Source: Nitrospira sp.
Lineage (GTDB): Bacteria > Nitrospirota > Nitrospiria > Nitrospirales > Nitrospiraceae
NCBI GenBank assembly: GCA_022226955.1
Contig: CP092079.1
Coordinates: 3,520,282-3,584,281 of the forward strand
Length of the DNA: 64,000 nt
Direction: 5' to 3'
Shown here in pieces: positions 1-64,000 of the stretch (its first letter is position 1; every line of letters begins with the position of its first letter). The notes beneath the pieces are model-generated. The model did not search any database, had not been told where the DNA came from, and saw only the letters and a list, made by a program, of their open reading frames with translations. The position numbers and the translations under genes are program-made.

Positions 1-127
1 GGACACTACAACCGTCCTACCCTACATGGAATTAGAACCATTGCTCAGTAATCCATCACTCCCTCCTGCAAATCAATAGCACTTTGTGACTCCTTAGCTC
101 CGTAGATAGGCCCTCTAAAGCAGGTGT

Positions 128-1807
128 TTAGGCCAGGAGCATGACTGTAACTAGAACGACCGTCAAAATAGTTGTGACCATCACCGTCATTGTCGAGGTG
201 AAGCCAGCTGTAGCAATTGAGATGTAAGCCGCAACCGCGATGGCCACCAGAACTAAGGTAAGAAATCGATAAAAATAGCGACGTAGGCGACGAGGCTTCG
301 AGCTAAGTGGCTTCGTTGCTTGCCACGACTCCCCCGTGAGTACGAACTCTGCAATCTCCACGTGATGTTTAGGATTGAGTGCGGATGAATGATCCCCATC
401 GTGAAACTGGTTGTTTATAACCTTGTAGGAGCCGAGTCGTGGGCTGCGGACTAACGGCCCAGAGAACCCACTGACTCCGGCTGTCCCAAGATCTCCGCGA
501 TAGAATACAGGGACAAGACTAAGCCACCAACACAGAGCTCCAACTGGCCAATCCCTACTCGCACAGTCATTCCGCACCTTTTCAAACTGAGATGAGATAT
601 CTTGCCAAGGGAAATTAGAGTTGCGAACACACCCTGCCAAGTAAATGTTTTTCCAGCACAGAAATGGATTCTTCTGCATCGCCCACGTTAATGCATACGT
701 ACCATTGCTATGCGCTATGGCAGAGAATATAGCTTCTGGATATCGGACTTTGTATTGAACGTATTGATCAAGGATCGCTCGACCACATCTCCTACGTGCC
801 ACTGGGAACAAAAATTGTAGTGCCGTAAAGTAGCCGTACGAAATCGAGACCACTTCAACAGAGGACCTGCCGTGGCTTGCCTTCTCAAGGATCGTCCGCG
901 CTAGATCTTCGTGCCACTCTGCAAAATCTCGTATTCCATGAACTAAAAAAACCAGGTGTTTTGGTGCATTAGCAGCAGTTGGGGGAAGCGGAGGTGCTGG
1001 CTGCCGAACAGCCTTTTGAAGTGCAGTCAGTAGTTCTGGCCGAATCTCAGCCACTCGCTTGGACCTGAGGAGAGCTATTTCGCTATGACCAAGACCACTC
1101 ATCTGGATAACATCAGATTTTCGTGAGTAGGTTATGTCCACGCTATCATGCGGTCCAACTAGTCCGTCTTGTGTTCCCCGAATTTGAATGGTGAGAGGCA
1201 GATCAAGTGGTGGCGTGCCTTGCGTGACCCATTCCATCCGTAAATTTGTGACCCAAACAGAACCTCGTAGGCCTGCTAATCCAAGGTGACCCGGGCGAAT
1301 TCTTCTAGGAAGCCATTGCCAGAAACCAAGAAATCCAGCAATATATTTGTACCCTCGCTTGTGCGGTTCAAATCCACGATTCGCCCCTGCCAAGAGGATT
1401 GCTCGATCAACGCGGTCCACCCATGGGACCTTACGCGCAGGTCTGGTATTCATGAGGAGGGCCTGTCGCAGGAGTAATGCTCCAAAACTATGTCCGACCA
1501 AGTAGATTGACTTTCCAGTTTTGTCTCCTTTAATTCTTTTGCCAATTTCCTCCTCAAGCTCACTGGAGATTTCCTCGGGATCTTCGCTCGACCAATAGGT
1601 TCCCACATAAGAAAATGTAAATAGTTCGCATTGGGGGAAAACATCTCTCAACAGACTCTCTATCGGTTCATAGTGCCGGGGATTTCTCCATAATGGGTGG
1701 AGACCTGGAACGAAAACGACAAGATCGTTTGGTTTTGGTCCGGAGGATATTGCGGCAGCAATCTGTTCGGACGACTGCTCCGTTGTTGTCGTACTCAGGT
1801 CATCCAT
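128..1807 (-). CDS. Tandem alpha/beta-hydrolase protein with C-terminal membrane anchor
   Basis: The 559-residue protein holds two alpha/beta-hydrolase-like halves. The first (about residues 28-265) has nucleophile elbow GHSFG with Ser107 and likely partners Asp214 and His241. The second (about 284-490) starts VFLVHG and has AHSNG with Ser367 and His473. Two hydrophobic helices (about 512-535 and 540-558) end the protein, so it is probably membrane-anchored. The ATG at 1807 is chosen because GGAG lies 8 bases upstream. An open extension to 2152 reads antisense-free into IS3 debris and is not protein-like. The gene is more AT-rich than the operons around it and is flanked by mobile-element relics, which suggests transfer. 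Substrate is unknown; lipase or esterase activity is inference from fold only. Confidence 0.75.
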   Translation of the reverse strand: MDDLSTTTTEQSSEQIAAAISSGPKPNDLVVFVPGLHPLWRNPRHYEPIESLLRDVFPQCELFTFSYVGTYWSSEDPEEISSELEEEIGKRIKGDKTGKSIYLVGHSFGALLLRQALLMNTRPARKVPWVDRVDRAILLAGANRGFEPHKRGYKYIAGFLGFWQWLPRRIRPGHLGLAGLRGSVWVTNLRMEWVTQGTPPLDLPLTIQIRGTQDGLVGPHDSVDITYSRKSDVIQMSGLGHSEIALLRSKRVAEIRPELLTALQKAVRQPAPPLPPTAANAPKHLVFLVHGIRDFAEWHEDLARTILEKASHGRSSVEVVSISYGYFTALQFLFPVARRRCGRAILDQYVQYKVRYPEAIFSAIAHSNGTYALTWAMQKNPFLCWKNIYLAGCVRNSNFPWQDISSQFEKVRNDCASRDWPVGALCWWLSLVPVFYRGDLGTAGVSGFSGPLVRSPRLGSYKVINNQFHDGDHSSALNPKHHVEIAEFVLTGESWQATKPLSSKPRRLRRYFYRFLTLVLVAIAVAAYISIATAGFTSTMTVMVTTILTVVLVTVMLLA

Positions 1808-1911
1808 AGCTGGTTCTCCGTCACCTCGGAATGTGATCAAAAGAAAGCTCTTCCCTTCTAACTTGCTGCTTCTGCCATTTAAGCCGTGGTAGCGGTAAAA
1901 GCATGGAGTAT

Positions 1912-2037
1912 TCAGGCAGACACATTGCAGTTGCCCTTGCGACTCATGCTGGCAATGACGCCGCGACGCGCTAACAGCGTCTGATGCAGACTCACTCAAT
2001 ACTGATTGCCTTGATCGCTGTGATGAACGCGATTCCT
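1912..2037 (-). mobile_element. IS3-family transposase relic, DDE core fragment
   Basis: Minus-strand translation gives VHHSDQGNQY, then after a stop codon SLHQTLLARRGVIASMSRKGNC. This is the conserved IS3 orfB block normally written HSDRGSQY...SMSRKGNC around the second catalytic Asp. A stop follows Tyr and another follows shortly after, so it is dead. It lies downstream of a C-terminal transposase fragment, which is the reverse of the normal order, so the two come from different copies or from a rearrangement. Confidence 0.7.
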
Positions 2038-2081
2038 CCCAATGTTGAGTAATAGCCACGTTTGAAGTCCGAGGGCAACTG

Positions 2082-2230
2082 TAGCTGATTTGCTGGCCAA
2101 TTGCTGCGCAGAAGCGGCGGGCGTCAGCCCACCCAGCGCTTTCTTCGGCCATTCCTCGTTGTACTCACGTCGCCACGCTTCAATGATGACTTAGGCGTGT
2201 GTGAGATTCAGAAGCCAATGCTCGTGGCAC
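2082..2230 (-). mobile_element. IS3-family transposase relic, C-terminal fragment
   Basis: Minus-strand translation reads EHWLLNLTHA, a stop, then VIIEAWRREYNEEWPKKALGG and LTPAA. This is the typical C-terminus of IS3/IS407-type orfB (EAWR.DYN..RPH.ALGGLTP). The in-frame stop and missing upstream part make it a relic. It abuts an antitoxin-like fragment at 2230 and precedes a DDE fragment. Confidence 0.75.
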
Positions 2231-2379
2231 TATGGGGTCAGCATGAGTATTGACTTACTCGCAACTTCTTTGCGAATCGACCGGAAGACATTCCGCAGTT
2301 CAGAATCTCTGGAGGGCGGCACAAGGCGCACAATGGGTTTCCCGCGCCGGTAGATTTCAAACGACGGCTCTCTTTTTCA
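2230..2379 (-). pseudogene. Phd/YefM-type antitoxin fragment
   Basis: The minus-strand reading REPSFEIYRRGKPIVRLVPP resembles the middle of prevent-host-death (Phd/YefM) antitoxins, where a strand ending in FEI.RRGK is followed by VA.LVP. No start codon or N-terminal DNA-binding half is found. The frame ends at TAG (2230-2232) inside a 26-base sequence that recurs at 38056. No toxin gene is next to it. It looks like a broken antitoxin caught between insertion debris; the short match keeps confidence moderate. Confidence 0.45.
2232..2257 (-). repeat. Dispersed repeat copy 1 (near-identical to 38056-38082)
   Basis: Read on the minus strand this is TAAGTCAATACTCATG followed by CTGACCCCAT. The plus strand at 38056-38082 has the same 16 bases, then TCTGGCCCCAT, differing by one inserted and one substituted base. 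Both copies sit beside degraded mobile elements and toxin-antitoxin genes, consistent with a mobile-element flank. Confidence 0.6.
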
Positions 2380-2473
2380 TGTTAACTAATTTAATCACCC
2401 AGCCCAGGCATGCAAGAGACTTCCTCCCCACGCTTTCTGAACGCAAGAACGGACGATGTCAGGACGGGCGTAT

Positions 2474-4192
2474 TTATGTGAGATCGACGAGCTGGGAAAT
2501 ATTTACGTCGAACGAGACGACTGGCACGGTGATTTGCCAGCGTTCGAGAACTTCAGGATGGACTTCTCCGATGACACCGATGGATTTGCCTGCCACGACG
2601 ATGCTTCCCGCGCGGCCTTCGAGAAATGATGGATGCTGGACTGGCTCCAGGCTATAGTCTTTCCCCAAGTGATAGAACAACACATCGAGGCAGGAGTGAA
2701 TTTCTGAAAAATGCGCGGTCGCATGGGCAATGACGACGCCTAAGATCGTTTCCGTCCGCGAGCCTAGCTCGTGCGTGGCATCGGGGATTGCAACATCGCC
2801 GGCTTCAAATAAACGGTGCGGATAGAAGGCTCGGTTCGAGGCCGCTTCAACTCGCAGCAGCGATGGCAGCATCCACTGACGCAGGCAGGAGAACGTCAAG
2901 GTCATGGCATTGTCTACCTCGACCATCCGCCCCCATTCGGTATCGGCCAGGCGCATCTGATCGCGATAGCTCTCCGGCGAGCCCATAATGTTGGAAATGA
3001 TTTCCTGGAACCCCAGACCGACCATCAATTCGCGCGCTCGATCGGATGTCTGTTCGCTGCGCGAGAGCCCTCCGACCGTGAATTGTGCCGGCATCACCGG
3101 GGCGAATTCACTGTAGCCGCGGCTGATCGCGACATCTTCGACAATATCCATCGCATGCATGAGATCCTGCCGGTACGGTGGCAGCTTCGCCTTGACGGCG
3201 CCCTTTCCGACCGACACCTCGTAGCCATAGACTTCCAGCGCCTGCTTGACGACCTTCACGCCGAGTTCCTGGCCAAGCGCTTGCTCAATGGTCTTCAGTT
3301 GAACCGTCTTGGCATTCTTAAGATCCTGAGGTGTGACCACTCGTTTGCCCAATGATGTCGTTTTCGGATACTGCACTTCGACCGGCTCGATCATGGCCCC
3401 GCGATCGGCCAGGTTGGCCGCGAAAATATTCACCGTCAGCACGACCATCAATTGATCGGTCCCCGTTACTTCGACAAACAATTCGTCATCCCCGACGCGC
3501 ACTTCTCCCACTTCGCGGCTGTTGATGATGGGCGGAAACGACAGCGGCTGGTTCTTCGCATCGCGGAGAATCGGCAGACGGCTCTGCCCGGCTAAGATAT
3601 GTCCATGCTCCAATCCCTTCGGATGGACCATGAGAATTTCCGCCAGCGTCATCACCGTCTCCATGCCCAGCGGTGTGAACTTCGCTTGATCCGGTTTCAC
3701 CAGTTCATAGGTGACAGGAAACTGAATCTTGGAGAGTCGATAGATCCCGATGGACACTGTCTTTCGTTTGTGCCCAAAGATATCCGCCAGCTTCTCTTGC
3801 GTCTGAATGAGCTGGGCTAACCCTTCTTCTGTGACTCGATAGCCCCTGGCCGTACAGGCCGCGATATACGGGCGCACCTGTTCAAGTCCTGGCGCGACGA
3901 TCAGCGCCTGCCCCTTCTTTGGCTTTTTCGAAAAGAAAGGATAGGCCTTGAGCTTTCCCTGTTGCTTGATGCGGATTTGTCTGGCAATCCCCTCACAACA
4001 CCAGAGATCGGGCCGATTGCTGTCTTGCAGCTCAATGCGCAACTCTCCGGTTTCCTGGTTGTGCCCCTTGAGTTCACCCTTCACCAGCATGAGCCAGTCT
4101 TCCAATTGTTGAATTGAGACCGGACGTTTGGCACGACTGTCGAGAGCCAGCAACGATTCGAGGTCGTCTTTGAAAATAGAGATCGTAGGCAT
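2474..4192 (-). CDS. pheT: Phenylalanine--tRNA ligase beta subunit, archaeal-type
   Basis: PheT pairs with PheS to form the alpha2-beta2 phenylalanyl-tRNA synthetase. At 572 residues it matches the short archaeal/eukaryotic-like beta subunit rather than the roughly 800-residue bacterial form: it starts directly with the B1-like segment (MPTISIFKDDLESLL) and lacks the EMAP/tRNA-bind and C-terminal anticodon-binding domains. The B3/B4 and B5 regions and a catalytic-like C-terminal domain (SRSEQTSDRARELMVGLGFQE) follow. It starts 8 bases after the pheS stop and is the last gene of the fmt-rsmB-rpe-pheS-pheT operon. Confidence 0.95.
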   Translation of the reverse strand: MPTISIFKDDLESLLALDSRAKRPVSIQQLEDWLMLVKGELKGHNQETGELRIELQDSNRPDLWCCEGIARQIRIKQQGKLKAYPFFSKKPKKGQALIVAPGLEQVRPYIAACTARGYRVTEEGLAQLIQTQEKLADIFGHKRKTVSIGIYRLSKIQFPVTYELVKPDQAKFTPLGMETVMTLAEILMVHPKGLEHGHILAGQSRLPILRDAKNQPLSFPPIINSREVGEVRVGDDELFVEVTGTDQLMVVLTVNIFAANLADRGAMIEPVEVQYPKTTSLGKRVVTPQDLKNAKTVQLKTIEQALGQELGVKVVKQALEVYGYEVSVGKGAVKAKLPPYRQDLMHAMDIVEDVAISRGYSEFAPVMPAQFTVGGLSRSEQTSDRARELMVGLGFQEIISNIMGSPESYRDQMRLADTEWGRMVEVDNAMTLTFSCLRQWMLPSLLRVEAASNRAFYPHRLFEAGDVAIPDATHELGSRTETILGVVIAHATAHFSEIHSCLDVLFYHLGKDYSLEPVQHPSFLEGRAGSIVVAGKSIGVIGEVHPEVLERWQITVPVVSFDVNISQLVDLT

Positions 4193-4200
4193 GGCGCGTT

Positions 4201-5766
4201 CTAGAAAATACCCCTGGTCGTGCGGATCAAATCGAGATTGTCCGTAAATAGTTCGCGAATGTCGTGAATGCCCAGCGCCACCATGGCCATGCGATCCAAG
4301 CCAAGCCCCCAGGCAATAACCGGCACGGTGACGCCCAGCGGCAAGGTGACTTCGGCGCGGAACAATCCGGCTCCGCCAAGTTCCATCCAGCCCAGGCGAG
4401 GATGCCGCACATGCATTTCGACCGACGGTTCGGTAAAGGGGAAGTAGGCCGGCAGAAATTTCACTTCTTTCGCCTGGGCCACTTCGCGCGCAAAAAGATT
4501 CAGCAAGCCGAGCAATGTCCGGAAGTGAATGTCTTCGCCCAGCACAATGCCCTCGACCTGAAAAAAGTCGGTGGCATGGGTGGCATCGACCTGATCGTAG
4601 CGGAAGCAGCGGGCGATCGAGAAATATTTCCCCGGCACGGCCGGCACCGACGCGAGCGTTCTTGCCGAAACGGCTGTGCCCTGACTGCGTAACACCAGCC
4701 GCTTCGCGCGCTCAGCATTGAACGCATACTTCCACCCAGTAGAGCCGGTCTTGCCGCCGTCCTGATGCGCCTGTATCACGCGCGAGAGAAACGGCTCCGC
4801 GATCTTGGCGGCATGCGTGGGATGCTTCACAAAGTAGACGTCGTGCACGTCGCGCGCCGGATGGAACTGCGGCATGAAGAGCGCGTCCATGTTCCAAAAT
4901 TCCGTTTCGACCAGCGAGCCTCGCATTTCCTGGAAACCCATGCTCACCAGCTTCGTCTTCACCGTATCGAGAAACTCGCGATAGGGATGCTTCTTGCCGG
5001 TCCCAATGCGAGGCGCGCGCAGGCTGATGGTGTACTTGCGGAAGCGCTTGTTCCGCCAACTGCCGTCTTTCAAGAGTTCGGGAGTCAGCTGCGAGACTTC
5101 CTCCGCCACCCCTTCCTTGGCAAGGTACGCGGCCGCTTCTGCACCGGAAGGAGAAAGCGTGAAGGATCGAGTGACTCGATCATCCACACGGAATGGCTCC
5201 TTGGCGTTCCCGCGTTTGACGGCATAGCCTTCGATCACCTGGCGATGCGACTCGGGGAAACTCTTCAATTCTCGCGGGGCCTCGCTGACCTGTTGCAGCA
5301 AAATCCGAATGGCCGTACCTGCCGAACTGGGACGACCAGTCGATTCGATGTAGCCGCCCTGGACGATCAGCAACACCCCTTCTTTTTTCAATCGTCCGAC
5401 CGCTTTGCTGACATCGGACGGATCCAATCCATCCTGCGCCTGTAAGTCTGAAATCGTGAGCTGCTTGCCCGTGCCGGCCACTTCGCGCACGGCTGAAAAG
5501 ACGCGCTCAATCGGCGATGCGCCACTGACATACTGTTCGCCCACCTTCGTCAAGGACACGATCGGCGTCACGGCCTCGGCATGGACAACGAGCAGAGACT
5601 TCGCGAGGAGCCACTCGATCGCCATGCTCAGCTGCGACGGCTCTAATTCAGCGGCGGCGGCCAACGGCTCCGTCTCCAGCACCGTGCCGGCTGGACGGGA
5701 CCCGAAGGCCATGAGGACTTTGATTTCGAGAGGGTGCAGGCTGTCGATGAGTGCGGAGGTTTCCAC
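4201..5766 (-). CDS. pheS: Phenylalanine--tRNA ligase alpha subunit, archaeal-type
   Basis: This is the catalytic class II aminoacyl-tRNA synthetase subunit, which charges tRNA-Phe. The 521-residue form carries N-terminal winged-helix modules (about residues 1-200), as in archaeal PheS, where bacterial PheS has a coiled coil. Class II signatures are visible: FQEMRGSLVETEFWNMDALF (motif 1 to 2), the FRYDQVDATHATDFFQVEG block and the GLGLDRMAM motif 3. The GTG at 5766 is chosen because it leaves 10 bases after the rpe stop and starts just before conserved SALIDSLHPLE; upstream reading merely overlaps rpe antisense-free. Confidence 0.95.
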   Translation of the reverse strand: METSALIDSLHPLEIKVLMAFGSRPAGTVLETEPLAAAAELEPSQLSMAIEWLLAKSLLVVHAEAVTPIVSLTKVGEQYVSGASPIERVFSAVREVAGTGKQLTISDLQAQDGLDPSDVSKAVGRLKKEGVLLIVQGGYIESTGRPSSAGTAIRILLQQVSEAPRELKSFPESHRQVIEGYAVKRGNAKEPFRVDDRVTRSFTLSPSGAEAAAYLAKEGVAEEVSQLTPELLKDGSWRNKRFRKYTISLRAPRIGTGKKHPYREFLDTVKTKLVSMGFQEMRGSLVETEFWNMDALFMPQFHPARDVHDVYFVKHPTHAAKIAEPFLSRVIQAHQDGGKTGSTGWKYAFNAERAKRLVLRSQGTAVSARTLASVPAVPGKYFSIARCFRYDQVDATHATDFFQVEGIVLGEDIHFRTLLGLLNLFAREVAQAKEVKFLPAYFPFTEPSVEMHVRHPRLGWMELGGAGLFRAEVTLPLGVTVPVIAWGLGLDRMAMVALGIHDIRELFTDNLDLIRTTRGIF

Positions 5767-5776
5767 TCTGAATGGC

Positions 5777-6478
5777 CTATCGATGGGATGCGGCGTGAGA
5801 GGTGGCGGTTGCGGCCGGCTGTCCCGCGGTCCGCAACGCGGCAATAGTCCCGGCATAGTCCCGGCTGGAGAACACCGCGGACCCGGCGACCAGCACATTG
5901 GCGCCGGCTGCGAGAATCTGCGCCGCATTATCGACTTTCACCCCGCCGTCGACTTCGAGCAACGCCCGGCTCTGGGCTCGATCAAGCATTTCGCGCATGC
6001 CGGCAATCTTCTTCAACACAGATGGAATAAATTTCTGTCCGCCGAATCCGGGATTCACGGACATGATCAGCACGAGATCGACGTCGCCGAGAATCTCCTG
6101 CAACAGACTGATCGGCGTGGCGGGATTGATCGTCACCCCCGCCTTGGCCCCATGTTCCTTGATCGATTGAATCGTGCGATGGAGATGCGGGCAGGCTTCG
6201 ACATGCACCGTGATGTAACCGGCCCCGGCCGCCGCATACTCAGGAATGAAGGCATCCGCGTTCGTGATCATCAGATGCACGTCGAGCGGAATCTTCGCCA
6301 CTTTCTTGATCGATTCGATGACCGGCGGACCGATCGTCAGATTCGGCACAAAATGGCCATCCATCACATCGACATGAAGCAGATCCGCACCGGCCCGTTC
6401 GACCGCCGCGATCTCATCGGCCAGGCGCGCAAAATCAGCGGCAAGAATTGAAGGGGCGATCAATACGGGACTGTTCAT
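5777..6478 (-). CDS. rpe: Ribulose-phosphate 3-epimerase
   Basis: It interconverts ribulose-5-phosphate and xylulose-5-phosphate in the pentose phosphate pathway. The 233-residue TIM barrel shows the family hallmarks: APSILAADF at the start, LHVDVMDGHFVPNLTIGPP with metal-binding His and Asp, HLMI, VNPGFGGQKFIP for phosphate binding, and EVDGGV near the C-terminus. Its ATG overlaps the rsmB stop as ATGA, so translation is probably coupled. A pentose-phosphate gene between an rRNA methylase and pheST suggests a general growth operon. Confidence 0.95.
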   Translation of the reverse strand: MNSPVLIAPSILAADFARLADEIAAVERAGADLLHVDVMDGHFVPNLTIGPPVIESIKKVAKIPLDVHLMITNADAFIPEYAAAGAGYITVHVEACPHLHRTIQSIKEHGAKAGVTINPATPISLLQEILGDVDLVLIMSVNPGFGGQKFIPSVLKKIAGMREMLDRAQSRALLEVDGGVKVDNAAQILAAGANVLVAGSAVFSSRDYAGTIAALRTAGQPAATATSHAASHR

Positions 6479-7902
6479 GAAGACTCTTTGGTTTTTCGCA
6501 ACCGGACGGCGTAAAACCCGTCCATTCCGAACGTATTTCCCATCGTGGAAAGCGCGCCCTGCGCCGTGACAAAAGGAAGGGCGGCAGCGGGAAGCCACGG
6601 CACAACAGACTCGCGCACCCACTCTGCATGATCCTGACAGAACCGGGCAATCACCACTTCGGTTTCTTCCGGCTCAGTCGAGCAGGTACTATAGACCAGC
6701 ACCCCGTCGGGCCGCAAGGCAGTGGCCGCCCGTTCAAGGATCTCCGACTGCAAGGTTTGGTGCCGGGCAAACATTCCAATATCTTTCTTCCCTTTCGCGT
6801 CAGGATGACGGCGCAACACCCCGATGCCGCTGCAAGGCGCATCGACCAGCACGCGATCGAATAACTCCGCCAACGCAGAAGCCCCCCCTCCTTCCCGAGA
6901 AGAAACGGTCGCGCCAAGTTGGCGCGCATCACCCACGAGAGGAGTAATCGTCGTCACGCCAAGCCGCTGGCAATTTTCCTTCAATATCTGCACCCGCGCG
7001 GCATGCCGATCCATCGCCACAATCTGACCGCGAGCCGACATCAAGTCGGCCAGATGCGTCGCTTTTCCACCGGGCGCCGCACAGACATCGAGAATGCGCT
7101 CGCCAGGCTGAGGATCTAATGCGAGCGGAATGAGCTGGGCGGCTTCATCTTCGACATAGAACCATCCGTCCTGAAATCCAGGGATCGAGGCCACCGCCCG
7201 CCCCTCTTCCAGCACCACTCCAACAGAACTGATGGCGGTCGGACGGGCAGCAATTCCCGCCTCTGTGAGTTGTTCGAGAAAGGCTTCACGGGTCACGCGC
7301 TGGCGGTTCACACGCAGGGTCACAGCGGGAATGGTACTCACCGTCACACAAGCGGCTTCCGCCTTCACCAGCCCCATCTGCTCGACCCAGCGCGCACAGA
7401 GCCATTGCGGCACCGCGTATCGAATCGACAGCGCCAAGGCCGGATCCGGCTGGAGATCGGGGAACGGCCGCTCTGGCAACCGCGTCACCGTCCGCAGCAC
7501 TGCATTCACCAGACCGCTCCAATCATGCCCCAGCTGCGCCTTGTTGGCCTTCGCGAGATTCACCGATTCGTTCACCGCCGCAGAGACCGGCACGCGATCC
7601 ATATACGTCAGTTGATAAATGCCCATGCGCAGGAGCATCTGCACCATCAGCGGAAGGCGAGACAAGGGTTTCTTCAGTGCCGGCTCCAGCCGCCAGCCGA
7701 GGGTCTCCTGCCGCCGCAAAACCCCGTAGGCCAGCTCCATGGCAAACGCCCGATCGCGCCCATCCATCGCCTGGCGCTCCCACACTCGATGGCAGACCTC
7801 ATCGAGTGGATCGCCGGACTTTTGCTGCGTCAATAAGGCAGCCAGCGCGCAGGCTCTGGCAGAAGAAGAGGGAGGCGGCAATGAGACAGGAGGAGAAGAC
7901 AT
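6475..7902 (-). CDS. rsmB: 16S rRNA (cytosine(967)-C(5))-methyltransferase
   Basis: RsmB uses SAM to methylate C967 of 16S rRNA. The 475-residue protein has an N-terminal NusB-like RNA-binding domain (about residues 20-160, with the DRAFAMELAYGVLRR core) and a C-terminal Rossmann methyltransferase. Visible motifs are DVCAAPGGKATHLA for SAM binding, VLVDAPCSGIGVLRRHPD with the PC cysteine, and VYSTCSTEPEE with the TC catalytic cysteine. The ATG at 7902 lies 11 bases after the fmt stop; no strong Shine-Dalgarno precedes it. Confidence 0.93.
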   Translation of the reverse strand: MSSPPVSLPPPSSSARACALAALLTQQKSGDPLDEVCHRVWERQAMDGRDRAFAMELAYGVLRRQETLGWRLEPALKKPLSRLPLMVQMLLRMGIYQLTYMDRVPVSAAVNESVNLAKANKAQLGHDWSGLVNAVLRTVTRLPERPFPDLQPDPALALSIRYAVPQWLCARWVEQMGLVKAEAACVTVSTIPAVTLRVNRQRVTREAFLEQLTEAGIAARPTAISSVGVVLEEGRAVASIPGFQDGWFYVEDEAAQLIPLALDPQPGERILDVCAAPGGKATHLADLMSARGQIVAMDRHAARVQILKENCQRLGVTTITPLVGDARQLGATVSSREGGGASALAELFDRVLVDAPCSGIGVLRRHPDAKGKKDIGMFARHQTLQSEILERAATALRPDGVLVYSTCSTEPEETEVVIARFCQDHAEWVRESVVPWLPAAALPFVTAQGALSTMGNTFGMDGFYAVRLRKTKESS

Positions 7903-7913
7903 GGCGTGGCCGA

Positions 7914-8873
7914 TTACGCCGGTTGTTCTGACGGGGGCGGCGCGGCATCGAAACGTTGGCCTGCGCTCACGCGATGTCCCGCCAGATACTGTGCCACAGT
8001 CAACCATTTACTATTGGCCGGTTGAATTTCCTTCAGCATGAGCCATCCGTCTCCGGTCGCGACGTGGATGGATTGCTTTGTCACATCGGCAATGGTGCCA
8101 GGCGCGACATCGGTCTTCGCCGGGCTTGAGATCGCACTCCACACCATCCATCGCTCACCGCCGAAATAGGCATAGGCACCGGGCCAGGGAGAAAGACCTC
8201 GGACACGATTGGCAATACTACTCGCACTCGCCGTCCAGTTAATCGCCCCATCTTCTTTCTTCAACGGCGGGGCCGATGTGGCCAGGGCATGATTCTGAGG
8301 CTGCGGCGTGATCGCGCCGGACTTGAGTCGCGCGATGGTCTCGGCCAGCAAGCGTCCGCCAAGTGCGGCCAGACGAGGCGCCAGCGTTCCTGCGGTATCT
8401 TCGGAGGAAATCGGCAGCGATTCCTGCAACAGCATCGCCCCTGTATCCATGCCTTCATCCATCAACATGGTGGTAATGCCGGTCTCGGTTTCCCCGTTGA
8501 TGATGGCCCATTGCACGGGAGCGGCGCCACGATATTTCGGCAGTAGCGAGCCATGCACGTTCACACAGCCCATCGGCGGCAATGTGAGAATGGGGGCATG
8601 AAGAATTCGCCCGTAGGCCGTCACGGCAATCAGGTCGGGCTTCCAATCTGCAAGTGCCTTGAGAAATTCGGGGACTCTGATTTTGACGGGCTGCAAAAAA
8701 GGAATACCCGCTCGCTGCGCGATCAGTTTGACCGGAGGGGGAGCCAAGAGTTGCCCCCGCCCTTTGGGACGGTCCGGCTGGGTAACAATGCCCACGACCT
8801 GGTCGTCAGACTGCAGTAGGGCTTCCAGCGATGGAACGGCGAATTCCGGAGTGCCCATAAATACAATGCGCAT
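7914..8873 (-). CDS. fmt: Methionyl-tRNA formyltransferase
   Basis: It transfers a formyl group from 10-formyl-THF to Met-tRNA-fMet for initiation. The 319 residues match the family length. Visible features are the start MRIVFMGTPEFAVPSLEAL, the catalytic block VNVHGSLLPKYRGAAPVQWAI (Asn, His) with downstream Asp in GMDTGAM, and a C-terminal OB-like domain (RGLSPWPGAYAY). The ATG at 8873 fits the conserved N-terminus. It is the first gene of the operon and is divergent from the initiator tRNA gene 88 bases away. Confidence 0.95.
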   Translation of the reverse strand: MRIVFMGTPEFAVPSLEALLQSDDQVVGIVTQPDRPKGRGQLLAPPPVKLIAQRAGIPFLQPVKIRVPEFLKALADWKPDLIAVTAYGRILHAPILTLPPMGCVNVHGSLLPKYRGAAPVQWAIINGETETGITTMLMDEGMDTGAMLLQESLPISSEDTAGTLAPRLAALGGRLLAETIARLKSGAITPQPQNHALATSAPPLKKEDGAINWTASASSIANRVRGLSPWPGAYAYFGGERWMVWSAISSPAKTDVAPGTIADVTKQSIHVATGDGWLMLKEIQPANSKWLTVAQYLAGHRVSAGQRFDAAPPPSEQPA

Positions 8874-8960
8874 GCGTATGGCTTTAACATCGCATGACGG
8901 TGAATGCAACGGGGCCTGAGCCAGCTTGACTTGCCGTTCAACGCTTTGTTAGTCTCCGCC

Positions 8961-9877
<917 letters not shown>

Positions 9878-10128
9878 CCGATGAACAAAGTAGGGGCGTG
9901 AGAGTTCCCAACCTTCTCTTTGGCGCTTGCGTCTTCGTTTGGGCCCCTCCTCCGTATCAATTTGGTCATCGATGTATCTGGTTCAATACACACACCTCGC
10001 AGATTCTCGGCGTACTCGCTAAATTCTTCGAGCATTTCCCGCCTGGGCGAGGCGATTCAGGTTCGGCACGAATGCTGCTCCGTGACCTCCACAGATCATA
10101 TATTTATCTCGAGCAAGGAGGATCTATC

Positions 10129-10506
10129 ATGTCACCTGGCATCTACATTGACGAAATTGATCCTGGGGCCATAGACATGCCGAGCATCACACGGGAACTG
10201 GCCCGAGCGTCGCTAGAGCAAATCTGTGAGCGTGAACTCGCCTGGTTTGTCAATGAGGCGAGCACCCCGGAGACCCGAGCGCAACTGACAGAACTCTTGC
10301 GAGGGCATCTGGTCATGCGCTGGGTGAAAGATGCCATCAAAGGGCGCACGGCACACGAAGCCTTTTACCTTCGGTGCGAACATCCCGCTGCGACGCAGGC
10401 CGATCTTGAGAACGGGGTGTTGATTTGTGAGGTCGGCATGGCCCCGGTTCACCCCTCGGAGTTTGTTGCCTTCCGCATTCTCATCCGATTCGCCTCTCAG
10501 ACATAA
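10129..10506 (+). CDS. Miniature phage tail-sheath-like protein
   Basis: The 125-residue protein opens with SPGIYIDEID, the N-terminal strand typical of contractile tail sheath subunits (PGVYVEEI). It then goes straight to the sheath C-terminal core: ERELAWFVNEASTPETRAQL, IKGRTAHEAFYLRCE, TQADLENGVLICEVGMAPVHP and EFVAFRI. The large middle domains of a normal sheath protein (350-700 residues) are missing. The gene is open, with AAGGAGG 7 bases before the ATG, so it may be expressed rather than decaying. No tube, baseplate or other tail gene is in the window. It may be a sheath-derived domestic protein or a deletion relic of a prophage or injection system. Confidence 0.7.
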   Translation: MSPGIYIDEIDPGAIDMPSITRELARASLEQICERELAWFVNEASTPETRAQLTELLRGHLVMRWVKDAIKGRTAHEAFYLRCEHPAATQADLENGVLICEVGMAPVHPSEFVAFRILIRFASQT

Positions 10507-10819
10507 GGCACTCGCCAGTGTTGGATAAGTCTGGTGGTATGACCCTCGGGGGAAGGAAGCTCAAGCGCAGGCGGTAACATTGGAGGGTGAAGGGCTACGC
10601 ATTCACCGCAGGAGAATGCCGATTAGCGTGACGAAATTAACTCCGCATCCCTTCCCAACATCCAAACTCACCTTCGAAGCTTTACGCCCCCTCGAAACAG
10701 CGCTACCGGAAAGCGTCCGGAAAGCGGCTTCAGCATTCGTGCGAAGATTCGCAAGTTCCTTTGGTGGTCTCTCTATCTGCGATAGGATCACCCTGCACTG
10801 ACTAGCGGGGAGGAACGTC
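10507..10819 (+). other. Intergenic stretch, no gene recognised
   Basis: Short open frames exist on both strands (for example 10580-10801 plus and 10603-10869 minus) but neither has a Shine-Dalgarno or any recognisable family motif. No repeat or terminator with a T-tract is seen. Confidence 0.5.
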
Positions 10820-11017
10820 GTGAACTTTATTAAGATCGGGAACCGCGCACTGAATCTTGATCGCGTCACTTATAGCGAGGTGCAAATTTGGCAAGACGCA
10901 ATATCCGTAAAGATATACATGGCTGGAACCGCGAATAACACCCCAGTGGTGCTGAACGAAGAAGAAGCCAAAGAATTCTGGAAGTATATTGAATACATCG
11001 CTGAAAAACCTGTCTAG
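10820..11017 (+). CDS. Small protein of unknown function
   Basis: This 65-residue frame starts with GTG at 10820, 6 bases after a strong GGGGAGG. The sequence MNFIKIGNRALNLDRVTYSEVQ resembles small uncharacterised proteins that begin F(I/V)xxGxxxINL(D/E)xVT and end with a helix containing EEAxxxWxYIE. Such proteins are predicted beta-sheet folds; their function is not known to me. The good ribosome-binding site supports a real gene. It lies alone in the accessory patch after the mini-sheath gene. Confidence 0.7.
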   Translation: MNFIKIGNRALNLDRVTYSEVQIWQDAISVKIYMAGTANNTPVVLNEEEAKEFWKYIEYIAEKPV

Positions 11018-11272
11018 CCAAGTCCTCGCCAACGGTTTCTGACTTTCCATCGCCTCTTCACTCTTATCCCATACGGCCGTGTGCGCATCGGCAAGCCACA
11101 CCACTTCGTCATGACACCGTCTTTTATCGCGCGAACGAAACGGCCTCTAAATTTCCAATAAAAGTCCATGATCTACTCGATCAATGGTTCCCGTTGTGCT
11201 ACGGTTATAGAAGAATTTGCAGCCAATGAGAGGCGCGGCTACTCAAGAGGGTTACGTAACAAAGGCTGAGCG

Positions 11273-11617
11273 ATGAAACAACGACGATTTCTTCAAGCCA
11301 TTGCCATGTGTGGGGTTCTCTTTTTTATAAATGGCTGTGCGAGTGAGTACAATGCGTTTCATACGCAAACGGGAGATCCGATTCTCCTTTCACGGCGAGC
11401 CTACTCAAAAGAAACCTGCCTGGAAAAGATTCATGCGGAAGGTGCCCGTCTTGGAGTCACCTTTCGCTATATCCACGTACGAGGATCTTTTTTCGGTCAA
11501 TCACTCCTGTGGCCCTTTGAAGGCGGGTATGCCTGCGAGGCCGCTATAGGACCTGAAGAGAAACCTAAAGGCATTTACCCACTGAAAGACTCGCCCCTGC
11601 TCGCGTACAGAGAGTGA
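11273..11617 (+). CDS. Small lipoprotein of unknown function
   Basis: The 114-residue protein has a lipoprotein signal: basic start MKQRR, hydrophobic stretch, and lipobox FINGC with Cys22. The mature part (about 92 residues) has three further cysteines and no domain I recognise; the segment SFFGQSLLWPFEGGYACE may be a compact conserved core. Secretion across the inner membrane and lipidation are expected from the signal. It has no obvious operon partner. Confidence 0.7.
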   Translation: MKQRRFLQAIAMCGVLFFINGCASEYNAFHTQTGDPILLSRRAYSKETCLEKIHAEGARLGVTFRYIHVRGSFFGQSLLWPFEGGYACEAAIGPEEKPKGIYPLKDSPLLAYRE

Positions 11618-11992
11618 CATGTTCTCGCACCCGCAGCCCGAGCGATCAACACAACAAAAAATAGTTCCCATCCATACTGACCATTAGCAGTAATAATATT
11701 TCTCATCTTGGGTCAATCCTCTGTTGACAACACCGCTTATAGCGCAGTAATACTCACTCGTCCACAAAATATAGGGGCGTGCGGTCACGATGCCCCTTTT
11801 CGCACTTCGCTCCTGGAATTGCGAGCAAGCCGAATGGAGGTAGACCCAGGACTCTGGCACAACGGTTATAGCGGCCAGATCCATAAGAAAGACGGAAGAC
11901 GAGTGCTGGCAATCGACATCGGCATTCGAGGAAATCTTTGGCTCGCCCCTGTCCTTATAGCAACCTGTTGGGATCAGGAACAAGGAGTACGC
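11618..11992 (+). other. Intergenic stretch, no gene recognised
   Basis: An open frame continues upstream of the next gene to 11708 but contains no motif and has no ribosome-binding site. The opposite strand is open for 99 codons (11684-11983), also without support. The region is comparatively AT-rich; nothing else is seen. Confidence 0.5.
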
Positions 11993-12370
11993 ATGGAAGA
12001 TCTAGTCATTGAAGAAGAAGGTACCTCCTCAGCATTAACGATTACTCTCGGTGATTTTCTCGTCTTTATTAACTGGATGAATCAAACGGAAAAAGCGCTC
12101 GAACACGCGGAAGCTCTTCCCACCATGCCACAACTCGATTCCGCAAAGGTCCGTAGCTGGATTCAACTCGTCCAGCGCCTGGAAGAGCGCTTTCGCCGCA
12201 GTGAAGAAAAACAGCTGGCCATGGAAGCCAACGTCATCGCACAGGAAGCCCAGCTTGGCCAACTGGTCTCCTACCTGCATTCAAATATTGCATCCTTATA
12301 TGAGAATCTTGGACAGTCACAAAAAGCGGATGAAGTTCGTCGACGAGCTGAAGCCCTTCATTCTGCCTAG
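11993..12370 (+). CDS. Helical protein of unknown function
   Basis: The ATG at 11993 has AAGGAG 5 bases upstream, which fixes the start better than an upstream ATG at 11708. The 125 residues begin with an acidic strand region (MEDLVIEEEGTSSALTITLGD) and continue as amphipathic helices; the last third (LYENLGQSQKADEVRRRAEAL) looks like one tetratricopeptide-like hairpin. No family is recognised. A 7-bp inverted repeat (GGAGAAG at 12389 and CTTCTCC at 12411) follows and could end the transcript, although it lacks a T-tract. Confidence 0.6.
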   Translation: MEDLVIEEEGTSSALTITLGDFLVFINWMNQTEKALEHAEALPTMPQLDSAKVRSWIQLVQRLEERFRRSEEKQLAMEANVIAQEAQLGQLVSYLHSNIASLYENLGQSQKADEVRRRAEALHSA

Positions 12371-12527
12371 CTCCAGATAAACCATCCCGGAGAAGCAGCC
12401 GCACCGCGCACTTCTCCTGGCTTCCCTCCACCGGTGCCACTCAAGCAGCTCGCGCTCTTGACGGTCTCTTCTGTTTCCAGCATTTCCTTGTGAAGACATG
12501 GACTTTGTCTATACTTGAGACAGCACT

Positions 12528-12541
12528 ATCCGGATCCGGAT
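12528..12541. promoter_or_regulatory. Perfect 14-bp palindrome before the GGDEF gene
   Basis: ATCCGGATCCGGAT is an exact palindrome 22 bases upstream of the first possible start of the diguanylate cyclase gene. Its position fits an operator overlapping the promoter or leader. No DNA-binding partner can be named. Confidence 0.35.
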
Positions 12542-12562
12542 TAGAAACGAGTCCATTCAGCA

Positions 12563-13525
12563 ATGTTTTCATTCGCAGGGGGGTCGGCGTTGAGCCCTTC
12601 CGTCATTAAACTGCTCCTGGTCGAAGACAATGATGTCGATGCTCATCTCACCAGGGACATTCTGGCCGAATGGAGCATTGAACAATTCGACATCACCCAC
12701 GTCACCCGACTCAGCGAAGCCTTTGCTCGTTTGGTACGCGATCGCTACGATGCCATCTTGCTCGATCTCTCCTTGCCCGATGCGTACGGGCTCCCTACGC
12801 TAAAACAAATTCAGGCCACGAGTCCCACCATCCCAATTATCGTCCTCAGCGGGGTGAGTGACCAGACCCTCTCTCTTCAAGCAGTGCAGCAAGGCGCCCA
12901 GGACTATCTGGTTAAAGGGCAGGGCCACCCTGAATTGCTCGCTCGCTCCATTCGCTATGCCATTGAACGGAAACGAGCGGAAGAACGCATGACCTACCTG
13001 GCGCAATACGACCAGCTGACTGGACTCGTCAACCGAACATTGTTTCGCGACCGTCTGATTCAAGCCATGGCGCGGAGCAAACGACTCCAACGGCCGCTCG
13101 GCTTGATGTTGTTGGATCTCGACCGGTTTAAAACCGTAAACGACACAATGGGACACGACGTGGGCGATTTACTGCTCAAATCCGTGGCGGACCGGCTCAA
13201 ACTCTGCGTCAGAGAAGTCGATACTGTGGCTCGGATGGGCGGAGACGAGTTTACGATTATCCTGGAGGGATGCTCAACGGATCAGGACATGACCGTCGTG
13301 GCTCAACGCATTACTGAATCGCTGGGGGAGCCCTTCGAACTGGGCCTCCATCACCCGTCGATCGGCGTCAGCATCGGGATTACCGTCTATCCAGCAGATA
13401 ATCATGATATCGACGACCTGTTGAAACATGCCGACGCGGCAATGTATCAGGCCAAACAAAAAGGCGGCAGCGCCTTTCAATTCCATACATCCATTGCAAA
13501 GCCTCAATCCCCTCTTGTCTCGTAG
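12563..13525 (+). CDS. Response regulator with diguanylate cyclase (GGDEF) domain
   Basis: It probably makes cyclic di-GMP under control of phosphorylation. The 320-residue protein has a receiver domain (about residues 14-130) with acidic pocket EDND and phospho-acceptor Asp68 in LLDLSLPD, then a GGDEF domain (about 145-310). The GGDEF active site is intact (MGGDEF at 225-230), and the upstream RxxD (REVD, 217-220) forms a product-inhibition I-site. No EAL domain is present. Start is uncertain: ATG at 12563, or a TTG about 27 bases later preceded by GGGGGG. No kinase lies next to it. Confidence 0.9.
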   Translation: MFSFAGGSALSPSVIKLLLVEDNDVDAHLTRDILAEWSIEQFDITHVTRLSEAFARLVRDRYDAILLDLSLPDAYGLPTLKQIQATSPTIPIIVLSGVSDQTLSLQAVQQGAQDYLVKGQGHPELLARSIRYAIERKRAEERMTYLAQYDQLTGLVNRTLFRDRLIQAMARSKRLQRPLGLMLLDLDRFKTVNDTMGHDVGDLLLKSVADRLKLCVREVDTVARMGGDEFTIILEGCSTDQDMTVVAQRITESLGEPFELGLHHPSIGVSIGITVYPADNHDIDDLLKHADAAMYQAKQKGGSAFQFHTSIAKPQSPLVS

Positions 13526-13537
13526 CAAACACGACCT

Positions 13538-14326
13538 CTAGCGACCGATCTCTTTCAGCGGTTGGTCCGTCACCGCATACGCCCCTCGCGGATTACCTGC
13601 GAGATCGTTGGCCTGGGCCAATTCTGAAAAAACCGGATTGGGATGCGCATCCGATGTCGCCACAACCCCCCAATGCTGGTTGTCTCGGCAACGATTGTCC
13701 GCCAGCAACGCGCCGCCGTGATGAAACAGTAGTATGCCGCTTAGCATGTTGCTGTCGCATTGATTCCTGACGATATCGGGACACGTCCCTTCGTCACGGA
13801 CAGCAATACCGAAATGATGATTGTCGAAACACCGATTGTCCGCAACGCGCGGCTGCGCGCCGGCGAACACAAAAATCCCCGACTCTCGATTGCGGCAGAC
13901 TTCATTGCCTGAGAAAGTCACTCGGCATTCCGGGCCATACAACACAACACCCGACAAAACCCCTTCCATTGCGCGACAGTCTGAAATGACGCAGGCGCTA
14001 TCCAGAACGTTGATGGCCGAATGTTGATCGCTCCCCACATACCGAAAGGCAATTCCTGAAATCCTTCCACCAGAAACCTGCTGTAAGTATAAGGGCCCCG
14101 CGCGACGAGAAAAGATCTGCACCTGGTCGCGCCCAGCACCAATCAAGCGCACCGAACGATCCGAGATGAAGATCTTATCTTCATAAATACCTGGTCGAAT
14201 ATAAATCTGATCCGGTTCCGCCGCATCGCGCAGCGCGTCACTAGGGAGGGAGTAACAACGTGGGTCCGTTGGATCGACAACGAGCGTCTTGCCGCCAGCT
14301 GGATTGGGTGGGAGTAATTCATCCAT
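13538..14326 (-). CDS. Right-handed parallel beta-helix repeat protein
   Basis: The 262 residues contain a ladder of roughly 22-residue repeats with Asn/Cys at the turns (NEVCRNRESGIFVFAGAQP, then RVADNRCFDNHHFGIAV, NQCDSNMLSGILLF and NRCRDNQHWGVVA). This is the pattern of PbH1/NosD-like pectate-lyase folds. The N-terminal part (GIYEDKIFISDRSVRLIGAG) is the usual entry segment. No signal peptide is visible, so it is probably cytosolic. The ATG at 14326 is preferred over a GTG at 14335 because GAAGG lies 8 bases before it. Ligand or enzymatic role is unknown. Confidence 0.8.
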   Translation of the reverse strand: MDELLPPNPAGGKTLVVDPTDPRCYSLPSDALRDAAEPDQIYIRPGIYEDKIFISDRSVRLIGAGRDQVQIFSRRAGPLYLQQVSGGRISGIAFRYVGSDQHSAINVLDSACVISDCRAMEGVLSGVVLYGPECRVTFSGNEVCRNRESGIFVFAGAQPRVADNRCFDNHHFGIAVRDEGTCPDIVRNQCDSNMLSGILLFHHGGALLADNRCRDNQHWGVVATSDAHPNPVFSELAQANDLAGNPRGAYAVTDQPLKEIGR

Positions 14327-14512
14327 GTCTAGCACCTTCTTTTCCCGCGAGCGATAACAGTTGCGGCATTAAAGTCCCCTGGGCAAAAATGGACTCGTAC
14401 AATTCTGTCACCATTCAGCGCCTCCAGCCAAATTGTGTCAGAATTGCTCCTCTGAGATAGCCTGAACGCATCGGTTTTTCACCATTTTTCACACCTTGCA
14501 TTATCGTCTCTG

Positions 14513-14527
14513 TGGCATACCGATTGC
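14513..14527 (+). promoter_or_regulatory. Candidate sigma-54 promoter
   Basis: TGGCATACCGATTGC has the GG and GC dinucleotides at exactly the -24/-12 spacing of the RpoN consensus TGGCAC-N5-TTGC. The predicted start site is near 14539, leaving a leader of about 37 bases before the ATG at 14576. The hit is by eye; no enhancer-binding regulator gene is next to it. Confidence 0.5.
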
Positions 14528-14575
14528 GTTATCTCCGGTGAAAATATGACGGGGCTGACTTGCTGGAGGGACACT

Positions 14576-15076
14576 ATGAAGACGCAATTACGAATCGGAA
14601 TCTTCGTCGTGATGGGTGCCGTACTCTTCTCGCCCAATATTCCATCGGCCGCTCAAGGCCAGATGCAAGACAGCTCCCGCCGCTTATATGACCGGGTCAT
14701 GGAAGAGTTCAAGCACCGGGATTATGAAGCGGCGCTCGCTGGGTTTCGCTTCTTTATCGAAGTTCATGGGCACTCCGCCCTCGCAGCAAACGCTCAATAT
14801 TGGATCGGCGAATGCCAGTATCGATTGGGGCGTTACAAAGATTCGCTCGCTTCATTTTACAACGTTGTCTCTTACTATCCACTCAGTCCAAAACTGGCCG
14901 CATCGACGCTGAAAATCGGGCAAGCCTACACGAAATTGGGCGATCAGGATAAAGCCCGCATGATGTTTGAACGCGTAGTCGACCAGTATCCCGACAGTTC
15001 AGAAGCTGAGCTCGCCAGAAAAGCCATCGATACAACGACCGCCAAGTCTGAACCAATCGCGCATACCCTTGAATAG
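14576..15076 (+). CDS. Exported TPR protein, CpoB/YbgF-like
   Basis: The 166-residue protein has a signal peptide (MKTQLRIGIFVVMGAVLF, cleavage near residue 28) and then tandem tetratricopeptide units of the Tol-Pal type: SALAANAQYWIGECQYRLGR, LSPKLAASTLKIGQAYTKLG and a final RVVDQYPDSSEAELAR. These match the C-terminal domain of CpoB (YbgF). It lacks the N-terminal coiled coil and has no tol-pal neighbours, so the pathway is uncertain. GGAGG sits 6 bases before the ATG. A candidate sigma-54 promoter precedes it. Confidence 0.8.
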   Translation: MKTQLRIGIFVVMGAVLFSPNIPSAAQGQMQDSSRRLYDRVMEEFKHRDYEAALAGFRFFIEVHGHSALAANAQYWIGECQYRLGRYKDSLASFYNVVSYYPLSPKLAASTLKIGQAYTKLGDQDKARMMFERVVDQYPDSSEAELARKAIDTTTAKSEPIAHTLE

Positions 15077-15108
15077 CATACCGGAACTTGCCCCCTTCCA
15101 CCGACCGT

Positions 15109-15618
15109 TTATGATTCGTCTGGCTCGCATCCGAGCAGGGATGCGAGCGCGGGAACGGTGTAGGACTTCTGCACCCGCAAGGTCACCAGCTTGATTCCCG
15201 CCGCATCCAACACTGATTCAATCACACGCTGCCGATCGTCCTGCCTCCCCCGCATGCCACTATCCTCTACTTGCACCACCTGTTCAACTTGCCTTGACCC
15301 CGGATGCACAAGAACAAACGCCACACGCTTCAGCGCAATCTGACGAAACGCTTGCGCCCGGACTTCTCCGGTCGCAGCAATGTGAACAACCGCCCATAGC
15401 GGAACCTGAGAAAAGACGAGATACTGATCCTGAACGGCCAGCCGAATGAGGTTATACAGCAACACTTCTTGCTCAGTGAGCAATGAAGCGGGTGTTACCG
15501 TTGTACCAACAGGAAAGACCGGCTCTAAACCCTTCCTCTTATCTGACGAGGGGTTCCGTTTCCATAACAGCAAAACCAGTGCGACTAGGACAAGAGCGCT
15601 AACGAATATGACGTCCAT
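15109..15618 (-). CDS. Membrane-anchored DUF2726 protein
   Basis: The 169 residues start with one transmembrane helix (VIFVSALVLVALVLLLW), followed by a soluble DUF2726-like domain: LLTEQEVLLYNLIRLAVQDQ, VFSQVPLWAVV, then LKRVAFVLVHPGSRQVEQVVQV and a C-terminal LLDAAGIKL-like strand. DUF2726 folds resemble restriction-endonuclease-like or very-short-patch-repair folds, but no catalytic set is obvious here. Function is unknown. It is convergent with the TPR gene and lies 17 bases after anmK on the same strand. Confidence 0.75.
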   Translation of the reverse strand: MDVIFVSALVLVALVLLLWKRNPSSDKRKGLEPVFPVGTTVTPASLLTEQEVLLYNLIRLAVQDQYLVFSQVPLWAVVHIAATGEVRAQAFRQIALKRVAFVLVHPGSRQVEQVVQVEDSGMRGRQDDRQRVIESVLDAAGIKLVTLRVQKSYTVPALASLLGCEPDES

Positions 15619-15635
15619 GTGCTACCAGCGGCCCT

Positions 15636-16817
15636 TCAAGACAAGCGCTTCAGCCGGCGCATCCACCCCGGCCCGCTGGGGACGATACACCCCAGCAGCG
15701 CTGGATGACTCGCGCCGGTGACGGCGGGGACATTGCCGCACTGATCCATCGCCGTTTGATACGCCAACACGGCAAACGCAACCGCCTCAAAGGCTTTGCT
15801 ATCCCACCCAATCGCGTCAAACGTAGTGACCGGAACCGGTGAAAATACGTCGGCGAGATGCGCCATAATGGCGCGATTCCGCACACCCCCGCCACCGACA
15901 ATCACTTCGTCGATTCCTCCTTCAATCCATCGCCTAGCCGTGCCGACCGACTCTGCCGTCCAACGGCTGCATGTGGCCAGGAGCGTTTCGATTGAAAGCT
16001 GGCGGGCCTTCTGAATAGCCACAAGTTCCTCAACCATCGGCGCGCCGAATAGTTCTCGTCCCGTCGATTTCGGAGGTTGCTTCAATAGGTAGGGATGCGC
16101 CAGCAACTTTGCCAGCAACCGGCCGTCCGGCCGCTCACGCGAGGCAAGACGTCCGTCTCGATCCATCGAAACACGGCCACCCGTCGCTCGATACATGAGG
16201 CCGTCTAAAACCATATTGGCCGGACCGGTATCGAAGGCAATGACGCCATCGACCCCTTTCCCGCGCGGCAAATAGGTGATGTTGCTGATCCCACCAAGAT
16301 TCACGACCAACCGTGCCCGCCGGGGATGGCGGAAGACCAACGCATGCACGCCAGGAGTCAGTGGCGCGCCTTGGCCACCGGCGGCAATATCCCGCGGGCG
16401 GAAGTCCGCAACTGTCGTAATGCCCGTTCGCTCGGCGATCACTGCAGGCTCGGCAATCTGCAGCGTAGATCGGATGGCGCCGACTCCGGTATCCTTGATT
16501 CCATGAGGCAAATGGTGAACCGTCTGGCCATGAGAGCCGATTAAATCGATATCCTCCGGACACAGTCCGGCGGTTCGAATCACGCCGAGCGCCGCATTGG
16601 CAAACCATTCACCGAGCAAGGCATTCAAGTGGCAAATTTCCGCGACGGACCCAGACGCCGAGGCCGCGAGAATTCGCTGTTGCAGAGAGCGCGGGTACGG
16701 CAGCGCATGAAACGCCAGCGTGCGTAGGTCCAGCCCTTTCCTCGAGCGCGCAATCTCGACCAGCGCCGCATCGACTCCATCGCCAGACGTGCCGGACATC
16801 AGTCCTACCACTTTCAT
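15636..16817 (-). CDS. anmK: Anhydro-N-acetylmuramic acid kinase
   Basis: AnmK phosphorylates and opens 1,6-anhydro-MurNAc released during murein turnover, giving MurNAc-6-phosphate. The 393-residue protein has the ASKHA-fold family signature: start VVGLMSGTSGDGVDAALVEI, DLIGSHGQTVHHLP, VADFRPRDIAAGGQGAPLTP, NLGGISNITYLP, AFDTGPANMVLD and a C-terminal VVGGGGVRN. The family length is about 370-390. It suggests peptidoglycan recycling. No other recycling gene is adjacent. Confidence 0.95.
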   Translation of the reverse strand: MKVVGLMSGTSGDGVDAALVEIARSRKGLDLRTLAFHALPYPRSLQQRILAASASGSVAEICHLNALLGEWFANAALGVIRTAGLCPEDIDLIGSHGQTVHHLPHGIKDTGVGAIRSTLQIAEPAVIAERTGITTVADFRPRDIAAGGQGAPLTPGVHALVFRHPRRARLVVNLGGISNITYLPRGKGVDGVIAFDTGPANMVLDGLMYRATGGRVSMDRDGRLASRERPDGRLLAKLLAHPYLLKQPPKSTGRELFGAPMVEELVAIQKARQLSIETLLATCSRWTAESVGTARRWIEGGIDEVIVGGGGVRNRAIMAHLADVFSPVPVTTFDAIGWDSKAFEAVAFAVLAYQTAMDQCGNVPAVTGASHPALLGCIVPSGPGWMRRLKRLS

Positions 16818-16958
16818 ACTCTTGCGCCCCTTTCCGCGATAGGCCTTGCACAGATCTCGCGCCGCTACGCTAATGGAAGTCCGTCATGCGGTCAAGCCAT
16901 TGCGCTTCCAACCCTGAATGTGCGCGTCGGATCGGCTCGTTGACATCACAGAACCCCG

Positions 16959-17912
16959 ATGCTACCGTCCCCGCCCATGTTTGCCCTATTTCGAATGGCG
17001 TTCAAAATGACGTGCGCGGCCGGATGCGGCCTCGCGCTGCTCGTGCCGTCGCCGACCCCGGCGGCCTCCCTGCCTCCCTTGAACGTCGTCGTTACAATTC
17101 CGGTTCTGAAGGATCTCGCGCAACAAGTAGGCGGCCCATACGTACATGTCACGTCTCTCCTGAGCGGCTATGAGAACGAACATACCTATGCGCCTAAACC
17201 CAGCGACTTGATCGCAGTCAGAAAAGCTCGGGTCCTTTTTGAAGTCGGCATTGGACTGGAAATCTGGGTGTCGGCCCTAGTGAAGAATGCCGGAAGCCCT
17301 TCCTTGGTGGTGATCACGACCTCCGACGGCATTGGATTGATCCGCGATCATTCGGGTCAGGAAGTCGCCCAGCCTGGAGACCATCAGCATGCCAACGACG
17401 GCAATCCGCATGTATGGATGGATCCCGAGAGCGTTGCCACGATGCTCCGACACATTACAGAGACGCTTATTAAGCTCGACCCCGCGCATGCCAAGGAGTT
17501 TCGCGTCAACCAAGCCGCATATTTGCGCCAGCTGGACCAACTTCGAAACGAGTTATCTGAACGTGTGAAACGGCTGCCCGATCGGCGCTTTGTTGCCCAC
17601 CATCCGGCCTGGCCCTACCTGGCAAGACGGTTTGGTTTCGACATCGTGGCCACCATCCAAGCGCAATCCGGCACAGAACCCTCGGCCCTTCAGATTCAAT
17701 CGCTCGTCGCAAAAATCAAAAACGACCGGATCAAAGTCATCGTCTCCGAAATCCAGTTGAGCCAGCGCATTCCCGAGCTCTTGGCAAAGGAAGCCAAAGC
17801 CCGCGTGATTGTCCTCACCACACTTCCTGGCGGACTCCCCGGTACCGAGACCTACCTCGACATGCTTCGCTATAATGTGCTCCAATTGGCCAACGCGCTT
17901 GAGGCGCCATAA
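16959..17912 (+). CDS. znuA: Zinc/manganese ABC transporter, periplasmic binding protein
   Basis: This cluster A-I metal-binding protein (317 residues) captures Zn2+ or Mn2+ in the periplasm. After a signal peptide (about residues 7-36) the expected ligand sites are visible: His in YENEHTYAP, His in GNPHVWMDPESV, His in FVAHHPAWPYLARRFG, and an acidic residue in VIVSEIQLS. A short His-rich loop (DHQHANDGNPH) precedes the second ligand. Start is uncertain among ATGs at 16959, 16977 and 16995; none has a clear Shine-Dalgarno. It opens the operon with ATPase and permease genes. Metal specificity is inferred. Confidence 0.88.
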   Translation: MLPSPPMFALFRMAFKMTCAAGCGLALLVPSPTPAASLPPLNVVVTIPVLKDLAQQVGGPYVHVTSLLSGYENEHTYAPKPSDLIAVRKARVLFEVGIGLEIWVSALVKNAGSPSLVVITTSDGIGLIRDHSGQEVAQPGDHQHANDGNPHVWMDPESVATMLRHITETLIKLDPAHAKEFRVNQAAYLRQLDQLRNELSERVKRLPDRRFVAHHPAWPYLARRFGFDIVATIQAQSGTEPSALQIQSLVAKIKNDRIKVIVSEIQLSQRIPELLAKEAKARVIVLTTLPGGLPGTETYLDMLRYNVLQLANALEAP

Positions 17913-17957
17913 CCATCGGCCTTAGTACGCTCAGCGCCGGAAGGAGCCCGGTTTCTC

Positions 17958-18749
17958 GTGCCTGAATCATCCACCTCGATCATTCAATTCGACCATGCGA
18001 CCTTTGGCTTTCCTGGCGTCGTCGCGCTTCAGGATATCTCTCTGTCCATCGGCATGGGAGAATTTATCGGTGTCATCGGCCCCAACGGCTCCGGCAAAAC
18101 GACGCTCTGCCGTGCGGTCTTAGGCCTCATGGCCCCGCTGACCGGACATATGCGCATCTTCGATTGCGCCTGTGGTGAACTGCGCTGCTACCACCGAGCC
18201 CAGATCGGTTACCTCCCTCAAAAAGGCGTCGTGGATCGGAATTTCCCGGTCACCGTCCTCGAAACCGTCATGATGGGCCGCTACGGCACCTTGGGCCTCT
18301 TCAAACGAACCACCAAGAAAGACCAGGCCATCGCCCTCGACGCCCTCGCCCACGTCGGCATGGACGCGCATCGCGATACGGCGCTCGGCCATTTGTCCGG
18401 CGGCCAGCAACAACGGGTGTTCATTGCCCGAGCCCTGGCGCAACAGCCGAAAGTGCTCCTGCTCGATGAACCGACCACCGGCCTAGATATCACCACGCAG
18501 CACAGCGTCATCGAATTAGTCGAACATCTGCACAAAGAACTCGGCCTGACAGTCTTGCTGATCACGCACGACATCAACATCATCCGCTCGCGCGTCGACC
18601 GATTAGTCCTCCTGAAAACCCGCCTCTTCGCCGCAGGACCGCCGGCAGATGTGTTGAAGCCCGAGATCCTCCGCCAAGTCTACGGGAAGGACCTGGTCAC
18701 GGCCGATAAGGATCTTGTGATCGTTGAAGACTATCATCACCACCATTGA
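17958..18749 (+). CDS. znuC: Zinc/manganese ABC transporter, ATP-binding protein
   Basis: The 263-residue ATPase powers metal import. Walker A is GPNGSGKTT, the Q-loop is in YLPQKGVVDRNFPVTV, the signature is LSGGQQQRVFIARALA, and Walker B is VLLLDEPTTGLD, followed by H-loop LLITHD. It starts with GTG at 17958 after AAGGAG. The protein ends in a natural DYHHHH tail, which could bind metal in the cytoplasm. Its permease partner starts only at 21421, after an intervening lipoprotein gene. Confidence 0.92.
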   Translation: MPESSTSIIQFDHATFGFPGVVALQDISLSIGMGEFIGVIGPNGSGKTTLCRAVLGLMAPLTGHMRIFDCACGELRCYHRAQIGYLPQKGVVDRNFPVTVLETVMMGRYGTLGLFKRTTKKDQAIALDALAHVGMDAHRDTALGHLSGGQQQRVFIARALAQQPKVLLLDEPTTGLDITTQHSVIELVEHLHKELGLTVLLITHDINIIRSRVDRLVLLKTRLFAAGPPADVLKPEILRQVYGKDLVTADKDLVIVEDYHHHH

Positions 18750-18834
18750 TATCCCTCTTCTGTAGGGGCGCACTACGTATTGAGTACGGTCAGTTTGGAA
18801 GCCTAGAATGTTGCCCTCATTCAGGAGGGCCATC

Positions 18835-21417
18835 ATGCACTTCTCTGTAAAGCACGTCCTTGCAATCGTGTTATCTGGGTTGCCTCTTCTTTCTTTTGCT
18901 GGATGTGGCGGTAGCGGAAGTGGTGGTGGCAGTGAAGGAACCGTCCCGGTCGCGGCAATGAATCAAACAATCGTCTCAGGTACAGTGCAGGCCCCTGGTG
19001 GACAAGTCGCTCTTTTCAAAAAGCCAAGCTTTGGAGACTGGTTCGAATCAAACGCCTACGCGGCATTGACCGGCCTCGCCAATGTTCCAGATAACACGAT
19101 CGTGCAACTCGCCAGGCTCAATGTAAACGCCTCAAGCTTTTCCGTTCTTTCAACGACAACAACATCCGGAGGACGGTATTCGTTCAATCTGACAGCCCTC
19201 GAACTACAGCCGGCAAATGATCTGGTCGTTCGCGTTGCCGGCCCTAGCGGAAGAGAAATGCGCGCGTTTGTGGTTGGAACTGTCGCAGACATCAGTCCGA
19301 TCTCCGAGGCTGGCTACCAACTCGCCATTCAATCCCTCAATGGCAGCCCGTTAAGCAATCTGACTCTTCAGGAAGTGGGCGACATCAGCGGAGCCGTTGC
19401 CCTAATCGCGATGCTTCAAGACATTGGAAACGTGACATCCATAACCCAAGCCGTTGGGCTGGTGACAAACGCCGTGGGTGCCAATGCACAGGTAACCGGG
19501 TTCATTGCCGCTGCGGCGGCAAATGGCCAAACCGCCGTTGGTACTGGTGATATTGGTAACTTCTACCCATTTGAGGCAGGAAGTACTTGACGATATCTGG
19601 GGACGCTATCTTTTTCTGGGTCTTCAACCACAAGCTATGAAACCAGTATGACAGTTTCTGGCCAAGGGGCGGCTCCACAGCTTGGCGTCATGAGCACCAT
19701 TTTCTCTGAGACTAATGCTCAAGGAGAGGATCGGAGCGAGAGAAACTATGAGGTGAAGGAACTCTCAGGGATCATGTCGTATGGAGATGATAACCCTAGT
19801 AACACACTATTCCGCCAGTTGACCCCCTATCGCTCTGCTCATTTCCCGCTAACGCCTGGAGTAACAACTCCACTGGTTCAGCGTTCTGGTTTAGATTGGG
19901 GAATCGACGAGGATGGTGACGGGAACCATGAATCATTTAGCATTACAGTAACTCAACGAGTGATTGGTGCGGAAAGCGTTACTGTGACCGCTGGTACATT
20001 TTCGACTGCTCTCCGGGTAGAACACGAGGCTCGATTCCTGGTGAGTTTTACGGCGGGAGGGACGGCCACCATGGTTCAGATCGACACGGTGTGGTGCGTA
20101 GCATCAATCGGAAGAGTACGGGAGGTCTTGCAAACTCGGGTGGAGAATGGCCCCATACTCGGCTCTCTGACTGAAGAACTAACTTCGTACCTTGTCAATG
20201 GTAATGGTGGTGGTCTTAGAATCCAACTTGCTCCCGCATCCACATCCGTCACGCTTGGCGGAACAGTGCAATTGACCGCACAAGTTTATGATTATACAAA
20301 CCGTCCAATAAGTGATTACCCATTCGCATGGTCCACTAGCAACGGGAACATTGTGAGTGTGAACGGAACGGGTCTGGTTACAGGAAATGGCTTAGGACAA
20401 GTCATGATTCAGGCACATATTGGTTCGCTAGTAAGCAATTCCGTTCCTATTACTGTGCAAGACGCTCGCATCATAATTCAGGAAACAAATGATCTGATCT
20501 ATGACAGCTCCCGTCAACGAATCTATGCTTCAGTTCCAAGCCTTGCCAATACAAACCCCGATAGGATTGTGATTCTTGATCCGCAAACTGGATCCATCAC
20601 ACAATCAATCTTCGTCGGCGATAATCCTGACAAGCTAGCACTCTCTGACAACTATCAATATCTCTACGTGGCAGTCGCAGCCCCAGGGGCATCGGTTCGT
20701 CGTATCAACCTATTGAGCAACCAGGTAGACTTATCGTTTTCTGTAGGGGCTAATCTTGCGACTGGCTTGTTGAGAGTCGACGATATGAAGGTAATTCCTG
20801 GCGCTCCGCAATCTTTGGTTGTGGCTAGGATGGACATGGGTGTCAGTCCACGACATGCTGGCGTTGCTGTTTTTGACAACGGCGTGCAACGATCCGAGGT
20901 TGCTTTACGTCACGAATCTTCAAATCTCATCGAATTTGGTTCCACCCCCAACCGTCTCTACGGCGCTGATAGAGAGTCATCGGGAGATACACTTTCTCGA
21001 TTCAATATAACCGCATCGGGCGTGACAGTTCTGGATTCTGGCTGCTGTTCATTTAACGGTCAATTCGATAACGGATTTATCTTCTCGACGGACAGCGAGA
21101 TTATCGAGCCCGAGCTTAGGCGTGTTGCAGGATTTTTACCTGGGATCTCTTCAGATCAAACGCAAAATGATGACCTAATAAGACTAGCCCCACAAAGAGG
21201 ACATATTTACCTGCTCAAATCGCTGAATACAGGGCACCGCCTACTGGCTTTTGATCGTTCGACTCTGCAGAAGATTGGGTCGGCGGATCTAACTCCGCCC
21301 TTCATGAGTTTAGGCAGTCCACTTACAAGCTTCATTTTGTGGGGCCAAGACGGCTTGGCTTTTAGAGACGGTTTTAGTAGAACTGTCGTGCTGCTCCGAA
21401 CATCAATTCTTCAATAA
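18835..21417 (+). pseudogene. Surface lipoprotein with BIG2 and beta-propeller domains, interrupted by TGA
   Basis: Translation starts at 18835 (AGGAGG 6 bases upstream) with a lipoprotein signal and lipobox SFAGC. A single frame of 860 codons runs to TAA at 21417, broken only by TGA at 19588-19590. The break reads YPFEAGST-stop-RYLGTLSFSG, where Trp (TGG) would fit. Parts in order: Gly/Ser linker and a carboxypeptidase-regulatory-like strand region, a conserved domain around the stop, a bacterial Ig-like BIG2 domain (about codons 460-545, SVTLGGTVQLTAQV), and YNCE-like propeller repeats (RIVILDPQTGSI). It is AT-richer than znuC and znuB, which it separates, so it is probably inserted. Readthrough, recent mutation or sequence error are all possible. 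Confidence 0.8.
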
Positions 21418-21420
21418 ACA

Positions 21421-22245
21421 ATGCTTGATCTCTTTGCCTACGACTTCATGCAGCGTTCCCTCTTCGCCGCGGCGATGGTGGGAGGGTTGTGCTCGGTCAT
21501 CGGCGTGTTTGTGGTGCTGCGAGGATTGGCCTTTGTCGGGGCAGGGACCGCCCATGCGGCGTTTGCCGGCGTGGCCCTTGGCTATTTAATGGGCTGGCCG
21601 CCGCTGCTGCTCGCGATTATGTTCGGCTTAGCCACGGTCTGGATCACGGGATGGGTCGAAGAAAAAGGCCGGATGAAGCTGGATGTGTCGATCGGCATTC
21701 TCTACACCACCACCATGGCGCTGGCAATTCTCTTCATCGGACTGATGAAGACCTACAACGCCGAAGTTTACGGTTATCTGTTTGGGAGCGTGCTATCCGT
21801 CACAAGCGAGGAGTTGCGCACGATCGGAGGGCTCAGCATACTGGTGCTAGGCCTGATTCTACTCTTCTCGAAAGAGTTGTACTTCATCGCCTTCGACCAG
21901 GAAATGGCCGAAGCGTCCGGCGTGCCGGCCAGGAAAATATTTTTTCTTCTGCTCACACTCGTCGCACTCACCGTCGTCGTCTCACTGAAAACCGTCGGGG
22001 CAATCCTGGTGTTTGCCATGATCCTGATTCCCGCCTCCACCGCCTATCAGCTCACACATAGTCTGCGCACGCTGACGCTGTATTCGATCATGATCGGCGT
22101 TTCGACGTCAGTCACGGGCGTCCTGATCTCCGCAGTGTGGGATATTCCATCTGGCCCAGCCATTGTCTTGCTTGCGACCTCTATTTTCTTCCTCGCCATC
22201 CTGTTCTCGCCGAAGCGGGAACGGCGCCTGGCTCCAGCCGCCTAA
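21421..22245 (+). CDS. znuB: Zinc/manganese ABC transporter, permease
   Basis: The 274-residue ABC-3 family permease has about eight membrane segments and characteristic blocks: MQRSLFAAAMVGGLCSVIGV, VLRGLAFVGAGTAHAAFAGV, DVSIGILYTTTMALAIL and LKTVGAILVFAMILIPASTA. It belongs with znuA and znuC but begins 3 bases after the lipoprotein stop. The bases before its ATG (TCTTCAATAAACA) have no Shine-Dalgarno, so translation may depend on coupling with the preceding gene. Confidence 0.92.
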   Translation: MLDLFAYDFMQRSLFAAAMVGGLCSVIGVFVVLRGLAFVGAGTAHAAFAGVALGYLMGWPPLLLAIMFGLATVWITGWVEEKGRMKLDVSIGILYTTTMALAILFIGLMKTYNAEVYGYLFGSVLSVTSEELRTIGGLSILVLGLILLFSKELYFIAFDQEMAEASGVPARKIFFLLLTLVALTVVVSLKTVGAILVFAMILIPASTAYQLTHSLRTLTLYSIMIGVSTSVTGVLISAVWDIPSGPAIVLLATSIFFLAILFSPKRERRLAPAA

Positions 22246-22248
22246 GGC

Positions 22249-22311
22249 CATTGGCCTAGCAGCGGCCTCGCTAATCAGTTCACTAGAGCAACGGCCCAGT
22301 GTAGGCCAATG
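22249..22311. repeat. 10-bp inverted repeat after znuB
   Basis: CATTGGCCTA (22249-22258) is mirrored by TAGGCCAATG (22302-22311), with 43 bases between. The left arm is also part of a local palindrome AGGCCATTGGCCT. No T-tract follows. It may stabilise the 3' end of the znu transcript or be an operator; nothing else occurs in this 270-base gap. Confidence 0.4.
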
Positions 22312-22518
22312 ACTACAGCAGCTGTGTCGTTATGGAATCACTTCTGCCTAGATCGAATATGATTCCCCCTGTTTAAGAAACTGATATGGTGCAGTCGCCA
22401 ATGTGGCGCGACTCATTCGTTATGAAATCTGCATCGGATAGTTGTTCGGCATAGGATTTGCCGTTTGCAGTTCAACATCAGCGTGTTGTGTCTCACAAAT
22501 GCTTCAAGGAGGATTCGC

Positions 22519-23160
22519 ATGGGTAAGAAGTCTTGTCATTGGATCGTTGCCAGCATGCTGGTCGCATGCTTTGGCGTAGCTCTCATCCCAAGCCAATCGG
22601 CGCTCGCTCAGGACAGCAAAGATAATTTCGGCGGGATGGAACCGGGTAAGTGGGTGCTCGGAATGCGAGCGGGATTCGCGCCGCTCACGCAGCAGCTCTC
22701 CGCGAACACGTCAACCGACGTGGGGTCTTTGGTGAATTTCCAAGCTATGTACAGCCTCAATAAATGGCTCCTCGCGGGCTTGATGGTGGAGTGGGAACGC
22801 CATTCCATCGACCAAGAGCGCCCATCGCGGAGCCTTGGGCATCAGGACAGCGTATCGGTGCTGCCAACCCTGGAACTGCGGCCGGCTAATTTCGGCCCGC
22901 TCAGCCCCTATGTCAACATGAGCTTCGGTGTGAACGTGAACGGCTTCGGAGAAAATGGCGCGACCCGCATCAGTCCCAGCAATACATTGGCATGGCGGCT
23001 GGGCTGGGGAGCTGATTACATGATCACAAAACAGTTCGCGCTCAATACGGAAATGGCCTATAAGCGGAATGACGGACATGCGACGGTGAATGGTGTGCGA
23101 AACGACGACTGGAACGCCTCATCGTTTGGCTTCCTGTTCGGCGTGAAACTGTTCTTCTAA
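22519..23160 (+). CDS. Outer-membrane beta-barrel protein
   Basis: The 213-residue protein has a signal peptide (MGKKSCHWIVASMLVACFGV, cleaved after ALA near residue 33), then alternating strands typical of an 8-stranded OmpA/OmpW-like barrel: KWVLGMRAGFAPL, WLLAGLMVEWERHS, LSPYVNMSFGVNVNGFG and ALNTEMAYKRNDG. It ends with FGFLFGVKLFF, a terminal aromatic as outer-membrane assembly signal. AAGGAGG lies 6 bases before the ATG. It is transcribed alone and followed by a strong hairpin. Function is unknown. Confidence 0.85.
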   Translation: MGKKSCHWIVASMLVACFGVALIPSQSALAQDSKDNFGGMEPGKWVLGMRAGFAPLTQQLSANTSTDVGSLVNFQAMYSLNKWLLAGLMVEWERHSIDQERPSRSLGHQDSVSVLPTLELRPANFGPLSPYVNMSFGVNVNGFGENGATRISPSNTLAWRLGWGADYMITKQFALNTEMAYKRNDGHATVNGVRNDDWNASSFGFLFGVKLFF

Positions 23161-23175
23161 TCGGAAAATTAGATT

Positions 23176-23220
23176 GGGGCGCAGTGTGGCATTTCAACGG
23201 CTACTGCGCCCCTAAATCGT
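23176..23220 (+). terminator. Hairpin terminator after the outer-membrane protein gene
   Basis: GGGGCGCAGT (23176-23185) pairs perfectly with ACTGCGCCCC (23203-23212) around a 17-base loop. A weak U-run (CGTTTTG) follows about 6 bases later. Position, 15 bases after the stop codon, fits transcription termination. Confidence 0.7.
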
Positions 23221-23264
23221 TTTGACACGCCGTGCTTGATAGGGCTGGCCAACCGTTCGCCGAT

Positions 23265-23510
23265 TCATTCACAGCGAGTTTCGTAGATAGGCCCTCTTTG
23301 AAACGTCTGGCAGGTTTGTCCAAAAGAATTCTTCTGCGGAGGCCCAACAAATTCCGGACAACTACCAACCCATCGCTCACTCCAAGAACAGCCTATCCCA
23401 CTCGGACCTTGGCTATAGGGGTTTCCATTCTTATCGTTGAGGCTAGCACAACCCGCATAAGCCACGAGCCATATGGTCATGACGATTACAGCAATCGCGC
23501 GACCCAACAT
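23265..23510 (-). CDS. Small cysteine-rich lipoprotein
   Basis: The 81-residue frame begins MLGRAIAVIVMTIWLVAYAGC, a clear signal with lipobox AYAGC. The short mature part has four more cysteines (GCSWSERWVGSCPEF, GQTCQTF, ETRCE) that could form two disulfides, and many Gly/Pro. No family is recognised. Its ATG shares one base with the stop codon of the GNAT gene upstream (TAATG), so the two are probably translationally coupled. Confidence 0.65.
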   Translation of the reverse strand: MLGRAIAVIVMTIWLVAYAGCASLNDKNGNPYSQGPSGIGCSWSERWVGSCPEFVGPPQKNSFGQTCQTFQRGPIYETRCE

Positions 23511-23941
23511 TATTCGGTCCTTGCCTGCTGGCTCCGATCCCACACCATGCCGGTCTGCTCCTTTGAGCTGAACCCCAGTTTTTCGTAAAACCCAGGGCGA
23601 CGGGTGCAGAGCCAGAAGAGTTCGACTTTCTTCAGACGGGAGTGATGCAGGATACGCTGGACGATTTCCGTTCCAATGCCCTGCTTCTGATAGGCCTCAT
23701 CGACGATCACATCCCAAATCGTGGCGCGATAGACAAAATCCGTCAGCACGCGGCCGAAGCCGATCAGCCGGTCGCCGTCCCAGGCGCAGAGCGCCACATC
23801 GGTATGACGAAGCATCTCGCGGGCATCGGCCAGCGTCCGCCCCTTGGCCCAGGGCGCCTGCTGAAACAAGATCAGTAATTGTTCTGGCTGGAGGGACTTC
23901 TTCTCTGAAAAGGTAACGGTGGTCTTGAGCGTAGGGGGCAT
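23510..23941 (-). CDS. GNAT-family N-acetyltransferase
   Basis: The 143-residue protein has the GNAT order: DRLIGFGRVLTD strand, then IWDVIVDEAYQKQGIGTEIV with the acetyl-CoA pyrophosphate loop (QKQGIG), and a C-terminal FWLCTRRPGFYEKLGF where Tyr may act as acid. Length and layout fit small YjdJ/YhbS-like acetyltransferases. The substrate is not predictable. It is followed by the coupled lipoprotein gene. Confidence 0.85.
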   Translation of the reverse strand: MPPTLKTTVTFSEKKSLQPEQLLILFQQAPWAKGRTLADAREMLRHTDVALCAWDGDRLIGFGRVLTDFVYRATIWDVIVDEAYQKQGIGTEIVQRILHHSRLKKVELFWLCTRRPGFYEKLGFSSKEQTGMVWDRSQQARTE

Positions 23942-24002
23942 TGTGTACTAGAGTACCTCCCGCGAACGACTGTTTTGAAGGTTAAAGTGTACGAGGAAAC
24001 CG

Positions 24003-24182
24003 ATGTCAACGCAAGTCCGCAGCTGCCCCAAGTGCTTTCAATTGATGTGGCTCAAGCCGCAGGAATACGAATTGCTCGACGAAGAGACGGTGCGCGCCAA
24101 ATGCCCTCACTGCGGCTCGACCGTCCGTTTTCGGCTCGGGAGTGAAGGAGCCAACGCCGCAGGCCCTAAAATGGGCCACTGA
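24003..24182 (+). CDS. Small zinc-ribbon protein
   Basis: The 59-residue protein carries two CxxC knuckles, CPKCF near the N-terminus and CPHCG 32 residues later, which would bind one zinc ion. The rest is charged (MWLKPQEYELLDEETV between knuckles). GAGG lies 6 bases before the ATG. Such MJ0042-like ribbons occur in regulators and small accessory proteins; its partner is unknown. It is divergent from the GNAT gene. Confidence 0.7.
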   Translation: MSTQVRSCPKCFQLMWLKPQEYELLDEETVRAKCPHCGSTVRFRLGSEGANAAGPKMGH

Positions 24183-24291
24183 CGAGAATACGGTCTTCCC
24201 GCGACGATTCGTTCCCGGCCTTACCCTGTTCGTTTCGCCGGCGGTTCACTTCCAAAGCGAATCGCCGGTGGCTGAACGTTTCCAGCCTTTG

Positions 24292-24714
24292 TTACATTCC
24301 TCTCCCCGCCCCATCCAACTCCGGCTTATTCCCAGGCAAAATCTTATGGAGAACCGCGCGGTATTCCCCGACCCGCTTTTCATCGATACGCCCCACTTCG
24401 ATTTCTTTATCGCGCTGCATGCGTTCCACATGATCGAGCACGGCCAGCAGGGGCTGCACTGCCCCCAGGAGGTTCCCCACCTCAAACGCCTCTAGGGATG
24501 CGACAAAGGATTCGTTGAGTCCTCTGTAGGGCGTCCCGGCGCTTTGATTCCGTACCCGCGAGACATTGTCCTCATAGTCCTCCACCGCTTCGAACTTCGG
24601 CTTCACGCCAGTCGGCACGGCTGCCAAATGAACAATGGGCGGCAGTTTGGCCGCATAGGCCTTCAGCAGCGCCGACAACGCGCCGACGACATCGAGAATA
24701 TCCGCAGTCTGCAT
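24292..24714 (-). CDS. Protein of unknown function
   Basis: The 140-residue, mostly helical protein has no recognisable motif. N-terminal MQTADILDVVGALSALLKAY and the long helix EAFEVGNLLGAVQPLLAVLDHVERM suggest an all-alpha bundle. TAGGAG precedes the ATG by three bases, a tight but usable site. It is 47 bases downstream of rluD on the same strand. The convergent zinc-ribbon gene ends 110 bases away. Confidence 0.6.
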   Translation of the reverse strand: MQTADILDVVGALSALLKAYAAKLPPIVHLAAVPTGVKPKFEAVEDYEDNVSRVRNQSAGTPYRGLNESFVASLEAFEVGNLLGAVQPLLAVLDHVERMQRDKEIEVGRIDEKRVGEYRAVLHKILPGNKPELDGAGRGM

Positions 24715-24761
24715 AGACTCCTACCCTCTCCGGCCTGTGAAGTGACGTGGGACACCCCGCC

Positions 24762-25727
24762 TCAAGACTCCTTGACTATCTTAGCGGGCCGTAATCGTTC
24801 AAGCGCCTGACTGACAGCTTCCATGTCGGCGGGAAAGGGCCTGGTGAATTCCTGCCGCTCGCCCTTGGTCGGATGCGTAAAGCCCAGCGTCCTCGCATGC
24901 AGCATCACCCGTGGGATCTCCACCTCCTCGATTGCGCAGACTTTTCTTCCGCCGTAGGTGGGATCGCCCAGAATGGGATGCCCCAGCGACGTGAGATGGA
25001 CGCGGAGCTGGTGCGTCCGCCCTGTCCGAGGATAGAGGAGCACATGCGCGGCAACTTTTCCATAGCGTTGATCGACCTTGTACTCCGTCACCGATTCCCG
25101 CGGGCTGGTGGTTCTGGTGGAAATCTTTTTCCGTTCCTTCGTGTCCCGACCGATGGCCAGCTCAATCAAGCCATGCCCTTTTTTCGGAACGCCCCAGATC
25201 AACGCTTCGTACACGCGCGTGATCGTATGCTCCTTGAATTGCGCCGCCAGATGCCGGTGCGCTTGATCGGTCTTCGCAATCACCATGACTCCGGAGGTTT
25301 CTTTGTCCAACCGGTGCACCAACCCCGGCCGTTCCTTCCCGCCAATCGCCGAGACCGTGCCGCCGGAAGTCTCAAAGTGATGGAGGAGCGCATTCACGAG
25401 GGTCCCCGTCCAATTGCCAGGGGCCGGATGAACGACGATCCCCGACGGTTTGTTCAAGACGAGCAGGCTGTCGTCTTCAAACAGGACTTCGAGCGGAATG
25501 GCTTCTCCCTTGAGGGCCAGCGGCTCGGGCTTCGGCACATCCATGGTGATTTTATCGCCCGGCTTGATCTTCTGGCTGGCCCGCACCGTCTGCTCATTGA
25601 TGCGAATGCGGCCGAGTTCGATCAGGCGCTGCAAGGCCGAGCGCGAGATATCCCGTTGGTGATTGGCGAGAAAGATGTCCAGGCGTTTCGGCTGCTCGCC
25701 CGCAGTGACCGTAAATTCCGTAATCAT
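24762..25727 (-). CDS. rluD: 23S rRNA pseudouridine synthase, RluD/RluA family
   Basis: It isomerises uridines in the large-subunit rRNA, as RluD does at 1911/1915/1917. The 321 residues have an N-terminal S4 RNA-binding domain (KRLDIFLANHQRDISRSALQ) and the catalytic domain with motif HRLDKETSGVMVIAKT, whose Asp is the nucleophile, plus VYPRTGRTHQLRVHL-like LLYPRTGRTHQLRVHL near the end. The ATG at 25727 starts at the conserved N-terminus; the frame stays open upstream without homology. RluD is the best match, but RluA/RluC cannot be excluded. Confidence 0.88.
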   Translation of the reverse strand: MITEFTVTAGEQPKRLDIFLANHQRDISRSALQRLIELGRIRINEQTVRASQKIKPGDKITMDVPKPEPLALKGEAIPLEVLFEDDSLLVLNKPSGIVVHPAPGNWTGTLVNALLHHFETSGGTVSAIGGKERPGLVHRLDKETSGVMVIAKTDQAHRHLAAQFKEHTITRVYEALIWGVPKKGHGLIELAIGRDTKERKKISTRTTSPRESVTEYKVDQRYGKVAAHVLLYPRTGRTHQLRVHLTSLGHPILGDPTYGGRKVCAIEEVEIPRVMLHARTLGFTHPTKGERQEFTRPFPADMEAVSQALERLRPAKIVKES

Positions 25728-25939
25728 ACGGGCACACGCTACTAAAGAGCTTCGGTCAATTGCAATCGAGGAATGTCCGCCGATGGCTCTCTTCGAGAGT
25801 AACGGCGTTGCTACGCAGCGAGGCGCGCGAGGCCGGCCTGGTCCGATGTGCAGTCGGCTGGAATATTGTGCGGGCGGCGATCTTGCCCAGCCAGACAAGT
25901 TTTTGTTAGGGTGGGGCCCATGTGTGGAGGGAGCCGTCT

Positions 25940-27364
25940 GTGAAATTTTCAGCATACGATCCCGGCGAGTTTTACGATGAGCTGTACGAAGGGAAGGGGC
26001 AGCCCAGGCCCGGAAGCGCGCTCTTGCTTCAAAAGTTCGCCGCGCTGCCGGAAGGCGAGCTCAAGAAGCGCCAGCAAGCCGCGGAGCGCGTCATTCTGAA
26101 TATGGGCATGACGTTCGGCGTCTATGGCAGCCACGACGGACATGAAGAGATTTTCCCCTTCGACATTGTGCCCCGGATCGTCACCTCGGCGGATTGGCTC
26201 CACATTGAAGCCGGCCTGCGCCAGCGCATTCGGGCGCTGAATTACTTTCTGGACGATATCTATCACGGGCAGAAGATTCTCAAAGACGGCGTGATCCCCA
26301 GCGAGCTCATTTATTCGAGCAAAGGCTATTTACCCGCCTGCATCGGGCTCAATCCGCCCCGCGGCATCTGGTGCCACATCGCCGGGATCGACCTGGTCCG
26401 GATCGGCGACGGGCAATACTATGTCCTTGAGGACAATATGCGCTGCCCCTCAGGGGTGGCCTATGTCTTGGAAGCGCGGCAGGTCATGAAACGGACCTTC
26501 CCGGAACTGTTCGGCGCCTATCGTGTGCAACCGGTCGATATCTATCCGAACCACCTGCTGGAGACCCTCCGGTATCTTTCGGATCTTCCCGACCCGACCA
26601 TCGTGATTCTCACGCCGGGCATTTTCAATTCCGCTTACTACGAACATTCCCTCCTGGCCCAAAAAATGGGCGTGGAACTCGTCGAGGCCAACGACCTGAT
26701 TGTGGTGGATGGATTCGTCCATATGCGGACCACCAAGGGATCGCAGCGCGTGGACGTCATCTACCGGCGGATCAATGATGACTACCTGGATCCACTGGCG
26801 TTTCGAAAAGATTCGGTGCTGGGAGTGCCCGGACTCATGGACTCTTATAAGAAAGGGAATGTGGCGCTGGTCAATGCGCCAGGCACCGGCGTCTCCGACG
26901 ACAAGGCCATCTACGCCTATGTCCCGAAAATCATCAATTACTACCTGGCCGAGGAGCCGATTCTCCCGAACGTGCCCACCTATCTCTGCCGCGAGGAAAA
27001 AGACCGGGCCTATGTGCTGGCCCATCTCGACGAGTTGGTGGTCAAAGCCACGAATGAAGCCGGCGGGTATGGCATGCTGATCGGCCCCCATGCCTCGCAG
27101 GAGGAGCGGGCGGACTATGCCCGCCGCATCGAAGCCGATCCCCGCAATTACATTGCGCAGCCGACACTCGCGCTGTCGCGGGTGCCGACCTTGGTGGAAG
27201 ACCATCTGGAAGGGCGGCATGTGGACCTGCGGCCTTATATTTTATACGGCCAAGACGTATATGTGTTGCCGGGAGGGATGACGCGCGTGGCATTGCGGAA
27301 AGGCTCCCTTGTCGTGAATTCCTCTCAAGGCGGGGGAAACAAAGACACATGGGTCTTGTCTTGA
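25940..27364 (+). CDS. Circularly permuted ATP-grasp protein
   Basis: The 474-residue protein matches the CP_ATPgrasp (DUF404/DUF407) family: FGVYGSHDGHEEIFPFDIVP, LNYFLDDIYHGQKILKDG, the nucleotide region YYVLEDNMRCPSGVAYVLE, APGTGVSDDKAIYAYVPKII and VVKATNEAGGYGMLIGP. ATP-grasp enzymes ligate carboxylates to amines; the substrate here is unknown. GTG at 25940 is preferred because GGGAG sits 6 bases before it. It is the first of three genes with alpha-E and Anbu proteins, a known co-occurrence that suggests linked peptide synthesis and cleavage. Confidence 0.9.
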   Translation: MKFSAYDPGEFYDELYEGKGQPRPGSALLLQKFAALPEGELKKRQQAAERVILNMGMTFGVYGSHDGHEEIFPFDIVPRIVTSADWLHIEAGLRQRIRALNYFLDDIYHGQKILKDGVIPSELIYSSKGYLPACIGLNPPRGIWCHIAGIDLVRIGDGQYYVLEDNMRCPSGVAYVLEARQVMKRTFPELFGAYRVQPVDIYPNHLLETLRYLSDLPDPTIVILTPGIFNSAYYEHSLLAQKMGVELVEANDLIVVDGFVHMRTTKGSQRVDVIYRRINDDYLDPLAFRKDSVLGVPGLMDSYKKGNVALVNAPGTGVSDDKAIYAYVPKIINYYLAEEPILPNVPTYLCREEKDRAYVLAHLDELVVKATNEAGGYGMLIGPHASQEERADYARRIEADPRNYIAQPTLALSRVPTLVEDHLEGRHVDLRPYILYGQDVYVLPGGMTRVALRKGSLVVNSSQGGGNKDTWVLS

Positions 27365-27437
27365 ACCCCGCATCCGACAGCGCATCCAAGGCCTCTCACG
27401 AGCCAGACAACCGGCTCGTCACGGAACGGGAGGCACC

Positions 27438-28418
27438 ATGCTGAGCCGCGTTGCAAGCTCGATCTATTGGTTAAATCGCTACATCGAACGGGCGGAGAAC
27501 TATGCCCGGTTCATCGAGGTTAACCTGAATCTTTCCCTCGATCTGCCGAGAGGCACCGCGGAGCAATGGGAACCGCTGGTCGCCACAACGGGCGATCACG
27601 AGGTTTTTGCCCAGCGATACGGCAAGGCAACGAAGGAGGCCGTGATTGAATTTCTCACGGCCGACGCGGCAAACCCCAACTCCATTCAGGCCTGCCTTGT
27701 CGCCGCGCGGGAAAATGCGCGGTCCGTCAGGGAAATTATCTCCACGGACATGTGGGAACAGGTCAATCGGTTTCACTTGATGGTCAAAGGCGCGGTGTCC
27801 AACGGGCTGACCAGCCAGAACCTCCACTCGTTTCTGTCCGACGTCAAATCCGCTAGCCACCTGTTTCTCGGCAGCACCGACGCGACCATGTCTCACGGCG
27901 AGGGCTGGCACTTTGCCCGGCTCGGCCGGCTTCTCGAACGGGCGGACAAGACCTCCCGTATTCTTGACGTGAAATATTTTATGCTCCTTCCCACTGTAGC
28001 CGAAGTCGGCACGCCTTTCGATATCATTCAGTGGGCCGCGCTCTTGAAATCGGCCAGCGCGCTCGACATGTACCACAAGCATTTCGGACGCATTTCACCG
28101 GACGGCGTGGCCAGATTCCTGATTCTCGATTCGACATTCCCGCGCGCGATCCGCTATTGCCTCATCAAGAGCGAGGACTCGCTGCATGCTATTTCTGGGT
28201 CTGAGCATAGGTCCTATCAGAACCATGCGGACAAGCGGCTGGGACGCCTTCGGGCCGAACTGGATTTCGGCGACGTCGAGGAAAGCCTTGCAGACGGCCT
28301 CCACGAGTTCTTAGATCATTTCCAGACCCAGCTCAATCAGGTCGGAAACAGCATTTTCGACACATTCTTTGCGCCTCGCCCGATTCACAGTACATTGACA
28401 GGAGCGGAGACCCAATGA
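27438..28418 (+). CDS. Alpha-E domain protein
   Basis: The 326-residue all-helical protein starts MLSRVASSIYWLNRYIERAE, the signature of the alpha-E (DUF403) family. Further conserved parts are ARENARSVREIISTDMWEQV and the Glu/Arg-rich HFARLGRLLERADKTSRILD. The family always accompanies circularly permuted ATP-grasp proteins, but its activity has not been established to my knowledge. Its TGA overlaps the ATG of the next gene (ATGA), so it is translationally coupled to the Anbu protease. Confidence 0.92.
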   Translation: MLSRVASSIYWLNRYIERAENYARFIEVNLNLSLDLPRGTAEQWEPLVATTGDHEVFAQRYGKATKEAVIEFLTADAANPNSIQACLVAARENARSVREIISTDMWEQVNRFHLMVKGAVSNGLTSQNLHSFLSDVKSASHLFLGSTDATMSHGEGWHFARLGRLLERADKTSRILDVKYFMLLPTVAEVGTPFDIIQWAALLKSASALDMYHKHFGRISPDGVARFLILDSTFPRAIRYCLIKSEDSLHAISGSEHRSYQNHADKRLGRLRAELDFGDVEESLADGLHEFLDHFQTQLNQVGNSIFDTFFAPRPIHSTLTGAETQ

Positions 28419-29188
28419 CTTTTTGTTTAGGCATGAAAGTAGAAGACGGCTTGGTAGGCATTGCCGACACTCGCGTCACCACCGGGGCTGAATGCATCAC
28501 GGCTGGGAAAGTATCGATCCATCAGCATGGGCGGCATTCCATGTTTTTGATGACGTCTGGCCTTCGGTCCGTGCGGGACAAAGCCGTCACCTATTTCGAG
28601 GAAGCCATCAGCGAAGGCGATCAGACCTTCGACAAGCTATTCAAGGCGGTGAACGTCTTTGCCGCACAGATCCGCCGAGTGTCCGAAGAAGACGGAGACG
28701 CGCTCGATAAAGCCGGATTGGTTTTCAACCTGCACGCCTTGGTCGGGGGACAGCTGGAAAACGACCAGGAGCATAAACTTTACCTCATATATCCCCAAGG
28801 CAACTGGGTGGAGGTCAGCGAAGGCACCCCCTACTGCATCATCGGCGAGACTGGATATGGCAAACCGCTGCTAGATCGGGTGTTGAGATACAGCTCCAGC
28901 CTGGAGACCGCCATGAAAGTTGGCTTTCTGGCCTTCGATGCCACGCGGACCAGTTCAGCCAGCGTCGCATACCCCATCGATGTCGTCCTCTATCGGCACG
29001 GCACATTCGACATCATCGAGCATCGTTTCGGGAAAGACGACCTGGTTGAGATCTCCTCCTGGTGGCAATCACGCATTTGCGACTCAGTGGAAAAGCTGCC
29101 CTCGACCTGGGCGAATCGCCTGCTGGAGACCCTTCCGCAAGAAACCAGGCCTTCCGCCGCCGATCAAACGGGCACGGCAGCGCCGTAA
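28415..29188 (+). CDS. Anbu-type proteasome-related Ntn hydrolase
   Basis: Anbu is an HslV/proteasome beta-like peptidase. The 257-residue protein begins MTFCLGMKVEDGLVGIADTR; removing Met exposes Thr as the N-terminal nucleophile, with Asp in ADTR and Lys in AGKVSIH completing the set. The C-terminal extension (about residues 225-257, Pro/Ala-rich) is variable. In known Anbu operons a transglutaminase-like gene is often present besides ATP-grasp and alpha-E genes; none is seen here. Its natural substrate is unknown. Confidence 0.9.
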   Translation: MTFCLGMKVEDGLVGIADTRVTTGAECITAGKVSIHQHGRHSMFLMTSGLRSVRDKAVTYFEEAISEGDQTFDKLFKAVNVFAAQIRRVSEEDGDALDKAGLVFNLHALVGGQLENDQEHKLYLIYPQGNWVEVSEGTPYCIIGETGYGKPLLDRVLRYSSSLETAMKVGFLAFDATRTSSASVAYPIDVVLYRHGTFDIIEHRFGKDDLVEISSWWQSRICDSVEKLPSTWANRLLETLPQETRPSAADQTGTAAP

Positions 29189-29394
29189 CTCGCCTCACCT
29201 GCCTCACACTCCACCAGAAGAATCTTCTTCCTGACGCGACCGTACCTGGTTGCCGAAGCAGCATCGGTTATTGTCGCAGTCTAGGGCAATCCGCGCGTGC
29301 AACCGAGGCATCGCTTGTTGGCTACGGAGAGCGATGGAAAGAGAGCGTTGAATGGATGGAGTGAGGAGCGGCGCGGAACGATAAAAAGAATGTC

Positions 29395-29817
29395 TTATGC
29401 GTGACCGGACTTGTGCGCGCGGTCTGCGATCTTTTTTCTGAGACGGGCCTTTTCAAGACTGATCTCGGCCTCTTTGACTTCCGATGGCAACCCGCCGGCT
29501 TTCAGGCGCTGCTCGGCTTTTTCGACCGCCGCTTGGGCACGAGTCACATCGATATCTTCGGCCTTCTCGGCAATCTCGGCCATCACCGTGACTTTCGTCG
29601 GTGTCACTTCCGCATAGCCCCAGAGGATGGCCATGTAGTTCGTTTGCTCGCCGATGCGATAGCGGAGTTCGCCAACGCGCAGCGTGGACAGAAAGTAGCA
29701 ATGGCCAGGCAATACCCCGAACTCGCCTTCCGAGCCAGGCGCGATAACTTCATCCACCTGCTGACTCAGCAGCTGCTTCTCCGGAGTCACCACCTCTAAC
29801 AAAATCTTCCCAGCCAT
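29395..29817 (-). CDS. atpC: ATP synthase F1 subunit epsilon
   Basis: The 140-residue rotor-stalk subunit couples gamma rotation to the c-ring and can inhibit ATP hydrolysis. The N-terminal beta-sandwich is clear (LLEVVTPEKQLLSQQVDEVI, APGSEGEFGVLPGH), followed by a long C-terminal helical hairpin (DIDVTRAQAAVEKAEQRL). It is last in the operon. The 126-base gap after atpD is wider than elsewhere in the operon and contains a short GC hairpin (CGCGCGTTGCGCG). Confidence 0.95.
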   Translation of the reverse strand: MAGKILLEVVTPEKQLLSQQVDEVIAPGSEGEFGVLPGHCYFLSTLRVGELRYRIGEQTNYMAILWGYAEVTPTKVTVMAEIAEKAEDIDVTRAQAAVEKAEQRLKAGGLPSEVKEAEISLEKARLRKKIADRAHKSGHA

Positions 29818-29943
29818 ACTCTTCCCTTTTCCACCCTCTCAACAAGCGGGAGAATCGATTCGTCCTCCACTGCGCGCATGCAACGAGGGTCTTCCGAGAC
29901 CGCGCGTTGCGCGAGCAAGGAGGATGATCGGTGCGCCCGCTTT

Positions 29944-32294
<2,351 letters not shown>

Positions 32295-32338
32295 GCGTCT
32301 GAGCTCTCAACAGTCAGTCATCGGCTGCGCGCCGATGG

Positions 32339-33856
<1,518 letters not shown>

Positions 33857-33858
33857 GG

Positions 33859-34398
33859 CTACTCCTTCGTCAACAGGCTCTGCATGGCGCGCAAGCGACC
33901 TCGGACGGTGCTATCCACGACCGTGCTGCCGATAGAAATCTGCAGGCCCGCGAGGTAACTGGCGTCGGTCTGAAACGTGACATCCACGTCGCGCTTCAGA
34001 GTGTCGCGCAGACGCGTTTTAATACGGTCTTGTTCTGCCGGTGGGAGCGCGACGGCGCTCGACACCGTCACTTGCTGCGTGCCTTTGGATTGATCCACGA
34101 GCCGCCCGAAGGCATCGGCGATTTCCGGCAGAAATCCGATTCGATTTTTCTTCACCAGCTGTCCGATAAATGCCTTGCCAACCGAGGGGCATCCAAATCG
34201 CCCACCGACATCGGTCAACGCGGCAATTTTTTCATCTATGCCGAACACCGGAGACGCCACCACATGCCGGAGCGAGACGGACTCCCGCATGGCTTGCGAT
34301 AAACCATTGAGCGTACCCCGCATCGCTTCGATGGTGGAGGAATCGAGAAGCTCGAAGAGGGCTTTGGCGTAACGTCGCGCAACTGCTGTCTTAATCAC
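33859..34398 (-). CDS. atpH: ATP synthase F1 subunit delta
   Basis: The 179-residue stator subunit links the F1 head to the peripheral stalk. The N-terminal [14 protein letters not shown] and the C-terminal [20 protein letters not shown] are typical. It begins with GTG at 34398. Fo genes (atpB, atpE, atpF) are not upstream, where mscS is found instead, so this genome separates F1 from Fo. The 128-base gap upstream probably carries the atp promoter. Confidence 0.93.
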
Positions 34399-34526
34399 AG
34401 TCCTAGTCCACTCACTTCCACAATGGGCACACGGATAATTGTCGTGCCGTCGGCACTAAAATAAGCGAGCCAAGCTACCACTGCCGGCGAGGAACTGTCA
34501 ACTCCACCGGGGGCACATTCGGGAAG

Positions 34527-35309
34527 TCACCTGGCAAGCACGATCTGCACGGGCGAGGGAAACTCGATTTGCGCCTCACAAAACCGCTCGACGATCGCCT
34601 TGCGGAGTTCGCCCTGCAACGATCCGTAGTGCTCGACCTGCGTCCAAGGGCTCACGGCAAGGGTGATGGCCGGCTGCCCCAATTGGCTCACCCCGACTCC
34701 CGCCTGCGGATCTTTGAGCACATGCACGTGACTGTCCACGATTTCGCGAATGATCGCCAGCGCTCGATTCAGGTCGGCTTTGTAAGACACCTCCACCGTG
34801 ACCTGCAACTGCCGGATCGTGCCGAAGTTGTGCAGAATTTCTCCCACCACCTTGCGGTTCGGAATGACGACGCGCGAGCGGTCGGAATGCATGAGAATGG
34901 TGGAGAAAATATCGATCATCACGACATCCCCATGAACGCCCAGCAAGGAGATGTGCTCGCCGACTTTGTACGGCTTCGTAAAGATGATCGAGAGTCCCGC
35001 CATGACATTGCTCAAGACACCTTGCAGCGCCAGGCCGATTCCCACGCCGGCCACGCCGATGCCCGCGACCAGCGGCGCAATCGGCACCCCCAGCGCTTCC
35101 AAGGCGATGACGGTCGTGAACAACAGCACGATGATTTTCACGATGCGGACGAGCAGCATCCGCACGGGCGGCTCCAGCGTCTGCCGCTCCAGCGCCTGCT
35201 GCATCAACTTGCCGGCCCAGCGGGCGAGCAAGAGGCCAGCCGAGAAAATCCCGATCGCCACGAGCGCCTGCAGACCGTACTTCATCGCGTATTCCATCAC
35301 GATATCCAT
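34527..35309 (-). CDS. mscS: Small-conductance mechanosensitive channel, MscS family
   Basis: The 260-residue channel opens under membrane tension to release solutes during hypo-osmotic shock. Three transmembrane helices are visible (about residues 12-33, 50-72 and 77-106); the third, AGIGVAGVGIGLALQGVLSN, has the Gly/Ala packing of the MscS pore helix. The cytosolic beta domain (SLLGVHGDVVMIDIFSTIL, VVIPNRKVVGEILHN) follows. It starts 33 bases after the AsmA-family gene on the same strand. Confidence 0.92.
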   Translation of the reverse strand: MDIVMEYAMKYGLQALVAIGIFSAGLLLARWAGKLMQQALERQTLEPPVRMLLVRIVKIIVLLFTTVIALEALGVPIAPLVAGIGVAGVGIGLALQGVLSNVMAGLSIIFTKPYKVGEHISLLGVHGDVVMIDIFSTILMHSDRSRVVIPNRKVVGEILHNFGTIRQLQVTVEVSYKADLNRALAIIREIVDSHVHVLKDPQAGVGVSQLGQPAITLAVSPWTQVEHYGSLQGELRKAIVERFCEAQIEFPSPVQIVLAR

Positions 35310-35342
35310 AACAAGACTCCCCCTCTATTCTCTCTCTACGTT

Positions 35343-36992
35343 CTAGCGGCTGAACAATCCCTTAAGCAGCTGCTTGCCTTCCTGCTCTAAATCTTTCGGC
35401 CTGGTCGTGCCTTTGAGCAAGCCGCCGATCGCCTCCTCCGCCTTCTGCTTGATTTGCTCCTGCACTTTTCCGGTCAGGCCCTTCATATCGAGTCCATAGG
35501 AAGGCGCGTCGAGCGTGCCGCCAATCAGCAGCGGCAAGGTCAGCCGCCCCTCCCTCACCGCCAGCCGCGCCACCGGCGAAGATCCAGCCACTTGCTGGCT
35601 CAGGGCCTCCGACAGCCGCAAGTTCACCGTCATATTGAGCGCATGATCGAATCCAATCGTCCCGCCACCGGTCGCTTGAAAATCATGGCTATCCATCAGC
35701 ATATTCTGCAATGTCACAACGCCCTGCTTGATGGCCAGATCCGTTTCAATCGTAGAAAACGCAGTCGCCTTCGCTTCGCCAATAGAGATGCCGGCAATCT
35801 TCAAAATCGACACTGCTTCCTGAAGAAGATTGACTCCATCGATCTGGCCATCCTTCACCGCGACATGGCCGGCGCCCTCCAATGCCCTGGTCAAATCCGG
35901 CATAGCAAAGCCCTGCCCATTCACCGAGAGATCCGCTCCGGCGGTTCCACGGATCGACACCGGCGTCTCCGCGACCGCCTCAATCGCGGGGCCGAGCTGC
36001 AAGCCTTGCGCGGCAAGCTTTCCATTGAACGGCGAAGCAGCAGCTCCCGAGACCAGCCCCCCTTGCGCCGCAATCGTTCCGCCAAAGAGCTCGAACGAAA
36101 GATCGCGAAGCTCCAAATTCTGCCCCTTCGTCTCCACCGCCAGTTTGAAATTCTTCACCTCGACCGGCTTCTTGAGCGGCAGCGTCATCGGCACATTGGC
36201 CGTATCGATAACCGGGGAGGTCAGCATAAGCGACGCCTGCGGCCCAGCCGTTTTACCCGTGATGGCAAACGACGTTTTTCCCAGGGCCAGCTGCATATTG
36301 ATGGCATCGATATCCACCGTCTCTTTCAATGGACCGAAGGTGCCGTCGAGCGACACCGGCACATTCAACGGGTGCACCACTGTGGCCAGATGAAGACTCG
36401 GCGTCTCCCCTAGATGAACCGACTCCAGCAGAAACTCCAGATCTTGCAACGTGTACTCGACCGGCTTGGCCTGCGAGCCATCGCGATAGGTCACCTTCCC
36501 GCCCGCAATAGACACGCGATCCACCGCCAGCAACGCGAGGATCTTTAGCGGACCATCCGGCGACGGCACCGGCGCGCGCGACGGCGTCTCCGGTGCGGCG
36601 ACACCCTTCCGCCCCAGCGTCGCGGCATTCAACACCCCGTTTTTATTTTTAATGACCGTGATCACCGGCTCACGCAGCGCGATCTCTTCGACTTCGACCT
36701 TGCCGCTCAGGAGCGGTATCAGCTTCACCCCGACGTCAATCGACGCAAGCGACACGAACGGACCCGTTCCAAACGCCGGATCCTCCAGCACCGTAAACCC
36801 CGCCACCCGCGCGCCTAATCGCGGCCAAATCGTCAGCCGAATATCCTCCAGCGTCACCTTGCGGTTCAACGCATCCTCAATCAGCGGGCGATATTGATCC
36901 TGATATTTATTCAGATCGACGATGAACGGAAGGAGCAACGCCACCCCGACCAGCACCGCGAGCAACACACCGATCCCAATCACGACTTTCAT
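35343..36992 (-). CDS. AsmA-family protein
   Basis: The 549-residue protein has one N-terminal transmembrane helix (VVIGIGVLLAVLVGVALLLPF) and a long periplasmic, beta-rich part with AsmA hallmarks: LTIWPRLGARVAGFTVLEDP near the N-terminus and, near the C-terminus, ALEGAGHVAVKDGQIDGVNL and TLQNMLMDSHDFQATGGGTI. AsmA-like proteins are implicated in phospholipid transport to, and biogenesis of, the outer membrane. It may form a transcript with mscS. Confidence 0.88.
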   Translation of the reverse strand: MKVVIGIGVLLAVLVGVALLLPFIVDLNKYQDQYRPLIEDALNRKVTLEDIRLTIWPRLGARVAGFTVLEDPAFGTGPFVSLASIDVGVKLIPLLSGKVEVEEIALREPVITVIKNKNGVLNAATLGRKGVAAPETPSRAPVPSPDGPLKILALLAVDRVSIAGGKVTYRDGSQAKPVEYTLQDLEFLLESVHLGETPSLHLATVVHPLNVPVSLDGTFGPLKETVDIDAINMQLALGKTSFAITGKTAGPQASLMLTSPVIDTANVPMTLPLKKPVEVKNFKLAVETKGQNLELRDLSFELFGGTIAAQGGLVSGAAASPFNGKLAAQGLQLGPAIEAVAETPVSIRGTAGADLSVNGQGFAMPDLTRALEGAGHVAVKDGQIDGVNLLQEAVSILKIAGISIGEAKATAFSTIETDLAIKQGVVTLQNMLMDSHDFQATGGGTIGFDHALNMTVNLRLSEALSQQVAGSSPVARLAVREGRLTLPLLIGGTLDAPSYGLDMKGLTGKVQEQIKQKAEEAIGGLLKGTTRPKDLEQEGKQLLKGLFSR

Positions 36993-37206
36993 GCGGCACC
37001 TCCCATTCCAAATGGCAGTATAGGAAACAGCACTTAGAGGGTCAAATGCGGAGAGAGAGGATTATCTGTGAGAACTCCGACGGTCCGAGGCGGGCAGGGG
37101 GTAACGGCTGAAAGAAACGGAATGGCGAAAAGTAGAATGTCTCCGTCGATATTCCGGCGCAAGCGTTCCCTTGATCTTTCCCTATCTGTGGGCTAGGCTT
37201 TCCATC

Positions 37207-37434
37207 ATGTCATACGAAGGCCGTATTACCATCGACCCGGCAAAGCGTGGCGGCAAACCCTGCATCAGGGGGTTGCGTATCACCGTGTACGATGTATTGG
37301 AATATCTCGCCTCAGGCATGAGCGAAGAAGAGATCCTGCGCGACTTTCCCGATCTGACACAGGATGATATTCGCGCCTGTCTCGAATTCGCCGCGGATCG
37401 GGAACGAAAACTGGTCTCTCTGCCACCCCGGTGA
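37207..37434 (+). CDS. DUF433 antitoxin
   Basis: The 75-residue protein is a typical DUF433 winged-helix-like protein: ITIDPAKRGGKPCIRGLRIT, YDVLEYLASGMSEEEILRDF and PDLTQDDIRACLEFAADRE. DUF433 genes are commonly paired with DUF5615 PIN-like toxins and act as antitoxin and repressor. Its TGA overlaps the GTG of the toxin gene, which couples their synthesis. The ATG at 37207 has only a weak ribosome-binding site. Confidence 0.9.
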   Translation: MSYEGRITIDPAKRGGKPCIRGLRITVYDVLEYLASGMSEEEILRDFPDLTQDDIRACLEFAADRERKLVSLPPR

Positions 37435-37763
37435 AGCTGCTCCTCGATCAAAACCTTTCTCACAGGCTCGTCAGCGCCCTGCGTCAGGAATATCCACACT
37501 CGCAACACGTTCGTCATGTGGGACTCAGTGAGGCCCCCGACGATGAGGTCTGGCATTATGCGGCCCAGCAGGGCTTCACCCTCGTCACCAAAGATGCGGA
37601 TTTTCACCAACGCAGCTTTCTCTTCGGCCATCCGCCCAAAGTAGTATGGATTCGCCGTGGAAATTGCTCGACAACCGCGATTGAACAGCTTCTGCGAATC
37701 CACCAGGCTCATCTCATCCAGTTTGCATCCGATCCGGACGGAGCCTTTCTCGTAGTCGAATAG
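37431..37763 (+). CDS. DUF5615 PIN-like toxin
   Basis: The 110-residue protein has the PIN-like acidic residues: MKLLLDQNLSHRLV with first Asp, SEAPDDEVWHYAAQQGFTLVT in the middle, and TKDADFHQRSF with the second Asp pair. Such proteins are predicted RNases (Mut7-C/VapC-like). It starts with GTG, overlapping the antitoxin stop. Its 3' end abuts a transposase relic. Confidence 0.88.
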   Translation: MKLLLDQNLSHRLVSALRQEYPHSQHVRHVGLSEAPDDEVWHYAAQQGFTLVTKDADFHQRSFLFGHPPKVVWIRRGNCSTTAIEQLLRIHQAHLIQFASDPDGAFLVVE

Positions 37764-37973
37764 CTCCATCCGGACTGCATACGAGTGATTGTCCATCATG
37801 CAGTAGGCAGGCAGCACTACCCGTACCAATCGACCACATGGGCGAGCAGCGCGAGAAACGTCGCGCGACCCTGACCATCCGTCACGATCTGTCACGATAT
37901 CCTCACGGATATTATCGCGACTCGTCGCGTAATAGACAGCGCCAGAAAATTCCAGGCGGAGCGGACGGGGCAT
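37764..37973 (-). pseudogene. REP-associated tyrosine transposase (RAYT) N-terminal relic
   Basis: The start MPRPLRLEFSGAVYYATSRD is the conserved N-terminus of RAYT/IS200-like Y1 transposases (usually MPRPLR.EFPGA.YHVTSRG), and AYCMMDNHSYA corresponds to the AYCLM.NHYH block. Between them, homology jumps frame (ATFLALLAHVVDWYG, then a stop). The catalytic-tyrosine half is gone; the frame runs antisense into the toxin gene. It is a decayed fragment. Confidence 0.85.
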
Positions 37974-38055
37974 GAGGGAGGAAGCTAGCAGTGCGAGCTA
38001 TGCGATTGCAGACATGCCCCTAAATGTCAGTCGTGATTTCGGCAGTCGATGGCAC

Positions 38056-38082
38056 ATAAGTCAATACTCATGTCTGGCCCCA
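38056..38082 (+). repeat. Dispersed repeat copy 2
   Basis: TAAGTCAATACTCATG is shared exactly with the minus strand at 2232-2257, followed by TCTGGCCCCAT against CTGACCCCAT. It lies 82 bases upstream of the RAYT relic start, where such elements often carry repeats. The remaining bases of 37974-38128 show nothing else. Confidence 0.6.
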
Positions 38083-38128
38083 TTACTATGAAAAGATTCC
38101 TGACCCCTTTGCAGTTCCCCATCCGAAA

Positions 38129-39052
38129 TCAATTCCACTTCACCCTTAGCCAATGATTCAGTTGCTCTCCGATGTTGAGTAGGGTAACAGCATGCGGTGA
38201 TGAATGGTTCAAATCGACTGCGATCTCTCTAGCACTATATGGCCTAGTAATCTCATATCGTTCGCCGGTTGATCTAAGGATTCTGGAAGGCTCTGTAATC
38301 ATGCAAGGCATCCCACCAAACCAAATCAGGCCGGCGATTTCCGGTCCAACATTTTCCCTATGTAAAGTCTCTGCGTAAGGCTGAATCAGATCAGTTAACT
38401 TTCGCGAAGCACTTGCAACACTCTGAGCGGACAGCAGCGTCCCTCGTGGACGGATAATCACTGAGGTATCGATGGCTATAATTCCCATACGGGGGACGGG
38501 GGCGCTAAGAATTTGCTTTCTTGCTTTGTCGACATTTCGCTCTACAGTGTCTGAAAATTGAGGCCGCTTACACTGGATATCGAATACTAGGCTCTGATGG
38601 CGAACGGTAACATCGCCAAACCAAAGACCGGTCTCGCCGATTCGGTTGATACCATCTACAGCCAAAACCTCACATCCCGCAGCCTGTAATCGTCCGGCAA
38701 CGAAAAAAGCAAACGCATTATTTCGAGGTCTATTGCTTGAAGCCGCTATATTCTCATTGTCTTGGATGAGCGGCCCGCTTTTGAGCGTCTCGGAGATCTT
38801 CTCTTTCAGGCCTGGAAACTCATCGATTCTGAGCGACCAGAGTTTATAGATTTCGGCAATATCAGTAGCCTCATGGTACGCCAATACATGCTCCTGACGA
38901 TCTCCTCTACCATCAAAAAAATCCGTGATGAGTTTGGCGTACTGAGTCGCTCGGCCCCGATCAATTTGAGCCCAAATGCACCCTTTCTCAAGTTGAGCGA
39001 CTAGCTCTGATGAATCGAATATCCTACTGCGCGTAGAAGGAGCGGTATTCAT
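38129..39052 (-). CDS. Unknown protein, possible PD-(D/E)XK-like nuclease fold
   Basis: The 307-residue protein is not recognised. A central block (FAFFVAGRLQAAGCEVLAVD, then FGDVTVRHQSLVFDIQCKRP) has the strand-Asp-strand-xxK order of restriction-like nucleases, with Gln where Glu is usual (QCK). The following helix (VERNVDKARKQIL) fits that fold. ATG at 39052 is chosen; TATAAT lies 9 bases upstream on the minus strand, so the mRNA could be nearly leaderless. It is AT-rich compared with dnaX and stands alone between the toxin-antitoxin patch and tRNA-Ser, suggesting acquisition. Nuclease function is inference. Confidence 0.55.
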   Translation of the reverse strand: MNTAPSTRSRIFDSSELVAQLEKGCIWAQIDRGRATQYAKLITDFFDGRGDRQEHVLAYHEATDIAEIYKLWSLRIDEFPGLKEKISETLKSGPLIQDNENIAASSNRPRNNAFAFFVAGRLQAAGCEVLAVDGINRIGETGLWFGDVTVRHQSLVFDIQCKRPQFSDTVERNVDKARKQILSAPVPRMGIIAIDTSVIIRPRGTLLSAQSVASASRKLTDLIQPYAETLHRENVGPEIAGLIWFGGMPCMITEPSRILRSTGERYEITRPYSAREIAVDLNHSSPHAVTLLNIGEQLNHWLRVKWN

Positions 39053-39391
39053 CTTGAATTGATTATACTCCAAGGTATGGTCCTCAGCTTGATTAACTTA
39101 CACGGTCAAACTTATAGTTTCAGGCCTTCCACATTCCTACACACGGCACGTTCGATTCGGCCGGCGAAATGATTTAGTCGCAAGTCTACAGATTTCGCCG
39201 TCGGAATCAGTTGCACGAGAAAAATCTCTCTCTACAATTCATCGGCTCGGGAAGTCGTTCGTTTATCCGTCTATCATCGACGGCCATATACTCATTGAGG
39301 AAAGAACGTTTACACAAACCCTGCCGCCATTGGTTCGCGCCTTGCCGCTCACCGGACCGCAATGCTACAATCCCGCTTCTCGTATGGGCGC

Positions 39392-39481
<90 letters not shown>

Positions 39482-39870
39482 TACAGCGAACCGGTGCGTG
39501 AACTCCCGAACGATCACCGGGGATATAGACGTCTCGAAAATATAGGGCGGGGTGGGAGTCGAACAGGGGGATCGTGGGGGATGTGTCCCTCGCGTGGGGA
39601 GCGTACGAGGGGGCTGGCCCTCTCGTAGGAGCGCGTGCGAAGCACCTACGCGCGACTTCGAATGCCCACCCTCTCCGCCATACAGCAAACCGGACTCAAC
39701 CTTGTTCGGCCTTAGCTGACTCGCTCAGTAGGCACCGGACATACCAGGCTGCTCAACATGGTCTTCGGCAAGGCCGCAAGAAGTTCAGGCCACGAGGCGT
39801 ACTCGGAGTACGTCGAGAGGATGGAACGACTGAGAACGACGCTGGAGGACATTTTCAGCAGCCTGAATTA
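39482..39870. repeat. Structured spacer with partial duplication of tRNA-Ser 3' end
   Basis: From 39657 the bases TTCGAATgCCCACCCTCTCC, then GCCATACAGCaAACCGG, repeat the T-arm, acceptor end and downstream flank of tRNA-Ser (39460-39496) with two differences. Between the copies are two hairpins: TACGAGGGGG/CCCTCTCGTA around 39604-39628 and GCGCGT/ACGCGC at 39630-39653. Further on, CGTACTC/GAGTACG (39798-39812) is another perfect short palindrome. No gene is recognised. The direct repeats look like an attachment-site duplication with little left between them. Confidence 0.65.
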
Positions 39871-39971
39871 GGGGCCGGGCCCTGTGCAACAAGACCCTGT
39901 GAACCCCGCCAGGTCCGGAAGGAAGCAACGGTAAGCGGTCAGTTTTGTGTGCCGCAGGATCACCTGGCCCC
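39871..39971 (+). ncRNA. ffs: Signal recognition particle RNA, small bacterial type
   Basis: The roughly 100-nt hairpin RNA has the SRP domain IV signature CAGGTCCGGAAGGAAGCAAC at 39910-39929 with the GGAA tetraloop and internal asymmetric loop. Its ends pair as GGGGCCGGG with CCTGGCCCC. It lies just upstream of dnaX, a common arrangement. With Ffh it targets membrane proteins to SecYEG. Confidence 0.93.
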
Positions 39972-39999
39972 GCTTCGTGTGCACGTGAGCCGCTCTGAC

Positions 40000-41904
40000 A
40001 TGGATTATCAAGTCTCCGCCCGCAAATACCGGCCCGGCACGTTCGACGATGTCGTCGGCCAATCGCACGTCGTTCAGACGCTGATGAACGCGGTCGAGAC
40101 GAAGCGCATCGCGCACGCCTATCTCTTTTCCGGCACGCGCGGAGTCGGCAAGACGACCGTCGCCCGTATTCTCGCCAAAGCGCTGAACTGCGAACAAGGC
40201 CCCACCGGCCACCCCTGCAATGTCTGCGTCAATTGCGTCGAGATTACGCAAGGCACCTCGGTCGATGTGATGGAGATCGACGGTGCGTCGAACACCAGTG
40301 TCGACGATGTGCGGGAGATCCGCGAGAATGTGAAGTTCTCGCCCTTTCGCGGACAGTACCGCGTCTATATCATCGACGAAGTGCACATGCTGTCGAACTC
40401 GGCCTTCAACGCGCTGTTGAAAACGCTGGAAGAGCCGCCGTCGCATGTGGTGTTCATTTTCGCGACGACGGAGATTCACAAAATCCCAGCCACGATTCTG
40501 TCGCGCTGCCAGCATTACAATTTCCGGCGGATCGCGCGCCAGGAGATTATCGACCGTCTTCGCCATGTCGCGGAGCAAGACGGCATGACCATCGAAGACC
40601 GCAGCTTCACGGCGCTCGCGCGGGCCAGCGAAGGCAGTATGCGCGACGGGCTCAGCCTGCTCGATCAAGCCGTTGCGTTCGGCGGAAAAACGATTGCCCA
40701 TGCCGATCTGGAAGTGCTGCTCGGCGCCGTGCCGCAGGAGCTTGTCCAGGGCATGAGCGCGGCGATTCTCACGCAGGACAGCCCGGCCGCATTGGCCGTC
40801 CTCGCCAATCTACTGGATCGCGGGCATGACCTGAAAGCTTTCTGCTCCGATGTCGTGGAGCATCTCCGGAACCTTCTGGTTGCCTCGGTCGTCTCTACCG
40901 GCCCAGAGTTGCGCGGCTTGATCGAAGCCACGGAAGAAGACATTCACCAATTGGCCGTTGAAGCCAAGAAGCTGACCCCGGAGCAACTGCAAGAGCTGCT
41001 GACGATTTTCTCGCAGGCGGAAGACTCGTTGCGCTACAGCGCCCATCCGCGCTTCGTGCTAGAGGCAGCGGCCGTGCGCGCTACCAGGCTGACCCGACAA
41101 CAGGAGCGCCGCACCGATATCGCGACGGCTGCTTCCTCAAAGCCTGAGACGACAACGGCCGCGCCCGCTATAAAGCCAGCAGCCTCCAGCCCAGCCGCGG
41201 CAACAACTCGTCCGGCATCGGCGCCAACCGCCACACCGGCCTCTCGGCCTTCGTCTTCGCCAGTACCACAACCTGCACAAGCCACTAGGCCATCGGGCAC
41301 AGCTCGCCCCGCAATGCCGGCCGCATCGAAGCCTGGCGAGGCAATTCAATCCGCGCCGCCCGTAACACCTCACGCATCGGTGCCAAACAAAGTTTCATTG
41401 CCTGAATCTGAGCCGCAAAACCCATCGAGTCACCCACCCATATCGCCGCCAGCCGGACAATCGTTGTCCGCAACATCGCCGGATGCGCCCACGCTCAATT
41501 GGGACCTGGTGCAGGAAGAAGTTGCGGCATCGCACCCCCGATTCGCACCCTACCTAGAGGCCGGCCGGTTTGTCTCGCTGGAGGGGGGGCAAGTCACGAT
41601 TGGATTTACGAAGCAGGCCGCGCTCGCTCGCTCTCGGATGGAGAAGGAAGATAATCTTCTCGCCTTAGCCGCGCTCTGCGAACAGCAGGTCGGGCAGCCG
41701 ATTCGCATCCGCACAATCGAGCTCTCCGCATCGGATCCGCCTGGGCTCACCATGGCTCAAGTGCGGGCGGCCAAAGAACAGGAACAGCGCATGGTATTGT
41801 TTGAGCAGGCACGGGCGACTCCCGTCGCAAAACAGGCCTTGGACATTTTCGGTGCGGATCTCGCAGCCGTACGCACCGTGGCACAGAAGGAGACCGGCGA
41901 ATGA
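40000..41904 (+). CDS. dnaX: DNA polymerase III subunit gamma/tau
   Basis: The clamp-loader ATPase (634 residues) starts MDYQVSARKYRPGTFDDVVGQ. Walker A is GTRGVGKTT, the zinc module has four Cys in the CEQGPTGHPC...C..C segment, Walker B is IIDEVHMLS, and sensor 1 lies in FIFATTEIHKIP. A Pro/Ala/Thr-rich linker (about residues 365-500) leads to a C-terminal tau-like domain. No obvious slippery heptamer for gamma production is seen in the linker. The ATG at 40000 fits the conserved N-terminus. Its stop overlaps the ybaB start (ATGA). Confidence 0.95.
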   Translation: MDYQVSARKYRPGTFDDVVGQSHVVQTLMNAVETKRIAHAYLFSGTRGVGKTTVARILAKALNCEQGPTGHPCNVCVNCVEITQGTSVDVMEIDGASNTSVDDVREIRENVKFSPFRGQYRVYIIDEVHMLSNSAFNALLKTLEEPPSHVVFIFATTEIHKIPATILSRCQHYNFRRIARQEIIDRLRHVAEQDGMTIEDRSFTALARASEGSMRDGLSLLDQAVAFGGKTIAHADLEVLLGAVPQELVQGMSAAILTQDSPAALAVLANLLDRGHDLKAFCSDVVEHLRNLLVASVVSTGPELRGLIEATEEDIHQLAVEAKKLTPEQLQELLTIFSQAEDSLRYSAHPRFVLEAAAVRATRLTRQQERRTDIATAASSKPETTTAAPAIKPAASSPAAATTRPASAPTATPASRPSSSPVPQPAQATRPSGTARPAMPAASKPGEAIQSAPPVTPHASVPNKVSLPESEPQNPSSHPPISPPAGQSLSATSPDAPTLNWDLVQEEVAASHPRFAPYLEAGRFVSLEGGQVTIGFTKQAALARSRMEKEDNLLALAALCEQQVGQPIRIRTIELSASDPPGLTMAQVRAAKEQEQRMVLFEQARATPVAKQALDIFGADLAAVRTVAQKETGE

Positions 41905-42224
41905 AAAATCCCTTTGGCGACATGTCGAACATTTTGAAGCAAGCGAAGGCGATGCAGGATCAGATGGCCAAAATCCAGGAGCAGGCCGCGACCAAAATCG
42001 CTACGGGTACAGCCGGCGGCGGCAGCGTTACCGTGACGGCCAACGGCGCCATGCAGATTGTGGGCGTGGTTATCGATCCCGAGGTCGGGAAAAGCGGCGA
42101 TGTGGAGATGCTTCAGGACCTCGTGCTGGCCGCGTCGAACGATGCGCTCCACAAAGCGAAGGAGCTGATGGAGCAGGATATGAAGGCCCTGACGGGCGGG
42201 ATGAAGATGCCGGGGCTGTTTTAA
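41901..42224 (+). CDS. Nucleoid-associated protein, YbaB/EbfC family
   Basis: The 107-residue protein begins with a helix (NILKQAKAMQDQMAKIQEQA) and continues with the YbaB sheet and helix (VTVTANGAMQIVGVVIDPEV, DLVLAASNDALHKAKELMEQ). Family members bind DNA as dimers. The dnaX-ybaB-recR order is widely conserved and suggests a link to replication or repair. Start overlaps the dnaX stop by 4 bases. Confidence 0.95.
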   Translation: MKNPFGDMSNILKQAKAMQDQMAKIQEQAATKIATGTAGGGSVTVTANGAMQIVGVVIDPEVGKSGDVEMLQDLVLAASNDALHKAKELMEQDMKALTGGMKMPGLF

Positions 42225-42275
42225 CAAACCGAGCGACGCGCGCTATCGGCTCAACGGAATACCACCGATCCACCT

Positions 42276-42878
42276 ATGCCAATCGATCAACGCGGGCTGC
42301 TCGCCCGGCTCATCAAAGAACTGGTTCGCCTGCCCGGCGTCGGACAGAAAAGCGCGCAGCGGCTGGCCTTTCACATACTCAAGGCAGAGCGCGAGGATGC
42401 GCTCCGGCTAGCCGAAGCCATTCGTGCGGTCAAAGACGGACTGGCTTTTTGCCAGCAATGCCGCAATATTGCCGAAGGCGAGTTGTGCGAATTCTGCCTC
42501 GATCCCAAACGAGACCGCACGAAAATCCTCGTCGTGGAGGAGCCCAGCACGACCTACGCCATCGAACGGGCGGCCGGCTATCGCGGGCTCTATCATGTGC
42601 TGCTGGGCACCCTCTCTCCGCTCGACGGCATCGGTCCGGGGGATATTCGAGCAGAGGAATTGGCCGAGCGGGTGAAGCTCGGCGGTGTGGACGAAGTCAT
42701 TCTCGCGACCAGTCCGACGATTGAAGGGGAAGCGACCGCGATCTACCTCACCAGATTGCTCAAGCCCTTTGTCGCCCGGGTATCTCGCATCGCCTATGGC
42801 ATTCCCGTCGGCATGGATATCGAGTATGCCGATGAAGTTACGCTGCTCAAGTCGATTGAGGGCCGCCGGGACCTGTAG
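42276..42878 (+). CDS. recR: Recombination protein RecR
   Basis: RecR (200 residues) works with RecO/RecF to load RecA at gaps. Visible parts are the N-terminal helix-hairpin-helix (KELVRLPGVGQKSAQRLAFH), the zinc finger with four Cys (CQQCRNIAEGELCEFC), the Toprim domain (ILVVEEPSTTYAIERA) and the C-terminal Walker-B-like segment. It is third in the dnaX operon. Confidence 0.97.
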   Translation: MPIDQRGLLARLIKELVRLPGVGQKSAQRLAFHILKAEREDALRLAEAIRAVKDGLAFCQQCRNIAEGELCEFCLDPKRDRTKILVVEEPSTTYAIERAAGYRGLYHVLLGTLSPLDGIGPGDIRAEELAERVKLGGVDEVILATSPTIEGEATAIYLTRLLKPFVARVSRIAYGIPVGMDIEYADEVTLLKSIEGRRDL

Positions 42879-42960
42879 GCTCCCGCATCATTCCCGTTGA
42901 CCCATTCTTTGGGCGACTGCTATAGTTCCAACACGTTTGGGATGATCGGAGCCAGCAGCC

Positions 42961-43446
42961 ATGAAGGCACGTACTTCCCCCAAAAAGACTGTCGCGTCGA
43001 GAACGACTTCTTCACGCACGAAGACGGCCGCTAAAGCGGCGCCCACTAAAGCCAAGAAACCCTCTTCCCTCAAAAAACCGGCTGCTTCAAAAAGCCGTTC
43101 GAAGTACCCTGACATTCAGCGCGCCTTAGAGCGGCAGCGGGCGGATTTGCTTGAAGAAGCAGGGGAAGTGCTGGCGCAGCACAACACCCCGGAAGCACTG
43201 CCGGATGTGAGCGACCAGGCCTCTGCGGAAGAAGATCAGCGCTTCTCCATGCGCATCATGGAGCGCGAGCAAAACCTGCTCAAGAAGGTCAACGAGGCGT
43301 TGGATCGGATGAAGAAGCAGACCTACGGCATCTGCGAACAGTGCGGCGAAGACATTCCCTACAAGCGGCTCAAGGCCCGCCCCGTGACGACATTCTGCAT
43401 CGAGTGTAAAACCGTTCAGGAACAAAAAGAACGGGCTCGCCGGTAA
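42961..43446 (+). CDS. DksA/TraR-type zinc-finger protein with basic N-terminal tail
   Basis: The 161-residue protein has a C-terminal DksA/TraR C4 zinc finger (CEQCGEDIPYKRLKARPVTT, then CIECK) preceded by the coiled coil (RFSMRIMEREQNLLKKVNEA). The tip motif DxxDxA appears as VSDQASAEED. DksA-like proteins enter the RNA polymerase secondary channel. The first 47 residues are an unusual Lys/Ala/Ser/Thr-rich tail like histone H1 or the AlgP type, probably DNA-binding and disordered. Whether it regulates transcription like DksA is inference. Confidence 0.85.
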   Translation: MKARTSPKKTVASRTTSSRTKTAAKAAPTKAKKPSSLKKPAASKSRSKYPDIQRALERQRADLLEEAGEVLAQHNTPEALPDVSDQASAEEDQRFSMRIMEREQNLLKKVNEALDRMKKQTYGICEQCGEDIPYKRLKARPVTTFCIECKTVQEQKERARR

Positions 43447-43466
43447 TCCAGCCCCCTCATTTCTCT

Positions 43467-44624
43467 TCACGGTTTTTTGAGAAATTTCAACCGCTCTTTG
43501 ACTCGGGCAATTCGCCCCTCTTCTTCGGGAATTCCTTCGACAAGAGCCAAGAAGGTTTCATATTCGGCGAGCGCCCGTTTCGGATTCGTCGGCTCGTAGG
43601 CCTCCGCCAGATTGTACCGAGCCATGGCGTAGTTCGGCCGTAGAATCACGGCCTTTTCAAATAAGCTCAGCGCCGCCGCTTTCTCTCCGAGTTTAGTATG
43701 GACCGTCCCGAGATTGTTCATTACTTCCGGCACATTCGGCCGAATAGCGAGCGACTGAAGCATTTCAGCTTTCGCTTTTTCAAGCTGCCCCTTTGCCTCC
43801 AGCGAAACGCCCAACCGATGGTGCGCTTCCGCCATCCACACCTTGTTGGCAAAGCCGCTCGTGATCGACTTCTGGTAGGCATCGGCCGCAATGTCGTAAT
43901 GCTTGTCCTTGCAATAGGCTAATTGCGCCGTCTGCCCTCTCGCGAATTGCTGCAACGAGGTAAAGGGCTCTTTATCTTCGCTTCCCTGGCTCTCAATCTT
44001 CATTCCCGACTTGCCGCCGGCCGGAGCCCTAAGCCGGTCGAGGAATTCCCGCCGGTAAGGGGAAAAGAGTCTGACATACGGATCGATGGTGAACGAAGCG
44101 GTGAGGAGAGCCATATGCTCTCGGTTGCCGGTCACCAGGTACTCGACCGTCGTTTTTTCATCGCCGGTCGCAAAGATGGTGCTGGAGTCCATGTTGGCCT
44201 TCGTCGCCAGCTGCGAGACGTTCAGATAGAACTCCAGTTCCGGCTTTAAGACCGACAGTGTCCTTCTCAAAACTGGATAGGGTTCGAGGTCCAACCCGCT
44301 TGGAAACATAAAGATCGCCCCCACAAGCAGTCCGTCCTCGTCGAAAAAGTAAGATTCATCTGCATGCGAGGGACTGTGCGCTGCGGGGTACAATAATTCC
44401 TGGCCGCTTCCCCAGGGTCGCGCGGTGAATGTGTGAGGCGGAACTTTTTTTAAAACCTCAGGCTTGCGGTCGCACAACTCAGCCGTCGTCTTGAGCAGGA
44501 TGAGGTCGCTCTCGGAAGGGGGAAGATTGGGTCTGATCGGAGGCGGCGGACCGCTACATCCGGCAATCAGGCTGAAAAGAATACCGCTTATTGCAAGAGT
44601 GCCGAATCGGCGAAACAACGGCAT
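43467..44624 (-). CDS. TPR-containing lipoprotein
   Basis: The 385-residue protein has signal and lipobox LIAGC near residue 21, then Pro-rich PPPPIRPNLPPSESD. The central domain is unknown. At least three tetratricopeptide units near the C-terminus (MAEAHHRLGVSLEAKGQLEK, PEVMNNLGTVHTKLGEKAAA, NYAMARYNLAEAYEPTNPKR) suggest a protein-interaction scaffold. GGAG is 5 bases before the ATG at 44624. It is convergent with the DksA-like gene. Confidence 0.8.
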   Translation of the reverse strand: MPLFRRFGTLAISGILFSLIAGCSGPPPPIRPNLPPSESDLILLKTTAELCDRKPEVLKKVPPHTFTARPWGSGQELLYPAAHSPSHADESYFFDEDGLLVGAIFMFPSGLDLEPYPVLRRTLSVLKPELEFYLNVSQLATKANMDSSTIFATGDEKTTVEYLVTGNREHMALLTASFTIDPYVRLFSPYRREFLDRLRAPAGGKSGMKIESQGSEDKEPFTSLQQFARGQTAQLAYCKDKHYDIAADAYQKSITSGFANKVWMAEAHHRLGVSLEAKGQLEKAKAEMLQSLAIRPNVPEVMNNLGTVHTKLGEKAAALSLFEKAVILRPNYAMARYNLAEAYEPTNPKRALAEYETFLALVEGIPEEEGRIARVKERLKFLKKP

Positions 44625-44701
44625 AGGGTCTCCGGTCGAGGATCCAGAGTCTGAAGCCAATGAAACTTACACGAATTCGTGGAGCTTTGCGAACGGGCAA
44701 G

Positions 44702-44738
44702 AAAAAGCCCGCCCCCTCGAATAAGGGAACGGGCTTTC
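44702..44738 (-). terminator. Intrinsic terminator for the 44760-45098 gene
   Basis: On the minus strand GCCCG and CCCT pair with AGGG and CGGGC around a short loop, followed directly by TTTTTC. It lies 22 bases past the stop codon of the small lipoprotein gene. Confidence 0.8.
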
Positions 44739-44759
44739 TCGATGAGTGGCGAGCGGCGT

Positions 44760-45098
44760 CTACCGGCGCTGACTGTCTTGCATATTGTCTTCAGCCGTGA
44801 AGCCGAACAAATACGGGAACGCGCCGGTCAAAGTATAGATCGGCCGGTTCACCGCATAATCTAACGCATGGCCGAGCGGGTGAAGCAAGAATCCCATCCA
44901 GCGGATTGGGTTGTCGTTAATCGGGCTGCCGGCCACCGGATCTGAATAGACCAGCGCCGTGCTATCCAACACGTTGTAAATACTTGTCGGAGGATTGTAT
45001 TCCTTTTCTGCCGCCGTGCCTGCTTGATTCGTCGTCGTGCATCCTGTTGCAAGCACCGCCATCAGCACCGCGCCCATTGCCCATGATGTTGGTCGCAT
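44760..45098 (-). CDS. Small lipoprotein of unknown function
   Basis: The 112-residue protein starts MRPTSWAMGAVLMAVLATGC with lipobox LATGC. The mature part contains a motif-like core NPIRWMGFLLHPLGHALDYA and VNRPIYTLTGAFPYLFGFTA, with two amphipathic or membrane-associated helices. No family is recognised. GAGG lies upstream of the ATG and a clear terminator follows, so it is a single-gene unit. Confidence 0.7.
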   Translation of the reverse strand: MRPTSWAMGAVLMAVLATGCTTTNQAGTAAEKEYNPPTSIYNVLDSTALVYSDPVAGSPINDNPIRWMGFLLHPLGHALDYAVNRPIYTLTGAFPYLFGFTAEDNMQDSQRR

Positions 45099-45254
45099 AT
45101 CTACCCTCACTTTGTTCGATCCCATCGGCCGTAGCCTCTACAATCCCTGAAATACAGTGTGAAGTGTAGCCGACGGCTCCGATTCTGTCCAGAAACTGGG
45201 CAATTATCGAGCGCGTCAGCCGAGTAGCGTATTAGAGGGGGTTCGAAGTACGCA

Positions 45255-45329
45255 TGGTGGGCGATACAGGGATCGAACCTGTGGCCTCTTCCGTGTGAAG
45301 GAAGCGCTCTACCACTGAGCCAATCGCCC
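45255..45329 (-). tRNA. tRNA-Val (CAC)
   Basis: The 75-nt gene has acceptor stem GGGCGAT/ATCGCCC, anticodon CAC in loop TTCACAC of stem CTTCC/GGAAG, T arm ACAGG/CCTGT and an encoded CCA. It is divergent from trmFO. Confidence 0.95.
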
Positions 45330-45490
45330 ATGCGGGCCAAGTCTAGCACGGAGCAATTCACGGGTTCAATTGTACAGACTGAGAATGATGCAGCAATTGG
45401 CCTATGGCTGGAAGCGGCCGCCTTGACTTCACAGAAACACGGTTTCTAGAATGCGCGTTCCTATTTTCCCTGAGAGGAGCGGGTGTGGGC

Positions 45491-46807
45491 ATGAGAGATG
45501 ACATCGTCATCATTGGAGGCGGGCTGGCTGGCTCCGAAGCAGCCTGGCAGGCGGCCAATCGAGGCGCGAAGGTGACGCTCTACGAGATGCGTCCGAAGGA
45601 GATGACGAAAGCGCATAAAACCGGCGGCTTGGCGGAGTTAGTCTGCTCCAATTCGCTCGGGTCGGCCGATCCGTTGAACGCCCCCGGCATTCTCAAGGAA
45701 GAAATGCGGCGGCTGGGGTCGTTGATTATTGCCTCGGCCGAACAGGCTCGGGTGCCGGCTGGCTCGGCGCTCGCCGTCGATCGCGATCAATTTTCTCTCG
45801 CGATCACGCAAGCGTTGGAAAGCCACCCGAATGTCCGCATTCTGCATGAAGAGATCACCGAGATCCCGACCGATTGCCTCTGCATCATTGCCACCGGCCC
45901 CTTAACGTCGGACAAACTGTCGGCGGCAATCCGCGCCGTGACGCAATCGCACCATTTATATTTCTTCGACGCTATCTCGCCGATCATCGACACAGAGTCA
46001 ATCAATATGGACATCGTCTTCGCCGCCTCGCGGTACGATAAAGGGGGCGCCGACTATCTGAACTGTCCGATGGACGAGGCGCAATACAACGCCTTTTACG
46101 ACGCGCTGATGGCGGCTGAAAAAGTGCAGCCGAAAGAATTCGAGAAGACACCCTATTTTGAAGCCTGCATCCCCATTGAAGTCATGGCGGAACGGGGCCG
46201 GCAAACGATGCTCTTCGGCCCGCTGAAACCGGTCGGCCTGGAAGATCCGCGAACCGGAAAGCGGCCGACTGCGGTCATTCAACTCCGAACCGAAAACGTG
46301 CATCGGACCTGCTACAACATGGTCGGGTTTCAGACGAAGCTGACCTACCCGGAACAGAAGCGCGTGTTTCGCATGATCCCCGGCTTGGAACAGGCGGAAT
46401 TCCTCCGGTACGGCAGCCTGCATCGCAACACCTTTATTAACGCGCCGCACCTGCTCTTGAACACCTTGCAGTTCAAATCGCGCGGCACGCTGTTTTTCGC
46501 CGGTCAATTGATCGGCGTGGAAGGCTATACCGAATCCGCCGCCATGGGCGGCTTCGCAGGCATCAATGCGGCGCGCGCCCTCGCGGGACTGCCACTCGTG
46601 ACTCCACCGGCCACAACCGCTCACGGGTGCCTAGTCGGCCATGTCGCCTCGTCCGACCCAAAACATTTCCAGCCGATGAATACGAATTACGGCCTCTTCC
46701 CGCCCCTTGCGCAACCGATTCGAGATAAAGAAAAGAAGCGGCAGCTCATTGCCCAGCGGGCTCGTGAGGATTTTGAAAGATGGATGACGCAATCCGCGCT
46801 TTCATGA
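45491..46807 (+). CDS. trmFO: Methylenetetrahydrofolate--tRNA-(uracil(54)-C(5))-methyltransferase
   Basis: TrmFO makes ribothymidine at position 54 of tRNA using methylene-THF and FAD. The 438 residues match the family: FAD motif VIIGGGLAGSEAAWQAANRG, LAELVCSNSLGSADPLNAPG with a conserved Cys, ACIPIEVMAERGRQTMLFGP, and C-terminal GQLIGVEGYTESAAMGGFAG. ATG at 45491 is used, but GTG at 45485 has better spacing to GAGAGGAG. It overlaps xerC by 28 bases. Confidence 0.95.
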   Translation: MRDDIVIIGGGLAGSEAAWQAANRGAKVTLYEMRPKEMTKAHKTGGLAELVCSNSLGSADPLNAPGILKEEMRRLGSLIIASAEQARVPAGSALAVDRDQFSLAITQALESHPNVRILHEEITEIPTDCLCIIATGPLTSDKLSAAIRAVTQSHHLYFFDAISPIIDTESINMDIVFAASRYDKGGADYLNCPMDEAQYNAFYDALMAAEKVQPKEFEKTPYFEACIPIEVMAERGRQTMLFGPLKPVGLEDPRTGKRPTAVIQLRTENVHRTCYNMVGFQTKLTYPEQKRVFRMIPGLEQAEFLRYGSLHRNTFINAPHLLLNTLQFKSRGTLFFAGQLIGVEGYTESAAMGGFAGINAARALAGLPLVTPPATTAHGCLVGHVASSDPKHFQPMNTNYGLFPPLAQPIRDKEKKRQLIAQRAREDFERWMTQSALS

Positions 46808-47727
46808 CCTTTCTCGCCGTCGAGCGGCAGGCCTCGCCGGAAACCATCCGCAGTTATCGTTCGGATCTCCAACAGCTGACGACCTTTCTCATTCAGGCCC
46901 AATCGGCGACGAAAAGACCGCACAGGCTCCCGATTGGCGACGTGACCACAGACTCCCTGCGCGCCTATTTGCACTGGCTTGACCGGAAGGGGGAAAAAGC
47001 CTCCTCCCTCGCACGCAAGCTCGCCTGCCTGAGAAGCTTCTACCGGTTCCATGTCCGCGAAGGGACTGTCGCAAAGAATCCAGCCGAAGATATCCGAAGC
47101 CCGAAGCTCCCTAAGACTCTGCCGCGGGTGCTGACAAAAGACGACGCCAACGCGCTGATGGAATTTCCGAAAGGCGTCGCGCCCTTGTCGCTCCGCGATC
47201 GCGCTATTTTAGAGACGCTCTATTCCACCGGCGCCCGCGTCAGTGAAGCCGTGGGGTTGAATCTTGGCGACCTCAACCAAGCCGACGAACTCGTCCATCT
47301 GCGCGGGAAAGGCCGGAAGGAACGGATCGTTCCCATTGGCGATGTCGCGCTCCAAGCGATCCAGGCCTATCGTCATTCGTTGAACCTGGCAGCCGATCGG
47401 GGCCACGCTACGATGCCACTGTTTCTCAACCACCAGGGCGGCCGCTTGACCGCGCGCAGCGTCGCCCGCCTCGTCGCCCGCTATTCCAGCCGCCTGGCAG
47501 GCGGTGCCGTTAGCCCCCATGCGCTCCGCCACTCCTACGCAACCCATCTCCTCGACGAAGGCGCAGATCTCCGTTCTATCCAAGAAATGTTGGGGCACGC
47601 TTCGCTCAGCACCACACAAAAATATACCCATCTGGCGACCGACCAGCTGCTGGCCGTCTATGACCGCGCGCATCCCAGGGCCAAAACTACGAAGACGCCG
47701 CCACGAAAAGACCCTCCTGCGTCATGA
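46780..47727 (+). CDS. xerC: Site-specific tyrosine recombinase XerC
   Basis: XerC/XerD resolve chromosome dimers at dif. The 315 residues include the SAM-like N-terminal domain (FLAVERQASPETIRSYRSDL) and catalytic residues: Arg in TGARVSEAVGL, Lys in GKGRKER, HxxR in HALRHSYATHLL, His in LGHASLSTTQ and Tyr in KYTHL. Following trmFO is a common arrangement, but the usual hslVU genes do not follow. XerD cannot be strictly excluded. Confidence 0.9.
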   Translation: MDDAIRAFMTFLAVERQASPETIRSYRSDLQQLTTFLIQAQSATKRPHRLPIGDVTTDSLRAYLHWLDRKGEKASSLARKLACLRSFYRFHVREGTVAKNPAEDIRSPKLPKTLPRVLTKDDANALMEFPKGVAPLSLRDRAILETLYSTGARVSEAVGLNLGDLNQADELVHLRGKGRKERIVPIGDVALQAIQAYRHSLNLAADRGHATMPLFLNHQGGRLTARSVARLVARYSSRLAGGAVSPHALRHSYATHLLDEGADLRSIQEMLGHASLSTTQKYTHLATDQLLAVYDRAHPRAKTTKTPPRKDPPAS

Positions 47728-47893
47728 GCCGCAACTCGACCGCTAAAATCGCGCGACTATCCTTACGATTTCGAGCGGAACGGGATTGTGTTTCTGGGCG
47801 AAATTGATATATTCACGGGCCGCGCGCCTGCATGCGCCGCAGTGACGGAAGTGGAACGTAACCGAAGACATCCCCGAGAACTAGGAGCCGCCC

Positions 47894-48787
47894 ATGAATC
47901 GACTGATTAAGAAAGCCAATATCCTGATCGAGGCGCTCCCCTACATCCGCACCTTCCGAGGCAAAACGGTCGTCATTAAGTATGGCGGGCATGCGATGAC
48001 CGAGACTGCGCTCAAGGAGCGGTTCGCGGAAGACATCGTCCTGCTCAAGTATGTCGGGCTCAATCCCGTCATCGTGCATGGCGGCGGCCCCCAGATCGAC
48101 AAGATGTTGACCAGGCTCGGCATCGAAGCCAAGTTTCGCCACGGCGTCCGGATCACCGACGAAGCCACCATGGAAATCGTGGAGATGGTCCTGGCCGGCA
48201 AGATCAACATGGAAATCGTGGAACTGCTGAATCGCCATGGAGGGCGCTCTGTCGGCCTCAGCGGAAAAGACGGCGGGCTGCTCATGGCGCAACCGCTCAC
48301 CGCCAAATCCTGGGCCAAGAGTTTAGGCAAAGATTTGGAAGGCGACGACCAAGGCGATTTCGGATTAGTCGGCGAAGTGCAATCCGTTGACTCCAGTCTC
48401 GTGCTGAAGCTTCAACAAGACCACTACATTCCGGTCATCGCGCCGATCGGAACCGACAAGAACGGCAACACCTACAACATCAACGCCGACCTCGTCGCCG
48501 GTGCCATTGCCGCCTCGCTCCACGCGGAAAAGCTGGTGATGATGACCGACATCAAGGGAATCCGCGACGCCAACAACCGCCACCTTTCGACGGTCTCGCG
48601 GAAAGACGTGCAGCGGATGGTCAAAAAGGGCGTGATCGGCGAAGGCATGTTGCCGAAAGTGCATGCCTGCCTCGATGCACTGGCCGGAGGGGCCGGGAAG
48701 GCCCACATCATCGACGGCCGCATTCCGCACGCCCTCTTGCTCGAAATCTTCACCCGCAAAGGCATCGGCACCGAGATCGTGTCGTAG
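47894..48787 (+). CDS. argB: Acetylglutamate kinase
   Basis: It phosphorylates N-acetylglutamate in arginine synthesis. The 297-residue amino-acid kinase fold shows VVIKYGGHAM, NPVIVHGGGPQIDKML, GLSGKDGGL and NADLVAGAIAASLHAEKLVM. The N-terminal helix (about 20 residues before the first strand) is the kind found in hexameric, arginine-inhibited, PII-responsive forms. AGGAG precedes ATG by 6 bases. No other arg gene is adjacent. Confidence 0.96.
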   Translation: MNRLIKKANILIEALPYIRTFRGKTVVIKYGGHAMTETALKERFAEDIVLLKYVGLNPVIVHGGGPQIDKMLTRLGIEAKFRHGVRITDEATMEIVEMVLAGKINMEIVELLNRHGGRSVGLSGKDGGLLMAQPLTAKSWAKSLGKDLEGDDQGDFGLVGEVQSVDSSLVLKLQQDHYIPVIAPIGTDKNGNTYNINADLVAGAIAASLHAEKLVMMTDIKGIRDANNRHLSTVSRKDVQRMVKKGVIGEGMLPKVHACLDALAGGAGKAHIIDGRIPHALLLEIFTRKGIGTEIVS

Positions 48788-48798
48788 GTGCGCCGCAC

Positions 48799-49638
48799 GT
48801 GGCCAGCCACCTCCTGACACATCTCGCCGCGCTCGTACGAGAGCGCCATCCCCGCACATCGCCGGCCGCATTACGTGAAACCGCGACCTATCTGTCGCAA
48901 CAATTCACCCGGGCCGGACTAGTTGCCGACACCCACCGATTCGCTGCTTGGGGCAAACCTTACGACAACGTGATCGGGACCAAGCCCGCCGCGCATCGCA
49001 CGTCCGCCGCGCCGCTGATTCTAGCCGCCCACTACGATACCGTCGAAGGGTCGCCCGGCGCCGACGACAATGCGAGCAGCCTCGCCGTGCTGCTCGAAGT
49101 CGCTCGCCGGCTTGCGCCAACCGCTCTGGCAAGGCCGGTCCAATTCATCGCCTTCTGTCTGGAAGAAGAAGACCTGCTGGGCAGCCGCGCCTACGTGAAG
49201 CATCTCGCCGCAACCGGTCATTCCGTGCATGGCGCCATCGTGCTCGAATGCGTGGGCTACGCCAGCGATCGGGAAGGTTCGCAGAAAACCCCGCCCGGCA
49301 TTCCCGTGGCCGTGCCCTCCGTGGGAAACTTTCTAGCGCTGATCGGCAACCAAGCCTCGGCTCAACTGACGACGACCTTGACGCATACCATGACGCCCAT
49401 GATCCCAATTGTTCCCCTCATCGTGCCGGGCAATGGAGAACAATTGCCCGACACCAGACGAAGCGATCACACAGCCTTTTGGGAACAAGGCATTCCCGCC
49501 GTGATGGCGACCGATACCGCGAATTTTCGAAATCCACACTATCATCGCTCGACCGATACGATCGATACACTCAACCTTCATTTCCTCAACGCCGTGGCGG
49601 ATGCCGTCACAGCCGCAGTACTAGCGATCACCCAGTGA
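48799..49638 (+). CDS. M28-family zinc aminopeptidase-like protein
   Basis: The 279-residue protein has the two-zinc ligand pattern of M28 peptidases: His in LAAHYDTVEGSPGADDNASS with bridging Asp, the EEEDLLGS catalytic/ligand Glu pair, Glu in VLECVGYA and His in NPHYHRSTDT. No signal peptide is visible, so it is probably cytosolic. It starts with GTG at 48799, 11 bases after argB, suggesting co-transcription. Substrate is unknown. Confidence 0.85.
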   Translation: MASHLLTHLAALVRERHPRTSPAALRETATYLSQQFTRAGLVADTHRFAAWGKPYDNVIGTKPAAHRTSAAPLILAAHYDTVEGSPGADDNASSLAVLLEVARRLAPTALARPVQFIAFCLEEEDLLGSRAYVKHLAATGHSVHGAIVLECVGYASDREGSQKTPPGIPVAVPSVGNFLALIGNQASAQLTTTLTHTMTPMIPIVPLIVPGNGEQLPDTRRSDHTAFWEQGIPAVMATDTANFRNPHYHRSTDTIDTLNLHFLNAVADAVTAAVLAITQ

Positions 49639-50013
49639 CCTGATACGTAACCTTGCCATCGGCAATGTGGCTAGACTGTCCGACCAATAGGCTATCATGC
49701 GAGGACAACAAGTCATGAAACCGTTGTTGATACTGAGGAACTGGCCAACAACTTCAATATGGACGAAGGGGGGGGCGTCGTTATGAGACAAATCGTGGAC
49801 TGCGCCGATTGCATGGCTCGCGGGTACCGACTCTTGCGGCATTTTCGCTCTGCCTCAAGCCCGTCAAGGACATTAAGAACCTCTGGCGGCAAACCGACTT
49901 GATGAAAATATAACCGCCGCCAGTTCCAGAGCGACTTCATGCCACATGCTCAATGCAAAAAGCTTACTGACTGCAGGCATAAACTGTTCCTCTTTGGCTA
50001 ACATTGTAAAACC
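49639..50013. other. Intergenic stretch, no gene recognised
   Basis: Short frames occur on both strands (49713-49940 minus is the longest) but none has family motifs. A run of eight G at about 49769-49776 interrupts a plus-strand frame that might once have been coding. The GC drop begins here and marks the left edge of the next accessory patch. Confidence 0.45.
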
Positions 50014-51282
50014 ATGAAAACTTCGATTTTCTTTTCCTGGCAAAGCGACGCACCAACAAAAACCGGGAGAAACTTTTTACGAAAAGCTCTTGAAGAGGCC
50101 TGTGAAGAAATCGAAGCAGAATCCTACATTGATGACGCATTGCGCGACGAGCTCATAGTGGACAGTGACACACAAGGTGAAGCAGGCCAGCCGCCTATAG
50201 CAGAAACGATCTTTAGAAAAATTGATGCGGCTGCCGTCTTCGTTGCAGATGTGACGTTCGCCGCAACGCGAGTAGATGGACGGCCAACGCCAAATCCGAA
50301 TGTGCTTATCGAGTATGGGTGGGCCTTGAAATCCTTAGGCCACTCCCGCGTCATCTCGGTTATGAATGACGCATACGGCGAGCCTTCCCATGAAACACTG
50401 CCTTTCGACCTTGCTCACGTTCGATGGCCGACACGCTTCAAATTGCCGGAGGGTGCCTCAGATCAACAAAAGGCCGATGAAAGGCGCAAATTGGTTACGA
50501 GCTTGAAGAAGGCTATCAAGGCTAGCATTGCAACGATATCACTACCTCCCGCCCAACCAGCACCCATATTCCCTAAAGCTGCTCCCAAAGACGGACCTGC
50601 CCGCTTCAGAAGTACAAATGTGGAACTCGGATACGATGAAGGTCATTGGAACCAGGGCAGCTATAAAGTTTTTCTAAAGCCGGGGCCTGCTATCTGGCTT
50701 CGCGTCATGCCCGCTACACCTCCTCAAAAGTCATGGACGCCTCGCCAACTCAAAGAACTCGCGATATCGGGTAATACTATTCACTTGCTCCCCTTCTTGC
50801 GGAGTTCTGGCTATAGCTGGTTGCGTGCTGAGGATGGCTGGGGAGTTTTCGACGTTTCTGGCGCAATTGACGAACAACAAAACCGCAAAGAAGCATCGAG
50901 CACAGTATTCGCCTTTCAGACTGGAGAAATATGGAGTACCGACACAACATTGCTCGCACGACATAGTAAGTGGATCCCCTTTTTCGAGGAAAATTTTAAT
51001 GAGCGTTGTGCTCAGTATGCCCATTTCCTAAAAATGTTGGATGTGCCACCACCCTATCACTGGATAGCGGGGATTACCGGTGTTAAGGGCCGCCAGTTAA
51101 CCGTGCCACCAGAGTCGGGTTACATGGACATAAGAACAGATGGTCCACTTTGCGTGAGTGATAGCATAGAAGTTGAAGGAACGTACCGGGCTGGCCAGAC
51201 GACAAAAGAGGCAATGCTTCCCTTTTATACTGAAATTTTCGAAAAATGCGGCATGGAACGCCCTTCGTATCTGAACGGCTAG
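50014..51282 (+). CDS. TIR-like nucleotide-binding domain protein, candidate defence effector
   Basis: The 422-residue protein starts with a TIR-like Rossmann fold: strand KTSIFFSWQSD, helix NFLRKALEEACEEI, strand AAVFVADVTF, then TPNPNVLIEYGWALKSLG (residues 92-109), where Glu100 sits like the catalytic Glu of TIR and TIR-like NADases. PFDLAHVRWP (130-139) is also typical of this family. Residues about 195-422 form a second domain I do not recognise, with many aromatics. The gene is AT-rich against its surroundings and stands next to a toxin-antitoxin pair. NAD cleavage or nucleotide sensing in phage defence is inference from the fold. Confidence 0.7.
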   Translation: MKTSIFFSWQSDAPTKTGRNFLRKALEEACEEIEAESYIDDALRDELIVDSDTQGEAGQPPIAETIFRKIDAAAVFVADVTFAATRVDGRPTPNPNVLIEYGWALKSLGHSRVISVMNDAYGEPSHETLPFDLAHVRWPTRFKLPEGASDQQKADERRKLVTSLKKAIKASIATISLPPAQPAPIFPKAAPKDGPARFRSTNVELGYDEGHWNQGSYKVFLKPGPAIWLRVMPATPPQKSWTPRQLKELAISGNTIHLLPFLRSSGYSWLRAEDGWGVFDVSGAIDEQQNRKEASSTVFAFQTGEIWSTDTTLLARHSKWIPFFEENFNERCAQYAHFLKMLDVPPPYHWIAGITGVKGRQLTVPPESGYMDIRTDGPLCVSDSIEVEGTYRAGQTTKEAMLPFYTEIFEKCGMERPSYLNG

Positions 51283-51506
51283 GATGGGGTCTCACGCAGT
51301 CTCACCGAATCATCTCGACTAGCCGTTCACACTCAAGCCAGCCTTATCCCTGCCTACTCCAGCCAAGACGAGCTTTTCTCTAACTCTTTGCTCTCGTGGA
51401 TTCAGTGATTTCGAGTAGATCTGAATAGGGCTCAGAAGTGTCACCCTAAACTACTAAGCACAAGGGTGAGCCATCAGAATGGGTAACCATCCAAGCAAGG
51501 TTCGGA

Positions 51507-51962
51507 CTATTGAAGCAGCATGGACACCGAACCAGATCTGCCGACTTTGGCGATGAACGGCTTCTCGTGTTTTCTGAGAAACTTCGAGATGGCCGGAAGA
51601 GCATCCACGAAGATGCGGGCCATCTCATCTCCTTGAAGATCGCCAGCAGTAAGGATAAACGCCGCGACACCGGCCTGCATGAGCGCCGTTCGTTCAAGAT
51701 TCCGGTATCGGATGCGATGGTCTTTGGTGAGCACCACCCAGCCCTTCTGCCCGACGTAGGTTAACCACTGTTCGTCCTTGGCATCCGGCGGAAAATAATC
51801 GTCGTGAATCTGGACAATGGATCCGGCGGCGCGGAGAGCGGTGGCAATGCGTTTCTTCCCAAGAGAGCGGTCGAGGAAAAAGACGAGAGGTTCAGGCGGC
51901 GTCGAGGGCGAGCTCGCACCTGATGGCTTCTTCGATTTCGAACCGCTGACGTCCATAGTCAT
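51507..51962 (-). CDS. PIN-like domain toxin
   Basis: The 151-residue frame has a PIN-like core: EPLVFFLDRSLGKKRIATAL with the first Asp, DDYFPPDAKDEQWLTYVGQK with the second acidic set, and WVVLTKDHRIRYRNLE with the third. This is the same general fold as DUF5615/VapC45-like toxins. Its start overlaps the upstream antitoxin gene by about 70 bases (ATG at 51962 or 51956; both have weak ribosome-binding sites). It is a predicted RNase and second toxin of this type in the window. Confidence 0.75.
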   Translation of the reverse strand: MTMDVSGSKSKKPSGASSPSTPPEPLVFFLDRSLGKKRIATALRAAGSIVQIHDDYFPPDAKDEQWLTYVGQKGWVVLTKDHRIRYRNLERTALMQAGVAAFILTAGDLQGDEMARIFVDALPAISKFLRKHEKPFIAKVGRSGSVSMLLQ

Positions 51963-52611
51963 CTGCAAGCGCGTCCATCGATTCACCGGCTTTGTACCGC
52001 TCCGCAATCACGGCGGTCGGAATGCCGGTACCCGACAAGACGGGCCGGCCGAATGACACGTGTGGATCGATGACGACTGCCCGCGGCTCTTCACGAGACT
52101 CCCGTTTGCGGGTGAACGGATAGAGCCGGACAGGGATGCCTGAGAGATCTCGCTCGATCCGCTGCAGATGGGTCTGCAGCACTTCTTTCATGGCCAGTTG
52201 TCCTGCTTGCGAGATGTTGATCAACTGCCCAAACTTTTGAATGAATAGATCGAGGCCGTCCGTTTCAAACTCACGGTCGGCCAACGGATGTTTCGACGGG
52301 AATTGCTTGGAGAGATAGGCGACGGCTTTTCGCACTTTTTCCAGCGGAATGTTGTATTCTCGGCGAATTGCGTCAAGCACATGGATCTCGACGAGATTCA
52401 TGAAAGAGAGGGATCGCGCACTTGGATCGGCCAACGCGATGATTGGCTTGGAAAATCGACGACTGGCAGGCCCTCCATAATATCGGCCCGTGACCCAGTC
52501 CCGAATGGTGGTCCGAGGGATGCGCAGGTATTGCGCGGCTTCCGCAAAGCCGTACGAAGGCAGCTCACGAATGTCGGTGGCGCGAGTGAAGGCTGATGAT
52601 CTCCTCGGCAT
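51892..52611 (-). CDS. HTH-DUF433 antitoxin-type protein
   Basis: The protein, from the ATG at 52611, is about 239 residues. It has an N-terminal MerR-like helix-turn-helix (YGFAEAAQYLRIPRTTIRDW), a helical middle part (VEIHVLDAIRREYNIPLEKV) and a C-terminal DUF433 domain (VVIDPHVSFGRPVLSGTGIP, AVIAERYKAGESMDALADDY). DUF433 normally forms the whole 75-residue antitoxin; here it is fused to a DNA-binding domain, so autorepression is likely. The toxin gene overlaps its 3' end. A longer start at 52641 is possible. Confidence 0.8.
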   Translation of the reverse strand: MPRRSSAFTRATDIRELPSYGFAEAAQYLRIPRTTIRDWVTGRYYGGPASRRFSKPIIALADPSARSLSFMNLVEIHVLDAIRREYNIPLEKVRKAVAYLSKQFPSKHPLADREFETDGLDLFIQKFGQLINISQAGQLAMKEVLQTHLQRIERDLSGIPVRLYPFTRKRESREEPRAVVIDPHVSFGRPVLSGTGIPTAVIAERYKAGESMDALADDYGRQRFEIEEAIRCELALDAA

Positions 52612-52669
52612 GATAAATACTTTATAGACCTGGTTACACACCCGGTCAAGGGAGAGCAGGGACTTGTTT

Positions 52670-53401
52670 ATGGGAAGAGACCTTTCGGTAAAGACCCGAC
52701 GGGCGATTGCTAATTTGTTCTCCCAACTGGACTACAACGCTCTCGGCCCGGTGTATTGCTATGAAGGTGGCGATGAATTCTGGAAGGCCAAGCGCAAGCC
52801 CTGTGAACGGCTGGGGAACCGGATCGCGCTGGCGCTGCGCGACCGCCTCGCCCCGCAGGGGCGAAGCCTCTACGTGGGAGCCGGCGTCGCGGAACTTCCG
52901 CCGCTGCTTATGGAAGCCCTCGACCTCCAGCGAGACGTCGCCCCATACAATCTTCGCCGCACTGAAGTCGCCGCCATCAATCGAGCCTGTCGCTCCTTGC
53001 CGGTCCGGTTTCACGCCCTTGATGCGGCGAAGGCCAAGGGACGGTTCGATCATCTCTGGATGGTGAGTGTGCTCAACGATCCGGAGCGATTCCCAGACCT
53101 GGCGCCGCTGTCCTATGGAAATGCGAATCCGGTCACCTTCGACCCTGCAAAGTTTGAACGGCAGCGGCGCATCGTCCGTTCGATTGTCGAGCGCGTCATG
53201 CCGAAGCTGAGCCTGCCTGGACTGGTCACGACCTCGACGGAAGAAGTGGTCTGGATCGCCGACTGGTGCCATCGCAAGAAGATCCCGTACCTCGTGGAAC
53301 GGGTCCAATTCCCAACTGCCTTGGTGGGAGATCCGGTCTGTTTTATGAAGATTGGTTCGGCGGTGAAAAAAATTCGACGGCCCCGGATCGCTAGACCCTA
53401 A
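52670..53401 (+). CDS. Rossmann-like protein of unknown function
   Basis: The 243-residue protein has a glycine loop resembling SAM-binding motif I (SLYVGAGVAELPPLLMEALD) and a later acidic strand, suggesting a methyltransferase-like fold, but no catalytic motif is clear. The segment FDHLWMVSVLNDPERFPDLA could be motif IV. ATG at 52670 is used; a TTG 6 bases earlier is the alternative. It is divergent from the antitoxin gene and convergent with the carbonic anhydrase-like gene, overlapping it by 11 bases. Conserved status is unknown. Confidence 0.65.
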   Translation: MGRDLSVKTRRAIANLFSQLDYNALGPVYCYEGGDEFWKAKRKPCERLGNRIALALRDRLAPQGRSLYVGAGVAELPPLLMEALDLQRDVAPYNLRRTEVAAINRACRSLPVRFHALDAAKAKGRFDHLWMVSVLNDPERFPDLAPLSYGNANPVTFDPAKFERQRRIVRSIVERVMPKLSLPGLVTTSTEEVVWIADWCHRKKIPYLVERVQFPTALVGDPVCFMKIGSAVKKIRRPRIARP

Positions 53402-53939
53402 AGCCGGTGGGTGGCTTCGACGAATCGTCCATGTACTGGCGGGCGTACTTCACGTAATTCGCCGCCGACTCTTTGACCCAGGCCAACTCTTGCTCGGTCG
53501 CCGCACGTTTCACCTTGGCTGGAGATCCAAGGATTAGACTCTTGGGCGGCACAATTGTCCCTTCCGTGACGAGCGCCCCGGCGCCGATGACGGAATCTTC
53601 CCCGATCACAGCGCCATCCATCACAATCGCCCCCATGCCGACTAAGACACGGTCCTTGATCGTGCAGCCATGCAACACCACACTGTGCCCGATCGTCACC
53701 TCATTCCCAATGATCAAGGGATGAGTGTCGTGCGTCACGTGCAACATGCAGAGATCCTGCACGTTCGTCCGGTTCCCGATGCGGATGTAGTGGACATCGC
53801 CGCGGATCACGGCGTTGAACCAGACACTGCAATCCTCCCCCATCGCCACATCGCCAATCACTACGGCGGTGTCTTCGATAAAGCAGGAATCCGGGATCGT
53901 GGGCTTGACGCCTTTAAAAGTTCGGATCACGGACCGCAC
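53391..53939 (-). CDS. Gamma carbonic anhydrase-family hexapeptide protein
   Basis: The 182-residue left-handed beta-helix protein has hexapeptide repeats (VVIGDVAMGEDCSVWFNAVI, VIGEDSVIGAGALV) and the histidines that bind metal at trimer interfaces (LHVTHDTHPLIIG, TIGHSVVLHGC). It matches the YrdA/PaaY-like branch. Carbonic anhydrase activity is possible but many members have none demonstrated. It is divergent from rimO. Confidence 0.88.
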   Translation of the reverse strand: MRSVIRTFKGVKPTIPDSCFIEDTAVVIGDVAMGEDCSVWFNAVIRGDVHYIRIGNRTNVQDLCMLHVTHDTHPLIIGNEVTIGHSVVLHGCTIKDRVLVGMGAIVMDGAVIGEDSVIGAGALVTEGTIVPPKSLILGSPAKVKRAATEQELAWVKESAANYVKYARQYMDDSSKPPTGFRV

Positions 53940-54025
53940 TGTAGGTGAAGCCTGCGCGGGATTTCAAGTCCCGCGAACTGAGGCGCGTTGACAGGCTTTT
54001 CACCCCTCCCGTAGACTGCCGGGCG

Positions 54026-55444
54026 ATGTCTACGCCGCTGATTCAACTCGACCGCAAAAAACCGGCCAAGAAAGCCGCGCGGGCCAAGGCCGCCGACGCC
54101 GCTCATAAAACGACCATCGGCTTCGTCAATCTGGGCTGTTCCAAAAACCAGGTGGACTCGGAAGTGATGCTCGGCACGCTCGTGAACGACGGCTTTCAGT
54201 TGACCGGCAACCCGAAGAAAGCTGAGGTCGTCATCATCAATACCTGCGGTTTCATCGAAGAGGCCAAGCAGGAATCGATCAACACGATTCTCGAACATGG
54301 CAAACTGAAACAGAAGGGCGCCTGCAAGGTGCTGATTGCGGTGGGCTGTCTGGCCCAGCGCTATCAAGGCGACCTGCTCAAAGAACTACCTGAACTGGAC
54401 GGAGTCGTCGGCACTGGCGAATTCGGCAAGATTGCCGAGATCTGCCGGGACCTTCTGACACCCAAAAAACGGCAGCAACGGCTCTGGATCAGCGAACCGC
54501 CCTATCTCTACGACGCGGATGCGCCGCGCCTCCGGCTCGGCAAGCCGCACAGCGCCTATGTGAAGATCGCCGAAGGCTGCAACCGGAACTGCGCCTTCTG
54601 CGCCATTCCCATCATGCGCGGGAAACAGCGGAGCCGCTCTATCGAGTCCATTGTGGCTGAAGCGACGCGCCTCGCCGGCGAGGGCGTGAAAGAGCTCAAT
54701 CTCATTTCTCAGGACACGGTCAACTACGGCGTGGATCTCGGGATTCGAGACGGATTGACCGCGCTGCTTCGCGCGCTCGTGAAGGTGCCGGACATCCGCT
54801 GGATCAGGCCGTTCTATCTATACCCCCAGCAAGTCACCGATGAGCTGCTCGACCTCTATGCGGGCGAAGAAAAGATTACCAAGTACATCGACATGCCGCT
54901 CCAGCATATCAACGACCGGATGCTGAAGCGCATGCACCGGCTGGGAACTCGCGCCGCGATCGACAAGCTCGTGGACCGCATTCGCACCAGGATCCCAGGG
55001 GTCGCCTTTCGCACGGCCTTCATCGTGGGTTTTCCCGGCGAAACGGAAAGCGCCTATCAAGAGCTGAAGACCTATGTAACGGAAAGAGAATTCGACCGAG
55101 TGGCGGTCTTCCTCTACTCGGATGAAGAAGATACCAGCGCGCTGTCGCTCGACGAGAAAGTTGAACGGGCCGTGATGGACGAACGGCGAAACGAGCTGCT
55201 GACGATCCAGGAAGGCATCGCCAGCGCGCAAGGACAGGCGCGCATCGGTTCTGTGCTGGACGTGCTCATCGAAGGACCATCGGAAGAAACTCCGCTGCTG
55301 CTGGAAGGTCGGCACGAAGGCCTGGCCCCCGAGATCGACGGCGTCGTCTATATTAACGACGGATCGGCTCATCCTGGAGACTTCGTCAAGGTCGAGATCA
55401 CCGACGCCGCCACCTACGATCTCGTCGGCCACATCGTCTCCTAA
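54026..55444 (+). CDS. rimO: Ribosomal protein S12 methylthiotransferase RimO
   Basis: RimO adds a methylthio group to Asp88 of ribosomal protein S12. The 472 residues include the UPF0004 domain (IGFVNLGCSKNQVDSEVMLG, with Cys in NTCGFIEEA and VGCLAQRY), the radical SAM cluster CNRNCAFCAIP (CxxxCxxC) and a C-terminal TRAM domain. The N-terminus has a short Lys/Ala extension (KKPAKKAARAKAADAAHK) before the conserved start; ATG at 54026 is preferred. The gene is 67 bases before purU. Confidence 0.95.
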   Translation: MSTPLIQLDRKKPAKKAARAKAADAAHKTTIGFVNLGCSKNQVDSEVMLGTLVNDGFQLTGNPKKAEVVIINTCGFIEEAKQESINTILEHGKLKQKGACKVLIAVGCLAQRYQGDLLKELPELDGVVGTGEFGKIAEICRDLLTPKKRQQRLWISEPPYLYDADAPRLRLGKPHSAYVKIAEGCNRNCAFCAIPIMRGKQRSRSIESIVAEATRLAGEGVKELNLISQDTVNYGVDLGIRDGLTALLRALVKVPDIRWIRPFYLYPQQVTDELLDLYAGEEKITKYIDMPLQHINDRMLKRMHRLGTRAAIDKLVDRIRTRIPGVAFRTAFIVGFPGETESAYQELKTYVTEREFDRVAVFLYSDEEDTSALSLDEKVERAVMDERRNELLTIQEGIASAQGQARIGSVLDVLIEGPSEETPLLLEGRHEGLAPEIDGVVYINDGSAHPGDFVKVEITDAATYDLVGHIVS

Positions 55445-55511
55445 CCGCATCCTATACTCCATTTCCGATCTGCTACACTCTCTGAACATTGACGAAAGGG
55501 GCACATCCGCT

Positions 55512-56378
55512 ATGGCAGCCAATCGTAAAGATTCCGTGGTGATTCTGATCCACTGCAAAGACCGGAAGGGCATTGTCGCCCGCGTGTCGGGATTCATCCA
55601 CGACTTTGGCGGCAACATCCTCGACTCGGATCACCATACCGATGAAGAAACGAACGACTTCCTGATGCGGATGGAATTCGCCACGGAGGGTTTGCAGATT
55701 CCTCCCGACGACATCTCCGCCGCCTTCGCGCCCATCGCCAAAGTGTTCGAGATGCGTTACGAAGTTCACCATTCTAGCCACCGGACGCGCGTCGGCATGC
55801 TGGTCTCGAAGCAAGACCACTGTTTGGCCGATCTGCTCCAACGCCACCGCCGGGACGAATTGCGCATCGACATCCCGGTCATCGCATCCAATCACGAGAC
55901 CTGCGCCGAATGGGCCCACCTCTTCAAAATCCCGTTCGTCGTTTTGCCGGTCACCAAAGACACCAAGCCTCAGCAAGAGCAGCAAGTTATCGCAACGTTG
56001 AAATCCCATCACGTTGAACTGGTCGTCATGGCCCGCTACATGCAAATTCTAAGTGCGGACTTCCTCGCTCAAATCGGCTGCCCAGTGATTAATATTCATC
56101 ACTCGTTTCTTCCCGCGTTCATCGGGGCGAATCCCTACCGGCAAGCCTATGAGCGCGGCGTGAAGATCATCGGCGCAACCGCCCACTATGCAACACAGGA
56201 CCTCGACGAAGGGCCGATTATTGAACAGGATGTCATTCGCGTCGGACACCGAGATACGGTCGACGATTTAGTGAGGAAGGGACGCGACCTGGAAGAAATT
56301 GTCCTCGCGCGCGCCGTGCGGCGGCATATCGAGCATCGGGTTTTGGTGTATGGAAGAAAAACCGTCGTGTTCGATTAG
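55512..56378 (+). CDS. purU: Formyltetrahydrofolate deformylase
   Basis: PurU hydrolyses 10-formyl-THF to formate and THF. The 288-residue protein has an N-terminal ACT domain (VVILIHCKDRKGIVARVSGF) and a formyl-transferase domain with catalytic block VINIHHSFLPAFIGANPYRQ and HYATQDLDEGPIIEQDV. It balances one-carbon pools with the glycine cleavage system further right and Fmt at left. A long hairpin follows. Confidence 0.95.
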   Translation: MAANRKDSVVILIHCKDRKGIVARVSGFIHDFGGNILDSDHHTDEETNDFLMRMEFATEGLQIPPDDISAAFAPIAKVFEMRYEVHHSSHRTRVGMLVSKQDHCLADLLQRHRRDELRIDIPVIASNHETCAEWAHLFKIPFVVLPVTKDTKPQQEQQVIATLKSHHVELVVMARYMQILSADFLAQIGCPVINIHHSFLPAFIGANPYRQAYERGVKIIGATAHYATQDLDEGPIIEQDVIRVGHRDTVDDLVRKGRDLEEIVLARAVRRHIEHRVLVYGRKTVVFD

Positions 56379-56403
56379 CGGACGCCCGACAGAAATCACT
56401 GGC

Positions 56404-56428
56404 GGGGGTGAGGTTCAACCTCACCCCC
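56404..56428. terminator. Perfect hairpin between convergent purU and degP
   Basis: GGGGGTGAGG pairs with CCTCACCCCC around loop TTCAA. It is placed 26 bases past purU stop and 15 bases past degP stop, so it may end both transcripts. Neither side has a good T-tract, so it may depend on other factors or act as a 3' stabiliser. Confidence 0.55.
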
Positions 56429-56442
56429 TGGCTGAAATCTCC

Positions 56443-57939
56443 CTACACCTTCGCGGTCAGGAATAGCGCGTTGCCGCGGCGGTCGATCAAGATCAGGACA
56501 TTCTCACCCTTCTTGATCGCCGACGACGCTTTCTCGAATTCCTTAACCGACTTGACCGGCTGGCGGTTGATCTCACGAATGACATCGCCCGTCATCAAAC
56601 CGGCTTTCTCGGCGCCGCTCTCCGGCTCGATGCCGGTCACGACGACTCCTTGCGTCTTGCCCTTGAGACCTAGCTCCTTCGCGGTTTCCCGATCCAAGTC
56701 TTGGACAGCCACTCCGGCGAACGCATAATCCGCTTCACCAACTTCGGCTTTCGCAACCTTCGTCGTATCCGGCTGTTCTCCAATCGTCACCGTGAGGTCT
56801 TTCTCATGGCCGTCGCGGATCACCTTGACCGGCACTTTCATCCCGACCGTCGTCCTGGTCACAAGGCGCTGGAGCGCCACCGCGTCCTCAACTGGCGAGC
56901 CTTGATATGCAACGATCACATCGCCCTGCTTCAGCCCGGCCTGGCCTGCCGGACTCTCTTCCTTCACGTCGCTGACTAGCGCGCCCGCGGCCTGTTTGAT
57001 CCCGAACGACTTGGCGAGATCCTGGCTGAGATCCTGGATTCCGACACCCAGATAGCCGCGCACGACCTTGCCGCTCTTGACCAGACTTTCATAGATCGGC
57101 TTGCTCATGCTGGTCGGCACGGCAAACCCCACGCCCTGATAGCCGCCGGTCTGTGAGAAGATCGCCGTATTGATCCCGACCAGTTCTCCGCGCGTATTGA
57201 CCAAGGCGCCGCCGGAGTTCCCTGGATTGATGGCGGCATCCGTCTGAATGAAGTCTTCATACTGCGTGATGCCCATCCGGCCGCGACCCAGCGCGCTCAC
57301 GATGCCGAGCGTCACCGTCGAATTCAATCCAAACGGATTTCCGACCGCCAGCACATATTCACCGACTTGCAGTTTGGTGGCATCGCCCCACACAACCGCC
57401 GGCAAATTCTGTCCATCGATCTTCACCACCGCCAAATCCGTTTTGGGATCCGTTCCGACAATCGTGCCTTTGAATTCACGTTTGTCCGGCAACGTCACCG
57501 TGACTTCCTTCGCGCCGTCGATCACATGATTATTCGTCAGCACATAGCCCTCCGCGGACACGATCACGCCGGAGCCTTGACCGCCGCCGCGATGCCCGCG
57601 CGGCTCACCCGGACCTTGCGGCCCGCGAAATCCGCGGGGGCCGCCGGGCCCGCCAAAAAATTCTTCCATCCGGTCGCGCAACTCATCGGGAATCTTCCGC
57701 CCGTCGGAAGCTTTCTCTCCCATGACGGTTGTGATATTGACCACCGCCGGCGTGACCGCCTTGGCCACTTCCGTAAACCCGTTCGCCGCCGAAACAATCG
57801 GCGGCGCCCCGGCAGCCGCCGCCGCAGCTCCACTGGAGGCATGGGAAAAGGGCAACGGTTGCCCGCCCCAGGCCAGCATCGCTCCCACCGCGACGACGGC
57901 ACAACTCGCAACGACCGCCTTCTGAACCAACTCCTTCAT
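56443..57939 (-). CDS. degP: Periplasmic serine protease DegP/HtrA
   Basis: The 498-residue protein degrades or refolds misfolded envelope proteins. It has an N-terminal signal or anchor (residues 8-25), Ala-rich linker, Gly/Pro-rich loop (GGPGGPRGFRGPQGPG) and a trypsin-like domain with His138 (TNNHVID), Asp168 (KTDLAVV) and Ser242 (NPGNSGGAL). Two PDZ domains follow (about 285-375 and 395-490). GGAGG is 5 bases before ATG. It follows the kinase gene by 109 bases, containing two perfect hairpins. Envelope-stress control by the adjacent two-component system is inferred. Confidence 0.95.
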   Translation of the reverse strand: MKELVQKAVVASCAVVAVGAMLAWGGQPLPFSHASSGAAAAAAGAPPIVSAANGFTEVAKAVTPAVVNITTVMGEKASDGRKIPDELRDRMEEFFGGPGGPRGFRGPQGPGEPRGHRGGGQGSGVIVSAEGYVLTNNHVIDGAKEVTVTLPDKREFKGTIVGTDPKTDLAVVKIDGQNLPAVVWGDATKLQVGEYVLAVGNPFGLNSTVTLGIVSALGRGRMGITQYEDFIQTDAAINPGNSGGALVNTRGELVGINTAIFSQTGGYQGVGFAVPTSMSKPIYESLVKSGKVVRGYLGVGIQDLSQDLAKSFGIKQAAGALVSDVKEESPAGQAGLKQGDVIVAYQGSPVEDAVALQRLVTRTTVGMKVPVKVIRDGHEKDLTVTIGEQPDTTKVAKAEVGEADYAFAGVAVQDLDRETAKELGLKGKTQGVVVTGIEPESGAEKAGLMTGDVIREINRQPVKSVKEFEKASSAIKKGENVLILIDRRGNALFLTAKV

Positions 57940-57961
57940 AACATCCTCCTGGTGATAATGA

Positions 57962-57997
57962 GACCGTTGAACGGTCCTGCTCGTATCGACGTACGAG
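57962..57997 (-). promoter_or_regulatory. Double hairpin in the degP leader
   Basis: On the minus strand CTCGTA-cgtcga-TACGAG is followed three bases later by GACCGT-tca-ACGGTC, both perfect. The second ends 11 bases before GGAGG of degP. No U-tract follows, so these are not simple terminators. They could act as an operator pair, RNA processing site or thermosensor-like element. Confidence 0.5.
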
Positions 57998-58048
57998 TAA
58001 CCGTAACAACCGGCAATGAGAACGGGATTAGGTGCGAATTAGAAGTCG

Positions 58049-59452
58049 TTAAGCGGAAGGAGCTGCCAAGGGAAGCGTCACGGTAAACGTCGATCCGGCA
58101 CCCAGTTCGCTAGTTACATCGATACGCCCCTTGTGCGCTTCGGCAATCCAGGCGCAAATGGCGAGGCCGAGGCCGGTGCCCTTCTTCGTATGGGCCCGGG
58201 CGCCATCGGTGCGGAAAAAACGATGGAAGATTCTGGGCAGATCCTCCGAAGCAATGCCGATCCCTTGGTCCGTGACCGACAGCCGCGCATTCGCTCCGTC
58301 TGCGACAAGAGCAATTTCGACGTTCCCGTCAGGATGGGAATACTTAATGGCATTCTCAACCAGATTCAACAGCAGCTCCCGCAACCGGAGCTCATCGCCC
58401 TGGACCACGGCCGGTTGCACCGCGCCGAGCGTCACGGCGATATTGCGCTCTTGCCCGAGCAGTGGCGCTTGCCGATGGATGTCTTCGACGAGCGATTCCA
58501 AACTGACCGGCAGCGTCTCCATTTTCACCTCTCCCATATCGGCGCGGGAGAGGAACAGCAACTCGTCGACGATGTGCGTCATGCGGTCGATTTCTTCCAG
58601 ATTGCTTTCGAGCACGGTTTGATAATCGCCGAGTGGGCGGGGACGGCGGAGCGTCAACTCCGTCTCGCCCTTCATGACGGTCAACGGCGTCCGCAGCTCG
58701 TGGGATGCATCGCTGGTAAATTGACGAATCTGCCGGAACGACACATCGAGCCGGCCGATCATGTCGTTAAACATGCTGGCCAGGCGTCCGATCTCGTCGG
58801 GAGATGTCGACATCGTCAACCGCTGGCTAAGATCGCCGGCGGCAATGCGCTGCGCCGCCAGCGTAATCGCATCGACGGGGCGCAGCGCGCGGCCGGCCAG
58901 AAACCATCCGCTGGCCAGCGACACCGCCAGCGCAATCGGCACGGTGACCAGCAACACCAACAGCAGCCGGCGCAGCGTCTCGTCGATCGACTCCATCGAC
59001 GTCCCGACTTGCACGATGTAGAGCAAGTTCCCCCGGTAGATGATCGGAACGGACACGAGCCGGAGCGGTGGCTCCTTCGGGTACTTCGCCGATTCAAAAA
59101 TAGACTTTCCGCTGAACGTCGTTTCGAGCGCCGTGCGGCTAAGCGGGACGTCGTGCTGTTTGATATTGGGTGACCGAAGCGTGATGGTGCCAGACGGGCT
59201 GAAAATCTGGAAGAATTTATCGATCCGGGCAAGCTCGGGAAACTGCGACAGCAATTCCTCTTCGTCGATGAGCGGGAGAAACCCCCGTTCTTCCAGCGAA
59301 CGAACCGCCGTATTGGCAGTCTCTTCCAGCGATTGATCCACCGCATCGCGAAGACTGCGCTCGGTCACATGGTACAGCACCACGGAGAACACGATCAGCA
59401 CAAGAGCCAGCGTGCTCCCGTACCAGAGCGTCAGCCGAAGGCGCAGCGGCAT
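58049..59452 (-). CDS. Sensor histidine kinase, HAMP type
   Basis: The 467-residue kinase has two transmembrane segments (about residues 10-27 and 165-187) around a periplasmic sensor, then HAMP, HisKA with FTSDASHELRTPLTVMKGE (phospho-His) and the HATPase with N-box LLNLVENAIKYS, G1 DQGIGIA and G2 GTGLGLAI. Its ATG shares one base with the regulator stop (TGATG), so they are coupled. It resembles the CusS/heavy-metal sensor branch; position before degP suggests sensing envelope stress. Confidence 0.9.
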   Translation of the reverse strand: MPLRLRLTLWYGSTLALVLIVFSVVLYHVTERSLRDAVDQSLEETANTAVRSLEERGFLPLIDEEELLSQFPELARIDKFFQIFSPSGTITLRSPNIKQHDVPLSRTALETTFSGKSIFESAKYPKEPPLRLVSVPIIYRGNLLYIVQVGTSMESIDETLRRLLLVLLVTVPIALAVSLASGWFLAGRALRPVDAITLAAQRIAAGDLSQRLTMSTSPDEIGRLASMFNDMIGRLDVSFRQIRQFTSDASHELRTPLTVMKGETELTLRRPRPLGDYQTVLESNLEEIDRMTHIVDELLFLSRADMGEVKMETLPVSLESLVEDIHRQAPLLGQERNIAVTLGAVQPAVVQGDELRLRELLLNLVENAIKYSHPDGNVEIALVADGANARLSVTDQGIGIASEDLPRIFHRFFRTDGARAHTKKGTGLGLAICAWIAEAHKGRIDVTSELGAGSTFTVTLPLAAPSA

Positions 59453-60123
59453 CAGTCGACTTTCAGCATATAACCGCTGCCACGGATCGTATGAATGAGT
59501 TTTTTCGAGCGGCCCCGGTCGATCTTGTTGCGGAGATAATTGACGTAGACGTCGATGACATTGGTGAAGGTGTCGAAATCCTGGTTCCAAACATGCTCGG
59601 AAATCATCGGCCTTGTCAGCACCCGCCCAGTGTGCCGCATGAGATATTCCAGCAGCGCATATTCTTTCAGCGTCAGCTCGATGCGCGTCCCGCCGCGCGC
59701 GACCTCGCGAGTCGCCGGATTCAGCACTAAATCGTCGATTTGCAGGATGCCGGGACTCTCGGTCGCCCCTCGGCGCAGCAGCGCGCGCACGCGGGCCAGC
59801 AATTCATCGATGGCAAACGGCTTGGTGAGATAATCGTCGGCGCCGGCGTCGAGTCCTTTCACCCGCTGATCGACCTGGGACTGCGCCGTCAAGATCATCA
59901 CCGGCGTTTGCACCCGTTCGCGGCGGGCGGCTTTCAGAATGTCCATCCCCGACATCGACGGCAGCATGAGATCGACGACGATCAAATCGTAGTTGGTCGC
60001 CAGCACCATCTCAAGGCCTTTGGACCCGTCTTCGCACAGATCGACGGCGTAACTTTCTTCCTCAAGCGCGCGCTTGATGAAACTGCCGACTTTCGTTTCG
60101 TCTTCAACCACAAGCACACGCAT
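59452..60123 (-). CDS. OmpR-family response regulator
   Basis: The 223 residues form a receiver domain with acidic pair VVEDE, phospho-acceptor Asp in IVVDLMLPSMSG and Lys in LTKPFAIDEL, plus a winged-helix DNA-binding domain (LTLKEYALLEYLMRHTGRVL, IDVYVNYLRNKID). It is the first gene of the regulator-kinase-degP unit. It may control degP; the region 60124-60318 upstream has no other gene. Confidence 0.93.
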   Translation of the reverse strand: MRVLVVEDETKVGSFIKRALEEESYAVDLCEDGSKGLEMVLATNYDLIVVDLMLPSMSGMDILKAARRERVQTPVMILTAQSQVDQRVKGLDAGADDYLTKPFAIDELLARVRALLRRGATESPGILQIDDLVLNPATREVARGGTRIELTLKEYALLEYLMRHTGRVLTRPMISEHVWNQDFDTFTNVIDVYVNYLRNKIDRGRSKKLIHTIRGSGYMLKVD

Positions 60124-60318
60124 ACGGACTCCTCTCGCGGGTCGATTATACCAAACCTATCGAGGATGTTCTCGGATCGCGGCGGCACACGAACAGAGCG
60201 CCCGGCCATATCTTGACGCTCGATGGAGAAACCTTCCTTGGATTTGAATCGGCTGATCGCCGCATAGCCCTCGTTTCGCTACACAAACATCCATCATGCC
60301 ACGGCAGACCGCAGGCTC

Positions 60319-61989
60319 TTACTTCGGCTGAAATCGAGTGATTGTGACCGGAGCATACGACAGGTTCGCCCCGCCAGGCGTCCGCTGAGCCAGCGTATGC
60401 CGCAGCCAGACGGCATCGTTGCGCGTGGGAAAATCAGACCGGTAATGCGCGCCACGGCTTTCCTCGCGCGCGAGCGCCCCCACGACAATGGTTTCCGCAA
60501 GTTCAACCAAGCATTGCAGCTCCAGCGCCTGGATCAAGTCGGTGTTGAAGACTCGCCCCTTGTCTTGCACCGTGACGGCCGCCGCGCGTTGCCGGAGATC
60601 GCGGACCTTATGTTCGGCCGCCGCCATCGACTCTCGTGTCCGGAAAATTCCGAGGTTCATACTCAACGCCTCTCCCAACGCTTGCCGCACTTGCCAGGCG
60701 CGTTCTGCTCCGCGCTGAGACAGCAGCCGCTCGACCCTGTCTCGCTCTTCAGCAAGATGATGTCCGGCGGGAACCTCATGCCCTACAGCTCCAACATATT
60801 CGCCGGCTCTTGTTCCAGCGCGCCGGCCAAACACAATCGTTTCCAGCAACGAATTGCCGCCGAGACGATTGGCGCCATGCACGCTGACACAGGCGCATTC
60901 TCCCGCCGCGAAGAGACCTGGGATAGCCGTCTCGCCCCATTGGTTGGCTCTGACTCCGCCCATTTGATAATGTGCGCCGGGCCTGATGGGGATCGGCGTT
61001 TCAACCGGATCGAGCCCGGCGAACTCCATCGCAATCTGCCGGATTTGAGGGAGCCGTTCCACAATCTTATCTCGCCCGAGATGCCGGAGGTCCAGCAATA
61101 CACAGCCATCCACGCCACGCCCTTCGAGTATTTCTTGTCCAATCGCGAGAGACACGGTCGAGCGGGTCGCCAATTCCATTTGCTCCGGCGCATAGCGCTT
61201 CAGGAATCGCTCTCCCAGGGTATTGAGCAGATAGCCGCCCTCGCCCCTTGCCCCTTCGGTAATCAGAATGCCGGTGTCCTTCAACGTAGTCGGATGAAAC
61301 TGGACGAATTCCATGTCCATGAGCGGCGCCCCGGCGCGGTAAGCCAGCGCCATGCCGTCGCCAGTATTGATCACCGCATTCGTGCTGGTCAGAAATGCCC
61401 GCCCGCTCCCGCCGGTCGCCAGGATGACGGCCTTGGCTTGAATGAGCCGCAACCCGCCGTGAACGATGTCCCAGGCAATCACTCCTCGGCAGACGCCGCC
61501 TTCGACCACCAGCGCGGTGACATACCATTCTTCATAGACGGTGGTGCGCCGTTTGAGAATCTGCTCGTAGAGCGCATGCAGCAGCGCGTGGCCGGTGCGA
61601 TCGGCCGCATAGCATGTACGCGGAAATCCGGCGCCGCCGAATGGCCGCTGGGCGATGCGCCCCTGGGCATCGCGACTGAAGATCACACCCAGTCGCTCCA
61701 GCTCAAGAATGTCCCCCGGAGCCTCCCGGCACATCGCTTCGATAGCGTCCTGGTCGCCAAGATACAGCCCTCCCTTCGCTGTATCGAAGGCATGAGCTTC
61801 CCACGAATCGTTCTCGCCGAGCGCCGCGTTGATGCCGCCTTGAGCCGCCACCGAATGGCTGCGGACCGGATGGACTTTTGAAATCAGCGCCACGTCCAGA
61901 TGTCCTGGCGCGGCAAGAGCCGCGCGCATGCCGGCCAGCCCGGCGCCGACGATGAGAATGTCGTGCAGATGTGTTCGTTTCGTGACCAC
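60319..61989 (-). CDS. sdhA: Succinate dehydrogenase/fumarate reductase-type flavoprotein subunit
   Basis: The protein (556 residues from GTG at 61989, GGAG 4 bases upstream) has the SdhA/FrdA pattern: FAD motif [32 protein letters not shown] with the FAD-linked His, [41 protein letters not shown], and the C-terminal [12 protein letters not shown] block. NadB is the closest alternative, but DQDAIE and the C-terminus favour SDH. No iron-sulfur or membrane-anchor subunit is next to it. An ATG at 62055 is a possible longer start. It is divergent from gcvP. Confidence 0.82.
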
Positions 61990-62171
61990 CGCGCTCCGCG
62001 ACAGGAGGAAAAAATCTTCTCGCTCCCTTGTACTTACAGAACTCTCCCTCCCCATGGCAAGCGGCGGCCAGGCCAGGCGGTGGGATATTGGAAATGGAAC
62101 AGCGCCATGGTAGTCTCCACAAGATCGATAGCCATCCACACCTCACCCCATAGCGAGCGGATCGAACGAAC

Positions 62172-64000
62172 ATGCCTCACCCCGATTTTCTGCAACCGAC
62201 CGACCTCTTTCCACCGCGGCACATTGGCCCGTCGGACAACGACATCCGCGACATGCTGACCGTAGCCGGCCTGCCTTCGCTGGAACACCTTTGCGAGGTC
62301 ACGGTTCCTCAGGATATCCAACTGCGAAAGCCGCTGGACCTGCCGCCGCAGCGGGGAGAGCAGGACGTGCTAGGCGAGCTGAAACAGATGGCGGCAAAAA
62401 ACCGCGTCTACCGGTCACTGATCGGCATGGGCTACTACCATTGCATCACCCCTGGCGTAATCCAGCGGAACATTCTTGAAAATCCTGGCTGGTACACCCA
62501 ATACACGCCCTATCAGGCCGAAATCGCCCAGGGCCGTCTTGAAGCGCTGGTGAATTTTCAAACGATGGTCGGGGACCTGACCGGATTGCCACTGGCCAAC
62601 GCCTCTTTGCTGGACGAGGGGACCGCCGCCGCCGAAGCGATGGCGATGTGCATGGCCATCGCTCGATCCCGCGGCGAAGAACGCACCACCTTCTTTGTTT
62701 CGCACGACTGCCATCCGCAAACGCTGGCAATCCTCCGGACACGCGCCGAACCGTTGGACATCGCGATTCGCTCAGGCCCCAACACATCGATCGATTTTTC
62801 GGATAACACCGTATGCGGCTTGCTGCTCCAATATCCAACGAGCGACGGCTATGTCGGGGACGTCAGCGGGCTGGTCGCTCGGGCGCATGAGGCGGGGATA
62901 CTCGTGGTCGTCGCCACGGATCTGCTGGCCTTAACCCTCTTGCGGCCACCGGGAGAGTTCGGCGCCGACATTGCCGTGGGCTCCAGCCAGCGGTTCGGCG
63001 TTCCTATGGGATTCGGCGGGCCGCATGCCGCCTTCTTAACCACGAAGGAAGAATTCAAGCGTCAGATGCCCGGACGGATCGTCGGCGTCTCAAAAGATGC
63101 GGCCGGCAATACGGCCTACCGGCTCTCTCTCCAAACACGCGAGCAACATATCCGCCGGGAAAAGGCCACGAGCAACATTTGCACAGCCCAAGTACTCTTG
63201 GCCGTCATGGCCGGCATGTACGCGGTGTACCACGGCCCCGGCGGACTCCGCCGCATCGCGCAGCGCGTGCATGGATTGACGCTGATGCTCGCCGAAGGCT
63301 TGCGCCGGCTCGGCTTCGACGTCGGCCCGGAATTGTTCTTCGACACCTTGCGCATCCGCGCGGCCAAGCACCAGGCCGATCCGATCCGCGCCAGAGCGAA
63401 CGAACAGCGCATCAATCTCCGAACCCATGAAGACGGATCCCTCGGCCTCTCATTGGACGAAGCCAGCACCGAGCACGAAGTCGAGGCGCTCCTGAGGCTC
63501 TTCGTCGGCCATGACCAACTGCCGTTCCACATGGCCGATCTTGCCAGCTCTGTCAATCTCAGCTATCCCGATCCGCTGGCGCGAACCAGCTCCTATCTCA
63601 CGCACGAGATTTTCAATCGGTACCACGCCGAGCATGAAATGTTGCGCTATTTACATCGGCTTCAAGGCAAGGATCTCTCGCTCACGCATTCGATGATTCC
63701 GCTCGGCTCCTGCACGATGAAACTGAATGCCACAGCGGAGATGCTGCCTGTCACCTGGCCAGAATTCGCCCATCTTCATCCGTTCGCCCCAACCGATCAG
63801 ACGCAGGGATACCAAGAGTTATTCCATCAGCTGGAGTCTTGGCTGGCCGAGATTACGGGATTTGCCGCTGTCTCGCTCCAGCCCAATGCCGGCTCCCAAG
63901 GCGAATATGCGGGACTAATGGCAATTCGCGCCTACCACCGCGGGCAGGGCGCATCCCATCGGAATGTGTGCCTGATTCCAGTGTCGGCCCACGGCACCAA
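62172..64000 (+). CDS. gcvP: Glycine dehydrogenase (decarboxylating), P-protein, partial
   Basis: The P-protein decarboxylates glycine and passes aminomethyl to lipoyl-H-protein. From ATG at 62172 the frame is open for 609 codons to the window edge. N-terminal [71 protein letters not shown] and, near the edge, [20 protein letters not shown] are conserved. Both halves appear on one chain (single-subunit form, roughly 950 residues). The PLP lysine lies beyond the edge. It can supply one-carbon units balanced by PurU. Confidence 0.95.

Follow-up and report, generated by a model that had tools for sequence, protein, structure and literature searches.

Lipoprotein gene within the znu operon

The window (the whole stretch of DNA analysed, 64,000 nucleotides in length) is from a Nitrospira genome, termed G000, that consists of one contig of 3.64 Mb. 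It carries the genes of a ZnuABC zinc importer, and the three domain families PF01297, PF00005 and PF00950 are all matched far above cut-off (Table 1). A lipoprotein gene of 2.6 kb is situated between znuA/znuC and znuB. The initial annotation had described this position and the differing composition of the inserted gene, and the domain matches and the third-position GC (0.44–0.51 in the inserted gene vs. 0.66–0.73 in znuA, znuC and znuB) agree with it. The znuB start is 3 nt past the stop codon of the lipoprotein gene. This is the single znuB match in the genome, and a search of the same genome for the ZIP family gave no match. No report of a Nitrospira znuC-znuB insertion locus was found among open-access papers.

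Table 1. Features of the znu locus (positions in the window)
Feature	Position	Strand	Evidence or remark
znuA, zinc-binding periplasmic protein	16959..17912	+	PF01297 1.6e-71
znuC, ATPase; stop codon is TGA	17958..18749	+	ABC_tran (PF00005) 3.5e-31, ORF list
Promoter-like pair TTGAGT-18-TAGAAT of the inserted gene	18780..18809	+	scan, allele conservation
Possible hairpin GCCCTC-ATTCAG-GAGGGC, takes in the ribosome-binding site	18813..18830	+	fold
Lipoprotein N-terminal part: putative signal peptide, Cys24, first domain	18835..19587	+	ordinary translation yields no more
Best identity break, window vs. G076	19430	.	0.815 before, 0.499 after
In-frame TGA, Trp in homologues	19588..19590	+	translation, codon and protein alignments
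Middle domain, DUF3108-like / YmcC-LolB-like half barrel	19591..20217	+	weak DUF3108_like, Foldseek 3fzx
Big_2 Ig-like domain and beta-propeller, class A allele	20218..21414	+	Big_2 3e-09, propeller model
znuB, permease	21421..22245	+	ABC-3 (PF00950) 5.2e-74

Positions 18835–21417 form a single frame of 861 codons that ends in TAA and has one internal stop codon, a TGA (GST*RYLG). Translation thus bears out the earlier description of a frame broken by this TGA alone.

The N-terminal region of the translated sequence displays a putative signal peptide and a lipobox candidate, i.e. Cys24 preceded by FAG, which is invariant among the four aligned rows. In a low-confidence model of the RSF48 relative (see below), the first domain consists of beta-strands followed by helices. 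Models of this relative are poor in the first half (pLDDT 58) and usable in the second half (pLDDT 79.6). The TGA is at a domain border, where the middle domain starts. Ordinary translation therefore gives the signal sequence and the first domain, and the middle domain is untranslated unless there is readthrough or a restart. The complete gene product appears to be a lipoprotein of the outer-surface type, with a presumed surface location.

Relatives of single domains are found elsewhere. The window genome has a second, separate middle-domain protein (L007, G000:C1:309390-309932; 34%, in a 367-aa frame). Of the 79 genus genomes, 72 have matches to the middle domain, for the most part in shorter frames of their own. 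Two gammaproteobacterial MAGs (L172 and L173) have relatives of the N-terminal domain (36–38%); L173 resembles a lipoprotein, is 840 aa long and differs at the C-terminus.

A scan for promoter pairs is weak when taken alone (6 found vs. 4.0 expected). The sequence CCTAnAAT is invariant in all five znu-located alleles while its surroundings diverge, and a box starting with TTG, about 18 nt upstream, is kept in the same five. A similar promoter stretch is seen by eye in G231, a relative located elsewhere in its own genome. The fold of positions 18808–18840 gives −11.6 kcal/mol, which 10 of 200 shuffled sequences equal (z = −1.71); for a longer stretch z is −0.11. Other alleles look similar by eye at the hairpin positions.

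At the 3′ end, the lipoprotein stop codon is 1–5 nt before the znuB start in all znu-located alleles. This spacing suggests that znuB translation may be coupled to the lipoprotein gene. A missing ribosome-binding site before znuB, considered as proof of coupling, is uninformative: an SD-like tetramer is found before 18 of 76 genus znuB genes and 17 of 74 window ORFs, the latter taken by first ATG.

Distribution among Nitrospira genomes and mosaic structure

A znuB match is present in 78 genus genomes (window included), and G086 has none. Three of these genomes (G078, G089 and G028) are outside the locus count, which encompasses 76 znu loci in 75 genomes, again with the window; G074 has two. 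The second znuB of G074 (L102, G074:C106) is more divergent (82%); its contig is short, and the listed contamination of the genome is 6%. In 66 loci znuC and znuB are no more than about 36 nt apart, four have the lipoprotein gene, four have other cargo, and in two the sequence ends too soon for a call. The four carriers are the window genome G000, G017, G074 and G076. Uninterrupted frames of 857–866 codons are found in the three carriers other than the window. A fifth carrier, Nitrospira sp. RSF48, came from a separate search; its contig starts 96 nt before the lipoprotein gene and the znuB side alone is visible.

The presence of the gene is patchy, a point that was missed in the initial annotation. 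On the znuABC tree (77 rows, RSF48 being placed by znuB alone) it requires at least four changes, and the same number is imposed by the strongly supported branches. The carriers are hardly clustered on this tree, since 39 of 500 shuffles of the labels get by with no more changes. The nearest relatives of carriers G017 and G074 (G015 and G011, respectively) are without the gene. A search of a viral collection showed no relative among 83 pattern hits.

The four other-cargo loci have inserts of about 5.5, 6.9, 10.1 and 8.7 kb that are unrelated to the lipoprotein gene. Those of G016 (L120) and G023 (L128/L183), 5.5–6.9 kb, contain genes that by eye are HAD-like, kinase-like, AraC-like and DoxX-like, most of them in the opposite orientation; the two inserts are 88–95% alike in three pieces. 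A third cargo type of 8.7–10.1 kb, with RHS-like and transposase-like frames (by eye), is found in G012 (L125/L184) and G085 (L109/L185). Several cargoes (lipoprotein, HAD/kinase/AraC and RHS-type) are thus present at one core-gene junction, as in a transfer hotspot.

The lipoprotein gene is itself a mosaic, which the initial annotation had likewise missed. The closest relative of the window is G076, with 98% identity in znuB. DNA identity between the two drops inside the gene from about 0.82 to 0.50 and recovers at znuB. The maximum chi-square at this break is 186 vs. 18.8 or less in 500 permutations. The break is recombination-like and is about 160 nt before the TGA. The synonymous difference between G000 and G076 is 0.29–0.38 in znuA, znuC and znuB and 0.77–0.83 after the stop; therefore an older divergence has been imported or kept, and fast amino acid change alone does not account for it.

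A tree of the C-terminal part (calculated without L173 and G088) displays class A (G000, G017 and RSF48) and class B (G076, G074 and G264), each with 100/100 support. This conflicts with the znuABC tree, where the branch that joins G000 and G076 has a support of 99. Class B extends to G264, which belongs to another genus and has its copy at another locus. The C-terminal halves thus form two classes that cross the species tree.

If the gene entered through recombination in the znu genes, remnants of the donor might persist in them. The flanking znu genes display some unusual divergence. In G074, the first 300 nt of znuB have an identity to G011 that is 0.075 below that of the middle of znuB (0 of 30 control pairs are as low). 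The last 230 nt of znuC in G000 are lower by at least 0.10 in 5 of 7 comparisons (G076: 1 of 7; control: 1 of 116), although one pair within the sister clade that lacks the insert reaches −0.126. No donor was identified for these flanks, and the signal is only partly beyond the controls.

An ancestral gene at znuC-znuB, lost many times without repeated gain, is an unlikely explanation of this distribution. It agrees with the same junction and orientation in all carriers, the short distance to znuB, and the conserved promoter. However, 66 of 76 loci are without any insert, including those of the closest relatives of two carriers, and very many clean losses would therefore be needed. The C-terminal classes conflict with the species tree regardless of the age of the gene, and the class B copy in another genus at another locus also argues against ancestral presence.

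The in-frame TGA codon

The initial annotation had noted that Trp would fit at the TGA. The alignment position is W in 10 of 10 intact homologues, some from other genera and one gammaproteobacterial, and it is TGG in all three intact genus homologues aligned as codons. The alignment of ten leaves out G022 (a 521-aa open frame on a short contig), L172 (cut by a contig end) and the distant matches G018, G093, G103, G112, G121, G129 and G146. L172, a gammaproteobacterial homologue, likewise has W at this position. Because intact homologues carry Trp at the stop, the locus represents one gene with a lone nonsense change and not two genes.

The probability of finding no further stop in the 1824 nt after the TGA is 0.15 at 3% random substitution per site and 0.044 at 5%. 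The long frame with one stop is thus not a chance ORF, and relaxed divergence is limited to a few percent. The earlier statement that the rest of the gene has no decay holds as far as a second stop or frameshift is concerned, but not for amino acid changes: after the stop the window displays 101 unique residues vs. 61 in G017 (p = 0.002), of which 42 vs. 18 are in the middle domain and 59 vs. 43 in the C-terminal part. Before the stop the numbers are 23 and 24, and the contrast between the two parts is not significant (p = 0.13 with G017; p = 0.44 with RSF48). Sites invariant in five relatives are changed in the window at 23 of 154 positions after the stop and 3 of 89 before it (p = 0.005), a contrast that is confounded because the set has a close sister for the pre-stop part and none for the post-stop part; the same count in G076 is 17 of 148 and 4 of 90. 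The surplus of unique residues downstream of the TGA is a hint that the nonsense change may not be entirely new.

The TGA is a matter of ordinary biology or of error. Two special decodings were considered and rejected. For selenocysteine, the search gave 0 of 1 tRNA-Sec candidates above the gathering score (best 40 vs. 47 bits). For a UGA = Trp code, TGA ends znuC and 16 of 51 ORFs of at least 150 aa (some perhaps spurious), and the tRNA-Trp is ordinary, with anticodon CCA and a 5-bp anticodon stem. An A at index 24 of this tRNA, considered as a Hirsh suppressor (the term is used in the available part of PMC13092985), was rejected as well, being found in 6 of 6 Nitrospira tRNA-Trp examined (L187–L192; G076 and G017 gave no match). 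In two order-level relatives the tRNA-Trp is one base longer and has C at index 24. With no tRNA-Sec over cut-off, an ordinary tRNA-Trp and TGA ending other genes, a recent mutation (or a base error) is likelier than recoding. The TGA is probably a recent nonsense mutation, the first of the causes listed in the initial annotation, and a base error is its main rival.

A base-calling or assembly error, with the gene intact, is possible but doubtful. Only one base separates the TGA from the Trp codon of the relatives, the 1824 nt that follow are free of a second stop or frameshift, and a search for a second genome of the window species found none. The assembly, however, is not generally error-ridden. 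Of the 26 G076 ORFs that have a match in the window, 21 run through unbroken; four were flagged, and these proved to be over-extended or antisense frames. Where the window is syntenic with G076, no further gene is truly broken, and general assembly decay was rejected. The excess of changes after the stop also speaks against an error.

Readthrough, the second cause that had been listed, is improbable; it would occur at a useful rate and yield a little full-length lipoprotein. The frame has no further stops, and the available part of PMC7918605 describes in-frame stops with downstream constraint as widespread in bacteria. Against this, no homologue has the stop, changes are in excess after it, and the suppressor search, which covered tRNA-Sec and tRNA-Trp, gave no tRNA-Sec over cut-off and a tRNA-Trp with the same sequence as in a relative whose znuC-znuB junction lacks the gene. 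Two separate genes, with the real start after the TGA, are highly improbable even though an ATG at 19648 opens a 589-aa frame, the stop coincides with a domain boundary and in the genus the middle domain often forms a separate frame: the initial annotation had named homologues split at a conserved stop as the refuting observation, but all ten intact homologues run through this point, and by eye the frame from 19648 has no signal peptide.

Interpretation and relation to known systems

The position of the gene, its lone stop, the invariant Trp, the patchy presence and the mosaic structure are best accounted for by a promoter-bearing mosaic cassette that is turned over at znuC-znuB and has recently been truncated by a nonsense change in the window genome. 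This is regarded as the more probable explanation, by a modest degree. The modular lipoprotein (signal/Cys, N-domain, DUF3108-like, Ig-like and beta-propeller domains) would be a cassette with its own promoter, gained or lost repeatedly in Nitrospira at the same few bases between znuC and znuB. It would most likely have come and gone through homologous recombination, either within the conserved znu genes or within the conserved N-terminal part of the gene itself; the 3′ two thirds would have been exchanged between the two classes of allele. A single, apparently recent change at the invariant Trp codon of the window genome would leave the signal and first domain, with a presumed loss of function. 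This represents one genome only, and the presence of the gene could be old with many losses. In this nitrite-oxidising bacterium, a gene maintained intact in relatives has probably been lost recently.

A further proposal, plausible though tentative, is that the znuC-znuB gap is an operon-internal exchange site, where species would exchange a promoter-bearing surface-lipoprotein cassette, switchable in its C-terminal class, through recombination in the conserved zinc-uptake genes, with znuB coupled to it. The cassette stop so close to the znuB start may keep znuB translation coupled; the nonsense change in the window strain would then be a cost and may also lower znuB translation. With znuB matched only once in the genome and the ZIP family not at all, the locus offers a natural test of whether zinc uptake suffers when the gene preceding znuB is disrupted.

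There is nothing unusual about the stop codon; it is the znuC-znuB locus that is of modest interest, as an exchange site. It illustrates cleanly how genes come and go repeatedly within a transporter operon and how a surface-type protein switches allele class, in a group of nitrifiers of which most are uncultured.

The domains of the lipoprotein resemble known folds. The C-terminal part is similar in fold to YncE/YVTN beta-propeller proteins (best PDB match to the propeller model, YncE chains, 2.0e-11), but here the propeller is one domain of a larger lipoprotein, and matching rows score 16.1–21 bits to the NCBIfam YncE family NF052280, which has a cut-off of 400. The middle domain is weakly similar to YmcC-like, LolB-like and DUF3108-like half barrels in profile and fold; the DUF3108_like match in relatives (0.00086) is below the curated cut-off, and the Foldseek match to 3fzx (3.1e-07) is that of a low-confidence model (pLDDT 58).

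The bacterial in-frame stops under constraint in the available part of PMC7918605 are comparable to the TGA in being lone stops in otherwise open genes. Those stops, however, are common to orthologues, and the TGA is in one genome only.

Transfer hotspots, as described in the available part of PMC5635113, are similar to znuC-znuB in the variable cargo between one pair of core genes, in the absence of an integrase beside the lipoprotein gene, and in hints of exchange in the flanks. According to the same part of that paper, new genes rarely integrate within operons. The znuC-znuB site differs in that it is inside an operon and in that the homologous cargo is itself a mosaic.
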